This document shows, piece after piece, positions 1-44,576 of a stretch of DNA of 44,576 bases. The position numbers were made by a program, and so were the translations under genes. The notes beneath the pieces are model-generated. The model did no database searches. It was given only the letters and a program-made list of their open reading frames with translations, and had not been told where the DNA came from. Numbering within the stretch: the stretch's first letter is position 1; each line of letters opens with the position of its first letter. The stretch covers positions 1-44,576 of the forward strand of contig JAPUER010000054.1 in NCBI GenBank assembly GCA_027492485.1, given 5' to 3'. The DNA is from Betaproteobacteria bacterium (GTDB lineage: Bacteria; Pseudomonadota; Gammaproteobacteria; Burkholderiales; Casimicrobiaceae).

Positions 1-54
1 CTACCCTCGCACCTCATCTCGCCGATTTCGACGGCTTGTTCAGCGTTGCCCTAA

Positions 55-888
55 CTACCGCGCAGCATTACGCGAGCGGGACACCCACGCAAAAGCAACC
101 AACAACATCAGCATCAGCGCGCCCAGCGTGGCGGTGCTCAGCGATGGCACTGCCGGCGGCGGTGCCAGCTCGGCCGCGCCGAACTGGAAGCCCACGCCGT
201 CCTGCCCGCCAGGGACGCTGTAGAGATTAAAGACGATGTCGTTGTAGCTGCCGGAGAAACGGATGACGGCGCAAGCACGTGCGGTCGTATTCCAACAGCC
301 TTCCGAGAGGACAATGTCGTTATTCACGAGGTTGGCGCCGATCGTCTGGGCGGTCGCGTTGATTGCCGCCGCGGAGTTCCCGGTAATCGAGGTCACGGCC
401 GGGGAGCCGCTACGTGTGCGCGTGGGCGAAACGTCCACCGCTGAATTGTCCATGCTGTAAACCAGCATCACGGGATCCTGGACCGCCTTCCCAAAGTGAA
501 CCGTTACGCGGTACGGCGACGCCGCAGTCGAGGCCCCTGGAGAGGTAATCACGATCTGCGGATTGCCCCGGGCGGTCGCCGGGTAAATGGCTGCCGGCGT
601 AAGCCCGGTCGTATTGGGTGTCGGCGCGTTGTCCCAGATGTCGTAAGCGTTGTATGGCGGATTGATACTCGGCGCCACCTGCAGATTGGAAGTGGCTCCG
701 CTGATCGTAACGGTCGTGGACAGCAGCGTCCCGTTCAGTACCGACGTGTTGCCGCTATTCGGCAGCTGCACAAACGACTGCGCGGACGCCATCGATCCCG
801 CGCCCAGTAGCGTGGCAATCGCCAAAACACGGGCGCATGAATCGGCGCGAAACTCGCCCCGTAATATTGCGGAAAAAATCGACGCCAT
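55..888 (-). CDS. Exported protein with IPTL-CTERM-like C-terminal anchor
   Basis: A 277-residue protein of unknown function. The N-terminus carries a signal peptide (hydrophobic core about residues 20-33, likely cleavage after A36 in MASAQS). The middle is Thr/Ser/Ala-rich and beta-type with no catalytic motif I recognise. The last 35 residues read VPSLSTATLG, then a hydrophobic helix, then a basic end (SRSRNAAR). That is the layout of the IPTL-CTERM/PEP-CTERM class of sorting tails, where an exosortase-type enzyme processes surface proteins; the motif here is VPSL rather than IPTL. The start is supported by GAGGG a few bases upstream of the ATG. The gene stands alone, 261 bp from its upstream neighbour. 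No exosortase lies in the window. Export is well supported; function is unknown. Confidence 0.75.
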   Translation of the reverse strand: MASIFSAILRGEFRADSCARVLAIATLLGAGSMASAQSFVQLPNSGNTSVLNGTLLSTTVTISGATSNLQVAPSINPPYNAYDIWDNAPTPNTTGLTPAAIYPATARGNPQIVITSPGASTAASPYRVTVHFGKAVQDPVMLVYSMDNSAVDVSPTRTRSGSPAVTSITGNSAAAINATAQTIGANLVNNDIVLSEGCWNTTARACAVIRFSGSYNDIVFNLYSVPGGQDGVGFQFGAAELAPPPAVPSLSTATLGALMLMLLVAFAWVSRSRNAAR

Positions 889-1149
889 AAGTAAACCCTC
901 GATGCAAGTTGATTGTGATAGCCGCGTTTATCGCCGCACACCGGCAGCGCGGAAGGACGAAAACGGCACTGGCTTTGTGCATCCAATGGTAATCTGCGCA
1001 CGATCTCGATATCGTGCGTGAGGCAACAAAAAACGAACTTGTTGTCGCCAATACCTCGCCAAACTGGCGTCGACGCGTGCATCATGACCTTGTCATCGGA
1101 ACATTCATATTCTTGCGTACGGATTACGCGGGTAGCGCGCGAGCACTTG

Positions 1150-2256
1150 TTACGCGGGCGAGGCGAACTGTGACCTGACTGAATTGGCAATCGCCAACGC
1201 ACTGGTCAGGCCGGGCGACTCGATGCCGAAAAGATTGACCAGCCCGCGCATGCCGTGCGCGTTCGGGCCCACGATCGCAAAGTCGGCCGCCGGCTCGTCC
1301 GGCCCGGAAATCTTGGGCCGGATGCCCGCGTAGCCGGCCTGCAGGGCGCCATCGGGCAGCGCCGGCCAGTATTTGCGTACCTCGGCATAGAAGGCATCGC
1401 CGCGCCGCGGATCGACCACCAGATCGTCGGCGGACGCAACCCATTCGACATCGGGCCCGAACTTGGCCTGCCCGCCGAGATCAATCGTCAGGTGTACACC
1501 GAGCCCCGCGTGTTGCGGCACCGGATAAATCAAACGACTGAACGGCGAACGACCGGCCAGCGTGAAGTAATTGCCCTTGGCAAAAAACTGCCGCGGGACG
1601 TGCGCGGCGCGCAGGCCGGCGGTATTCGCCGCCAGCGTCGGTGCACCATGACCCGCCGCATTGACCACGCGGTCGGCCAGCAGCTCGGTGCCGTCCGCCG
1701 TGCGCACCACAATGCCGTCGCGCGTGAAGGCGAGCGCCGCCACCGGCGTGTTGAAGGCGACCAGCCCGCCGGCGTTTTCAAGGTCGCCCTGCAGCGCCAG
1801 CATCAGCGCATGGCTGTCGACGATGCCGGTGCTCGGCGAGTGCACGGCGGCGACGCAGGTGAGCGCCGGCTCCAGCGCGCGCGCCTCGGCCGCTGTCAGG
1901 CGCACGAGGTCATCGACGCCGTTGGCGGCGGCTTTCGCGATGATGCCGTCGATCTGCGCGACTTCATCCGCCGCCGTTGCCACCAGCAATTTGCCGCAAC
2001 GCCGATGCGCAATGCCACGCGCGTCGCAATAGCGGTAGAGCAGCGCCTTACCCTCGACGCAGAACTTCGCCTTCAACGACCCCGCCGGGTAGTAGATACC
2101 GGCGTGAATCACTTCGCTGTTGCGCGAACTGGTGCCGGTGCCGATGGCATCGGCCGCTTCCAGCACCATCACCTCGCGCCCCGCAAGCGCCAGTTCCCGC
2201 GCAGCCGCAAGGCCAACAACGCCGGCACCAACGATGACAGTATCGACACGATCCAT
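1150..2256 (-). CDS. FAD-dependent oxidoreductase, L-2-hydroxyglutarate oxidase (LhgO)-like
   Basis: A 368-residue flavoenzyme of the DAO/GlpD superfamily. The N-terminus has the dinucleotide-binding fold with GAGVVG at residues 10-15 and the ribose-binding acidic end VLEA at 31-34. It is followed by [15 protein letters not shown] (43-57), a block typical of the LhgO/L-2-hydroxyglutarate dehydrogenase branch. Substrate is inferred from family only; related enzymes oxidise other 2-hydroxy or amino acids. I chose the ATG at 2256 over a longer upstream frame because GGAG lies just before it and residue 3 onward matches the family N-terminus. The DUF559 gene ends 2 bp upstream, so the two may be co-transcribed, though that nuclease looks like an inserted element. 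Confidence 0.85.
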
Positions 2257-2258
2257 GA

Positions 2259-2672
2259 TTACGCTCCTGCGAGTCTTCCCCGCCCGGCAGGGGAGACGTC
2301 GGCAGCGCACTGCTGCTGGCGTGCCGCAAGCGTCTGGCGAATCGCGAACATCACACCCTCCAGATTGTGTAGAACGTCGGCATTGCCGAACCGCATCACC
2401 TCGATGCCGAGCGATCGCAAGTATGCCGTTCGCGCCGCGTCGTAAGCCTGCGCGGACGCATCGTCATGTGTCGCGCCGTCGACTTCGATGGCGAGCCTGG
2501 CAGCGGCGCAATAGAAGTCGACGATGTAGTGTCCAACCGGTCGCTGCCGGCGGAAGTGCGACTCGATCGATCGCAAACCGTCGAACCACAAGCGGCGCTC
2601 CGCTGGCGTCATGGTGCGGCGTAGCGTCCTCGCATTGGCGATGAGATGGCGAGCATAGGTCTTCTCCCGCAT
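2259..2672 (-). CDS. DUF559 endonuclease-domain protein (Vsr/PD-(D/E)xK-like)
   Basis: A 137-residue protein of the DUF559 family, small nucleases related to the very-short-patch repair endonuclease fold. Visible family marks are [13 protein letters not shown] (17-29), the core GHYIVDFYC (48-55) followed by LAIEVDG (60-66), supplying acidic residues D52, E63 and D65, and the C-terminal LGIEVMRF block with a conserved Asn-Leu helix. The last 15 or so residues ([11 protein letters not shown] end) are translated from a GC-rich palindromic repeat, and two more copies of a related repeat lie just upstream of the gene. This suggests a mobile or repeat-associated unit. The cellular role of DUF559 proteins is not established; nuclease activity is inferred from the fold. 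Confidence 0.8.
2273..2297. repeat. Palindromic repeat fragment inside the 3' end of the DUF559 gene
   Basis: The sequence GTCTTCCCC-GCCCGGC-AGGGGAGAC is a near-perfect inverted repeat (9-bp arms, one mismatch). It continues as GTCGGC, matching the AGGGGAGA(T)GTCGGC end of the repeat copy at 2725-2808 on the other side of the DUF559 gene. The nuclease is thus flanked on both sides by related repeat sequence. Confidence 0.7.
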
Positions 2673-2724
2673 GATCCGGCTATCGTAACTCGCTACGACC
2701 TCTGCGCCGCTTCGCTACGCGGCA

Positions 2725-2808
2725 ACCCCTCCGCCGCTTCGCGGCACCTCCCCTGCTTCGCAGGGGAGGCATCCGAAGTGAAAGTCGCCCCTGCGGCAGC
2801 AGGGGAGA
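2725..2808. repeat. 84-bp interspersed GC-rich repeat, copy 1
   Basis: Begins ACCCCTCCGCCGCTTCGCGG, contains the perfect palindrome CCTCCCCTG-CTTCG-CAGGGGAGG, and ends GGCAGCAGGGGAGA. It lies between serS and the DUF559 gene and is repeated 147 bp further on at 2872-2955 with only a few mismatches. A third, more diverged CGCCGCTTCG run precedes it at about 2703-2720. The region 2673-2959 contains no supported gene; the hairpins may also terminate serS transcription. Confidence 0.85.
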
Positions 2809-2871
2809 TGTCGGCGCAGCCGACAGAGGGGTAGACGGCGTGGCGACGATCGGGGGCGTGTCACCGCCGCG

Positions 2872-2955
2872 ACCCCTCCGCCGCTTCGCGGCACCTCCCC
2901 TGCTTCGCAGGGGAGGCATCCGAAGTGAAAGTCGTCCCGGCGGCAGCAGGGGAGA
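2872..2955. repeat. 84-bp interspersed GC-rich repeat, copy 2
   Basis: A direct repeat of 2725-2808 in the same orientation. It has the same internal CCTCCCCTG/CAGGGGAGG hairpin and differs at a few positions near the 3' part (GTCGTCCCGG against GTCGCCCCTG). It ends 4 bp before the serS stop codon, so it occupies the position of a serS terminator, although no T-run follows it on the serS strand. Confidence 0.85.
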
Positions 2956-2959
2956 CTTC

Positions 2960-4531
<1,572 letters not shown>

Positions 4532-4579
4532 TCATGCCGCGTAGTTTACCTGCTGGCGACAACGGTTGCACCTTTCCCC

Positions 4580-5062
4580 ATGAGCATGCAGGACGACACC
4601 GGAACAGCGGCGAGCGCCGAAGGATTCCCACCTAACCCGCAGGTTGCGGCGGGCTCGACCCGTTTTGCGCTGGCCATCCGGGCTTCGCCGATTCACCGTT
4701 ACGGCGTGTACGCCGTGGAACCCATCGCGGCCGGCGAGCGCGTGATCGAGTATCGCGGTGAACGCATCTCTTACTGGGAAGCCGCGCGCCGCAGCGGGCG
4801 GGCGCTGATCTATCTGTTCTGGGCGGCACCGGGGCGCATCATCGACGGCGCCGTCGGCGGCAGTGGCGCCGAATTCATCAATCACAGTTGCGAGCCCAAT
4901 CTCGTCGCCGACATCGTCGATGGGCATGTGTATTTCGCAAGCCTGCGCAACATCGCCGCCGGCGAAGAGTTGCTGCTCGACTACAAGGTGCAGGGCCACG
5001 ACGAAGCCATTCCCTGCCGCTGCGGCGCGCCTTCGTGCCGCGGTTACCTCAACGCGGTGTGA
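4580..5062 (+). CDS. Small SET-domain protein lysine methyltransferase
   Basis: A 160-residue SET-domain protein, predicted to transfer a methyl group from S-adenosylmethionine to lysine on a protein. The SET signatures are all present: a SPIHRYGVYA start strand (36-45), the pseudoknot motif EFINHSCEPN (98-107), GEELLLDY (128-135), and a post-SET zinc-type cysteine set C146, C148, C153 (CRCGAPSC). The protein is little more than the catalytic domain, like other stand-alone bacterial SET proteins. Its substrate is unknown. It is divergent from serS and convergent with the EamA gene, with a large inverted repeat just downstream. No strong ribosome-binding site precedes the ATG; a second ATG lies two codons in. 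Confidence 0.88.
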   Translation: MSMQDDTGTAASAEGFPPNPQVAAGSTRFALAIRASPIHRYGVYAVEPIAAGERVIEYRGERISYWEAARRSGRALIYLFWAAPGRIIDGAVGGSGAEFINHSCEPNLVADIVDGHVYFASLRNIAAGEELLLDYKVQGHDEAIPCRCGAPSCRGYLNAV

Positions 5063-5101
5063 GCGATCTCTATTGCGATTTCCCAAAGCCATGACAAAAA
5101 A

Positions 5102-5258
5102 CTTGACGCAGATTAGCGCAGATTCGACGCGGATTGCCGCAGATTTCTTTCGCCGGCGGACGGATGACCTTGCCACTCGGGCAACCTGAGAAAATCGGCG
5201 CGAATCTGCGTCGAATCTGCGTCGAATCTGCGTCGAATCTGCGCTAATCTGCGTCAAG
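5102..5258. repeat. Large inverted repeat built from 11-bp GAATCTGCGTC units
   Basis: Positions 5102-5130 and 5230-5258 are perfect 29-bp reverse complements (outer end CTTGACGCAGATTAGC). The right side continues inward as a tandem 11-bp repeat: CGAATCTGCGT at 5201, 5212 and 5223, then CGAATCTGCGC at 5234 and a diverged unit at 5245. The left side carries diverged versions of the same units as far as about 5146. The centre is about 54 bp of unrelated sequence. It fills the gap between the converging SET gene and the EamA operon and could act as a bidirectional terminator or a repeat-derived mobile relic. Nothing else is seen in 5063-5319. Confidence 0.9.
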
Positions 5259-5319
5259 AAATCGTTCCTGATATCCGAACCACTTGCTATTCGCAGCCTG
5301 TCATGTAGTTTTGGAAACA

Positions 5320-6192
5320 TCAATTAGTCCAGACCAGACAGATCACGCCGGCTGCGATGAGGCCAGCATAGGCAACCCGGCGAACCACATCGCCTTCATC
5401 CAGCAATTTGGCTCCGAAAAAAGCGGCGATCATCATCGACACCTCGCGCGCCGGGGCGACGTGCGAAACCGGCGCCAGCTTCATCGCAAACAGCACGGCG
5501 ATGTAGCCGATCGGGCCGAGCGTCGCCACCGTCACGATCTGCGGCCAGTATTGCCGCCACTGCGAGCGCACTTCGCCTGGCTCGCGCCACGCCCGTCGCG
5601 CCAGCACGGCGGCAGTCAACAGGTTGCCGCAAATGTCCACGACGAACGGCGACATCAGCAGATAGCGCACCGCCCAGCCATCGATCACCGTGTAGCCGGC
5701 CACGAAGGCACCTGCGATCAAACCCCACAACACGCCGCGAAGATCGACACCGCCCCGATGCGCCGAGAACCACGCTCGTCCGCCCGAAATCGCCAGCACG
5801 CCGACCACAATCAACAGCAGACCAAGCAACGCCAGCAAGCTGGGCTTTTCACCCAGCAGCAACACCGCCGCAGTGAACGAAAGCAACGGGCCGGAGCCGC
5901 GCGCGATCGGATAGACCACGGAAAAATCGGCCACCCGGTACGCTGTTTGCCGCGCGGCGTTGTAGCCAAAGTGCACGACCGCGCTGGCCGCGCACGCGAC
6001 CGCTTCGCGCCAGCCGAAGGTCACCGGCGTCGTCGCCAGAATCCACAGCACGACCGGTGCGTAAAGCATCGCGGCGAGCACGGCCGACAGCCACATGAAG
6101 TGCGTCGCGTGCGCGGCCCGTTTGGCGGCGAGGTTCCAGGTGGCGTGCAGCAGCGCGGCGCCGAGCACCAGCGCGAGGGCGGTCAGCGGCAT
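5320..6192 (-). CDS. EamA/DMT-family membrane transporter
   Basis: A 290-residue polytopic inner-membrane protein with about ten hydrophobic segments arranged as two EamA repeats. The second repeat starts near LWGLIAGAFVAGYTVIDG, and conserved EamA features such as YPIARGSGPLLSF and the PVSHVAPAREVSMM region are visible. DMT/EamA proteins export or exchange small metabolites; the substrate cannot be read from sequence. It is the last gene of an operon with the ABC importer, starting 6 bp after the permease stop codon, so it may handle the same or a related compound. Confidence 0.85.
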   Translation of the reverse strand: MPLTALALVLGAALLHATWNLAAKRAAHATHFMWLSAVLAAMLYAPVVLWILATTPVTFGWREAVACAASAVVHFGYNAARQTAYRVADFSVVYPIARGSGPLLSFTAAVLLLGEKPSLLALLGLLLIVVGVLAISGGRAWFSAHRGGVDLRGVLWGLIAGAFVAGYTVIDGWAVRYLLMSPFVVDICGNLLTAAVLARRAWREPGEVRSQWRQYWPQIVTVATLGPIGYIAVLFAMKLAPVSHVAPAREVSMMIAAFFGAKLLDEGDVVRRVAYAGLIAAGVICLVWTN

Positions 6193-6198
6193 GCGCCC

Positions 6199-6990
6199 CT
6201 AACCTGCGCCTTCGACCGGGCGCAGCGCACTCTCATGCCAGCCGCCCAGCACCCGGCGCGACAGCGCGCCCATCAGCAGAAACAGCACCACGCCGGTTGC
6301 TGCAATCAGCGTCAGCGCGGCGAACATGCGCGGAATGTTGAGCTGATAACCCGCCTGCAGGATCTGATACGCGAGCCCGGTGCCGGTGCCGCCGGTGCCG
6401 GCGACGAACTCCGCGACCACGGCGCCAATCAGCGCGAGGCCCGAGGCAATGCGCAGGCCGCCGAAAAAATACGGCAACGCACTCGGCACCCGCAGGCGGA
6501 CAAGCGTCTGCCAGCGCGTCGCCCGGTTCATGCGGAACAGGCTGGCGAGTCCGGGGTTCACGCTGCGCAGGCCGAGCGTGGTGTTGGCGATGACCGGAAA
6601 GATGGCCACGATGGTGGCGCAGATCACCAGCGACAGCGTCGGGCTCCGTACCCAGATGATGATCAGCGGCGCGATGGCAACGATGGGCGTCACCTGCAGC
6701 AGTACCGCATAGGGAAAGAACGCCGTTTCGACCCAGCGGCTCTGCACGAAGGCGAACGCGATGGCAACGCCCAACAGCACCGAACATAGCAGGCTCAGCA
6801 AGGTGACTTTGAGCGTGACCAGCAACGCGCCGCCCAGCAGCGGCCAGTCGGCCACCAGCGTCTTGACGACCAGCAGCGGGCTGGGCACCAGAAAGGGCGG
6901 AATGTCGAACGCGGTCACCCACCCCTGCCACAGCGCGAGCACGATCGCGCCGACGATGACCGCCGGCAGTACGCGCCGCAAGGCGTTCAT
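6199..6990 (-). CDS. ABC importer permease, SsuC/TauC/ThiX type
   Basis: A 263-residue inner-membrane permease of the binding-protein-dependent importer superfamily. It has about six hydrophobic helices and a cytoplasmic coupling loop around FRMNRATRWQTLVRLRVPSALPYFFGGLRIA, which matches the EAA-loop position. PFLVPSP near the N-terminus is typical of the taurine/sulfonate/pyrimidine-precursor subfamily. Its start overlaps the ATPase stop by 4 bp (ATGA), indicating translational coupling. It forms the channel of the importer encoded at 5.3-8.9 kb. Confidence 0.9.
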   Translation of the reverse strand: MNALRRVLPAVIVGAIVLALWQGWVTAFDIPPFLVPSPLLVVKTLVADWPLLGGALLVTLKVTLLSLLCSVLLGVAIAFAFVQSRWVETAFFPYAVLLQVTPIVAIAPLIIIWVRSPTLSLVICATIVAIFPVIANTTLGLRSVNPGLASLFRMNRATRWQTLVRLRVPSALPYFFGGLRIASGLALIGAVVAEFVAGTGGTGTGLAYQILQAGYQLNIPRMFAALTLIAATGVVLFLLMGALSRRVLGGWHESALRPVEGAG

Positions 6991-7796
6991 GCCAGCGCCT
7001 CGTCGGCGTTACTGGACGCGGCGAGCAGGGCATCCTGCAGGCGTTTCGCGTATGCGGCAAACTCGGTCGCTACGCGAAAGGCGTCATTGCGCGCTGCGGC
7101 GGGCGTTACCGCGATCTGATCCACCACCCGGCCCGGCCGCGCCGCCATCACGATCACGCGGTCGGACAGATACACCGCTTCGTGGATCGAATGGGTGACG
7201 AACAAGACCGTGAGGTTGCGCTCGCGGCGCAGGCGCAGCAATTCGTCGTCGAGCCGGTTGCGCGTGATTTCGTCGAGCGCGCCGAACGGTTCGTCCATGA
7301 GGAGCAGCGTCGGCTCGGTGACCAGGCTGCGCGCGATCGACGCTCGCATCTGCATACCGCCCGATAGTTCGCGCGGCCAGACGTGGCCGAATTGGCCGAG
7401 GCCAACCAGTTTCAGCGCGTCGGCAACGCGTGCATCCGCCGCGTCGCGCGCGCTGCCTGCAAGGTCGAGCGGCAGGCGCACATTCGCCGCCACGCTCGCC
7501 CAGGGCATCAGCGTCGCTTCCTGAAACACGAACGACACGCGCTCGCCGGTGCCGACCTGCACCTGCCCGGATGACGGCGCCAGCAGCCCCGCCACCATGT
7601 TGAGCAGCGTGCTCTTGCCGCAGCCGGACGGGCCGAGCAGGGTCACGAATTCGCCCGCCGCGACCGTCAAGTCAACCGGTAACAGGGCGCGGACGCCGTT
7701 GGCGTAAGTCTTTTCGGCGGCACGGATCTCGATGGCGGCGAGCCTGGCCCCTCTCCCTTGAGGGGAGAGGGGTGGGGGAGAGGGTGATGGTGGCAT
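6987..7796 (-). CDS. ABC importer ATP-binding protein, SsuB/TauB/ThiZ type
   Basis: Energises the adjacent permease by ATP hydrolysis. Walker A GPSGCGKST, signature LSGGMQMR, Walker B LLLMDEPFGALDE and the H-loop VTHSIHEA are all visible, and the length (about 269 residues) is normal. The start is uncertain. The family-like sequence begins at AAIEIRAAEKTYANG, with no ATG nearby. The first upstream ATG (7796) adds residues rich in Pro, Ser and Arg that are translated straight out of a GAGAGGG-type repeat. A TTG further upstream would lengthen it still more. Either the repeat has been captured as coding sequence or a non-ATG codon is used. Confidence 0.88.
   Translation of the reverse strand: MPPSPSPPPLSPQGRGARLAAIEIRAAEKTYANGVRALLPVDLTVAAGEFVTLLGPSGCGKSTLLNMVAGLLAPSSGQVQVGTGERVSFVFQEATLMPWASVAANVRLPLDLAGSARDAADARVADALKLVGLGQFGHVWPRELSGGMQMRASIARSLVTEPTLLLMDEPFGALDEITRNRLDDELLRLRRERNLTVLFVTHSIHEAVYLSDRVIVMAARPGRVVDQIAVTPAAARNDAFRVATEFAAYAKRLQDALLAASSNADEALA
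7747..7787. repeat. GAGAGGG-type palindromic repeat, copy 1 (overlaps ATPase start)
   Basis: The core CCCCTCTCCCTTGAGGGGAGAGGGG is an inverted repeat followed by TGGGGGAGAGGGTGA. It occupies the first codons of the ABC ATPase reading frame and is inverted relative to the copy at 7827-7863, so the two can pair as a larger hairpin across the ATPase start. Confidence 0.8.
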
Positions 7797-7826
7797 GACA
7801 ACTACATTGGCAACAACGCCAACCAA

Positions 7827-7863
7827 CCCCCTCTCCCTGGCCCTCTCCCACGAGGGGAGAGGG
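7827..7863. repeat. GAGAGGG-type palindromic repeat, copy 2
   Basis: Contains CCCTCTCCCTGGCCCTCTCCC followed by ACGAGGGGAGAGGG. It sits between the binding-protein stop codon (7870) and the ATPase start, a position where a stable intercistronic hairpin could protect the upstream binding-protein mRNA and give it higher expression than the membrane components. That role is inference. Confidence 0.8.
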
Positions 7864-7869
7864 AACCCA

Positions 7870-8865
7870 TCACGGCATCACCTTCGCGTCCTTGACGAAT
7901 TTGTCGGTCCACGCGTCGTTGAACTTCACTTTCGTGGTGTCGATGAGCTTGTTGGCGACCATCATGTCCCAGGTCTGCTTCATGCGCGCTTCGGTGATGA
8001 TGCCGATGCCCAGTTTGGCGGCATCGCCGCCGTCGACGATGCCCATCTCCTTCATCTTCGACAGGCCGTAGGCGAGCAGTTCGTCGGTCATCGCCGGGTT
8101 GTCCTTCTTGATCAGTGCATTGCCCGGCGCCGGATTCTTCAGGTAGCTCTTCCAGCCTTCCATCGTCGCCTTGACGAAGGCTTCGACCATCTTCGGGTTG
8201 GCGTCGATGGTCTTCTTGAGCAGAGTGATGGTCTCGGTGTAGGGCGGATAGCCGAGGTCGGCGAGCAGGAAGACCCTGGCGTCCTTGATGCCGGCCTTCT
8301 GTACGGCCAGCGTCTCCGACGTGAGGTAGCCCTGCTGCGCCATGTTCTTGTTGGCAACGAAGGGCTGCACGTTGAAGGTATACGGCCGCGTCTGCTCGTC
8401 CTTGAAGCCGTATTTCGCCTTCGCCCACGGCCACCAGTTGGTCTGGCCGTCGGTGGAGACGAGCATTGTTTTCGATTTCAGATCGGCGAAGGTCTTCACG
8501 TCGTTGTGTGCGATGACGACGATCGGGTCTTTCTGGAAAAAAGTGCCGACGCTCACCGCCTGCACGCCCTGCTCCCAGGCCTTGTAGTTCTGGATGTCGA
8601 AACCCATGAAGATGTCGACCTGCCCGGCGGCGAGCAATTGCAGGCCGTTGACCTGCGGGCCACCCATCTTGACCGTGACGTCGAGACCGTACTTCTTGTA
8701 GGTGCCTTCGGCGACGGCCTGATAGAGTCCGCCGTGCTCGGCCTGGGCGAACCAGTTGCTCTGGAAGGTGACTTTTTGTTGCGCCCAGGCAGTGAGCGGG
8801 AGGGCGCTGGCGAGGGAAGCGACGAGCGTCGCTGCCGCTTTTGACATGGTTGAGCGGTCGAACAT
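7870..8865 (-). CDS. ABC importer periplasmic binding protein, NMT1/Thi5-like
   Basis: A 331-residue exported solute-binding protein. The signal peptide is clear (MSKAAATLVASLASALPLTAWAQQ within the first 30 residues), so either the first Met or Met7 may start translation; GGAG lies before the first. The mature part begins KVTFQSNWFAQAEHGGLYQA and includes AAGQVDIFMGFD, the pattern of the NMT1/THI5-like family that binds thiamine-pyrimidine precursors, taurine, sulfonates or related compounds. It is the first gene of a four-gene operon with ATPase, permease and EamA transporter. No TPP riboswitch consensus was found upstream, so thiamine-precursor uptake is only one possibility. Confidence 0.88.
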   Translation of the reverse strand: MFDRSTMSKAAATLVASLASALPLTAWAQQKVTFQSNWFAQAEHGGLYQAVAEGTYKKYGLDVTVKMGGPQVNGLQLLAAGQVDIFMGFDIQNYKAWEQGVQAVSVGTFFQKDPIVVIAHNDVKTFADLKSKTMLVSTDGQTNWWPWAKAKYGFKDEQTRPYTFNVQPFVANKNMAQQGYLTSETLAVQKAGIKDARVFLLADLGYPPYTETITLLKKTIDANPKMVEAFVKATMEGWKSYLKNPAPGNALIKKDNPAMTDELLAYGLSKMKEMGIVDGGDAAKLGIGIITEARMKQTWDMMVANKLIDTTKVKFNDAWTDKFVKDAKVMP

Positions 8866-8916
8866 GGCATCTCCAGATGCGTTGATTGCGATAGTGGCCC
8901 CGATTATCGCCGCGAT

Positions 8917-8942
8917 GACGCAAAGAACGCATCACTTGCGTC
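8917..8942 (-). promoter_or_regulatory. Hairpin in the 5' leader of the ABC importer operon
   Basis: Perfect 7-bp arms GACGCAA and TTGCGTC, separated by 12 bases, lie about 50 bp upstream of the binding-protein start. It could be an operator or leader hairpin. It does not match a riboswitch I know. The function is a guess. Confidence 0.35.
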
Positions 8943-8990
8943 TCAACCAGCAGCGGTCGGCGTCGCGAACCGCGAGCGTCGCCGCGGAAA

Positions 8991-9108
8991 CAACTTTTGT
9001 ACGAAACCGTTTATTTATATGGGCTCAATGCGATATTTGCTACTAAGTCGACTTTTTGACAAATCGTCATTTTTGCCCAATGCGAATGCCGCTTTTCGAT
9101 ACAAGTTG
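8991..9108. repeat. 118-bp symmetric palindromic element, copy 1
   Basis: An imperfect palindrome centred on AAGTCGACTT (centre between 9049 and 9050). The outer ends are CAACTT and AAGTTG, and GGGC/GCCC lie at exactly 26-29 bp on either side of the centre. By hand count about 32 of 59 positions pair between the arms. The same outer, middle and inner blocks recur at identical spacing at 40360-40477, with small indels at 25238-25355, and as a half copy at 35122-35183. This copy lies in the divergent region between the ABC importer operon and the DUF3592 gene, ending 38 bp before the latter. Confidence 0.88.
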
Positions 9109-9146
9109 TAGCCAATTGAGGCACTGACGATGCGTATGATTCGGCC

Positions 9147-10013
9147 ATGAATTCCACCGTTGACAATCCGCATCAATCCTGGGGAAAGCGGCTGCTGGCC
9201 TTCCTGCTCTGGGGGCTGCTGGCGGCCATTTTCGGCCTCTGCGGCTGGTATTTCATGCTGCGGCCGGTGGTCACCGCCGTGGGCAACTGGTCGCTGGCGC
9301 GCGACTACCAGAGCGTGCAGGGCGAAGTGGTGCCGCATACGGGCGAGGACGGCAACGGTTCGTTCACCTGGTACGGCGTGCGCTACGCGAGCGGCGGGCG
9401 CACTTACGAGACCAGCCGCCTGTCGGTGCTGGAGGACGAGGCAATCGACGAGCCCTACAACGAGACCGTGTTCAAGCGGCTGGAGCAGGCCAAATCGTCG
9501 GGGCAGACGGTAGAGGTCTGGGTCAGCCCGCGCATTGCCGACGTTGCGCTGCTGTCGCGCGATCTGCCGCTCGGCCGCCTGTGGCCGAAAGCATTCGCCG
9601 GTCTCGGTTTCGCCGTCTTCGCACTGGCAGGCCTGGCGGGGATGGTTGGCGCGTTTACCCGTTTCGCCTGGTACCGGCAGCTGCTAGACGCGGCGCCGCT
9701 GTGGGGTTTCGCGGCGGCGTGGTGCGGCTTCGTCTTTCCATTCATGGTGCTGATGCTGGGCGAGAGCAGTATCGAGTGGGTGCCGGTAATCGTCATCGGG
9801 CTGTTCGCGCTGGTCGGCGTGCTGCTGATGCTGGCGGCGATCGGCGCCACGCTTGGCCGCGCCACCGGTAATGGCAGCATCCTGCAAACCGGCGTCAAGC
9901 TCAGTGCCGAGTCGCTGGCCACCAGCTACGGCAAGAACAAACAGAAGGCCGTCAAAGGCCAGGTCAAGCGCGGCGGCGTCGGCGGCCGCGGCGACAATTT
10001 CGACAAGAACTGA
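9147..10013 (+). CDS. DUF3592-type membrane protein
   Basis: A 288-residue inner-membrane protein. It has an N-terminal helix (about 15-40), an extracytoplasmic beta domain (about 50-145) with the DUF3592 pattern of a SLARDYQSVQGEVV strand, a GVRYASGGRTYET strand and VEVWVSPRIADVALL, then three hydrophobic segments (about 148-170, 183-205, 212-235) and a basic Gly-rich cytoplasmic tail. The role of DUF3592 is not known. It is transcribed alone, away from the ABC operon, with palindromic repeat copy 1 in its upstream region. Confidence 0.78.
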   Translation: MNSTVDNPHQSWGKRLLAFLLWGLLAAIFGLCGWYFMLRPVVTAVGNWSLARDYQSVQGEVVPHTGEDGNGSFTWYGVRYASGGRTYETSRLSVLEDEAIDEPYNETVFKRLEQAKSSGQTVEVWVSPRIADVALLSRDLPLGRLWPKAFAGLGFAVFALAGLAGMVGAFTRFAWYRQLLDAAPLWGFAAAWCGFVFPFMVLMLGESSIEWVPVIVIGLFALVGVLLMLAAIGATLGRATGNGSILQTGVKLSAESLATSYGKNKQKAVKGQVKRGGVGGRGDNFDKN

Positions 10014-10119
10014 CACGGCCGGCGCAGACTGCGCATTCCCGGCCGCAAGCGCGGGCACGAACGCGCTCGCCTCTTCATGCCCACGTCGGGTGCGACGGCA
10101 AGTCGTAGCCTACGGGCGA

Positions 10120-11712
10120 TTAGCTGCTGCAGGAAAGCATCGAACAGCCCGCCTTCGTACGCGCCCAATCCGGTCGCTTTTCGGCGAAGCGCTCGCGGCC
10201 GGGCTGTTCGTCGTAGGGCCTGCGCAGCACGTCGAGCAGTTCGCGGACGGGCGCGTAGTCGCCCGCGTGGGCGGCGTCGATCGTCTGCTGCGCGAGGTAG
10301 TTGCGCAGCACGTACTTCGGGTTGCTGCGGTTCATTCGCGTCACGCGTTCGGCACGCAAATCGGGCGAAGCGTGTTGCCGCGCCGTCAATGCGGCATAGC
10401 GATCGAACCATGCGTGCCACGCGGCGCGGGCATCCTGCCACTCGGCCTCGGCGTAGAAGGCGTCGCGCAGCGCATCCACCGTCGTTGCGGCGGCGAGCGA
10501 GCGGAAGAAGATCGTCATGTCGATCTCGTGCTGCACAAGCAACGAAAACGCCGCGTCGATCACCGCTTCGTTTTCGACAGCATCGTCGGCATGACCGCCA
10601 TCGTCACGCAGTCCGAACTTGTCGCGGAAGATGCGATTCACCTCGATCGCATAAGTGCGCTCGAACTGCCTCAGCGCGTCGGCCAGCGCCTCGGGCGTGG
10701 GGCCACCGAGCGTGGCCAGCGCATCGCCCAGGCGTCCCAGATTCCATTGCGCGATACCGGGCTGACGGCCGAACGCGTAGCGTTTGCCCTGCGCGTCGGT
10801 GGTGTTTGGCGTCCAGCCCGGATCGAAATCGTCGACCCAGCCATACGGACCGTAGTCGATAGTGAGGCCAAGGATAGACATATTGTCGGTGTTCATCACG
10901 CCATGTACAAAACCCACGCGCATCCACTGCGCCACGAGTCTGGCAGTGCGTTCGCACACGTCGGCATACCACGCGACGATGCGTTCGTTGTCGTCCGCGT
11001 GCGCTACGGCAATCTGCGGAAAGTAGTGCGCGATCGTGTAGTCGAGCAACTGCCGCAGCAGGGCCAATTCGCCGCGCGAGGCGAACAGTTCGAAGTGTCC
11101 GAAGCGCAGAAAGCTCGGCGCCACGCGGCAGACGATGGCGCCGGGCTCCATCGCCGCATTGCCGTCGTAGAACATATCGCGCTCGACCCGATCGCCGGTG
11201 AGCACCAGCGACAGCGCCCGCGTGGTCGAAACACCGAGATGATGCATTGCTTCCGAACACAGAAATTCGCGGATCGACGAGCGCAGCACTGCGCGGCCGT
11301 CGGAGCGTCGCGAGTACGGCGTCGGGCCGGCGCCTTTGAGTTGCAGCTCGTAGCGCTCGCCGATGTGCGGACCGGATTGCGTCACCGCCTCGCCGAGCAA
11401 AATCGCGCGCCCGTCGCCCAGTTGCCCGGCCCAGTTGCCGAACTGATGACCGGCGTAGGCGGTGGCGTAAGTCTCCATGCCCGGCAGCAAACCGTTGCCG
11501 GCGAGCGCGTCCACCAGTTGCGGCGAATGCATCTGCACATCCGAGAGGCCGAGCATCGCGGCAACCTCCGGCGAATACGCGACCAACTGCGGCGCCGCCA
11601 CCCGCGCCGGCTCCACCCGCGACCAGAACGCACCATGCACCTGCCGCGAATGGTTACGCGGATTCGGATCGCCGGGCAGGGTACGCAGGAAACGGTTGTC
11701 GAAGGTGAGCAT
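10120..11712 (-). CDS. selO: Protein adenylyltransferase SelO (YdiU family)
   Basis: A pseudokinase-fold enzyme that transfers AMP from ATP to Ser/Thr/Tyr on proteins, linked in E. coli to redox stress. The 530-residue protein carries the family blocks [47 protein letters not shown], the catalytic-site region [13 protein letters not shown] and the metal-binding GWVDDFDPG. It ends SCSS; the Cys three residues from the end corresponds to the redox-active Cys, which is selenocysteine in eukaryotic SelO. The ATG at 11712 gives the expected MLTFDNRFL start. It is a single gene, convergent with the DUF3592 gene. Confidence 0.95.
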
Positions 11713-11887
11713 GAATCTTTACTTGGGGGCAAACTTTGCCGATCACAGTATCACTTCGTGCGACCGTGCGTAGCATCGTCACTTACCCGGCGCGGAGGTA
11801 TCGCATCTGTCAGCAAATAGCGCGAAACTCCGTCATCGCCGGATAGGAGGTAATTCAGGCGCCGGGAGAACCCGTCCGCAACCGCGC

Positions 11888-12571
11888 ATGAATCACTCTG
11901 CCATCCTCCACTTCATCGCCGGGCTGGGCGCGATCGCGCTCACTGGTTGTGCCGGGACGGTCGTTGTCGAGTTTGACTTGGCACCGGGCGTGACGCGCCA
12001 CACGGCGGCTGGCACGTCGATCGTGGAGACGGCCGATGCGTTCAGCGCACCGCCATTGCCGGCCGGGATTTCGGTGGCGTTTCCGGCGCCACGCTATCGC
12101 GGCAACGGTTTCGCCTGGTCCATCGGCGTCAGCGCCTATGGCATCGGTGGCAGCTTCATCAACCAGCGACCGCAAGTGCTGTGCCTTCGTTTCGATCAGG
12201 CACATATCGCATCAAACCACCACCCCGCCGACATTCCGCTGCGCGTTCGCCACATGCGACTGAACGCAAACGAGCGAACCGAATCCACGGGGTCCAACCG
12301 GCCAGAGTGGCGCACCGTTCACCTGCCTTCGCCACTCTGCTTTGCCCCGAATGCGGCAACCAGCTTCGTGGTTTGGCCGGTGCTGCGCGAACTCTATCCG
12401 AACGCACACATGTTCAACGTGCAATGGCCCGAGAGACGCCCGGAGCTGACCGAAACGGGCGTGGGTCAGTGGTTCCGGATAACCCTGCCCATCGAATCGG
12501 GGGAAACGCGCGAAACCATCGAACTCACGCTGACAGCCATGAACAGCCGGGCACGGGTAAGTTACTACTGA
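11888..12571 (+). CDS. Predicted lipoprotein of unknown function
   Basis: A 227-residue protein with a lipoprotein signal: a short hydrophobic segment ending LTGC (C21), the expected lipobox. The mature part is beta-rich, with pairs such as FPAPRYRGNGFAW and a C-terminal REtIELTLTAMNSRARVSYY-like strand, and has no motif I recognise. It is likely anchored in the outer membrane. An AGGAGGT lies about 35 bp upstream of the ATG, too far to serve it. The gene abuts the duplicated htpG 3' end at the distal edge of the R-M island. Confidence 0.65.
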   Translation: MNHSAILHFIAGLGAIALTGCAGTVVVEFDLAPGVTRHTAAGTSIVETADAFSAPPLPAGISVAFPAPRYRGNGFAWSIGVSAYGIGGSFINQRPQVLCLRFDQAHIASNHHPADIPLRVRHMRLNANERTESTGSNRPEWRTVHLPSPLCFAPNAATSFVVWPVLRELYPNAHMFNVQWPERRPELTETGVGQWFRITLPIESGETRETIELTLTAMNSRARVSYY

Positions 12572-12580
12572 GCGGCCGCA

Positions 12581-12634
12581 TCAAACCAGCAACGCATTCA
12601 CCCGCTTCACATACGCAGCCGAATCGTCGGGCAT
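12581..12634 (-). pseudogene. Displaced copy of the htpG 3' end (island boundary)
   Basis: On the minus strand this reads [17 protein letters not shown]-stop, against [17 protein letters not shown]-stop in the intact htpG at 20891. At DNA level 12585-12633 matches 20895-20943 in direct orientation over 49 bp with three differences, two of them synonymous. No further htpG sequence follows. This is best read as the flanking duplication left by insertion of the R-M island at the htpG 3' end. Confidence 0.85.
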
Positions 12635-12689
12635 GCGGCGAAGCGCACGACTGCCCAACGTGGACGCGGCGTCTGTTCCGTTTGCTCAA

Positions 12690-14306
12690 TCAATTCGGCA
12701 ACAACGGCAAGCCGAGCTGCTTCAGAAATTCATTGTGTTTCGCTGTTGCGCTGCGAATTTCGCCATCAATCCGCACCAGGTCAGCATGCACGGCCGCCAA
12801 ATCAACCTCCGCCTCGGCCTGCGCGGTGCTGACGTAGCGCGAGATATTCAGGTTGTAGTCGTTGTCCGCGATCTCCTTCATCGAGACGCGGCGGGCGTAG
12901 CGATCCGCTTCCTTACGGTATTGGTACGTGTCGACGATGCGGGCGATGTGCGCCTCGGACAACTGGTTCTGGCGCTTGCCCTTTTCAAACTGCTCCGCAG
13001 CGTTGATGAACAGCACGTCGTCCGGCTTCTTGCACTTCTTCAGGACAAGAATGCAGACCGGAATGCCTGTTGAATAAAACAGATTGGCCGGCAACCCGAT
13101 CACCGTGTCGATATGGCCATCGGCCAGCAGCTTGCGGCGAATGCGATCTTCGGCGCCGCCACGGAACAACACGCCGTGCGGCAGGATGATCGCCATCACG
13201 CCGTCGTCCTTGAGGTAATGCAGCCCATGCAGCAGGAACGCGAAGTCCGCCGCGCTTTTGGGCGCGATGCCGTGGTTCTTGAAGCGCATGTCTTCGCTGA
13301 TGGCATCGTTCGGCTCCCAGCGGTAGCTGAACGGTGGATTCGCCACCACCGCGTCGAACTGCGGCCGTTTCGCCGGGTTGGTTTCGCGCAAGAAGTCCCA
13401 GGCATTGGTGAGCGTGTCGCCGTGGTAAATCTCGAACTCGGTGTCCTTCACCCCGTGCAGCAGCATGTTCATGCGCGCCAGGTTGTAGGTGGTGACGTTG
13501 TATTCCTGCCCGTAAATCTTGCCGATGCTGCCGCGTGCATCCTTCACGCGATGCCGCACGTTGAGCAGCAGCGATCCCGAGCCGCACGCGAAGTCGAATA
13601 CGCTTTCCAGTTTTTTGCGCGGGCCCGTTTCAGGCGCCTGCCCGTCGAGCGTGACGATGGCCGAGAGAATGCCCGAAATCTGCTGTGGCGTGTAGAACTC
13701 GCCCGCCTTCTTGCCCGAACCCGCCGCAAATTGCCCAATCAAATACTCGTAGGCATCGCCCAGCGTATCGGTGTCGGTGGAGAACAGCGCCATGCCGCGC
13801 GCCAGCTCCGAAATGATCGAGCACAGCTTGGCGTTGCGATCCTCATATTTGCGCCCCAGCTTGTCCGACGCCAGATTGATTTCCGAGAACAGCCCCTGGA
13901 AGTTGCTCTGGAACGACTCTTCCTCGATGTACTTGAAGCCTTTTTGCAGGGTGTCGAGCAGTTCGCCATCCTGAAATCTCGCCCGCTGTACGATGCTGCC
14001 CCAAAGGAATTGAGGCTTGATGACGTAGTGCACCTTGCGGCGCATTTGCTTCTCAAAATCCGCGATGTCGTCGAGGTTCGCCTCGTACCAAAGCTGCAAT
14101 GGCGTGGATACGGACGCATCGATCTCAGCCGGGTAGTCCTTGCCCAGCTCCTTCTGCGCCGCCTGTTCGTAGTTGTCCGACAGGTAGCGCAGGAACAGGA
14201 ACGACAGCATGTAGTCGCGGAAGTCGTCCGCGTTCATCGCGCCGCGCAGTTGATCGGCAATCGCCCACAGCGTTTTGCCCAGTTGCTTTTGGTCTTGTTC
14301 AGTCAT
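12690..14306 (-). CDS. hsdM: Type I restriction-modification methyltransferase subunit HsdM
   Basis: N6-adenine DNA methyltransferase subunit, acting as M2S alone or R2M2S with HsdR. The 538-residue protein has the N-terminal helical HsdM_N domain (about 5-150), GEFYTP (202-207), SAM-binding motif I DFACGSG (238-244) and catalytic motif IV NPPF (323-326). Its start overlaps the RhuM stop by 4 bp (ATGA). It is the last gene of the hsdR-dinD-hsdS-rhuM-hsdM operon, whereas hsdM usually leads. Downstream lies the htpG 3'-end duplication. Confidence 0.96.
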   Translation of the reverse strand: MTEQDQKQLGKTLWAIADQLRGAMNADDFRDYMLSFLFLRYLSDNYEQAAQKELGKDYPAEIDASVSTPLQLWYEANLDDIADFEKQMRRKVHYVIKPQFLWGSIVQRARFQDGELLDTLQKGFKYIEEESFQSNFQGLFSEINLASDKLGRKYEDRNAKLCSIISELARGMALFSTDTDTLGDAYEYLIGQFAAGSGKKAGEFYTPQQISGILSAIVTLDGQAPETGPRKKLESVFDFACGSGSLLLNVRHRVKDARGSIGKIYGQEYNVTTYNLARMNMLLHGVKDTEFEIYHGDTLTNAWDFLRETNPAKRPQFDAVVANPPFSYRWEPNDAISEDMRFKNHGIAPKSAADFAFLLHGLHYLKDDGVMAIILPHGVLFRGGAEDRIRRKLLADGHIDTVIGLPANLFYSTGIPVCILVLKKCKKPDDVLFINAAEQFEKGKRQNQLSEAHIARIVDTYQYRKEADRYARRVSMKEIADNDYNLNISRYVSTAQAEAEVDLAAVHADLVRIDGEIRSATAKHNEFLKQLGLPLLPN

Positions 14307-15313
14307 TTTTTCGGGCGGCTCTTGAGGGTGGTTTCCAGCGCTTTGAGCTCGGCATCGTCCTGCGCGTCGGCCTGCCGGGTCTCGTCCTGCTTGCGGCGCT
14401 GGTCGTAGTCGAGATACAGCGTGGTTGTGGTGCTTTCCATTTGCGCGTGGCTCACGCGGCCCGCGTGCGTGAGCACCGGAAAGCCGTTGCTGCCGATGAT
14501 CTGGTCCACGTTCTGCCGCCAGAAGCTCATGCGGATTTCCTCGCGCCGCTTGGTGCGCAGCTCGGCGGTTTCCAGAAAGATCACCACCAGACGGTTCAGC
14601 GTGTCGATCTCGTCGGCGTTGAGGTAATTCTTGGCGACCAGAATGTCCTGCTTGCGCACCTTGGCGCCCTGCCAGTGCGAGAGTCCAAAGTGACGGTCGG
14701 CCGGGTTGGCGCGGGCCGTGATCAACTCCGCCGCCGTCTGCTGCGTCACGGCGTAGAGCAGCAGGTTTTGCACCGTGGCAAAAAAAGTTTGCGTCGTCTG
14801 ATCGGTCTTGTCGTAGTCGCTGGAAAGCGCAAACAAGTCCCGCACCTTCTGGTAGAAGCGCTTCTCCGAGGCGCGGATGTCCCGGATGCGGGCCAGCATC
14901 TCGTCGAAGTAATCCGGGCGACCATCCGGATTCTTCAGGCGCTCGTCGTCGAGCACGAAGCCCTTGAGCAAATACTCCTTGAGCACCGTGCTCGCCCAGC
15001 GCCGGAACTGCACGCCACGCGGCGAGCGCACGCGGTAGCCCACGGCCAAAATGGCGTCGAGGTTGTAGAGCGCCACTTTGCGCTGCACCGCTCGCGCACC
15101 CTCGGTTTGAACTGTCAAGGATTCCTTGACAGTTGCCGCCGGGTCCAGCTCGCCGTCCTGGAACAGGTTTTTCAGGTGCAGCGAAATGTTCTGCTTGGTG
15201 GCATCAAACAGCTCGGCCATCTCCAACTGCGTGAGCCAGACCGTCTGCTGCTCGGCCCGCAGCTTGACCTGGGTTCGACCATCTTCGGTGGTGTAGAGGA
15301 TCAGCTCGCTCAT
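14303..15313 (-). CDS. RhuM-family protein within the R-M operon
   Basis: A 336-residue protein of the virulence-protein RhuM family, first named from a Salmonella pathogenicity island and often found inside type I R-M operons. Visible features are an N-terminal winged-helix-like part (VWLTQLEMAELFDATKQNIS), then VALYNLDAILAVGYRVRSPRG (about 80-100), RRWASTVLKEYLLKGF and a helical C-terminal half. Molecular function is unknown; DNA binding is plausible from the N-terminus. It starts 3 bp after the hsdS stop and overlaps hsdM by 4 bp, so it is translated as part of the R-M operon. Confidence 0.9.
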   Translation of the reverse strand: MSELILYTTEDGRTQVKLRAEQQTVWLTQLEMAELFDATKQNISLHLKNLFQDGELDPAATVKESLTVQTEGARAVQRKVALYNLDAILAVGYRVRSPRGVQFRRWASTVLKEYLLKGFVLDDERLKNPDGRPDYFDEMLARIRDIRASEKRFYQKVRDLFALSSDYDKTDQTTQTFFATVQNLLLYAVTQQTAAELITARANPADRHFGLSHWQGAKVRKQDILVAKNYLNADEIDTLNRLVVIFLETAELRTKRREEIRMSFWRQNVDQIIGSNGFPVLTHAGRVSHAQMESTTTTLYLDYDQRRKQDETRQADAQDDAELKALETTLKSRPKK

Positions 15314-15316
15314 GCC

Positions 15317-16600
15317 TCATTCACCTCCCATGGAGGGGTGCCCCGAAGGGGCGGGGTGGTCATCCATCGCCGGGAAGAGCTGCTGCATGAGCCCAATCTT
15401 GTAACCCTTCAATGCATCAAGACTCTCCGACTCAATGGAGATGCGTGCATCCAAAGCAGACAGGCAATCGGCGATGCGCTCCTGCTCCTGTGCGTCAGGT
15501 TGTGGGAGAGGAATACTTGCGAAGTCTTGGTAGTACAGTCGCAACCGATCCTCGGTCAGACCACGGGAATGCGAAGTAAACAGCCGCAACATATGAGGCA
15601 ACTTGAAGAGGTGCCCGTAGAACGGTGCGTGCACGTCCGTTTGTGGTGACAGCACGACATACGCGGGGCTCACCATACATCCCTCAAATGCAACACCGCA
15701 TGCCCCCTGCCACATGCGCATCATGTTGTAAGCAATGTCGTACCGGTACGCTCTTTTGTTGCCTGTGGCTTCTGCAATGTCATCAATTCGGCGATCCAGC
15801 GTGGACCGTTTCACCAGCCCCTCCGTCATCGTCACCGAATAGATGGGCAGCGAATCGTCGCCCCTCTCTGAGCGGTTGGCGAAGAGGGTTCCGGCCTTCA
15901 CTTGCGCCCACTGCGGCGCATCGCGAAACTCGGGGAAGCGGAGGCGGGGGAGTGTTTCGCCTTCGCGGGGGAAGAGCTGCTGCATCAGGCCGCGCTTGTA
16001 GGTCTTCAAGGCCTCGACTTTCCTCTCCTGCGCGGCAATCAGCTCGTCCAGCGAGGTCAGGCAGTCGGCGATTTTTTGTTGTTCGGCTGCGGGCGGCGTC
16101 GGCACCGGCATCCGCATGAAGGCACCAGTGGTGATGCTCATTCGGTCGTGCCTGGCACCGGTACTGGCTGCACTCCGAACATATGAGTGCCACCCGGTTG
16201 TTCTGAAGAAATGCTCGTAGAAATCAGTCTTCGCTGCCGAAAAACGGAAGACGGTGTAGAGCGGTGACATTACGCCTTTGCCAATGTTGTTCCGCGAAAT
16301 CGGACCAACGGGCGCAGCCACGGAAGTTCGTGGGTTGTAGACGTAGTCACCAGCGTCAACGATGTAGTAGCCATCAACTTTGCCCGCAGTCGCGACATCG
16401 CGTTCGAAGTAATCTCGTTGGTCTAGGACTCCATACTCGGCGGAGTTAGTCAGGACTCGTATTACTTCGCCGTCGGTGTTCTTCACGGTGACACGCTCGG
16501 CAATTCCTTCAAGCGGCGTCGTTTCCCAGCCCGGAGCGTTGTGAAACTCCGGAAACCGCAACCTCGGCACCACAGTGCGCTTTCCCCTACGCATCGCCAT
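15317..16600 (-). CDS. hsdS: Type I restriction-modification specificity subunit HsdS
   Basis: Determines the bipartite DNA target of the R-M complex. The 427-residue protein is an obvious tandem duplication: PRLRFPEF at 12-19 and 218-225 opens each target-recognition domain, and each half closes with a conserved helix ending LKTYKRGLMQQLFP (198-211) or LKGYKIGLMQQLFP (397-410). The recognition domains are dissimilar to each other, giving an asymmetric target, and their DNA is visibly lower in GC than the flanks. The start overlaps dinD by 14 bp; two ATGs (16600 and 16594) are possible. The last residues (HPAPSGHPSMGGE) come from a palindromic repeat. Confidence 0.95.
   Translation of the reverse strand: MAMRRGKRTVVPRLRFPEFHNAPGWETTPLEGIAERVTVKNTDGEVIRVLTNSAEYGVLDQRDYFERDVATAGKVDGYYIVDAGDYVYNPRTSVAAPVGPISRNNIGKGVMSPLYTVFRFSAAKTDFYEHFFRTTGWHSYVRSAASTGARHDRMSITTGAFMRMPVPTPPAAEQQKIADCLTSLDELIAAQERKVEALKTYKRGLMQQLFPREGETLPRLRFPEFRDAPQWAQVKAGTLFANRSERGDDSLPIYSVTMTEGLVKRSTLDRRIDDIAEATGNKRAYRYDIAYNMMRMWQGACGVAFEGCMVSPAYVVLSPQTDVHAPFYGHLFKLPHMLRLFTSHSRGLTEDRLRLYYQDFASIPLPQPDAQEQERIADCLSALDARISIESESLDALKGYKIGLMQQLFPAMDDHPAPSGHPSMGGE
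15322..15363. repeat. Palindromic repeat forming the 3' end of hsdS
   Basis: Two adjoining hairpins, CCTCCCATGGAGG-like and GCCCC-GAA-GGGGC, followed by GGGGTGGT. The element lies inside the last codons of hsdS and ends just before the stop codon. It resembles CCACCCC...GGGTG-type interspersed repeats common in comamonad-like genomes (general recollection, not checked). Confidence 0.6.
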
Positions 16601-17435
16601 CCAGCGTATCGGGTTTCTGCAAAGCCTTTTTGTCGGCCGAGGCCAAACGGCGCTCCACTTTTTTCACGTCTTCAGCAGCGGGTAGGCTTTCCGGACGAAT
16701 GCCGCGATTGAGCAGGGTTTGGCGAACCGCCTGGTTGTTGGTGACGTGCTCGCTGGAGATGTCCCGCTCAGTGTGCAACTGTTGCGTGTGCGCGTTGTGA
16801 ATGGTGATTTCGGTAGCGAAGTCCTTTGCCTTCAGGATGATCGTTGGCGCGAAGTCGGCCAGCGGGCGACTGTCAGGCACACGCCATTGGGCCTTCATCG
16901 CCTGCGTACTCTTGCCAAAGAGCGCGTGATCGCCCTTGCTGCGGATCAGGGCGAAGTCTCTATTGCCACCAGTCTGCTCGACGATAACGCTGGAGAGTTC
17001 TTTTTCAGTATCGGTGAGTTTCCTGCGCGCAGTGAGCCGCTCTGCATCCAGCAGCCGTTGTTCAATCAGCTCGGCGCGACGAGTTTGAATTGCGAAGTAA
17101 GTTTGCGCAAAGGCGACTTCCTGCTTGGACGAATCGCTGTTCTGCGCGACGAGATAGCTCGCGTAGCGGGTGAGCATGACATCGCTGATTTCGCGTTGAC
17201 TACCCGAGCCCAGGTCGACCATTTTCCCGACGTCGGCAAAATGGTCGGCAACTGCGTGGCCGGAGAGTTCGCAAGCGGTTTTGGCCTTGGTGATGACCTG
17301 CGAAAAGTTGTCCCATTTGGCATAGCCCAGAAGATGCTGCAAGTCACGCGCGAGCCAGTATTCGACGCCATTCTCGGTTTGCTGGGCATGGCCCTCGAAC
17401 GTACCGGTGAGCAGTTGAATCTGATTCTTTTCCAT
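16587..17435 (-). CDS. dinD: DinD-family DNA-damage-inducible protein in the R-M operon
   Basis: A 282-residue DinD homologue. The BRO/DinD-type N-terminus contains GVEYWLARDLQHLLGYAKWDNF and ADVGKMVDLGSGSQREISD, followed by MLTRYASYLVAQNSDSSKQE and the long helical C-terminal part. E. coli DinD is SOS-induced and inhibits RecA strand exchange; that function is family knowledge and not shown here. I set the start at the ATG at 17435 (MEKNQIQLL), 4 bp after the hsdR stop. It overlaps hsdS by 14 bp. No LexA box is visible before it, so any SOS control would have to act on the whole operon. Confidence 0.92.
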   Translation of the reverse strand: MEKNQIQLLTGTFEGHAQQTENGVEYWLARDLQHLLGYAKWDNFSQVITKAKTACELSGHAVADHFADVGKMVDLGSGSQREISDVMLTRYASYLVAQNSDSSKQEVAFAQTYFAIQTRRAELIEQRLLDAERLTARRKLTDTEKELSSVIVEQTGGNRDFALIRSKGDHALFGKSTQAMKAQWRVPDSRPLADFAPTIILKAKDFATEITIHNAHTQQLHTERDISSEHVTNNQAVRQTLLNRGIRPESLPAAEDVKKVERRLASADKKALQKPDTLDGDA

Positions 17436-17439
17436 CGCC

Positions 17440-20400
17440 CTAATCCTCATAGGCCCTGAGGCCGGAAATATCCCGGCCAGCAGCACGTTTTTTCAGCATT
17501 GGCATCAATTCGCCCATCAAGGCCAGCTCCTTCTGCGTGCGAGCCTTCCAGCCCAGCGCCAGCGGGGCGAGCAGTTCGGTGAGTTGCTCGCCGTCGAAGA
17601 TGCGGCGCTCCAGCACGGTATCCACAAAGCCTTGCAGCGCGGTGGCGGGCAGGCCGTGGCGGGCGGCGACGTCGTTCAATTCGCGCGCAGCCTTGACTGC
17701 CTTGAATTGCTCATAGCCCGCACGGATGGCCCGCTCGTCCAGACCTTCGCCCGCCTTGAGGCTCATGACGTACTCGGTAATGTCGTCGCGCTCGTCGATG
17801 AATTTGGCATCGGACGCGATGAGGGCCACCAGTTGCTCGCGGCTCATGCTGGCGCGGCCGGCCTTCTTGCTGGAGAAGTCGGCCATGAGCTTCATGATGT
17901 AGTCGTAGTCGATGGTGGCGGAGGCGAACAGCACGAATTCGAAATCGAGCTGGTCCATCTGCCCGCCCTGCTCGCCCGGTGCGGCGCCCGGCCCAGTGTG
18001 CTGGGCGCGCAGGCGCTGCGCGGTTTCGAGGTATCGGCCGCGATAGGCGAGCAGCTCGTCCTTGGGCAGGATGGTTTGGATGGCGGCTTGGTCGTCGGGC
18101 GTGAGATCGGTGTACTGGTCAAGCTGGGTTTGCAGCCGCTGGATCTTCTTGAACGCTTCGATGAAGCCGGCGCGTGCTTCGTCGCCACGCAGTTGCGCCA
18201 CGTCCGCGGGCGTGCCGGTGAGCCCGTGCGCCTGCATGAAGCCTTGCAGGGCGAGCTTCGCCTCCTGCAATTTGCCGATGACCACCGGTGCCTTGTCGAC
18301 CAGCCAGATTTCACGCGCCGCATCCTCCTTCGCGCCGGAGAAGAGCGCAATGGCTTCGTCCACGGCGCTTTGCTGGCCGCGGAAGTCAAGAATGTTGCCG
18401 TAAGGCTTGGTGTCGTTCAGCACGCGGTTGGTGCGGCTGAATGCCTGGATCAGCCCGTGGTGCTTGAGATTTTTGTCGACGTAGAGCGTGTTGAGGTATT
18501 TGCTGTCGAAGCCGGTGAGCAGCATGTCGACCACGATGGTGATGTCGATCTTGTGCTGTGGCGCACCGGGACTGGCCTTGCGCAAATCGGCCTCGGGCCA
18601 TTGCTGGTCCTTGATGCGCTGCTGCACGTCTTTGTAGTACTCGTCGAACTCTTCAATGCGGTGATTGGTGCCGAAGCGGGTGTTGTAGTCAGCGATGATT
18701 TGCTTGAGCGCCGCCTTCTTGCTGTCCGGGTCGTGCTGGTTGTCCTCCTGCTCCTGCGGCAGGTCCTCCTGAAGCTGCCGCACATCCGCGCTCACATCGC
18801 CCGGCGGCGAGAACACGGCAGTGACGTTGAGCGGCACAAACGTCTCGTCGGTCTGCTGCTTTTCGGCCTGCGCGGTTTTGAAGAGGGCAGCGTACTCGAT
18901 GGCATCGTTGATCGAGGCCGTAGCGAAGATGGCGTTGAATTTGCGACTGCCGGTGGCAGCGTCGTGCTTGGCGAGGATGGCGTCGACAATGGCGCGCTTG
19001 GCAAGGGTTTCGCCGGGCTTCGGTGCGTTCTTGCCGTCTGGCTTGAAAAAATCGACGTGAAACCGCAGGACGTTCTGATCCTCAATGGCGTGAGTGATGG
19101 TGTACTCGTGCAGTGACTGCTGAAACAGATCCTGCGTGGTTTTCAGCGTTTGGCTTTCGCCGCTGATTTGTTTGTAGGTGGCGTTGGTTTCAAAGATGGG
19201 CGTGCCGGTGAAGCCGAAGAGTTGCGCCCTGGGGAAGGCCTCTTTGATCGCCTGATGGTTCTGGCCGAACTGCGAGCGGTGACATTCGTCGAAGATGAAG
19301 ACGATGCGCTTGTCTTTCAGCGCATCGAGTTGCTCGGCGTAGGTGGCGAGGCCGCGTCGTTCGCGATTTTTGTTGCGCTTGCTGTTTTCGTCCAGTGCGA
19401 GACCAAGTTTCTGGATGGTGCAGACGATGACCTTGTCCGCCGCGTCGTCGGACAGCATGCGCCGCACCAACTCGGCGGTGTTGGTGTTGCTTTCGACGCA
19501 GCCTTCCTGAAAGCGGTTGAATTCTTCGCGCGTCTGGCGGTCGAGGTCTTTGCGGTCCACCACAAACAGGCATTTCTCGATCGCCGGATTGGCCTTGAGC
19601 AGTGTGGATGCCTTGAAGCTGGTGAGCGTTTTGCCGCTGCCGGTGGTGTGCCAGACGTAGCCATTGCCGCTGTTTTCATCGATGCACTTGATGATGTTCT
19701 TGACGGCATAAATCTGGTAGGGCCGCATCATCAGGAGCTTTTGCTCGCTGGCGACGAGCACCATGTAGCGGCTGATCATCTGGCCGAGCGTGCATTTGGC
19801 GAGAAAGGCATCAGCGAATTCGTCGAGGCCACCAATCTTCCGGTTATCGGGTGCGGCGAATTGGTAGATCGGCAAAAAGCGCTCGTCGGCGTTGAAGCTG
19901 AAATGCCGCTGATTGTTGTTGGCGAAGTAGTACGTCGAGCTCCGGTTGCTGACGACAAACACCTGCATGAAGCACAGCAGGGTGCGGGTGAAGCCGTTGC
20001 CGGGGTCGTTCTTGTATTCGACGATCTGCTCGATGGCGCGGCGCGGGTTGATGCCGAGCGTCTTGAGTTCGATCTGCACCGCCGGCACACCGTTGATCAA
20101 CAGCACCACATCAAAACGATGGTGGCTGTAGTCTGTATTGATGCGCAGCTGATTGACGACCTCGAACGTGTTCTTGCACCAGTCGTCGATATTGACCAGC
20201 GTGTAGTTCAGCGGGGTGCCGTCTTCGCGGATAAAGCTGTTGCGCGTGCGCAGGGTTTGCGCGGCGGTGAAGACGTCGGGCGTAACAATTTCTTCTAGCA
20301 GGCGCTCGAATTCCGCATCGGTGAGCTTGACGCGGTTCAGCGCCTCGACCTTTTCGCGGAAATTGCGCTCCAGCGTGGCGCGGTCGCGTATGTCGGGCCG

Positions 20401-20469
20401 GTAGGCGTACTTGAGCGCTTCGAGCTTCTCGATGAGGTCGTCTTCTACACCGCGTTCGGAGAGAATCAT
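17440..20469 (-). CDS. hsdR: Type I restriction endonuclease/translocase subunit HsdR
   Basis: ATP-driven DNA translocase and nuclease of the R-M complex. From the ATG at 20469 it is 1009 residues. The PD-(D/E)xK nuclease is at D120 with E134-L-K136 (FDVVLLINGVPAVQIELK). Helicase Walker A HTTGSGKT is at 274-281 and the DEAD-like box DECH at 394-397, then the second RecA lobe (VDMLLTGFDSKYLNTLYVDK) and a C-terminal helical domain. A TTG at 20550 would add 27 residues without family resemblance; MILSERGVEDDLIEKL looks like the natural start, but the ribosome-binding site is weak for both. It is the first gene of the operon. Confidence 0.95.
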   Translation of the reverse strand: MILSERGVEDDLIEKLEALKYAYRPDIRDRATLERNFREKVEALNRVKLTDAEFERLLEEIVTPDVFTAAQTLRTRNSFIREDGTPLNYTLVNIDDWCKNTFEVVNQLRINTDYSHHRFDVVLLINGVPAVQIELKTLGINPRRAIEQIVEYKNDPGNGFTRTLLCFMQVFVVSNRSSTYYFANNNQRHFSFNADERFLPIYQFAAPDNRKIGGLDEFADAFLAKCTLGQMISRYMVLVASEQKLLMMRPYQIYAVKNIIKCIDENSGNGYVWHTTGSGKTLTSFKASTLLKANPAIEKCLFVVDRKDLDRQTREEFNRFQEGCVESNTNTAELVRRMLSDDAADKVIVCTIQKLGLALDENSKRNKNRERRGLATYAEQLDALKDKRIVFIFDECHRSQFGQNHQAIKEAFPRAQLFGFTGTPIFETNATYKQISGESQTLKTTQDLFQQSLHEYTITHAIEDQNVLRFHVDFFKPDGKNAPKPGETLAKRAIVDAILAKHDAATGSRKFNAIFATASINDAIEYAALFKTAQAEKQQTDETFVPLNVTAVFSPPGDVSADVRQLQEDLPQEQEDNQHDPDSKKAALKQIIADYNTRFGTNHRIEEFDEYYKDVQQRIKDQQWPEADLRKASPGAPQHKIDITIVVDMLLTGFDSKYLNTLYVDKNLKHHGLIQAFSRTNRVLNDTKPYGNILDFRGQQSAVDEAIALFSGAKEDAAREIWLVDKAPVVIGKLQEAKLALQGFMQAHGLTGTPADVAQLRGDEARAGFIEAFKKIQRLQTQLDQYTDLTPDDQAAIQTILPKDELLAYRGRYLETAQRLRAQHTGPGAAPGEQGGQMDQLDFEFVLFASATIDYDYIMKLMADFSSKKAGRASMSREQLVALIASDAKFIDERDDITEYVMSLKAGEGLDERAIRAGYEQFKAVKAARELNDVAARHGLPATALQGFVDTVLERRIFDGEQLTELLAPLALGWKARTQKELALMGELMPMLKKRAAGRDISGLRAYED

Positions 20470-20890
20470 CGGCGCCGACTCATGGCTTGCAAGCAATGCG
20501 ACCGCTTGCGCGGACAAAGCGTCGCGCGGTGGCGCGCAACAACCCGTCAAGTGGATATTTGAGTGGCAACAAGTTCATCGGCGGCGCCCACAGGCTAAGC
20601 ACATTGCGTACATCTGCCGATTCTATGGCGGTGTCGCGCCGCAGTATCCGGGCGCCGCTGGTCGCGGCGACCTGTGGGCGCGAGCTTGATCGCGCTTGTT
20701 CCCGGAGGAACGCGGTCGAGCCCGCGTCTACAGACTATTGAGATTTCCCAAATTGGCGACAAGACCCCGTTCGCCCTGAGCGAAGCGAAGGGTTTGACCA
20801 CCTCTAGCATCAAACCCTTCGCTTCGCTCAGGGCGAACGGTGGAGGGGTGTCGCGAATTATGAAAACCTCAATAAGCGACCAGCGTTGAG
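20470..20890. other. 421-bp gene-free region between hsdR and htpG
   Basis: No supported gene. It should hold the promoter of the R-M operon and the end of htpG transcription. It contains an 11-bp inverted pair GCGCCCACAGG (20584-20594) and CCTGTGGGCGC (20671-20681), and the second of these runs into a hairpin GCGCGA-GCTTGA-TCGCGC (20678-20695), which together look like a degenerate REP pair. It also carries the long perfect inverted repeat at 20767-20840. Confidence 0.7.
20767..20840. repeat. Perfect inverted repeat, 31-bp arms, 12-bp loop
   Basis: Arm 20767-20797 (begins CCGTTCGCCCTGAGCG) and arm 20810-20840 are exact reverse complements. The core GTTCGCCCTGAGCGAAGCGA is a repeat type I recall as widely dispersed in proteobacterial genomes. 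It lies 51 bp downstream of the htpG stop codon and can form a very stable hairpin in the htpG transcript, but has no T-run, so it is more likely an interspersed repeat pair than a standard terminator. Confidence 0.92.
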
Positions 20891-22837
20891 CTACACCAGC
20901 AACGCATTCACCCGCTTCACATAAGCCGCCGGATCGTCGGGCAGGCCGCCCTCCGCCAGCATCGCCTGGTCGAACAGGATGTGCGCGAGATCGCTGAAGC
21001 GTGCGTCGTCGCTGGCCGCCGCTTCGAGTTTCTTCACCAATGGGTGTTCGGCGTTGACTTCGAGGATCGGCTTCGCATCGGGCACGGTTTGCCCGACCTG
21101 CTTCAACATGCGCGCCATCTGGGTGGACATGCCGCCGTCTTCGACGACCAGGCAGGCAGCGGAATCGACGAGACGGGTGGTGACACGCACGTCGGTGGCC
21201 TTGTCCTTGAGCGCCTCTTTCAATTTGTCGAGCACCGGCTTGAACGATTCGGCGGCGGCTTCGGCGGCCTTTTTCTCCGCCTCGTCCTGCAGTTTGCCCA
21301 GGTCCACCGCGCCCTTGGCGACCGATTGCAGCGGCGTGCCATCGAAGTCGTAGAGGAACTGCAGCGCCCATTCGTCGACGCGATCGGTCATCAGCAGCAC
21401 CTCGATGCCCTTCTTGCGGAAGACTTCGAGTTGCGGACTATTGCGGGCGGCGGCGAGGGTGTCGGCGGTGATGTAGTAGATCGCCTCCTGGCCCTCCTTC
21501 ATGCGCGCCTTGTAGTCGGCGAGCGAGGTCATTTCTCCGGGCAGGACGGTGACCGGATCGGCACCTTCCTTGCCATCGCGCGAAACACCGGAGGAGGCAA
21601 AGCGCAGCAGTTTCGACAGACGTTCGCGATTGGCGAAGTCTTCACCCAGGCCCTCCTTGAGTACGGCGCCGAATTCCTTGTAGAAATCGGCGTATTTCGC
21701 TTTCTCCGCGTCGTCGCCGCTCGTTGCCAGATCGTCGAGCATGGTCAGAACGCGGCGCGTATTGCCCTCGCGGATCGCTTTCACGTCGCGGCTTTCCTGC
21801 AGCAGTTCGCGCGAGACGTTGAGCGGCAGATCGGCCGAATCGACCACGCCCTTGACGAAGCGCAGGTAGACGGGCATCAGCGCTTCGGCGTCGTCCATGA
21901 TGAAGACGCGCTTGACGTAGAGCTTGAGGCCGGCCTTCTTGTCGCGGTTCCACAAGTCCTGCGGCGCCTTGCTCGGGATGTAGAGCAGTTGCGTGTATTC
22001 GGTCGCGCCTTCGACCTTGTTGTGGCTCCACGCCAGCGGCGCCTCGGTGTCGTAGCTGATCTGTTTGTAGAAGTCGATGTACTGCTCGGCAGTGATGTCC
22101 TTCTTCGGCCGCGTCCACAGCGCGCTGGCCTTGTTGACGGTTTCCCATTCGTCGCGGACGACGTTTTCCTTCTTGTCGGCGTCCCACTCTTCCTTCTGCA
22201 TCAGGATAGGCAGCGAGATGTGGTCGGAATATTTGCCGATGATGGACTTCAGCCGCCAGGCGTTCGCATATTCGAGCGCGTCGTCGCGCAGGTGCAGCGT
22301 GACGCTGGTGCCGCGCTGCTCGCGCGTGATGGTTTCCACCTCGAATTCGCCGGTGCCGCCGCTCACCCAGCGCACCCCTTGGTCGGCCTTGAGGCCGGCG
22401 CGGCGCGATTCCACCGTGATCTTGTCGGCGACGATGAAACCGGAATAAAAGCCGACGCCGAACTGGCCGATCAACGCGCCCTGCTCTTTCGCGTCGGCCT
22501 TTTGCGAGGCTTCCAGCTTGCTGACGAAGTCGCGGGTGCCGCTCTTGGCGATGGTGCCCAGATTGTCGATCGCTTCCTGCTGCGACAGGCCGATGCCGTT
22601 GTCGGCGATGGTGATGGTTTTGGCGTCGTGGTCGAAGGCAACGCGCACCTCAAGGTTCGGCTGGTCTTCCCACAGCGCCGGATTCGCCAGCGCTTCGTAG
22701 CGCAGCTTGTCGCAGGCGTCGGAGGCGTTGGAGATCAGCTCGCGCAGGAAGATTTCCTTGTTGGAGTACAGCGAATGGGTGACGAGGTGCAGCAGTTGCG
22801 CGACTTCGGCCTGGAAGGAGAGGGTTTGCTTGCTCAT
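20891..22837 (-). CDS. htpG: Molecular chaperone HtpG (bacterial Hsp90)
   Basis: ATP-dependent dimeric chaperone of the cytoplasm. The 648-residue protein has the N-terminal GHKL ATPase with [36 protein letters not shown] and [15 protein letters not shown], the middle domain with [19 protein letters not shown], and the C-terminal dimerisation domain ending [10 protein letters not shown]. The start at the ATG at 22837 gives [16 protein letters not shown]; the longer upstream frame lacks family sequence. The last 16 codons are duplicated at 12581-12634 beyond the R-M island, so the 3' end of this gene appears to be an insertion site. Confidence 0.97.
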
Positions 22838-22950
22838 GATCGTTATCGACGGAGCAGCAATCTGCTGCCCCATAAGTTGGTCGGTGTTGTCACGCGGAGA
22901 TGGGGGCGATACCCGCGCGTTCAAGCGGGCATGGCGCGACCTGTCAGCGC

Positions 22951-23868
22951 CTATTCCGTCGCCGTCTCCAGCACGCGCTCACGCGCCCGGGCGCGCTCGG
23001 AGATCACCATGTAGAGGCCAGCCGCCACCAGCAGGGCGATGCCCGCCCACGCCAGAGCGTTCGGGATTTCGCCCCACACGGCGAAGCCGATGCTCAGCGC
23101 GGCCAGCAGTCCGGAGTAGCGGAACGGCACAATCACCGACACGTCACCGGCGCGCATCCCGCGGATGAGCAGCATGTAGCCGCTGCTCAAAAACAGCGAC
23201 GCGGCGGCCAGCATCGCGAGCTGCGGCACGGTGACCGGCTTCCACTCCTGCACGATCGCCAGCAGCGCCCCGGCAGTCGTCACCGCGATGGCAGTGCCGA
23301 TGGTGATCAGGATCGACGGCGTATCGGGGTTGATCCGGCGTGTGTACAAATCGCGGCAAGCCACGAAAAACGTGCTCAGCAGGCACACCAGCGAGTAGCC
23401 GTTGAACCCCTCGCCGCGCGGCTGCACGATCAACAGTACGCCGACGAAACCAATCGCGATCACCAGCCAGCGCATGGCACCGATACGCTCGCCGAGCCAG
23501 AGCACCGAGAGCAGCGAAATGCAAAGCGGCGCCGCCATGTTGATGGCGGTGGCGTTGGCCAATGGCAGGTGGAACAGCGCGGTGAGAAACGTCATCGTCG
23601 CCACGGCGTCGAGCACCGAGCGCGTCACCACCGGGCGATGCAGCAAATCCCGGAGCCGCGCGTCCGGCCCACGCACCAGCCCCATCCACCAGGCACCGGC
23701 AAACAGGAACACGATCGCAAACACACCGCGGATCACGATGATCTGCCCGCCCGGCAACGACTGGCTCGCATACTTCACGAAAGCATCGTTGATGACGAAG
23801 GACGTCATGGCGCCAATCATGGCGAGGATGCCGCGGCGGTTGGCCGCGGCCTGAATCGACAAAGTCAT
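22951..23868 (-). CDS. DMT/EamA-family transporter
   Basis: A 305-residue membrane protein with ten hydrophobic segments in two EamA halves. Typical signs are [17 protein letters not shown] at the start, [33 protein letters not shown] in the first half and [25 protein letters not shown] in the second. Substrate unknown. It starts 18 bp after rarA on the same strand and may be co-transcribed with ftsK-lolA-rarA. It differs clearly from the EamA protein at 5320-6192. Confidence 0.87.
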
Positions 23869-23886
23869 TGCGGGAATGTGGCCTTC

Positions 23887-25176
23887 TTACTTCTTGCTAT
23901 TACGTTCGCGCAGAACATCCAGCTTTTCCTTGATTTTGGCTTCCATGCCGCGGTCGACCGGCGCATAGAAGCGCTGCGCTTTCATGTCGTCCGGGAAGTA
24001 GGCTTCGCCCGCCGCAAAGCCACCTTCCTCGTCATGAGCATAGCGGTAGCCTTCGCCATAGCCCAGGTTCTTCATAAGTTTGGTCGGCGCGTTGCGCAGC
24101 CGCAGCGGAACGGGGCGGGTGCCGCTCTCGGCGGCGGCGGTGCGCGCCTTCTTGTACGCGACGTACACCGCGTTGCTTTTGGCTGCGACCGCGAGGAACA
24201 CGCAGGCCTCGGCGAGCGCGAGTTCGCCCTCGGGCGAGCCGAGTCGCTCGAACGCGGCGACGGCGGCCAGCGTGATGTCCAGTGCCCGCGGGTCGGCGAG
24301 GCCGATGTCCTCGCTGGCCATGCGGATCATGCGGCGGCCCACATAGAGCGGGTCGGCGCCGCCTTCGAGCATGCGGCAGAACCAGTACAGCGCGGCATCC
24401 GGGTCGCTGCCGCGCACGCTCTTGTGCAGCGCGCTGATGAGGTCGTAGAACTGCTCGCCGCCCTTGTCGAAGCGCGCCCGCGCCCGCGTCAGCGCGCCTT
24501 TGACGAATTCGGCGCCGATCTGCCCGACCTTGCCGGCGCGCGCGGCGGCGTCGAGTTGCTCGATGGAATTGAGGAAGCGGCGACCGTCGCCGTCGGCATA
24601 GTCGATCAGCAATTGCCCGGCGTCGGCGTCGAGCGTGTAGGGTGCCTCGAGCGCCGCCAGCGCGCGGACGAGCAGCGTGCGCAGCGCGTCGCCGTCGAGC
24701 GCTTCCAGCACATAGACCTGCGCCCGCGACAGCAGCGCGGAGTTGACCTCGAACGACGGGTTCTCGGTGGTGGCACCGATGAAGGTGAACAGGCCCGATT
24801 CGACGTGCGGCAGAAAGGCGTCCTGCTGGCTCTTGTTGAAGCGGTGCACCTCGTCGACGAACATGATGGTGCGGCGACCGAACTGCTCGCGCGTCATCTG
24901 CGCGCGCTCGACGGCCTCGCGGATGTCCTTGATGCCGGCCATGACGGCGGACAGCGCGATCATCTCGGCGTCGAAGGCATCGGCGAGCAGCCGCGCCAGC
25001 GTCGTTTTGCCGACGCCGGGCGGCCCCCAGAAGATCATCGAATGCGGCACCCCGGCCTTGATCGCATTGGCCAGCGGCTTGCCCTCGCCGAGCAGGTGAC
25101 GCTGGCCGACGACTTCGGCAATGGTCTTCGGGCGCAGTCGTTCGGCCAGCGGCGCCGATGAGGTGGTGGCGGACAT
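23887..25176 (-). CDS. rarA: Replication-associated recombination protein A (RarA/MgsA)
   Basis: AAA+ ATPase related to clamp loaders and Holliday-junction RuvB, acting at stalled forks. The 429-residue form starts at the ATG at 25176 ([21 protein letters not shown]). Walker A is GPPGVGKTT (51-59), Walker [17 protein letters not shown] and sensor GATTENPSF, followed by the C-terminal oligomerisation region ending [15 protein letters not shown]. It lies downstream of ftsK and lolA as in many proteobacteria. The 183-bp gap before it contains palindromic element copy 2. Confidence 0.96.
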
Positions 25177-25237
25177 GACGCTATCGTAGCAAGCGCCCTT
25201 GTCCTGCCGGGCACAAACAGCAGGCGCCGTCAAGCAT

Positions 25238-25355
25238 TCAGCTTCTTGCCGTAACGGCCGTTGAATGGGAAGAATTCGCAGAAAACAATGAAAGTCGACT
25301 TCCTTTCAAAATGCGATATCTGCCCATAAAAACTGCGTATCTTGCCAAAAAGCTG
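25238..25355. repeat. 118-bp symmetric palindromic element, copy 2
   Basis: Centred on AAAGTCGACTT (centre between 25296 and 25297). The right arm has TGCCCAT and ends AAAAAGCTG at exactly the spacing of the other copies. The left arm has CAGCTTCT, ATGGG and AGAATTCGCA, matching the reverse of AGATATCGCA-like sequence on the right, with one- or two-base indels. It sits between lolA and rarA, two genes of one likely operon, and so would be transcribed. Confidence 0.82.
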
Positions 25356-25359
25356 ATGA

Positions 25360-25992
25360 TTACTGTTTCAGGATATCGGCGCCCTTTGGCGGCGTGAACG
25401 TGAACGCGTCGGCGCCGGGTTTGCCGTTCTTCGCCAGATCGCCAAAACGGATCGTGTTGAGGTTCTGCAGCGCGTCGCGCCAGGTCAGCTCCTTTGGTTG
25501 CAAGGCAACCATCGCCACGCGCAGATCGGCGACGGCGGCGTCGGCCTTCTTTGCCTTCGCCTCGACGTAACCGATCGAACCGGTCGGTTCCAGCGCTTTC
25601 AGATCGAACAGTTTGTCCGCCGCCGCCGGATCGAGCAGCAGCGCGAGCGGCTGTTCGTTCACGGTGTCGCCCAGTTTGCGGATCGTGACCTGATTCAAAT
25701 CCTCGTCGTACAGCCATACCGTCGTGCCGTCGCTGACGATGGTCTGCTTGTACGGTTTCTCGTAGACGAAGCGGAATTTGCCGGGCCGCGCAATGGCAAA
25801 GGTGCCCGCCGACTGCCGACTGACGCGACCGGACTTGTCGCGCACCTCCTGCGTGAAGCTGCCCGCCAGCGATTGCAGGTCGCGCGTGTAGGCGCGGAAG
25901 TCGGTGAGCGCATTGGCCGGCGTCTGCGCGCGCGTCGCATCCGCCGCAAACGCCGACACCGCGAGCATGCCAACAGCAAAAAATATCTTCAT
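25360..25992 (-). CDS. lolA: Outer-membrane lipoprotein carrier protein LolA
   Basis: Periplasmic chaperone that carries lipoproteins from LolCDE to LolB. The 210-residue precursor starts at the ATG at 25992 (MKIFFAVGMLAVSAFAADA), a clear signal peptide; an upstream in-frame Met is less likely. The mature chain shows LQSLAGSFTQEVRD, SAGTFAIARPGKFRFVYEKPYKQTIVSDG and WLYDEDLNQVTIRKL, the LolA open-barrel pattern. It is located 31 bp after ftsK and ends a few bases from palindromic element copy 2. Confidence 0.95.
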   Translation of the reverse strand: MKIFFAVGMLAVSAFAADATRAQTPANALTDFRAYTRDLQSLAGSFTQEVRDKSGRVSRQSAGTFAIARPGKFRFVYEKPYKQTIVSDGTTVWLYDEDLNQVTIRKLGDTVNEQPLALLLDPAAADKLFDLKALEPTGSIGYVEAKAKKADAAVADLRVAMVALQPKELTWRDALQNLNTIRFGDLAKNGKPGADAFTFTPPKGADILKQ

Positions 25993-26023
25993 CGCCAATC
26001 CGTCACTCATCGCTGCTCACCGT

Positions 26024-28402
26024 TCACTGCTCACTCTTGGGCGCCAGCACCTCGCGCTTGCCCATTGCATTGGGGCGGCTCACGATGCCGGCCTGCTCCA
26101 TCGCCTCGATCAGCCGCGCGGCGCCGTTGTAGCCGATGCGCAAGCGGCGCTGCACGTAGCTGATGCTGGCCTGCCGGCTTTCGACCACCGCTGCGACGGC
26201 CTCGTCGAAGCGCGGATCTTTTTCACCGTCGTTCGACCCGCCGCCGTTGATTTCGTTCAGCGTGTCGGCGTCGGTGCCTTCGAGCACGCCCTCGATGTAC
26301 TGCGCCGGCGCCTGCGCCTTCCAGTGCTCGACCACGCGATGCACCTCGTCGTCGGTCACGAAGGCGCCGTGCACGCGGTTCGGTACGCCGGTGCCGCCCA
26401 GCATGTAGAGCATGTCGCCGCGGCCCAGCAGCGCCTCGGCGCCCATCTGGTCGAGAATCGTGCGGCTATCGATCTTGCTCGCCACCTGGAACGCGATGCG
26501 CGTCGGCACATTGGCCTTGATCAGGCCGGTGATCACGTCAACCGACGGCCGCTGCGTCGCAAGCACCAAATGAATGCCCGCCGCGCGCGCCTTCTGCGCG
26601 AGCCGGGCGATGAGCTCCTCGATCTTCTTGCCGGCGACCATCATCAGGTCGGCGAGCTCGTCGATCACCACCACGATGAACGGCAGCTCTTCGAGCGGCT
26701 CGGGCTGGTCGGGTGTCAGCGAGAACGGATTGGTCAGCGGCATGCCGCGCGCCTGGGCGTCGCGCACCTTCTGGTTGAAGCTCGACAGCTGGCGCACGCC
26801 GGCATGCGAGAGCAGGCGATAGCGCCGCTCCATCTCGTTGACGCACCAGTTGAGACCGTTCGCCGCCAGCTTCATGTCGGTCACCACGGGGCAAAGCAAA
26901 TGCGGAATGCCTTCGTAGATCGAGAGCTCGAGCATCTTCGGGTCGATCAGCATCAGGCGCACCTGGCGTGGCTCGGCCTTGTAGAGCAGCGACAGGATCA
27001 TCTGGTTGATGCCCACCGATTTGCCCGAACCGGTGGTGCCCGCGACCAGACAGTGCGGCATGCGGCCGAGGTCGGCGACGACCGGGCGGCCGGCAATGTC
27101 CTTGCCGAGGCCCATCGTGAGCAGGCTCGACGAATCGTTGTACACCGCGCTGCCGAGGATCTCGATCAGGCCCACCGACTGCCGCTGCGGATTGGGCACT
27201 TCGAGGCCCATGCAGGATTTGCCGGGGATCGTCTCGACGACGCGGATGCTCATCACGCTCATCGCACGAGCAAGATCCTTGGCCAGATTCACGATCGAAT
27301 TGCCCTTGACGCCGACGTCGGGCTCGATCTCGTAGCGCGTGATCACCGGGCCGGGATAGGCCGCGAGCACCTTGACCGGCACGTTGAACTCGGCCAGCTT
27401 GCGCTCGATCAGGCGCGAGGTGAATTCGAGCGTCTCGGCCGAGACGACCGGCTGGTCCTTCGGCAACGGCTCCAGCAGCGCCAGTTGCGGCAGGGTCGAA
27501 TCCGGCATGTCGCTGAACAATGCCGTCTGCTTTTCGCGTTCGACGCGCTCGGAGAGCACCACCGGCTCCACCGCCTCCACGATGCGGATCGGCTCGTGCT
27601 CCTCGATGCGTTTGCTTTCCTCGCGGACATAGAGATCGCGCAACTCCACCTCGGGCGCGGCGATCTCGAAATCGCGCTGAATCTCGCGCGTCTCCTCGCG
27701 CTTCGCCCGCCAGCCGGCCAGGCCGTCGAGCAGCAGACCGCCAACGCGCTCGCTCAGATCAAGCCACGGAATCGCAAAGGCGAGCGTCACCGCGACAAAG
27801 ATCAGCACGATCAGCAGCAGCGTCGCCGGCACAAAGCCCACCAGTTTGAGCAGTGGAAAACCGACGCTTTGCCCGAGCGCACCCCCGGCCCCTTGCGGCA
27901 GCCCGGCAAACCAGCGATGCATCGCAAGCGCTTCCAGCGCGCCGCTGCAAGCGATGAGCAAGACGAGCCCACCGAGGCGCCACGGCAACGCCAATGCCGG
28001 CGTCCAATCGCCGCCGTCGCCGCCATCGTCACGCTGCGGATGAAATAGCGACACGCGCGGCCGGGCGCGCCAGATCGCGAGCGCCGCAAACACAAGCAGC
28101 CACCAGGAGGTGGCGCCGAACGCGAAATACGCGATATCGCTCGACCACGCGCCGGGCGAGCCGAGCCAGTTGCGCACAATGGCGGCCCGTCCGCTGGTCG
28201 ACCATGCCGGATCGGCCGACTGATAGCTCAACAATGCCAGCGCGGCGGCAACCCACCCCGTCAACAACAACAACCACACGATCCAGCGGCGCAACGCCTC
28301 CAGCCGCGCCGACGCCGGCGACGCGGTGCGCACTGCGCGGGCGCCCCGGTTGCGACGATTGGCCGGCGGCCGCTGCAGCAAACTCTTCAGTCGTTCCAAC
28401 AT
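26024..28402 (-). CDS. ftsK: DNA translocase FtsK
   Basis: Septum-located motor that pumps chromosome ends and activates XerCD at dif. The 792-residue protein has about four N-terminal membrane helices (about 40-60, 90-111, 141-160, 190-212), a shortened linker (about 230-320), the RecA-like motor with Walker A GTTGSGKS (455-462), the block [20 protein letters not shown] and [12 protein letters not shown], and a C-terminal gamma winged helix ([24 protein letters not shown]) that reads KOPS sites. The N-terminal ATG follows directly after sequence without other genes; the convergent/terminator region is at 28479. Confidence 0.96.
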
Positions 28403-28478
28403 CGGTCCATTTTATTTGGCGGCGCAACAGGGCAGCGGCCCCGGCATCGCAGCATGCGGCGCTCTTGCCTGCGACAAC

Positions 28479-28515
28479 AAAAAAGGCGCCGTGCTCGCGC
28501 AGGACGCCTTTTTTT
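28479..28515. terminator. Bidirectional-looking intrinsic terminator after the cytochrome c pair
   Basis: AAAAAAGGCG at the left and CGCCTTTTTTT at the right pair as a stem with a GC-rich inner part (CCGTGCTCGCGCAGGA). On the minus strand the hairpin follows the cytochrome gene stop (28545) and ends in an A/T tract that reads as a T-run, so it should terminate the cytochrome operon before ftsK. Confidence 0.85.
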
Positions 28516-28544
28516 GGAGTATCCGGCTTCGGGCCGACGCAGGA

Positions 28545-28868
28545 TCAGTGTTTGGTCGCCAGCGCGGACTTCTGCGACGCGAAGTACGCCGCCAGATTCT
28601 CGATGTCCTGCTTGCTCAACGCTTTGGCAAAGCCGCCCATGATGGCGTTGCCGCGTTCGCCGGACTTGTAGTCGCGCAGGGCTTTCGCGAGGTAATCAGG
28701 GTACTGGCCCGCCAGCCGGGGATTATTCGGGTCGGTGCTGTTGCCGTCGGCCTGATGGCAGGCAGCGCACACTTCCTTGGCCTTAGCGGCACCGGCCGCC
28801 ACGTCGGCAGCCTGCACGCCGGCAATGGCCGCGATCGCGATCAAGGCAGCAATGAGCTTGTTCATCAT
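28545..28868 (-). CDS. Class I cytochrome c, exported
   Basis: A 107-residue periplasmic electron carrier. The signal peptide (about residues 1-20, ending VQA-AD) is followed by the haem-binding site CAACH (34-38), RLAGQYPDYLAKAL, and a distal methionine in NAIMGGFAKAL. The size and spacing fit the cytochrome c553/c4-half type. Two adjacent Met codons could start it. It overlaps the upstream cytochrome gene by 4 bp (ATGA), so the two are translationally coupled and probably act together. Confidence 0.92.
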   Translation of the reverse strand: MMNKLIAALIAIAAIAGVQAADVAAGAAKAKEVCAACHQADGNSTDPNNPRLAGQYPDYLAKALRDYKSGERGNAIMGGFAKALSKQDIENLAAYFASQKSALATKH

Positions 28869-29221
28869 TTGGCCTCCGCGTAGTAGGCGGCCAAATCGGC
28901 CATGTCTTTCTCCGACAGGCTGGCGGCGATGCCACGCATGCTTGGGTGCTTGCGCTCACCCGACTTGTAGGCCTTCAGGGCACTGACGAAATACGTCGAA
29001 TGCTGGCCGGCAATCTTGGGCACGTGGTAGACCTCGGGATAGGCCGTGCGCCAGCCTTCAATGCCGTGGCAACCCTGGCACATCTGGATTTTCTGGGCGC
29101 CCGCTTTGGCGTCCCCCTGAGTCGGCGCCTGGGCCGCCGCGCCCCCGGCGCCGAGCGAAAATACCGCTCCGGCGACCACGCTGACGATCAACGCAATGCG
29201 TTTCATGGCAATTTTGGACAA
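28865..29221 (-). CDS. Class I cytochrome c, exported (first of pair)
   Basis: A 118-residue precursor with a signal peptide (hydrophobic core about 8-25, AAA-Q cleavage region near residue 30), haem site CQGCH (48-52) and distal Met in HPSMRGIAASL. It shares the IAGQHSTYFVSALKAYKSGERK pattern with the downstream partner, so the pair looks like a split form of a dihaem c4-type cytochrome. It is divergent from trxA; the shared 165-bp region holds a perfect 14-bp palindrome. Confidence 0.92.
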   Translation of the reverse strand: MSKIAMKRIALIVSVVAGAVFSLGAGGAAAQAPTQGDAKAGAQKIQMCQGCHGIEGWRTAYPEVYHVPKIAGQHSTYFVSALKAYKSGERKHPSMRGIAASLSEKDMADLAAYYAEAK

Positions 29222-29261
29222 GTTATGGTTTTAGAGGTAATCCAGTCGATTATAAAGGGCT

Positions 29262-29275
29262 TTGCGTTAACGCAA
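29262..29275. promoter_or_regulatory. Perfect 14-bp palindrome between cytochrome c and trxA genes
   Basis: TTGCGTTAACGCAA lies in the divergent intergenic region, close to an AT-rich TATAAA-like stretch (29251 area). It has the size and symmetry of a dimeric repressor or activator site and could control either or both transcripts. The regulator is unknown. Confidence 0.4.
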
Positions 29276-29386
29276 GATGCAGTGACGCCAGATGAAACTT
29301 TTGGGCAGAGTCTTGCGCTCGCCGGCACCGACATCAACTAACATCTGTCTTCATCAAATTTTTGGGCAGCACGGAGCCTTCCTGCC

Positions 29387-29713
29387 ATGAGCGAAAACAT
29401 CACCCACGTTACCGACGCCACCTTCAGCGACGACGTACTCAAGTCCGAGACGCCCGTTCTGGTTGATTTCTGGGCCGAGTGGTGTGGACCGTGCAAGATG
29501 ATTGCACCGGTACTGGAAGAAGTGGCCGTGTCGCACGCCGGCAAAATCAAGATCGCCAAGGTCGATGTCGACGACAACCGCGAAGTCGCCGCGAAATACG
29601 GTATCCGCGGCATTCCGACGCTGCTGCTGTTCAAGAACGGCGAGCTGGCAGCCCAAAAAGTCGGCGCCCTGTCCAAGGCGCAGTTGACCGCCTTTGTTGA
29701 CAGCAACGTCTAA
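29387..29713 (+). CDS. trxA: Thioredoxin
   Basis: Cytoplasmic dithiol reductase of 108 residues, the standard length. The active site is WCGPC (32-36) in [18 protein letters not shown]; the conserved [15 protein letters not shown] with the cis-proline follows. GGAG lies before the ATG. It is followed by rho at 188 bp, the usual proteobacterial order, with an intervening hairpin. Confidence 0.98.
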
Positions 29714-29739
29714 GCCCGTCACAATTCGTCCCCAGTAGC

Positions 29740-29760
29740 GCCCCGCTGTCCTGGCGGGGC
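29740..29760 (+). promoter_or_regulatory. Stable hairpin in the trxA-rho intergenic region
   Basis: GCCCCGC-TGTCCTG-GCGGGGC is a perfect 7-bp GC stem 27 bp after the trxA stop. No T-run follows, so it is either a weak terminator or part of the rho leader, which is autoregulated in several bacteria (general knowledge). The function here is not determined. Confidence 0.5.
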
Positions 29761-29901
29761 CAAATTCCCCAAATAAAACAAGATCTTCAGCGCTCCGGCG
29801 CCAGTCTGTTCACACATTTACTTTCGCGAGCCCGCTCCGCATGTTCATCGCGTTGAGCCGCTCATTTCGCCGCCCGAGGGTGGCAAATCTCTCCCTACAG
29901 C

Positions 29902-31164
<1,263 letters not shown>

Positions 31165-31203
31165 TGCCGATGACGGCGTCGCGCGGTCTTTGGTATTGAT
31201 TCG

Positions 31204-33879
31204 CTAACGTTTATCGCCGCCGGATTTTCGCGGCAGCGAGGCCAGGGCCTCCTCGGCCCGCTGGACCCCGGTTTTCAGCAGTTGCAGCATTTCACCGCTG
31301 TCGCGCTGGATCATGTCCTCGATCTGCGGAAGCAGGCGATTTGCCTCGCGGAACCCTGCCACCGCTTCCGTCAGCAAGCGCGTGCATTCGTTCGCGGCAG
31401 GTGCACTGGCGCCCGCACACAGCCTTAGCTTTACCTCGGCGGCCAACGCGGCCAAACCGACCTTGACCGCGACCCCCTGACGTTCGGCGGCGAGGCTGGC
31501 GGGCAGCGTCGCCGCCTCGGCCATCGTCGCCTGCACCAGCGCGTACAGCGCGACCGGGTCAGTCCGGGCCGACAGCTCCATCTCGATTTCGGCCATCGCG
31601 GCAGCCACCGAATTGAGCTTCGCCTGCGCCAGATCGGGTTCCACCCTGGCCAGCGCCTGCGCATGTTCTCGCGCCTGCCGGAACGCCTTGCGGGCGCCCT
31701 CGATATCACCGGCTTCGCGGGCCAGTTGGGCGGCTATCGACGTGGCGAAGGCAAGGTTGGCGAGATTGCGCACCTGTCCCGGACGCGCCTGATTCAGCAT
31801 GTCGAACCCGCGTACCGCCTCGTCGCTCAACTGCTTTGCCATCGCCTTCGCGACCTCCGGCGGTGCGTGCTCCGAGGCAACCATGGCGGCATAGAGCGTG
31901 GTGATCGCGTGCTTGTCGTCGGCGTCGAAGCGTGCCTCTGCATCGAGGCTGCGTTGCGCCAGCTTGCGATGAATGCCCAGCGCCTCCTGGGCAAGCGCCC
32001 ATCGCTCGGCCGACGGCACCTCGACCGCGCCGCGCCGGGCCGCTTCGATCAGGGCATCCGCTCGCGCCACTTGCACGGATTCGTCGCTGGCATGGTTCGT
32101 CGTTGCCCGTGCCAGCGCGACCACCGACACATGCTGCGCGCTCGCCGCCGGCACGTCGCCGGCATTCACCAGCGCCCCGGCAAGGTCGGTGCGAGCCAAC
32201 AGTTCGAGGCGTATTCGCGCCGCGGCGTCGGCGCCGTTCGCGGCAGCCCGCTCGATCAGCGCCAGTGCGCGCTGCAACAGCGCCGCCTGCGACTTTGCAT
32301 TGGCGAGATCGCGCGATTGCACTTTGGCGAGATTGATGAAACCCTTGGCCGCTTCCAGCGCCAGCGCCGGATCCGCTGCCGAATCTTTCGCCAGCGCCGA
32401 CAGATACTCGGTGCCGGTGTCCATCATTTCCCGCTGCACGGCCCGGGTGCCGGGAATCTCCTGCAACTGGTTGAAGAACTTGAAAATGAAGCCGTTGACC
32501 AGGGTGCGCACATCGGCAAAGTGACGCTCCGCGCGTGCCTGCGCCAGCCGCGCCTCGCGCGCCTGCCAGGCGGTGGCGGCGATGCCGCCAATCAGGCCGA
32601 CTACGGCCAGCACCGCGAAGCCCACGGCCCAGCGATTGCGCGAGACGAATCTGCTGGTGCGATAGCCGAAGCTGTCCGATCGGGCCCGCACCGGCAGGCG
32701 GCCACGGTAGCGGCGCACATCGTCGGCAAGCTGCTCGGCCGACGCGTAACGGCGCTCCGGCTCCTTGCGCAGCGCCATCAGCACGATGTTGTCGAGGTCG
32801 CCGCGCACGCCCTTGCGAAGGCGGCGCAAAGCCGCAGCAGGCAACGCGGGCGCCGCGCCGCCGCTGACCAGCGTCGGCGTCAGTGCATTGCTTGGAACGT
32901 CGGGATTGCGCTCGCAGATTTCACGCGCCAGTTCCAGCGGTTGCGTCGATTTCGAGCGATAGGGCGAGGTTCCGGTCAGCAACTCGTAGAGCACGACGCC
33001 AAGCGCGTAGATGTCGGTGGCAGTGGTGACTGGCTCGCCGCGCACCTGCTCGGGGCTCGCGTAGGCGGGCGTCATGACCTGTTGGGTGACCAGCGCGGTG
33101 CCGGTGTCGGGCTCGATCAGTTTGGCGATCCCGAAATCGAGCAGCTTGACCACGCCGTCGCGCGTCACCAGGATATTGCCGGGCTTCAGGTCGCGATGCA
33201 CCACCAGGCGCTGATGCGCGAATTGCACGGCCGAGCAGACGGCCTCGAACAGCGTCAGCCGCTGCGCGAGCGTCAGCGCATGCGATTGCGCGTACTGCGT
33301 AATCGGCTCGCCGTCGACGTACTCCATCACGAAGTACGGCAGCCCCTCCGCAGTGCTGCCGCCGTCCAGCAGTCGCGCAATGTTGGGGTGGTCGAGGCTG
33401 GCCAGAATCTGCCGCTCGGCGACGAAACGTTCAATCACATCGGGCCGCTCGCGACCATCCCGGACCAGCTTGATCGCCACGTCCTTGCGGTAGGCATCGT
33501 CGGCGCGCACCGCCTTGTACACCGCACCCATACCGCCGCGGGCAATCTCGGCGACGATTTCCCAGGCACCGAGGCGGCGACCGAGCCACGACACTTCGGG
33601 CGCTTCCGGCACCCGGGCGAGCGCGTCGCGCACGCGTTGCGCAACCTGGGTGCGCTCCAGCGTGTGCGCGTCGCCATCGGCGAGGCGCAGGAACTGCTCG
33701 ACCTCGGCGCGCAGTGCCGCATCGTCGCCGCAGGCGGCGTCGACCTGCGTGCGCCGCCGCGCCGGATCGGCGACCTCGAGCGCGTCGGCCACGATATCGC
33801 TGACGCGCTGCCAGCGTGCGCGCTCGGCCTCCGGCACCACATCCGCCGGTTGCGCGGCGGTCGGCGGCTCACTCGTCAC
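31204..33879 (-). CDS. Transmembrane Ser/Thr protein kinase with C-terminal helical repeat region
   Basis: Hanks-type kinase of 891 residues. The glycine loop is ARGGMGAV (113-120), the catalytic lysine is K137 (VAIKLV), the catalytic loop HRDLKPGN (228-235) and the metal site DFG (248-250), so it should be active. One membrane helix lies at about 417-438, and beyond it a long alanine-rich helical region of TPR-like character (about 440-890), predicted outside the membrane. I chose the GTG at 33879, which overlaps the ECF sigma stop by 11 bp. A longer frame would run deep into the sigma gene. The tight coupling to an ECF factor suggests the kinase controls it by phosphorylation. Confidence 0.92.
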   Translation of the reverse strand: MTSEPPTAAQPADVVPEAERARWQRVSDIVADALEVADPARRRTQVDAACGDDAALRAEVEQFLRLADGDAHTLERTQVAQRVRDALARVPEAPEVSWLGRRLGAWEIVAEIARGGMGAVYKAVRADDAYRKDVAIKLVRDGRERPDVIERFVAERQILASLDHPNIARLLDGGSTAEGLPYFVMEYVDGEPITQYAQSHALTLAQRLTLFEAVCSAVQFAHQRLVVHRDLKPGNILVTRDGVVKLLDFGIAKLIEPDTGTALVTQQVMTPAYASPEQVRGEPVTTATDIYALGVVLYELLTGTSPYRSKSTQPLELAREICERNPDVPSNALTPTLVSGGAAPALPAAALRRLRKGVRGDLDNIVLMALRKEPERRYASAEQLADDVRRYRGRLPVRARSDSFGYRTSRFVSRNRWAVGFAVLAVVGLIGGIAATAWQAREARLAQARAERHFADVRTLVNGFIFKFFNQLQEIPGTRAVQREMMDTGTEYLSALAKDSAADPALALEAAKGFINLAKVQSRDLANAKSQAALLQRALALIERAAANGADAAARIRLELLARTDLAGALVNAGDVPAASAQHVSVVALARATTNHASDESVQVARADALIEAARRGAVEVPSAERWALAQEALGIHRKLAQRSLDAEARFDADDKHAITTLYAAMVASEHAPPEVAKAMAKQLSDEAVRGFDMLNQARPGQVRNLANLAFATSIAAQLAREAGDIEGARKAFRQAREHAQALARVEPDLAQAKLNSVAAAMAEIEMELSARTDPVALYALVQATMAEAATLPASLAAERQGVAVKVGLAALAAEVKLRLCAGASAPAANECTRLLTEAVAGFREANRLLPQIEDMIQRDSGEMLQLLKTGVQRAEEALASLPRKSGGDKR

Positions 33880-34570
33880 GGCTGGACGCGATTTCGCGTT
33901 GCAGGAACAGTCGCGCCACCGCCCAGTCGCGCTTGACGGTGGCGACCGAGAGACCGAGCACATCGGCGGTCGCTTCGATCGACAGATCGCCGAAGAAGCG
34001 CAGGTGCACGACGTCGGCCTGGCGCGGACTCAGCGCCTGCAACCGCAGCAGCGCCCGGTCGAGCGCGATGAAGTCCATCTCCTGCGCCAGCGCAGCGGCG
34101 GTGGCGTCCGCCTCGCGCGCCGCGAACTGGCGGCTTGCCTGTCCCTCGAAGCCGGTCAGCGTGCGATCCAGCCGCGTGACGTGCACATCGCCGCCGCGTT
34201 TCGCCGCGCGCCGGGCCCGCGCGTGATCGACCAGCACATGCCGCATGATGCGCGCCGCAAGGCGGAAAAAGTGGGCACGGTCGCGTGGCGTCAGACCGGT
34301 CGCCTCGCACATGCGGGCGTAGGCCTCGTTGACCAGCGCCGTGCTTTGCAGCGTGTGATCGGCCCGTTCGTGGCGCAACTGGGCGCGTGCCACACGCTTG
34401 AGGGCGGCGTAGACCTGCGGCGTCAGTTCGTCGACAACGGCTTGGGCCGTCGTGTCGTCCCCCGACGCAAAACGGGCCAGCGGTTCGGCCAGCGCGGTGG
34501 CCGAATCGACCATGGCGTCCAGCAGCCCCACCAGTGGCGGCTCGGCGGTCGACGTACTCGGAGTCTGCAT
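33869..34570 (-). CDS. ECF-type RNA polymerase sigma factor paired with a kinase
   Basis: A 233-residue sigma-70 family protein of the TIGR02999/ECF43-like type. Region 2 includes HTLQSTALVNEAYARM (72-87) and RDRAHFFRLAARIMRHVLVDHAR; region 4 is LSPRQADVVHLRFFGDLSIEATADVLGLSVATVKRDW. Region 2.2 lacks the usual acidic DDED-like core-binding patch and carries S76-T77 instead. In the ECF43 factor of Vibrio parahaemolyticus a threonine in this region is phosphorylated by the partner kinase to allow polymerase binding (recalled knowledge). I preferred the ATG at 34570; another at 34603 is possible. No anti-sigma gene is present. Confidence 0.88.
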   Translation of the reverse strand: MQTPSTSTAEPPLVGLLDAMVDSATALAEPLARFASGDDTTAQAVVDELTPQVYAALKRVARAQLRHERADHTLQSTALVNEAYARMCEATGLTPRDRAHFFRLAARIMRHVLVDHARARRAAKRGGDVHVTRLDRTLTGFEGQASRQFAAREADATAAALAQEMDFIALDRALLRLQALSPRQADVVHLRFFGDLSIEATADVLGLSVATVKRDWAVARLFLQREIASSRDE

Positions 34571-34600
34571 GGGGTCAGTATATGGAAGCGAATAGCAATT

Positions 34601-34615
34601 CATGCCGCCGGCATG
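34601..34615. promoter_or_regulatory. Palindrome upstream of the ECF sigma gene
   Basis: CATGCCG-C-CGGCATG, perfect 7-bp arms around a single base, lies 31 bp upstream of the sigma ATG in the region shared with the divergent exported-protein gene. It may be an operator or coincidental. Confidence 0.3.
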
Positions 34616-34675
34616 AGCCAGTATGGCCGCCAGCACGCTGGAGATGACTGTGTAGACCCTTTTCAGGAGCGCAAC

Positions 34676-35104
34676 ATGACATCGCCATCGATCCGTACCG
34701 CCCGGTTCGCCCTATACGCCCTATGCATCGCGCTCGCCGGTCCGGTCACGCTGGGCGTGCCGGTCGCGGCGTTCGCGGACTGGGACGCGGCAGCCGAGGC
34801 GCGTGACGAAGCCCGCCGCAAGGCCGCACGGGAAGCCGCTGCCAGGCAGGCAGCCGAGGCGCAGGCGCGCAAAGCCGCCGCCCAGGCGGAAGCCAACAAA
34901 CGCATGGCGGACGACTATCGCAAACGCTACGGCGAACGCGCCAGGGGCATGAGCGATGAGCAAGTGCTCACTGTAGGCCGCCAGTGGGACGCCGAGAAGT
35001 CCGCCCAGGGGATGCGCGACGTTGCCGAGGCGATCAAAAAACTGCCGCCCGAGCAACGCGCGATGGCGGAGCAGATGATGAAACAGGCGGCGCAGCAAAA
35101 ATAG
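34676..35104 (+). CDS. Small exported alanine-rich coiled-coil protein
   Basis: A 142-residue protein. AGGAG about 7 bp before the ATG supports this start within a much longer open frame. The signal peptide spans residues 1-34 (hydrophobic ALYALCIALAGPVTLGVPVAA, cleavage in AFA-D). The mature part is a charged Ala/Arg/Glu helix with heptad character (about 38-80), then YGERARGMSDEQVLTVGRQWDAEKSAQ and a Met/Gln-rich end. It has no known domain. It is divergent from the ECF sigma/kinase pair and is a natural candidate for its target. Confidence 0.75.
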   Translation: MTSPSIRTARFALYALCIALAGPVTLGVPVAAFADWDAAAEARDEARRKAAREAAARQAAEAQARKAAAQAEANKRMADDYRKRYGERARGMSDEQVLTVGRQWDAEKSAQGMRDVAEAIKKLPPEQRAMAEQMMKQAAQQK

Positions 35105-35121
35105 CGCCGTCACCGGCGATA

Positions 35122-35183
35122 CAGCTTTTTGTCGAAAAGCCCAGCGCTTATGGGCTTGGCCGCGGTTTTTATCAAAAGTCGAC
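35122..35183 (-). repeat. Half copy of the symmetric palindromic element, copy 3
   Basis: Read on the minus strand, GTCGACTT is followed at the family spacing by GCCCAT and, at +52 to +59, by AAAAGCTG. The arm contains its own strong hairpin AAGCCCA-TAAGCGC-TGGGCTT. The partner arm (35184-35239) is not recognisable at the right spacing, though a GCCCA is present about 13 bp too close to the centre, so it is deleted or decayed. It lies between the converging exported-protein and LysR genes. Confidence 0.75.
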
Positions 35184-35277
35184 CCCGGGTACGCCCACTT
35201 GGCCAAAATGCAGGCCGGACCGGCTCCCGACATCCGGTCGGCGCCTGCAAACGAACGGGTTCGTCAGCGCAGTCGCT

Positions 35278-36183
35278 TCAGCCGCGCCGCGTACCGGTAA
35301 ATCGCGGCAGCCACTCCGCCCAGAAATCCACGCAGGCCCGAATCTTCGGCAGCCGGTGCCGCTCGGGAAGCATCATTGCGTAGACCGGTACCACCTGCTG
35401 GTCGGTGAACGCGGCGAGCACTTCGATCAAATCACCTCGTTGCACCAGCGGCGCCGCGATGAGGTCGTGCACGCGACAGATACCGAGGCCCGCCAGCGCC
35501 ATTTGCTGCGTGATGGCGGTGCTGCTGGCGCGCAACTGGCCGTGCGTCGGCCGCACGACGGTCTTGCCGTCGATCACGAACGGCCAGTCGTTGAGGCGCG
35601 GCGCCGTGCTGGTGGTGATGATGCGATGCCTGGCCAGATCGTCGGGATGCTTCGGCCTGCCATGCTTTTTGAGATAGGCCGGGCTGGCGTACAAACGACG
35701 ACCGTGGCTGCCAATCTGCCGCGCGATGACCTCCTCGGTCTGAGTGCTGCCGGTGCGGATGGCGATATCGATGCCGTCGCGGCTCATGTCGACCAGCGCG
35801 TCGCTGACCTGCAGATCGATGGTCAGCCCCGGATGCCGGGCCACCAGTTCCGGCAGGCTGGGCACCAGCACATGCTGCGCCATGTTGGCGCTGACCGCTA
35901 CACGCACGACGCCACGCACCTGGCGGGCGCGCGAGGTGAACTCGCCGTCGAGTTCGTCCAGCGTCTGCGCGATGTTACGGCAGTAGCCGAGAAACACTTC
36001 GCCTTCGGCCGTCAACGACAGTCCATGCGTCGTCCGGCGCAGGAGTTGCACGCCGCAATGCGCTTCCAGCTGGTTCATCGTCCGCGATATCTGGCTCACC
36101 GCCACGTCGCGTTCGCGTGCCACCGCCGACAGCGTACCCAGCTCCGCCACGCGGACAAACAGTCGCAAATCATCGAGATTCAT
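35278..36183 (-). CDS. LysR-family transcriptional regulator
   Basis: A 301-residue DNA-binding regulator. The N-terminal winged helix reads MNLDDLRLFVRVAELGTLSAVARERDVAVSQISRTMNQLEAHCGVQLLRRT (residues 1-51 region), followed by the LysR substrate-binding domain with a VRGVVRVAVSANMAQHVLVPSLPEL start. I chose the ATG at 36183 because it gives the standard LysR start. It is divergent from the small ORF/tautomerase genes, with a perfect inverted repeat 21 bp upstream that fits a LysR-type site (T-N11-A), so it likely regulates them and itself. The effector is unknown. Confidence 0.93.
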   Translation of the reverse strand: MNLDDLRLFVRVAELGTLSAVARERDVAVSQISRTMNQLEAHCGVQLLRRTTHGLSLTAEGEVFLGYCRNIAQTLDELDGEFTSRARQVRGVVRVAVSANMAQHVLVPSLPELVARHPGLTIDLQVSDALVDMSRDGIDIAIRTGSTQTEEVIARQIGSHGRRLYASPAYLKKHGRPKHPDDLARHRIITTSTAPRLNDWPFVIDGKTVVRPTHGQLRASSTAITQQMALAGLGICRVHDLIAAPLVQRGDLIEVLAAFTDQQVVPVYAMMLPERHRLPKIRACVDFWAEWLPRFTGTRRG

Positions 36184-36203
36184 GCTCAGCTCAGCCCTGC
36201 TCT

Positions 36204-36226
36204 GCTTTTGCAGAAATTGCAAAAGC
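36204..36226. promoter_or_regulatory. Inverted repeat, probable LysR-regulator operator
   Basis: GCTTTTGCA-GAAAT-TGCAAAAGC is a perfect 9-bp inverted repeat containing the LysR T-N11-A pattern. It is placed between the divergent LysR gene (start 36183) and the 36345 ORF. This is the standard location for an autoregulatory LysR binding site. Confidence 0.7.
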
Positions 36227-36344
36227 GAATTGCACCACAAAGTGTTTCCGGTTGCGCGGCGGCGACCTATTGTTCATGCCATCGCCGATGCCCGCGGCAT
36301 GCACCTCGGGCATCGGTCCCAAGCATCAACACAGGAGCAATGCC

Positions 36345-36464
36345 ATGTCTTACTACCCGATCCCGCCTTATGCCGAACGGCTGCCATTCCATCGCGAATT
36401 CTGGCGTGCCGTTTCGGCGTGGTTTCGTCGCCCGACAAAGCCACAAGTCTGCGGAGGCGAGTGA
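36345..36464 (+). CDS. 39-residue ORF coupled to a tautomerase gene
   Basis: Encodes MSYYPIPPYAERLPFHREF and continues to ...TKPQVCGGE, 39 residues in all. AGGAG lies 6-10 bp before the ATG, and the stop overlaps the tautomerase start by one base (TGATG), so translation coupling is likely. The peptide is aromatic at its N-terminus and basic in the middle, with no recognised domain. It could be a true small protein or a leader ORF for the tautomerase. Confidence 0.55.
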   Translation: MSYYPIPPYAERLPFHREFWRAVSAWFRRPTKPQVCGGE

Positions 36465-36844
36465 TGCCGCTGGTAACGCTGACCACCTGCAAGTCACACA
36501 CACTGGAAATGAAGTCGGCCGTGCTCGATGCCATCCATGCAGCGCTGGTCAGCATAGGCGTGCCATCTGCCGACCGCTTTCAGCGTGTGATCGAACTTTC
36601 GCCCGACAACGTGCGTATCGACGACCGCTACCCCGACGTCGCCGGGACGCGTGGCGATAACTTTCTGCTGATCGAAATCCTGTGGTCTGTTGGGCGCAGC
36701 GTGAAGGTCAAACGCGCGCTGCTGACTGACTTGATGACCCGGTTGGCCGGCGTCGGTGTCGACACCGAGCAGGTGATGGTGGTGTTCAAGGAGACCGGCT
36801 GGGAGAACTGGTCATTCGCGGGCGGGCGCTTGCTGCACGCGTAG
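36464..36844 (+). CDS. Tautomerase-superfamily protein
   Basis: A 126-residue protein of the tautomerase_2 (MSAD-like) branch. Proline directly after the initiator Met (MPLVTL) gives the N-terminal catalytic Pro-1 once Met is removed. Later blocks RFQRVIELSPDNVRID, NFLLIEILWSVGRSVKVKRAL and VMVVFKETGWENWSF fit the family. It should catalyse a keto-enol tautomerisation or a related hydrolytic reaction; the substrate is unknown. GGAGG precedes the ATG. It is co-transcribed with the 39-codon ORF and probably controlled by the divergent LysR protein. Confidence 0.9.
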   Translation: MPLVTLTTCKSHTLEMKSAVLDAIHAALVSIGVPSADRFQRVIELSPDNVRIDDRYPDVAGTRGDNFLLIEILWSVGRSVKVKRALLTDLMTRLAGVGVDTEQVMVVFKETGWENWSFAGGRLLHA

Positions 36845-36853
36845 TGGCGCAGC

Positions 36854-37204
36854 CTAAGCACCGCGAAACACGAAGTACACCGCGCCGAGCAGACAAAGTC
36901 CCGCCCACAGAAAATCCAGCTTCACCGGCTGGTTCATGTAGTACACCGCGAACGGCACAAACACCGCAAGCGTGATCACTTCCTGCATGATCTTCAGTTG
37001 CGCGATCGAGAATTCGGTCGCGCCAATCCGGTTCGCCGGCACCTGCAGCAGGTATTCGAACAGCGCGATGCCCCAGCTCACCAGCGCGGCGATCCACCAG
37101 GGTTTGCTGGCCAGATTCTTCAGATGACCGTACCAGGCGAAGGTCATGAACACGTTGGACAGGATCAGCAAAGCAGCCGTTTGCAGGGAAATCGGAATCG
37201 TCAT
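36854..37204 (-). CDS. DUF486/DMT-family small membrane protein
   Basis: A 116-residue integral membrane protein with four hydrophobic helices. The sequence LILSNVFMTFAWYGHLKN and PWWIAALVSWGIALFEYLLQVPANRIG is characteristic of the DUF486 family, half-size relatives of drug/metabolite transporters. Function is unknown. It is convergent with the tautomerase gene (9 bp apart) and divergent from the TRAP permease genes. Confidence 0.88.
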   Translation of the reverse strand: MTIPISLQTAALLILSNVFMTFAWYGHLKNLASKPWWIAALVSWGIALFEYLLQVPANRIGATEFSIAQLKIMQEVITLAVFVPFAVYYMNQPVKLDFLWAGLCLLGAVYFVFRGA

Positions 37205-37334
37205 TTCGTGAACCCGTCGAACTTGCGCGAACGCGACAGTCTAGCTGTGCTACGGTTACTGCAGGAAGCGCGCCGGTGCCGGCTACTGCCTGCACAAGCG
37301 GCGACTACATGCGAGGATCAAGAGGGGAGAACTC

Positions 37335-37844
37335 GTGAAATCGTTCGATGACTGGCTCATCCGGATCAACCGCTGGGCGGTGCAATGGATCCTGGCCGCG
37401 ATGGCAATCATGGTGTTCGCCAACGTGGTGCTGCGCTTCCTGACCGACAACTCGATCCTGTGGGTCGAGGAGTTGTCGCGCTATCTGATGATCTGGCTCA
37501 CCTTCATCGGTGCCGGCCTTGTGCTGCGCTATGGTGGCCATATCGGCATCGAGAATCTTCAGGAAAAACTTCCGGGAATGGCACGTACGATTCGCATCAT
37601 CATCTTTGCGCTGATGCTCGCGTTCTTCGTCTTCATGTTCGTTGTCGGCGTCCGCTACGCCATGTTTACCTGGGGCCAGACGACGCCGGTGATGGACATC
37701 CCGGTCGGTGCGGTCTATCTGGCGATGCCAATTGGCTTTGCGCTGCTGATCCTGCACGCGCTGATCATGATGCGCGGCTGGATCAACGATCGCGCGGTGC
37801 TGGCCGATCAGGATTTCGACGCCGACGCGGCGGCCTCGGTATGA
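37335..37844 (+). CDS. TRAP transporter small permease (DctQ type)
   Basis: A 169-residue protein with four membrane helices, the small membrane subunit of a tripartite ATP-independent periplasmic transporter. NRWAVQWILAAMAIMVFANVVLRF and ILWVEELSRYLMIWLTFIGAGLVLRYGGHIGIE are the DctQ signatures. It starts with GTG; AGGGGAG a few bases upstream supports it. It overlaps the large permease by 4 bp (ATGA). Confidence 0.93.
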   Translation: MKSFDDWLIRINRWAVQWILAAMAIMVFANVVLRFLTDNSILWVEELSRYLMIWLTFIGAGLVLRYGGHIGIENLQEKLPGMARTIRIIIFALMLAFFVFMFVVGVRYAMFTWGQTTPVMDIPVGAVYLAMPIGFALLILHALIMMRGWINDRAVLADQDFDADAAASV

Positions 37845-39127
37845 TCACCGTCCTCTTTGTTGCCTGTATCGTGCTGCTTGCGCTCGGCGTGCCGGTGGCG
37901 TTCGCGCTCGGTGGCAGCACGCTGCTGGCGATTCTCTGGCAGGGCAGCATCCCGCTGATCGCGCTGCCCAAGTACGTGTTCAGCGGCATCGACATCTTCG
38001 CGCTGATGGCGGTGCCGTTCTTCATTCTCGCGGCTGAGCTGATGACCGGCGGCGCCCTGTCGGAGGTGTTGCTGCGTTTCGCCACGCAGTTCGTCGGGCG
38101 CTTCCGCGGCGGTCTTGGTCATACCAATATCCTGACGCTGACGTTCTTCTCGGGCATCAGCGGATCGGCGCTGGCCGACGCGGCCGGCCCCGGCGCCATC
38201 ATGATCCGCATGATGCGCAAGGACGGCTACTCGCCCGAGTACGCGGCGGCGCTGACGGCGGCCACGTCGATACTCGGGCCCATCATTCCGCCTTCGATCA
38301 GCATGATCGTCTACGCCCTGGCCTACCCCGAGGTCAATCCGGTCGGTCTGATGCTCGCCGGCGTGGCGCCGGGCATCATGATCGCCATCGCGATGGCCGC
38401 GATCAATCACTACATCTCGGTGAAGCGCGGCTATCAGGGATCGGGCTATCGGCCTTCGATGCGCGAATACTGGACCAACACCTGGAAGGCGCTGCCGGCG
38501 CTGGCGATGCCCGTGCTCATTCTTGGCGGCATTGCTTCGGGTGCGTTCACGCCGACCGAGGCATCGGTGGTGGCGGTTTTCTACGCACTGTTTGCCGGCC
38601 GCGTGATCTATCGCTCACTGATGTGGGACAAGATTCCCGGCATTCTCGCGCGCTCGGCGCTGATGACGGCGTCGGTGCTGATCATCGTTGCCATGTCGGC
38701 CGCGTTTGCCTGGGTATTGACGGTGTCGCGGGTGCCGCAGAATCTTTCGGCGTGGGTGGTCAGCATGGAGCTTTCACCGCTGGCTTTCATGTTTGCGGTG
38801 AATGTGTTGCTGCTGCTGTTTGGCATCTTCATCGAGCCGCTGCCGGGCATTCTAGTGCTGGTGCCCATCCTGGCGCCGCTGGCGCACGCGCTCGGCATCA
38901 ACGATCTGCAGTTCGCCATCGTGGTGATCGTGAACCTGACCATGGGCATGATCACGCCACCGGTCGGCGGCCTGTTGTTCGTCACGACGATCGTCGCCAG
39001 GGTAACCTTGTCGGGAATGACGCGGGAGTTGTGGATATTCCTTTGGGCGCAACTCCTCTGTCTGGCACTGTTGTCGACGGTGCCGTGGATCTCGCTGGTG
39101 GTGCCCAACCTGTTTGGCTACAAGTAA
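37841..39127 (+). CDS. TRAP transporter large permease (DctM type)
   Basis: A 428-residue ion-coupled transport subunit with about twelve hydrophobic segments. Family blocks include VPFFILAAELMTGGALSEVLLRFA, FFSGISGSALADAAGPGAIMI, AATSILGPIIPPSISMIVYA and the C-terminal GMITPPVGGLLFV. With DctQ and a periplasmic DctP protein it takes up organic acids driven by a sodium or proton gradient; the substrate is unknown. The ATG at 37841 within TATGATCACC overlaps the dctQ stop. An intrinsic terminator follows at 39150. Confidence 0.95.
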   Translation: MITVLFVACIVLLALGVPVAFALGGSTLLAILWQGSIPLIALPKYVFSGIDIFALMAVPFFILAAELMTGGALSEVLLRFATQFVGRFRGGLGHTNILTLTFFSGISGSALADAAGPGAIMIRMMRKDGYSPEYAAALTAATSILGPIIPPSISMIVYALAYPEVNPVGLMLAGVAPGIMIAIAMAAINHYISVKRGYQGSGYRPSMREYWTNTWKALPALAMPVLILGGIASGAFTPTEASVVAVFYALFAGRVIYRSLMWDKIPGILARSALMTASVLIIVAMSAAFAWVLTVSRVPQNLSAWVVSMELSPLAFMFAVNVLLLLFGIFIEPLPGILVLVPILAPLAHALGINDLQFAIVVIVNLTMGMITPPVGGLLFVTTIVARVTLSGMTRELWIFLWAQLLCLALLSTVPWISLVVPNLFGYK

Positions 39128-39149
39128 CGCGCTCGGGTCGCGGAACAAG

Positions 39150-39176
39150 AAAAAGGCCGCATCGTGCGGCCTTTTT
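39150..39176. terminator. Bidirectional intrinsic terminator between dctM and dctP
   Basis: AAAAAGGCCGC-ATCGT-GCGGCCTTTTT is a perfect GC stem with T-runs on both strands, serving the converging dctM and dctP transcripts. Confidence 0.95.
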
Positions 39177-39193
39177 CACGCGTGTGCTTTCCG

Positions 39194-40174
39194 CTATTTG
39201 AAGTTGCGGATGCGATCGAGATTGGCCTGGCCGAATTGCTTGGCGAAGTCAGCGTAGACCGGCGCCAACGCCGCCTGGAATTTGCTGCGGTCGACGTTGT
39301 CGACAACCTGCATGCCTTTCGAACGAAGATCGGCGACGGCGGACTTTTCGTCGGCATCGACGCGGGCCCGGTTGGCCTTCACGCCGTCCTTCGCCGCGTC
39401 GAGGAAGGCCTGCTTGTCGGCGGCCGAGAGCTTGTCGAACTGGGCCTTGTTCATCAGGAACACTGCGGGCGAATAGACGTGGCCGGTCAGCGACAGGTGT
39501 TTCTGCACCTGCTCGAACTTGGCCGCGGTTATCACCGACAGCGGATTCTCCTGGCCATCGACCGTGCCCTGCTGCAGGGCGGTGAACACTTCGGTGAACG
39601 CCATCGGCGTGGGATTGATGCCGAACCCTTTGTAGGCCTGAATGTGTACCGGGTTCTCCATCGTGCGCATCTTGAGGCCGCGCAGATCGTCGGGGCCGTT
39701 GACGGCACGCTTGCTGTTGGTCATATGACGGAAGCCGTTCTCGCCCCAGGCCAGCGCCTTGAGCCCCTTGGCTTCAAATTTGGCGAGCATTTCCTGACCG
39801 ATCGGTCCGTCCAGCACGGCACGCGCATGCGCATAGTCACGGAACAGGAATGGCACATCGAGAATTTTCACTTCGGGAACGAAATTCGGGATCGGGCCGG
39901 TGGACGTGAAGGTCAGCTCCTGGGTGCCCAGTTGCGTCGCCTCCACCGACTCACGCTCGGCACCCAGCGCGCCCGAGTAGAACGTCTGGATCTTGTAGCG
40001 ACCGCCGGTACGTTGCTCCACCGATTTGGCAAAGGCGTCGATCGCGGCGCCCTGATGCGAATTCTGTGCAATCGAAATGCTGATTTTCATCGGCGTTTGC
40101 GCCGTGGCCGAGGCCAGCAGCAACAGCGCAAGCGAAGCGGCGGCGGCCGCGCGAAGCGTCGTGATTCGGGTCAT
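39194..40174 (-). CDS. TRAP transporter periplasmic binding protein (DctP type)
   Basis: A 326-residue exported protein. AAGGAG before the ATG at 40174 fixes the start, and a signal peptide (MTRITTLRAAAAASLALLLL to SATA-Q) follows. The mature chain has QNSHQGAAIDAFAKSVEQRTGGRYKIQTFY, GLKMRTMENPVHIQAYKGFGINPTPMAF and VFTALQQGTVDGQENPLS, all DctP hallmarks, including the conserved Arg that salt-bridges organic-acid ligands. It is encoded convergently with its presumed permeases rather than in the same operon, so its expression can be set separately. Confidence 0.95.
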   Translation of the reverse strand: MTRITTLRAAAAASLALLLLASATAQTPMKISISIAQNSHQGAAIDAFAKSVEQRTGGRYKIQTFYSGALGAERESVEATQLGTQELTFTSTGPIPNFVPEVKILDVPFLFRDYAHARAVLDGPIGQEMLAKFEAKGLKALAWGENGFRHMTNSKRAVNGPDDLRGLKMRTMENPVHIQAYKGFGINPTPMAFTEVFTALQQGTVDGQENPLSVITAAKFEQVQKHLSLTGHVYSPAVFLMNKAQFDKLSAADKQAFLDAAKDGVKANRARVDADEKSAVADLRSKGMQVVDNVDRSKFQAALAPVYADFAKQFGQANLDRIRNFK

Positions 40175-40510
40175 GGGGTCTCCTTGCGTGTGAAACTGTC
40201 TGTCGCGGTCCGCTACAGCGGGTTGGGTGTCGCCGCTGCGCTGCTTGCGCTGCTTGCGCAGTCGGTCGGACCGGCGCGTGGTTTGATGCGGGCAATCTAG
40301 CACAGGCGCGTGGCCGGGAGTCGGCTGCGAGTTGCCAGACGGCACTAGACGCGGAGAAACAACTTTTCTGCGAACTGCGCACGAACAATGGGCTAGGGGC
40401 ATAAAAAACGTCGAAGTCGACTTTGCGAAATTTCTCGCATTTTGCCCAGATTGGATGCGCACTTTCACGAAAAGCTGCTGCCGCCGCCGGTGCGCCAACC
40501 GATTTCCGCG
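40175..40510. other. 336-bp gene-free region between dctP and the GNAT gene
   Basis: No supported gene. It should hold the dctP promoter (read leftward). It contains a short CTGCGCTGCTTGCG-type tandem duplication near 40235-40260 and the full palindromic element at 40360-40477. An open frame running through it into dctP has no family sequence and lacks a ribosome-binding site. Confidence 0.7.
40360..40477. repeat. 118-bp symmetric palindromic element, copy 4
   Basis: Centred on AAGTCGACTT (centre between 40418 and 40419), with outer ends CAACTTTT and AAAAGCTG and GGGC/GCCC at exactly 26-29 bp each side. By hand count 34 of 59 arm positions are complementary, including TGCGCA blocks at matching places. 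The length and spacing are identical to copy 1 although the intervening bases differ widely, so structure rather than sequence is being kept. Confidence 0.9.
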
Positions 40511-41107
40511 TCAGGCGTTCGCCGTCGACCACTCCCGTGCCAGCATGGCATACACAAAGGTGTCGCGTATGGCGCCGTGATGGTCGCGGCATTCGCCACG
40601 CAGGTGGGCTTCACGGGTAAAACCGGCGCGCTCGGCCAGACGCCAGCTCGGCTCATTCAGCACGTCGATCGTGCCCCAGACGCGATTGGCACCAATGTGC
40701 GCGAACGCCAGCTTGCAGCAGAGGCGGATCGCCTCGGTCGCGATGCCCTGGCCGCGTGCGCTCTTGCGTAGAAACCAGCCAATCTCGAGCGACGGCACGG
40801 TCCAGTCGAAGCCGTGAAATCCGGTGCCGCCATACAGCGTCTGCCCGTCTTTCGAGAAGATACCCATGATCAGCGCGTCGCGCGTGAGCCACTTGCCGGC
40901 CATGTTGCGGACGTAGGATTCCGCTTCGGCCGCGGACTTGTGCTGCGTCGCGGGCCAGGCCATCCACTGGTCGAGATCGGCGCGATCCTCCTCCAGCGCA
41001 GCAAAGAAGCGCGCTCCGTCGCCCGGCGCATAGGGCCGCAGCACAAGCTTTTCACCCTCAAGCCGCAGCGGCAGGTCGAGCAGGCGGGGCTGATCGATGG
41101 CCGGCAT
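40511..41107 (-). CDS. GNAT-family N-acetyltransferase (RimJ/RimL-like)
   Basis: A 198-residue acetyl-CoA-dependent acetyltransferase. LEGEKLVLRPYAPGDGARFFAAL opens the fold as in ribosomal-protein or amino-acid acetyltransferases, the acetyl-CoA loop is RGQGIA (118-123) in RKSARGQGIATEAIRL, and ANRVWGTIDVLNEPSWRLAERAGF closes it. Substrate is unknown. The ATG at 41107 overlaps the prfB stop by one base (TGATG), so it is translationally coupled to release factor 2, which makes a translation-related target worth testing. Confidence 0.92.
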   Translation of the reverse strand: MPAIDQPRLLDLPLRLEGEKLVLRPYAPGDGARFFAALEEDRADLDQWMAWPATQHKSAAEAESYVRNMAGKWLTRDALIMGIFSKDGQTLYGGTGFHGFDWTVPSLEIGWFLRKSARGQGIATEAIRLCCKLAFAHIGANRVWGTIDVLNEPSWRLAERAGFTREAHLRGECRDHHGAIRDTFVYAMLAREWSTANA

Positions 41108-42244
41108 CACTCGTCCCCTTTGCCGCCAACGGCGAGGTCGGCGCCAGCCTTCAGCGAGGCCTCGATGAAGCCATCGAGATCGCCGTCGAGGACGGCCTGT
41201 GTGTTGCCCACCTCGTAGCCGGTGCGCAAGTCCTTGATGCGCGACTGGTCGAGCACGTAGCTGCGGATCTGGTGGCCCCAGCCGATGTCGCTCTTGGTGT
41301 CTTCCAGTTTCTGCTGCGCTTCCATGCGTTTGCGCAGCTCGTGCTCGTATAGGCGGGAGCGCAGGCGCTTCCAGGCGACGTCGCGGTTGGTGTGCTGGCT
41401 GCGACCGTCCTGACATTGCACGACGATGCCGGTCGGGATGTGGGTCAGGCGAACCGCAGAGTCGGTCTTGTTGATGTGCTGACCGCCGGCACCGCTGGCG
41501 CGGAAGGTGTCGGTGCGCACGTCCGCCGGATTGATGTCGATCTCGATCGAATCGTCAACCTCGGGATACACAAAAACGGAAGCGAACGAGGTATGCCGAC
41601 GAGCATTGCTGTCGAACGGGCTCTTGCGCACCAGCCGGTGGATGCCAGTCTCGGTGCGCAGATAGCCGTAGGCATAGTCGCCGGAAATCTTGATCGACGC
41701 ACTCTTCAGGCCGGCGACATCGCCCTCCGATTCGTCCTGCACCTCGACCTTGAAGCCCTTGCGCTCGCCGTAGCGGCAGTACATGCGGAACAGCATCTGC
41801 GCCCAGTCCTGCGCCTCGGTGCCACCGGAGCCGGCGTTGATGTCGAGGAAGCAGTTCGATTCGTCCTGCTCGCCGGAGAACATGCGCTTGAATTCGAGGT
41901 CGGCAAGGATCGCGGTGATCTTGTCGACGTCGGCCTTGACGCTCAACAGCGTCGCTTCGTCGCCTTCCAGTTCCGCCAGTTCCAGCAATTCGGCAGCGCC
42001 TTGCGATTCGGCGGTCAGCGTGTCGATACTTTCGATCACGCCATCGATCAAACGTTTTTCGCGGCCCAACTCACGAGCGCGGTTGGCGTCGTCCCAGACT
42101 TTCGGATCTTCGAGTTCGGCGTTCAGTTCCAGCAGGCGTTGCGACTTCCTGTCGTACTCAAAGTAACCCCCGAAGTTCGACTACCTTGCCGCGCGCGGCA
42201 GCAATGGCGGGTTTCAGTTCGGCGATGAGGTCGGCGGAATTCAT
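41107..42244 (-). CDS. prfB: Peptide chain release factor 2, with programmed +1 frameshift
   Basis: Releases peptides at UGA and UAA stops. The gene is in two frames. Codons 1-28 run from the ATG at 42244 ([13 protein letters not shown]...VELRGLL) to an in-frame TGA at 42160-42158. Skipping one base after CTT (42163-42161) gives [13 protein letters not shown] and the rest of the protein, ending at 41107, for 378 residues in total. The stop-recognition tripeptide SPF is at about 208-210 and the catalytic GGQ at about 253-255, as in E. coli RF2. The frameshift is the known autoregulatory device and not a mutation. Confidence 0.96.
42157..42172 (-). promoter_or_regulatory. prfB programmed frameshift site
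   Basis: On the coding strand the site reads CGGGGG-TTA-CTT-TGA-G. A Shine-Dalgarno-like GGGGG lies three bases before the slippery CTT, followed by the in-frame UGA. This matches the conserved E. coli arrangement, with TTA for TAT and G rather than C after the stop. Confidence 0.93.
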
Positions 42245-42331
42245 GAGGTAAACCAATTGGGAGTAGCGGCGAATTTTAGGCCAGAGGCCGCAGGAGGCTG
42301 AGGCCGACTGGCGATAGCGCCCGTCGGCACA

Positions 42332-42363
42332 AATAAAAACGGCGTGCAATTGCTTGCACGCCG
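42332..42363 (-). terminator. Intrinsic terminator of the surface-protein gene
   Basis: On the minus strand the hairpin CGGCGTGCAA-GCAA-TTGCACGCCG is followed by TTTTTATTT, 19 bp after the stop codon of the surface-protein gene. Confidence 0.92.
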
Positions 42364-42381
42364 TGGTCAGGTCAGGCCGCG

Positions 42382-44576
42382 CTACGCGCGGCGACCGTGG
42401 CGTTCGCGGCGACGCAGGGCGGCAATTGCGACGAGCATGAGCGCAAGCGCGATCATCCAGGTCGGTGTCACCGGTACCACAAGCAACGGCGGGAAGTCGT
42501 TCGGTGTCGGGACTTCCGGATCGCAACGCGGACACACCGGCGGGTACAACGCGTTGTTGGACGCATCCTCGGCCACGACGCTCGACGGCGGCACGGCGAC
42601 GCCAACTGAAGTGTAACTATGACCCGGGTTCGGCCCGATACTGGTGCCCGATGCGTATGCCGTGTTCAACACACGATTCGGCACCGCGGCCGTCGACGGG
42701 TAAATCACTTGCACCGAGAACGTGATGACGCAGGACTGGCCCGGCTGCATCGTGTCGTTACCGCTCAGCAGACGGAAGTCGGTCAGTCCGTTGAACGACG
42801 TACCCGGGGTGCAGGCCGACGGTTGCGCCAGCGCAGGGGCGGAGGTGACGGAAACCACAGGATTGCCGGCCGCGAACGTGATGCCGAGGTTATCGGTCAC
42901 CTGCACATTCGGGATCGTCGTCGGCCCGGTGTTGGTCACCTCGACACGGTAGTTGATCGCGAATGCGGTGTCGCCAAGTCTGAGCGTCGCGCTGCTGGAT
43001 TTCACGACGTCGATGAAATACACAGGCGGCATCGGCGCACAGGCATCCTTTGCCGTCGCGCTACCGCCGGACGGCGTCAGCGTGGCACGGTTCAGCAGGC
43101 CCGTGTTGGTGGCGCTTCCGGTGGTCAACGAGCAATCCATCGACGTTGCAGTGACCGTCTGCGGTGCGAGCGTGAACGTCGCGACGATGGTGTAGCTGTG
43201 GGCGCCGCCAATTGCGATCGGGGTCGCAGCCGGAGCAATCGTCCACGGACCGCTGCCGCTCAGCGTCGCCGGACAGGCTGCCGCGCCGGCACCGCTAGCG
43301 GTACACGTCGCCGACGTCAACGTTGCACCATCGCCAAACAACGGTGTGTCAAGCAGTGCGTACGTCGACGCCGTGCCGCCGATGTTGTTCACATCGATGC
43401 GGTAGGTGATGCGGTACTGGTTGAGCGTCCCTGTCGACGTTGGGCCGGCGGTGACGATCTTGGTGTGCGTCACGTTGGGCGGTAGCGGCACGCAAGCGTC
43501 CACGTTGATCGGAGTGCCGCCGTTCACCGAGAGTCCGGCACGATTCAGCAGACCGGTGTTGGTCGTACTACCGGTGGTCAGCGAACAGTCGCTGCCGTCC
43601 ACCGTGACCGTACCCGGCGCCACGTCGAAGGTGACCGTGATGGCATAGGTGTGGGTTCCGCCCGTGGCGATCGACGTGCCCGTCGCCGCAACCGTCCAGG
43701 CCGGCGCCGGGACACCCGTCACCCCGGCACAGCTGGCCGCGCCGGCACCGGTCGGCGTACAGCTGGCACCTACCACCGTCGTGCCGGCGCCGAACAGTGG
43801 CGTATCGAGCAACTGATAGTTGCCGGCGGTGCCACCGTTGTTGGTGACCGTCAACGTGTAGCTCACCGTGTAGCGGTTCGGCGTGCCCGCCACCGCCGTC
43901 GGGCCGGAGGCGACCGACTTGGTATGCACAATCACTGGCGGCAACGGCGTGCAGACATCCCGATCAACACCGCTGAGCCCCGTCGGCGTCAGCGTGCCGC
44001 GGTTAAGCAACCCGCTGTTGGTCGTGCTACCCGTCGTCAGCGAGCAATCGCTGCTATCCGCAGTAACCGTCGCGGGGTTGATGTCGAATGTCACGGTCAG
44101 CGTGTAAGTTTGCGCCCCGCCCGCGTCAATGGTGGTGCCGGCACTAGCGACGGTCCACGGACCGGTGCCGGTAACCGATGCACCGCATGCTGCTGCCCCT
44201 GTGCCGGACGCGGTGCACGACGCACCAACGATGGTGGCCCCCGTCCCGAAGAGCGGCGTATCGGTCAACGCGTAGCTCATGGTGGTGCCTCCCGTGTTGG
44301 TAACGGTCAGGACATAGGCCTGCGTGTAACGATTCGCCGTCGCCGTTGCGGTCGGGCCGCCAACCAGCGCCTTGCTGTGCACCAGATTTCCAGGGGCATT
44401 GCGACAGGCATTGGCTGAACTGGTCGCACCGCTATTCGGAACAACCGTTGTCGCGTTGTTAAGACCGCCCGGGTTGGTCGTTGGGTTGGTGCTCGGGCAG
44501 AGCGCTGAACCCACCGTCCCGGTCGCCGCGTTGGTCACCGTGTACGGTACCGTCACCGTGTAGGTGTGGCTCGCAC
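42382..44576 (-). CDS. Large repeat-built surface protein with IPTL-like sorting tail (3' part)
   Basis: The C-terminal 731 or so residues of a secreted protein whose start lies beyond the window end; the frame is open to the last base and repeat-like sequence (SHTYTVTV) continues into it. It contains three full and one partial copy of a unit of about 152 residues. Each unit has HTK..ASGPTA..NRYTVSYTLTVTN, YxLLDTPLFG, VGASCT, WTVA and DCSLTTGSTTNTGLLNRxxL, resembling the DUF11 conserved-repeat beta domain. A different DUF11-like domain (about RLGDTAFAINYRVEVTNTGPTTIPNVQVTDNLG) follows. The protein ends PVTPTWMIALALMLVAIAALRRRERHGRRA, a hydrophobic helix plus basic tail as in IPTL-CTERM proteins. 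It is probably surface-attached and possibly adhesive. Confidence 0.88.
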   Translation of the reverse strand, partial: ASHTYTVTVPYTVTNAATGTVGSALCPSTNPTTNPGGLNNATTVVPNSGATSSANACRNAPGNLVHSKALVGGPTATATANRYTQAYVLTVTNTGGTTMSYALTDTPLFGTGATIVGASCTASGTGAAACGASVTGTGPWTVASAGTTIDAGGAQTYTLTVTFDINPATVTADSSDCSLTTGSTTNSGLLNRGTLTPTGLSGVDRDVCTPLPPVIVHTKSVASGPTAVAGTPNRYTVSYTLTVTNNGGTAGNYQLLDTPLFGAGTTVVGASCTPTGAGAASCAGVTGVPAPAWTVAATGTSIATGGTHTYAITVTFDVAPGTVTVDGSDCSLTTGSTTNTGLLNRAGLSVNGGTPINVDACVPLPPNVTHTKIVTAGPTSTGTLNQYRITYRIDVNNIGGTASTYALLDTPLFGDGATLTSATCTASGAGAAACPATLSGSGPWTIAPAATPIAIGGAHSYTIVATFTLAPQTVTATSMDCSLTTGSATNTGLLNRATLTPSGGSATAKDACAPMPPVYFIDVVKSSSATLRLGDTAFAINYRVEVTNTGPTTIPNVQVTDNLGITFAAGNPVVSVTSAPALAQPSACTPGTSFNGLTDFRLLSGNDTMQPGQSCVITFSVQVIYPSTAAVPNRVLNTAYASGTSIGPNPGHSYTSVGVAVPPSSVVAEDASNNALYPPVCPRCDPEVPTPNDFPPLLVVPVTPTWMIALALMLVAIAALRRRERHGRRA
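43070..44576. repeat. Tandem ~455-bp coding repeats in the surface-protein gene
   Basis: Sequences around CGGTTCAGCAGGCCCGTGTTGG recur at about 43089, 43541 and 44000, with a diverged copy near 44460, so the period is about 455-460 bp (about 152 codons). Copies are clearly diverged, indicating old duplication with selection on the beta-domain. Confidence 0.8.

Follow-up and report, generated by a model that had tools for sequence, protein, structure and literature searches.

What is the palindromic element that lies between two divergent genes near 9 kb of a 44,576-nucleotide stretch of DNA (the window, meaning the whole stretch analyzed), and that recurs in other gaps between genes of the same stretch? 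A preliminary description had offered a non-autonomous mobile element, a structured RNA, or a nucleoid-protein or recombination-protein site, and had favored a folded structure under selection. The pattern of constraint supports the protein site; protein binding itself, the number and identity of the proteins, and their role are inferred. Our preferred reading, to which we give a probability of roughly 0.55, is that the copies are putative duplex-DNA docking sites for a clade-specific protein complex and are kept copy by copy by selection.

Anatomy and copy number of the element

The places first assigned to three full copies and one half copy in the window hold, and GTCGAC stands at each center. 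The length had been put at 118 bp; the symmetric conserved stretch extends to position +/-61, which makes it 122 bp, and the distance from GACTT to the GCCC block, given as 19 bp, is 20 bases in the window copies. The first copy runs from 8989 to 9110 (positions -61 to +61, center between 9049 and 9050), the second from 25236 to 25357 between the lolA gene and a rarA-like gene, and the third from 40358 to 40479 (center between 40418 and 40419); the full copies and their parts are assigned to neither strand. In the second copy the right arm is one base closer, and the left half reaches 14.7 bits only with the half-site matrix. The half element, on the plus strand at 35120-35183, extends from the outer end to GTCGAC, and its second arm is absent. 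The arm pairing of 54-58% noted at the outset is that of two full copies (32/59, 54%, and 34/59, 58%); it does not extend to the copy at 25238-25355, which pairs at 23/59 (39%) and in which the register of the arms is off by one base (center offset -1). Genes adjoining the window elements include lolA, the rarA-like ATPase, dctP, an ECF sigma factor and a LysR-type regulator, and two of eight neighbor proteins have no or merely weak family matches.

Each half has an outer part with A at -61, CA or TG at -59,-58, CTTTT at -56..-52 and AA at -45,-44, and an inner part with a block at -42..-36, GGGC at -29..-26, mostly A/T at -15..-12 and AAGTC at -5..-1. Some columns are more than 95% conserved, and several positions between the conserved ones are near random. 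When the matrix is compared with itself (background mean 0.10, SD 0.21, 1,855 comparisons), a dyadic 14-base module near -50, the outer A/T-tract dyad with a self-dyad similarity of 0.75 at -57/-54, recurs 40 bases inward near -10 (0.72 inverted, 0.69 direct), and a second dyad lies near -34 (0.65). The left arm of the outer dyad in the first copy is at 8993-9006 (-57..-44, consensus CTTTTNGCNGAAAG), with its mirror partner at 9093-9106. The left arm of the inner dyad follows at 9008-9024 (-42..-26, GGGC end at 9021-9024; mirror partner 9075-9091), then that of the second A/T-tract module at 9033-9046 (-17..-4; mirror partner 9053-9066), 40 bases from the outer one, and finally the central palindrome AAGTCGACTT at 9045-9054. 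The site as a whole looks composite: around a central AAGTCGACTT lie A/T-tract dyads at four places (near -50, -10, +10 and +50) and other dyads at two (near -34 and +34).

That this is a dispersed family with fixed internal spacing and many copies, as had been proposed, is supported by pattern and matrix counts. A pattern combining GGGC, the central AAGTCGACTT and GCCC at the spacing observed (GGGCN{20,28}AAGTCGACTTN{16,24}GCCC) has 56 forward and 52 reverse matches, mostly the same sites on both strands, in the source genome (4,123,058 bp, 83 contigs), and the reversed pattern has 0 forward and 0 reverse, so the count far exceeds what chance would give. Model R1, which describes the 62-base half by sequence alone and was built from an alignment (A1) of 43 halves, has at least 150 matches there; the 150 scored all lie at E below 1e-5. 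The half-site matrix (62 positions) was refined on 99 sequences amounting to 422,573 bp, namely loci picked around matches plus the window; the first model and the loci were chosen with patterns that require motif parts, and the matrix was rescanned and retrained on those same loci. In them 232 halves score 14 bits or more, against none in the same 422,573 bp reversed (maximum 12.8). These halves form 108 inverted pairs, with a center offset of 0 in 78, -1 in 24 and -2 in 6, and 16 singles, one of which is weak (17.6 bits) and a few of which have a poor second half visible by eye. Another 25 places came from further stretches, bringing the places read to 149; in five of the 25 a single half exceeds the threshold, and one is interrupted by an insertion of 198 bases. 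Because some places read (window copies 9049 and 25296, and others near C70:8,372, C75:11,920 and C72:1,747) are missing from the matches listed for R1, the true copy number is higher than that list; we estimate 150 to 200 copies in the source genome, with about 150 at least.

Other repeats were noticed in passing. The split element (L222, G000:C79:195000-197500, about 1124-1320) is divided at its center by about 198 bases that hold a different inverted repeat, rich in G+C (CCTCCCCCGC.. type), and a similar stretch follows the half at L029. A 91-base G+C-rich repeat with inverted repeats, perhaps akin to that insert, is present in the window at 2718-2808 and 2865-2955 in two copies 96% identical. 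At 5102-5258 the window also has a CGCAGATT-rich unit in nested, inverted copies, with 34-nt arms that are 97% complementary, and at 20767-20840 an inverted repeat of 31 bases without mismatch around a 12-base loop.

Arm pairing and relatedness of the copies

If the arms of a copy were paired, its own right arm should match better than the right arm of another copy. In the 95 of 108 copies with both halves at 25 bits or more, own-arm identity is 0.534, against 0.532 when arms are shuffled between copies (SD 0.006, z 0.25), and no region lies above |z| 1.5 in this test. Two single positions of 62 have excess arm identity, -41 (0.64 vs 0.49, z 3.7) and -25 (z 2.6). RNAalifold gives 0 pairs within 43 halves. 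The preliminary description had itself named missing covariation among the outcomes that would speak against its claim of a folded structure under selection, and the arm test came out against it; folded RNA and a cruciform were rejected on this test together with the RNAalifold result. The palindrome arises from a half-site consensus common to both arms.

An element acting in RNA, as a structured or transcript-end feature in the 3' region of the upstream gene that serves stability or termination, would suit a position just after stop codons, and the block at +/-34 is roughly dyadic in several species types. We nevertheless regard it as very improbable: the arms do not covary, no pairs are predicted in the 43 halves, the window has no Rfam match at gathering score, and A-or-T columns such as -14 (A 49%, T 50%) have no covarying partner across the center. 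At E up to 0.5, four other loci gave three sub-threshold Rfam matches, all in one locus (L006) and off the element.

The strongest dependencies between columns are those of adjacent bases. At -14,-13, AA (86) and TT (94) prevail over AT (16) and TA (9) in 205 halves, and the -59,-58 step is CA in 134 and TG in 47 of the same number. AA/TT and CA/TG are each the same base-pair step read on either strand, as would be expected if a protein reads the shape of duplex DNA. Weaker dependencies exist at longer distance too, several of them involving the center columns, in which a one-base shift affects 28 halves.

The main rival to the docking-site reading is an old mobile family under recognition constraint: non-autonomous elements (MITE, ERIC or REPIN-like) whose conserved positions had to be recognized by a lost or unknown transposase, whose location after genes is tolerated insertion, and whose half copies arose by decay. 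The palindromic form, the many copies, their place between genes and the half copies themselves fit it. The copies, however, are not near-identical. The best pair among 218 halves is 0.79 identical, and column-permuted sets reach 0.77 as the mean of maxima and 0.81 at most, so the copies behave as nearly independent draws from one matrix, which makes recent copying unlikely. Pairs at least 0.75 identical are 6.8e-4 of all pairs, against 8.0e-5 in column-permuted sets; this 8-fold excess counts in favor of mobility and could reflect neighbor dependencies or some shared descent.

The surroundings of the copies also bear on mobility. All-against-all blastp of the 420 proteins called in the 99 sequences found no recurrent neighbor, the most shared protein having homologues in five other loci, and a transposon with a recurrent gene was rejected accordingly. 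At E 1e-3, neither the phage nor the plasmid collection contains a match to the first copy with its margins (8981-9118). Y1_Tnp, in a count that pools RAYTs with other Y1 transposases, is present in 15 of 17 genomes of the genus regardless of elements (0 in the carrier G009, 7 in the non-carrier G011), and a REP/RAYT system was rejected because Y1_Tnp presence does not track the elements. A master sequence with close variants, the mark of REP and REPIN families, is not seen among the 218 halves with their best pair at 0.79, nor are hairpin-forming inverted units, given the absence of RNAalifold pairs and of arm covariation. Positions -62..-60 have no clear duplication signal, just an A/T preference at -61,-60; the corresponding loci of non-carriers are without the element, in sequence too diverged for a precise junction. 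The mobile-element option is thus weakened by the lack of a recurrent neighbor gene, by the near independence of the copies and by the orthologous positions kept across species, and we consider it unlikely.

Position after genes, conservation of place and species recoding

Only 1 of 123 element centers falls inside a called gene. Genes were called by a simple codon-usage script, and distances on the start side are rough. The type of gap could be assigned for 106 of the 108 full elements, with 67 lying between co-directional genes, 30 between convergent and 9 between divergent ones, whereas element-free gaps of at least 130 bp at the same loci are 42 co-directional, 9 convergent and 22 divergent, so that convergent gaps are favored over divergent ones (Fisher test, p = 8.8e-5). 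Elements lie downstream of stops, with a median of 27 bp from element edge to stop codon (IQR 6-61, n = 127) and, roughly, 102 bp to the start side (n = 85); 49 of the 67 in co-directional gaps are nearer the stop. In the single-contig relative G005, the 46 elements among the matches listed show no departure from uniform placement (KS p 0.24).

Placement of this kind recalls strong sites for gyrase, or another wrapping topoisomerase, where transcription piles up positive supercoils, and the length, the two-fold symmetry and the step-like dependencies would agree. The E. coli gyrase motif, as summarized in PMC6379681, is symmetric, spans 130 bp and has a 10.75-bp arm period. The A/T profile of 72 copies has its strongest flank period at 7.5 bp (power 10.6), with 2.2 at 10.75 bp, and the whole half has a second peak near 9.75 (6.8). 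The gyrase-site reading was rejected on the 10.75-bp arm period, and since high base specificity and species recoding are also unexpected for a conserved enzyme, we think there is little chance that it is correct.

Within the genus, 11 of 17 genomes (source included) have the pattern AGCTTTTN{44,48}AAGTCGACTT, and 6 have none. A stricter two-ended pattern found 31 stretches in a collection of 84,980 species, which may omit records very near the source genome, all of them in seven uncultured Burkholderiales or Pseudomonadota MAG assemblies. A multi-species half model (R2), applied to the best 17 candidates per genome in 300 genomes of the order, matched just the source genome and G005; it also missed the carrier G009, which makes its negatives weak. 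One genome of another family outside the genus (G027) has one core-pattern match on each strand.

The elements keep their places across species. The flank of the first window locus was matched in 13 genus genomes besides the source, and the element is there in all nine flank-matched carriers (G001, G003, G004, G005, G006, G008, G012, G013 and G015) and in none of the four flank-matched non-carriers (G002, G007, G010 and G011). At the third locus it is present in G004, G005, G006, G008, G012, G013 and G015, its distance from the flank varying among them, and the loci of carriers G001, G003 and G009 yielded none. At the second it is present in G005, G006, G008, G012 and G013, and there is none at that place in carriers G001, G003, G004, G009 and G015; synteny is broken or one-sided in several of the misses at these two loci. 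The weakest orthologous finds, L138 (27.4) and L101 (28.5), score below the single reversed-sequence match (29.9), and their assignment rests on place and inspection. From the other side, 7 of 20 G005 elements (every second of the first 40 listed) match a source element with flanks, and the remaining 13 have no syntenic source flank among the loci picked. One degenerate element-like stretch, at L158 in G014 (center near 2163; pair score 14.0, at threshold), is perhaps a decayed remnant; that genome has no strict pattern matches.

Constraint within kept places is sharply uneven. Eight orthologous pairs between the source genome and G005 are 0.775 identical at positions above 0.9 bits and 0.293 at positions below 0.35 bits; the paralog values for the same classes are 0.708 and 0.303. 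By region, in ten pairs, orthologs exceed paralogs at -42..-30 (0.57 vs 0.45, z 3.5) and at -15..-12 (0.68 vs 0.50, z 2.7), with no clear excess in other regions (next best -61..-52, z 1.6). In nine source/G005 pairs, identity is 0.64 at the fourfold sites of flanking genes and 0.62 in noncoding flanks, and source/G005 orthologous elements align at 0.43-0.72 when gaps are allowed. Since the free positions inside the element differ as much between orthologs as between paralogs, and the flanks are at 0.62-0.64, these positions have changed more than the flanks.

The -42..-26 block, which in the first copy is the inner dyad at 9008-9024, is recoded between species: it reads GCSCATT..ATGGGC in the source genome and CGACC..GGTCGTT in JAEUPL, an assembly we take as G012 because its L205 element shares coordinates with a G012 element. 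GGG occurs in 0 of 16 JAEUPL halves and in 216 of 229 source halves. By a block-type likelihood ratio, 97% of the 229 source halves are of their own type (in-sample), and all 16 JAEUPL halves, each left out in turn, are of the other type. The same ratio at the window loci gives other-type halves in G012 (6/6), G008 (6/6) and G003 (2/2), the recoded block thus being present in 12 of 12 halves of G012 and G008 together at the three loci. Own-type halves prevail in the source (5/6), G005 (4/6), G006 (5/6), G013 (6/6), G015 (3/4) and G001 (2/2) and make up 2/4 in G004; one source half, the left one at window 25296, falls into the other block type by this ratio. As read from these genomes, different species carry different blocks at the same places. 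The mobile-element rival would explain the species types as distinct waves that inserted onto older copies or took their place, and it draws support from free positions that orthologs do not have in common; occupation of the same places across species counts against it.

A putative nucleoprotein site and its relation to known systems

Several lines converge on the docking-site reading. Each copy carries sequence constraint at the level of the duplex, as expected of docking sites: there is no arm covariation, the dependencies are neighbor-base steps, and the contrast between columns is sharp, with ortholog identity at 0.775 against 0.293. To these are added the first locus kept in 9/9 carriers, the block recoded in place in 12/12 halves and the position at gene ends. 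Some observations pull the other way, namely the excess arm identity at -41 and -25, the excess of similar halves (some shared descent being possible), the misses at the second and third loci in carriers, the left source half at 25296, and the divergence of free positions above that of the flanks, which plain vertical descent does not predict.

In the mechanism we propose, homodimeric proteins would occupy the central, A/T-tract and +/-34 dyads together; that the recoded block is roughly dyadic in several species types is what a homodimer would require. The protein reading the +/-34 dyads would have changed its specificity in some lineages, and sites throughout the genome would have followed in place. 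The role would most likely be architectural, by bending or anchoring DNA or by insulating adjacent transcription units, because copies sit just after stop codons and favor convergent gaps; which function the copies would serve behind genes, whether anchoring, insulation or termination, is guesswork. In its fullest form the model would have 150-200 copies of a 122-bp composite site for a putative multi-dimer nucleoprotein complex at gene ends, a complex that changed its DNA specificity within one genus while its sites were rewritten in place, as many-site co-evolution without copying between sites. We advance this version tentatively, as less likely than not to be true.

If true, the model would reveal a genome-wide layer of chromosome organization in an uncultured Burkholderiales genus, and a natural species series for following the change in specificity of a protein with very many targets. 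The family is also a worked case of palindromic dispersed repeats that are neither folded nor, as far as sequences tell, recently copied. None of the titles and abstract openings listed from the open-access literature on bacterial repeats and gyrase sites describes it, and no paper came up there on co-evolving dispersed sites.

Strong DNA gyrase sites resemble the element in length, two-fold symmetry and gene-end placement, whereas the element has no dominant 10.75-bp period, a much stronger base specificity and species recoding. RU-1 repeat units are also known as ERIC. In the outline given in PMC2759123, the RU-1 units of enterobacteria are MITE-like intergenic repeats of about 127 bp. The element has a similar length and is likewise repeated in intergenic regions; in contrast to ERIC, compared here by description, its arms do not covary, its copies are nearly independent and its inner block is species-specific. 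REPINs are presented in PMC8049555 as hairpin-forming pairs of REPs in inverted orientation, which have a master sequence and a RAYT. With the REP, BIME and REPIN families the element has in common its high copy number, its two inverted units with some singles and its extragenic location; it differs in having no pairing, no close variants and no Y1_Tnp that tracks the copies. The matS/MatP, parS/ParB and KOPS/FtsK systems are dispersed chromosomal sites, roughly 8-16 bp long, for dedicated proteins, and the dispersed chromosomal sites we know of are several times shorter than the 122-bp element. The element resembles these systems in that its numerous chromosomal copies would be recognized in duplex form by a putative protein of their own; unlike them, it spans 122 bp with several dyads.
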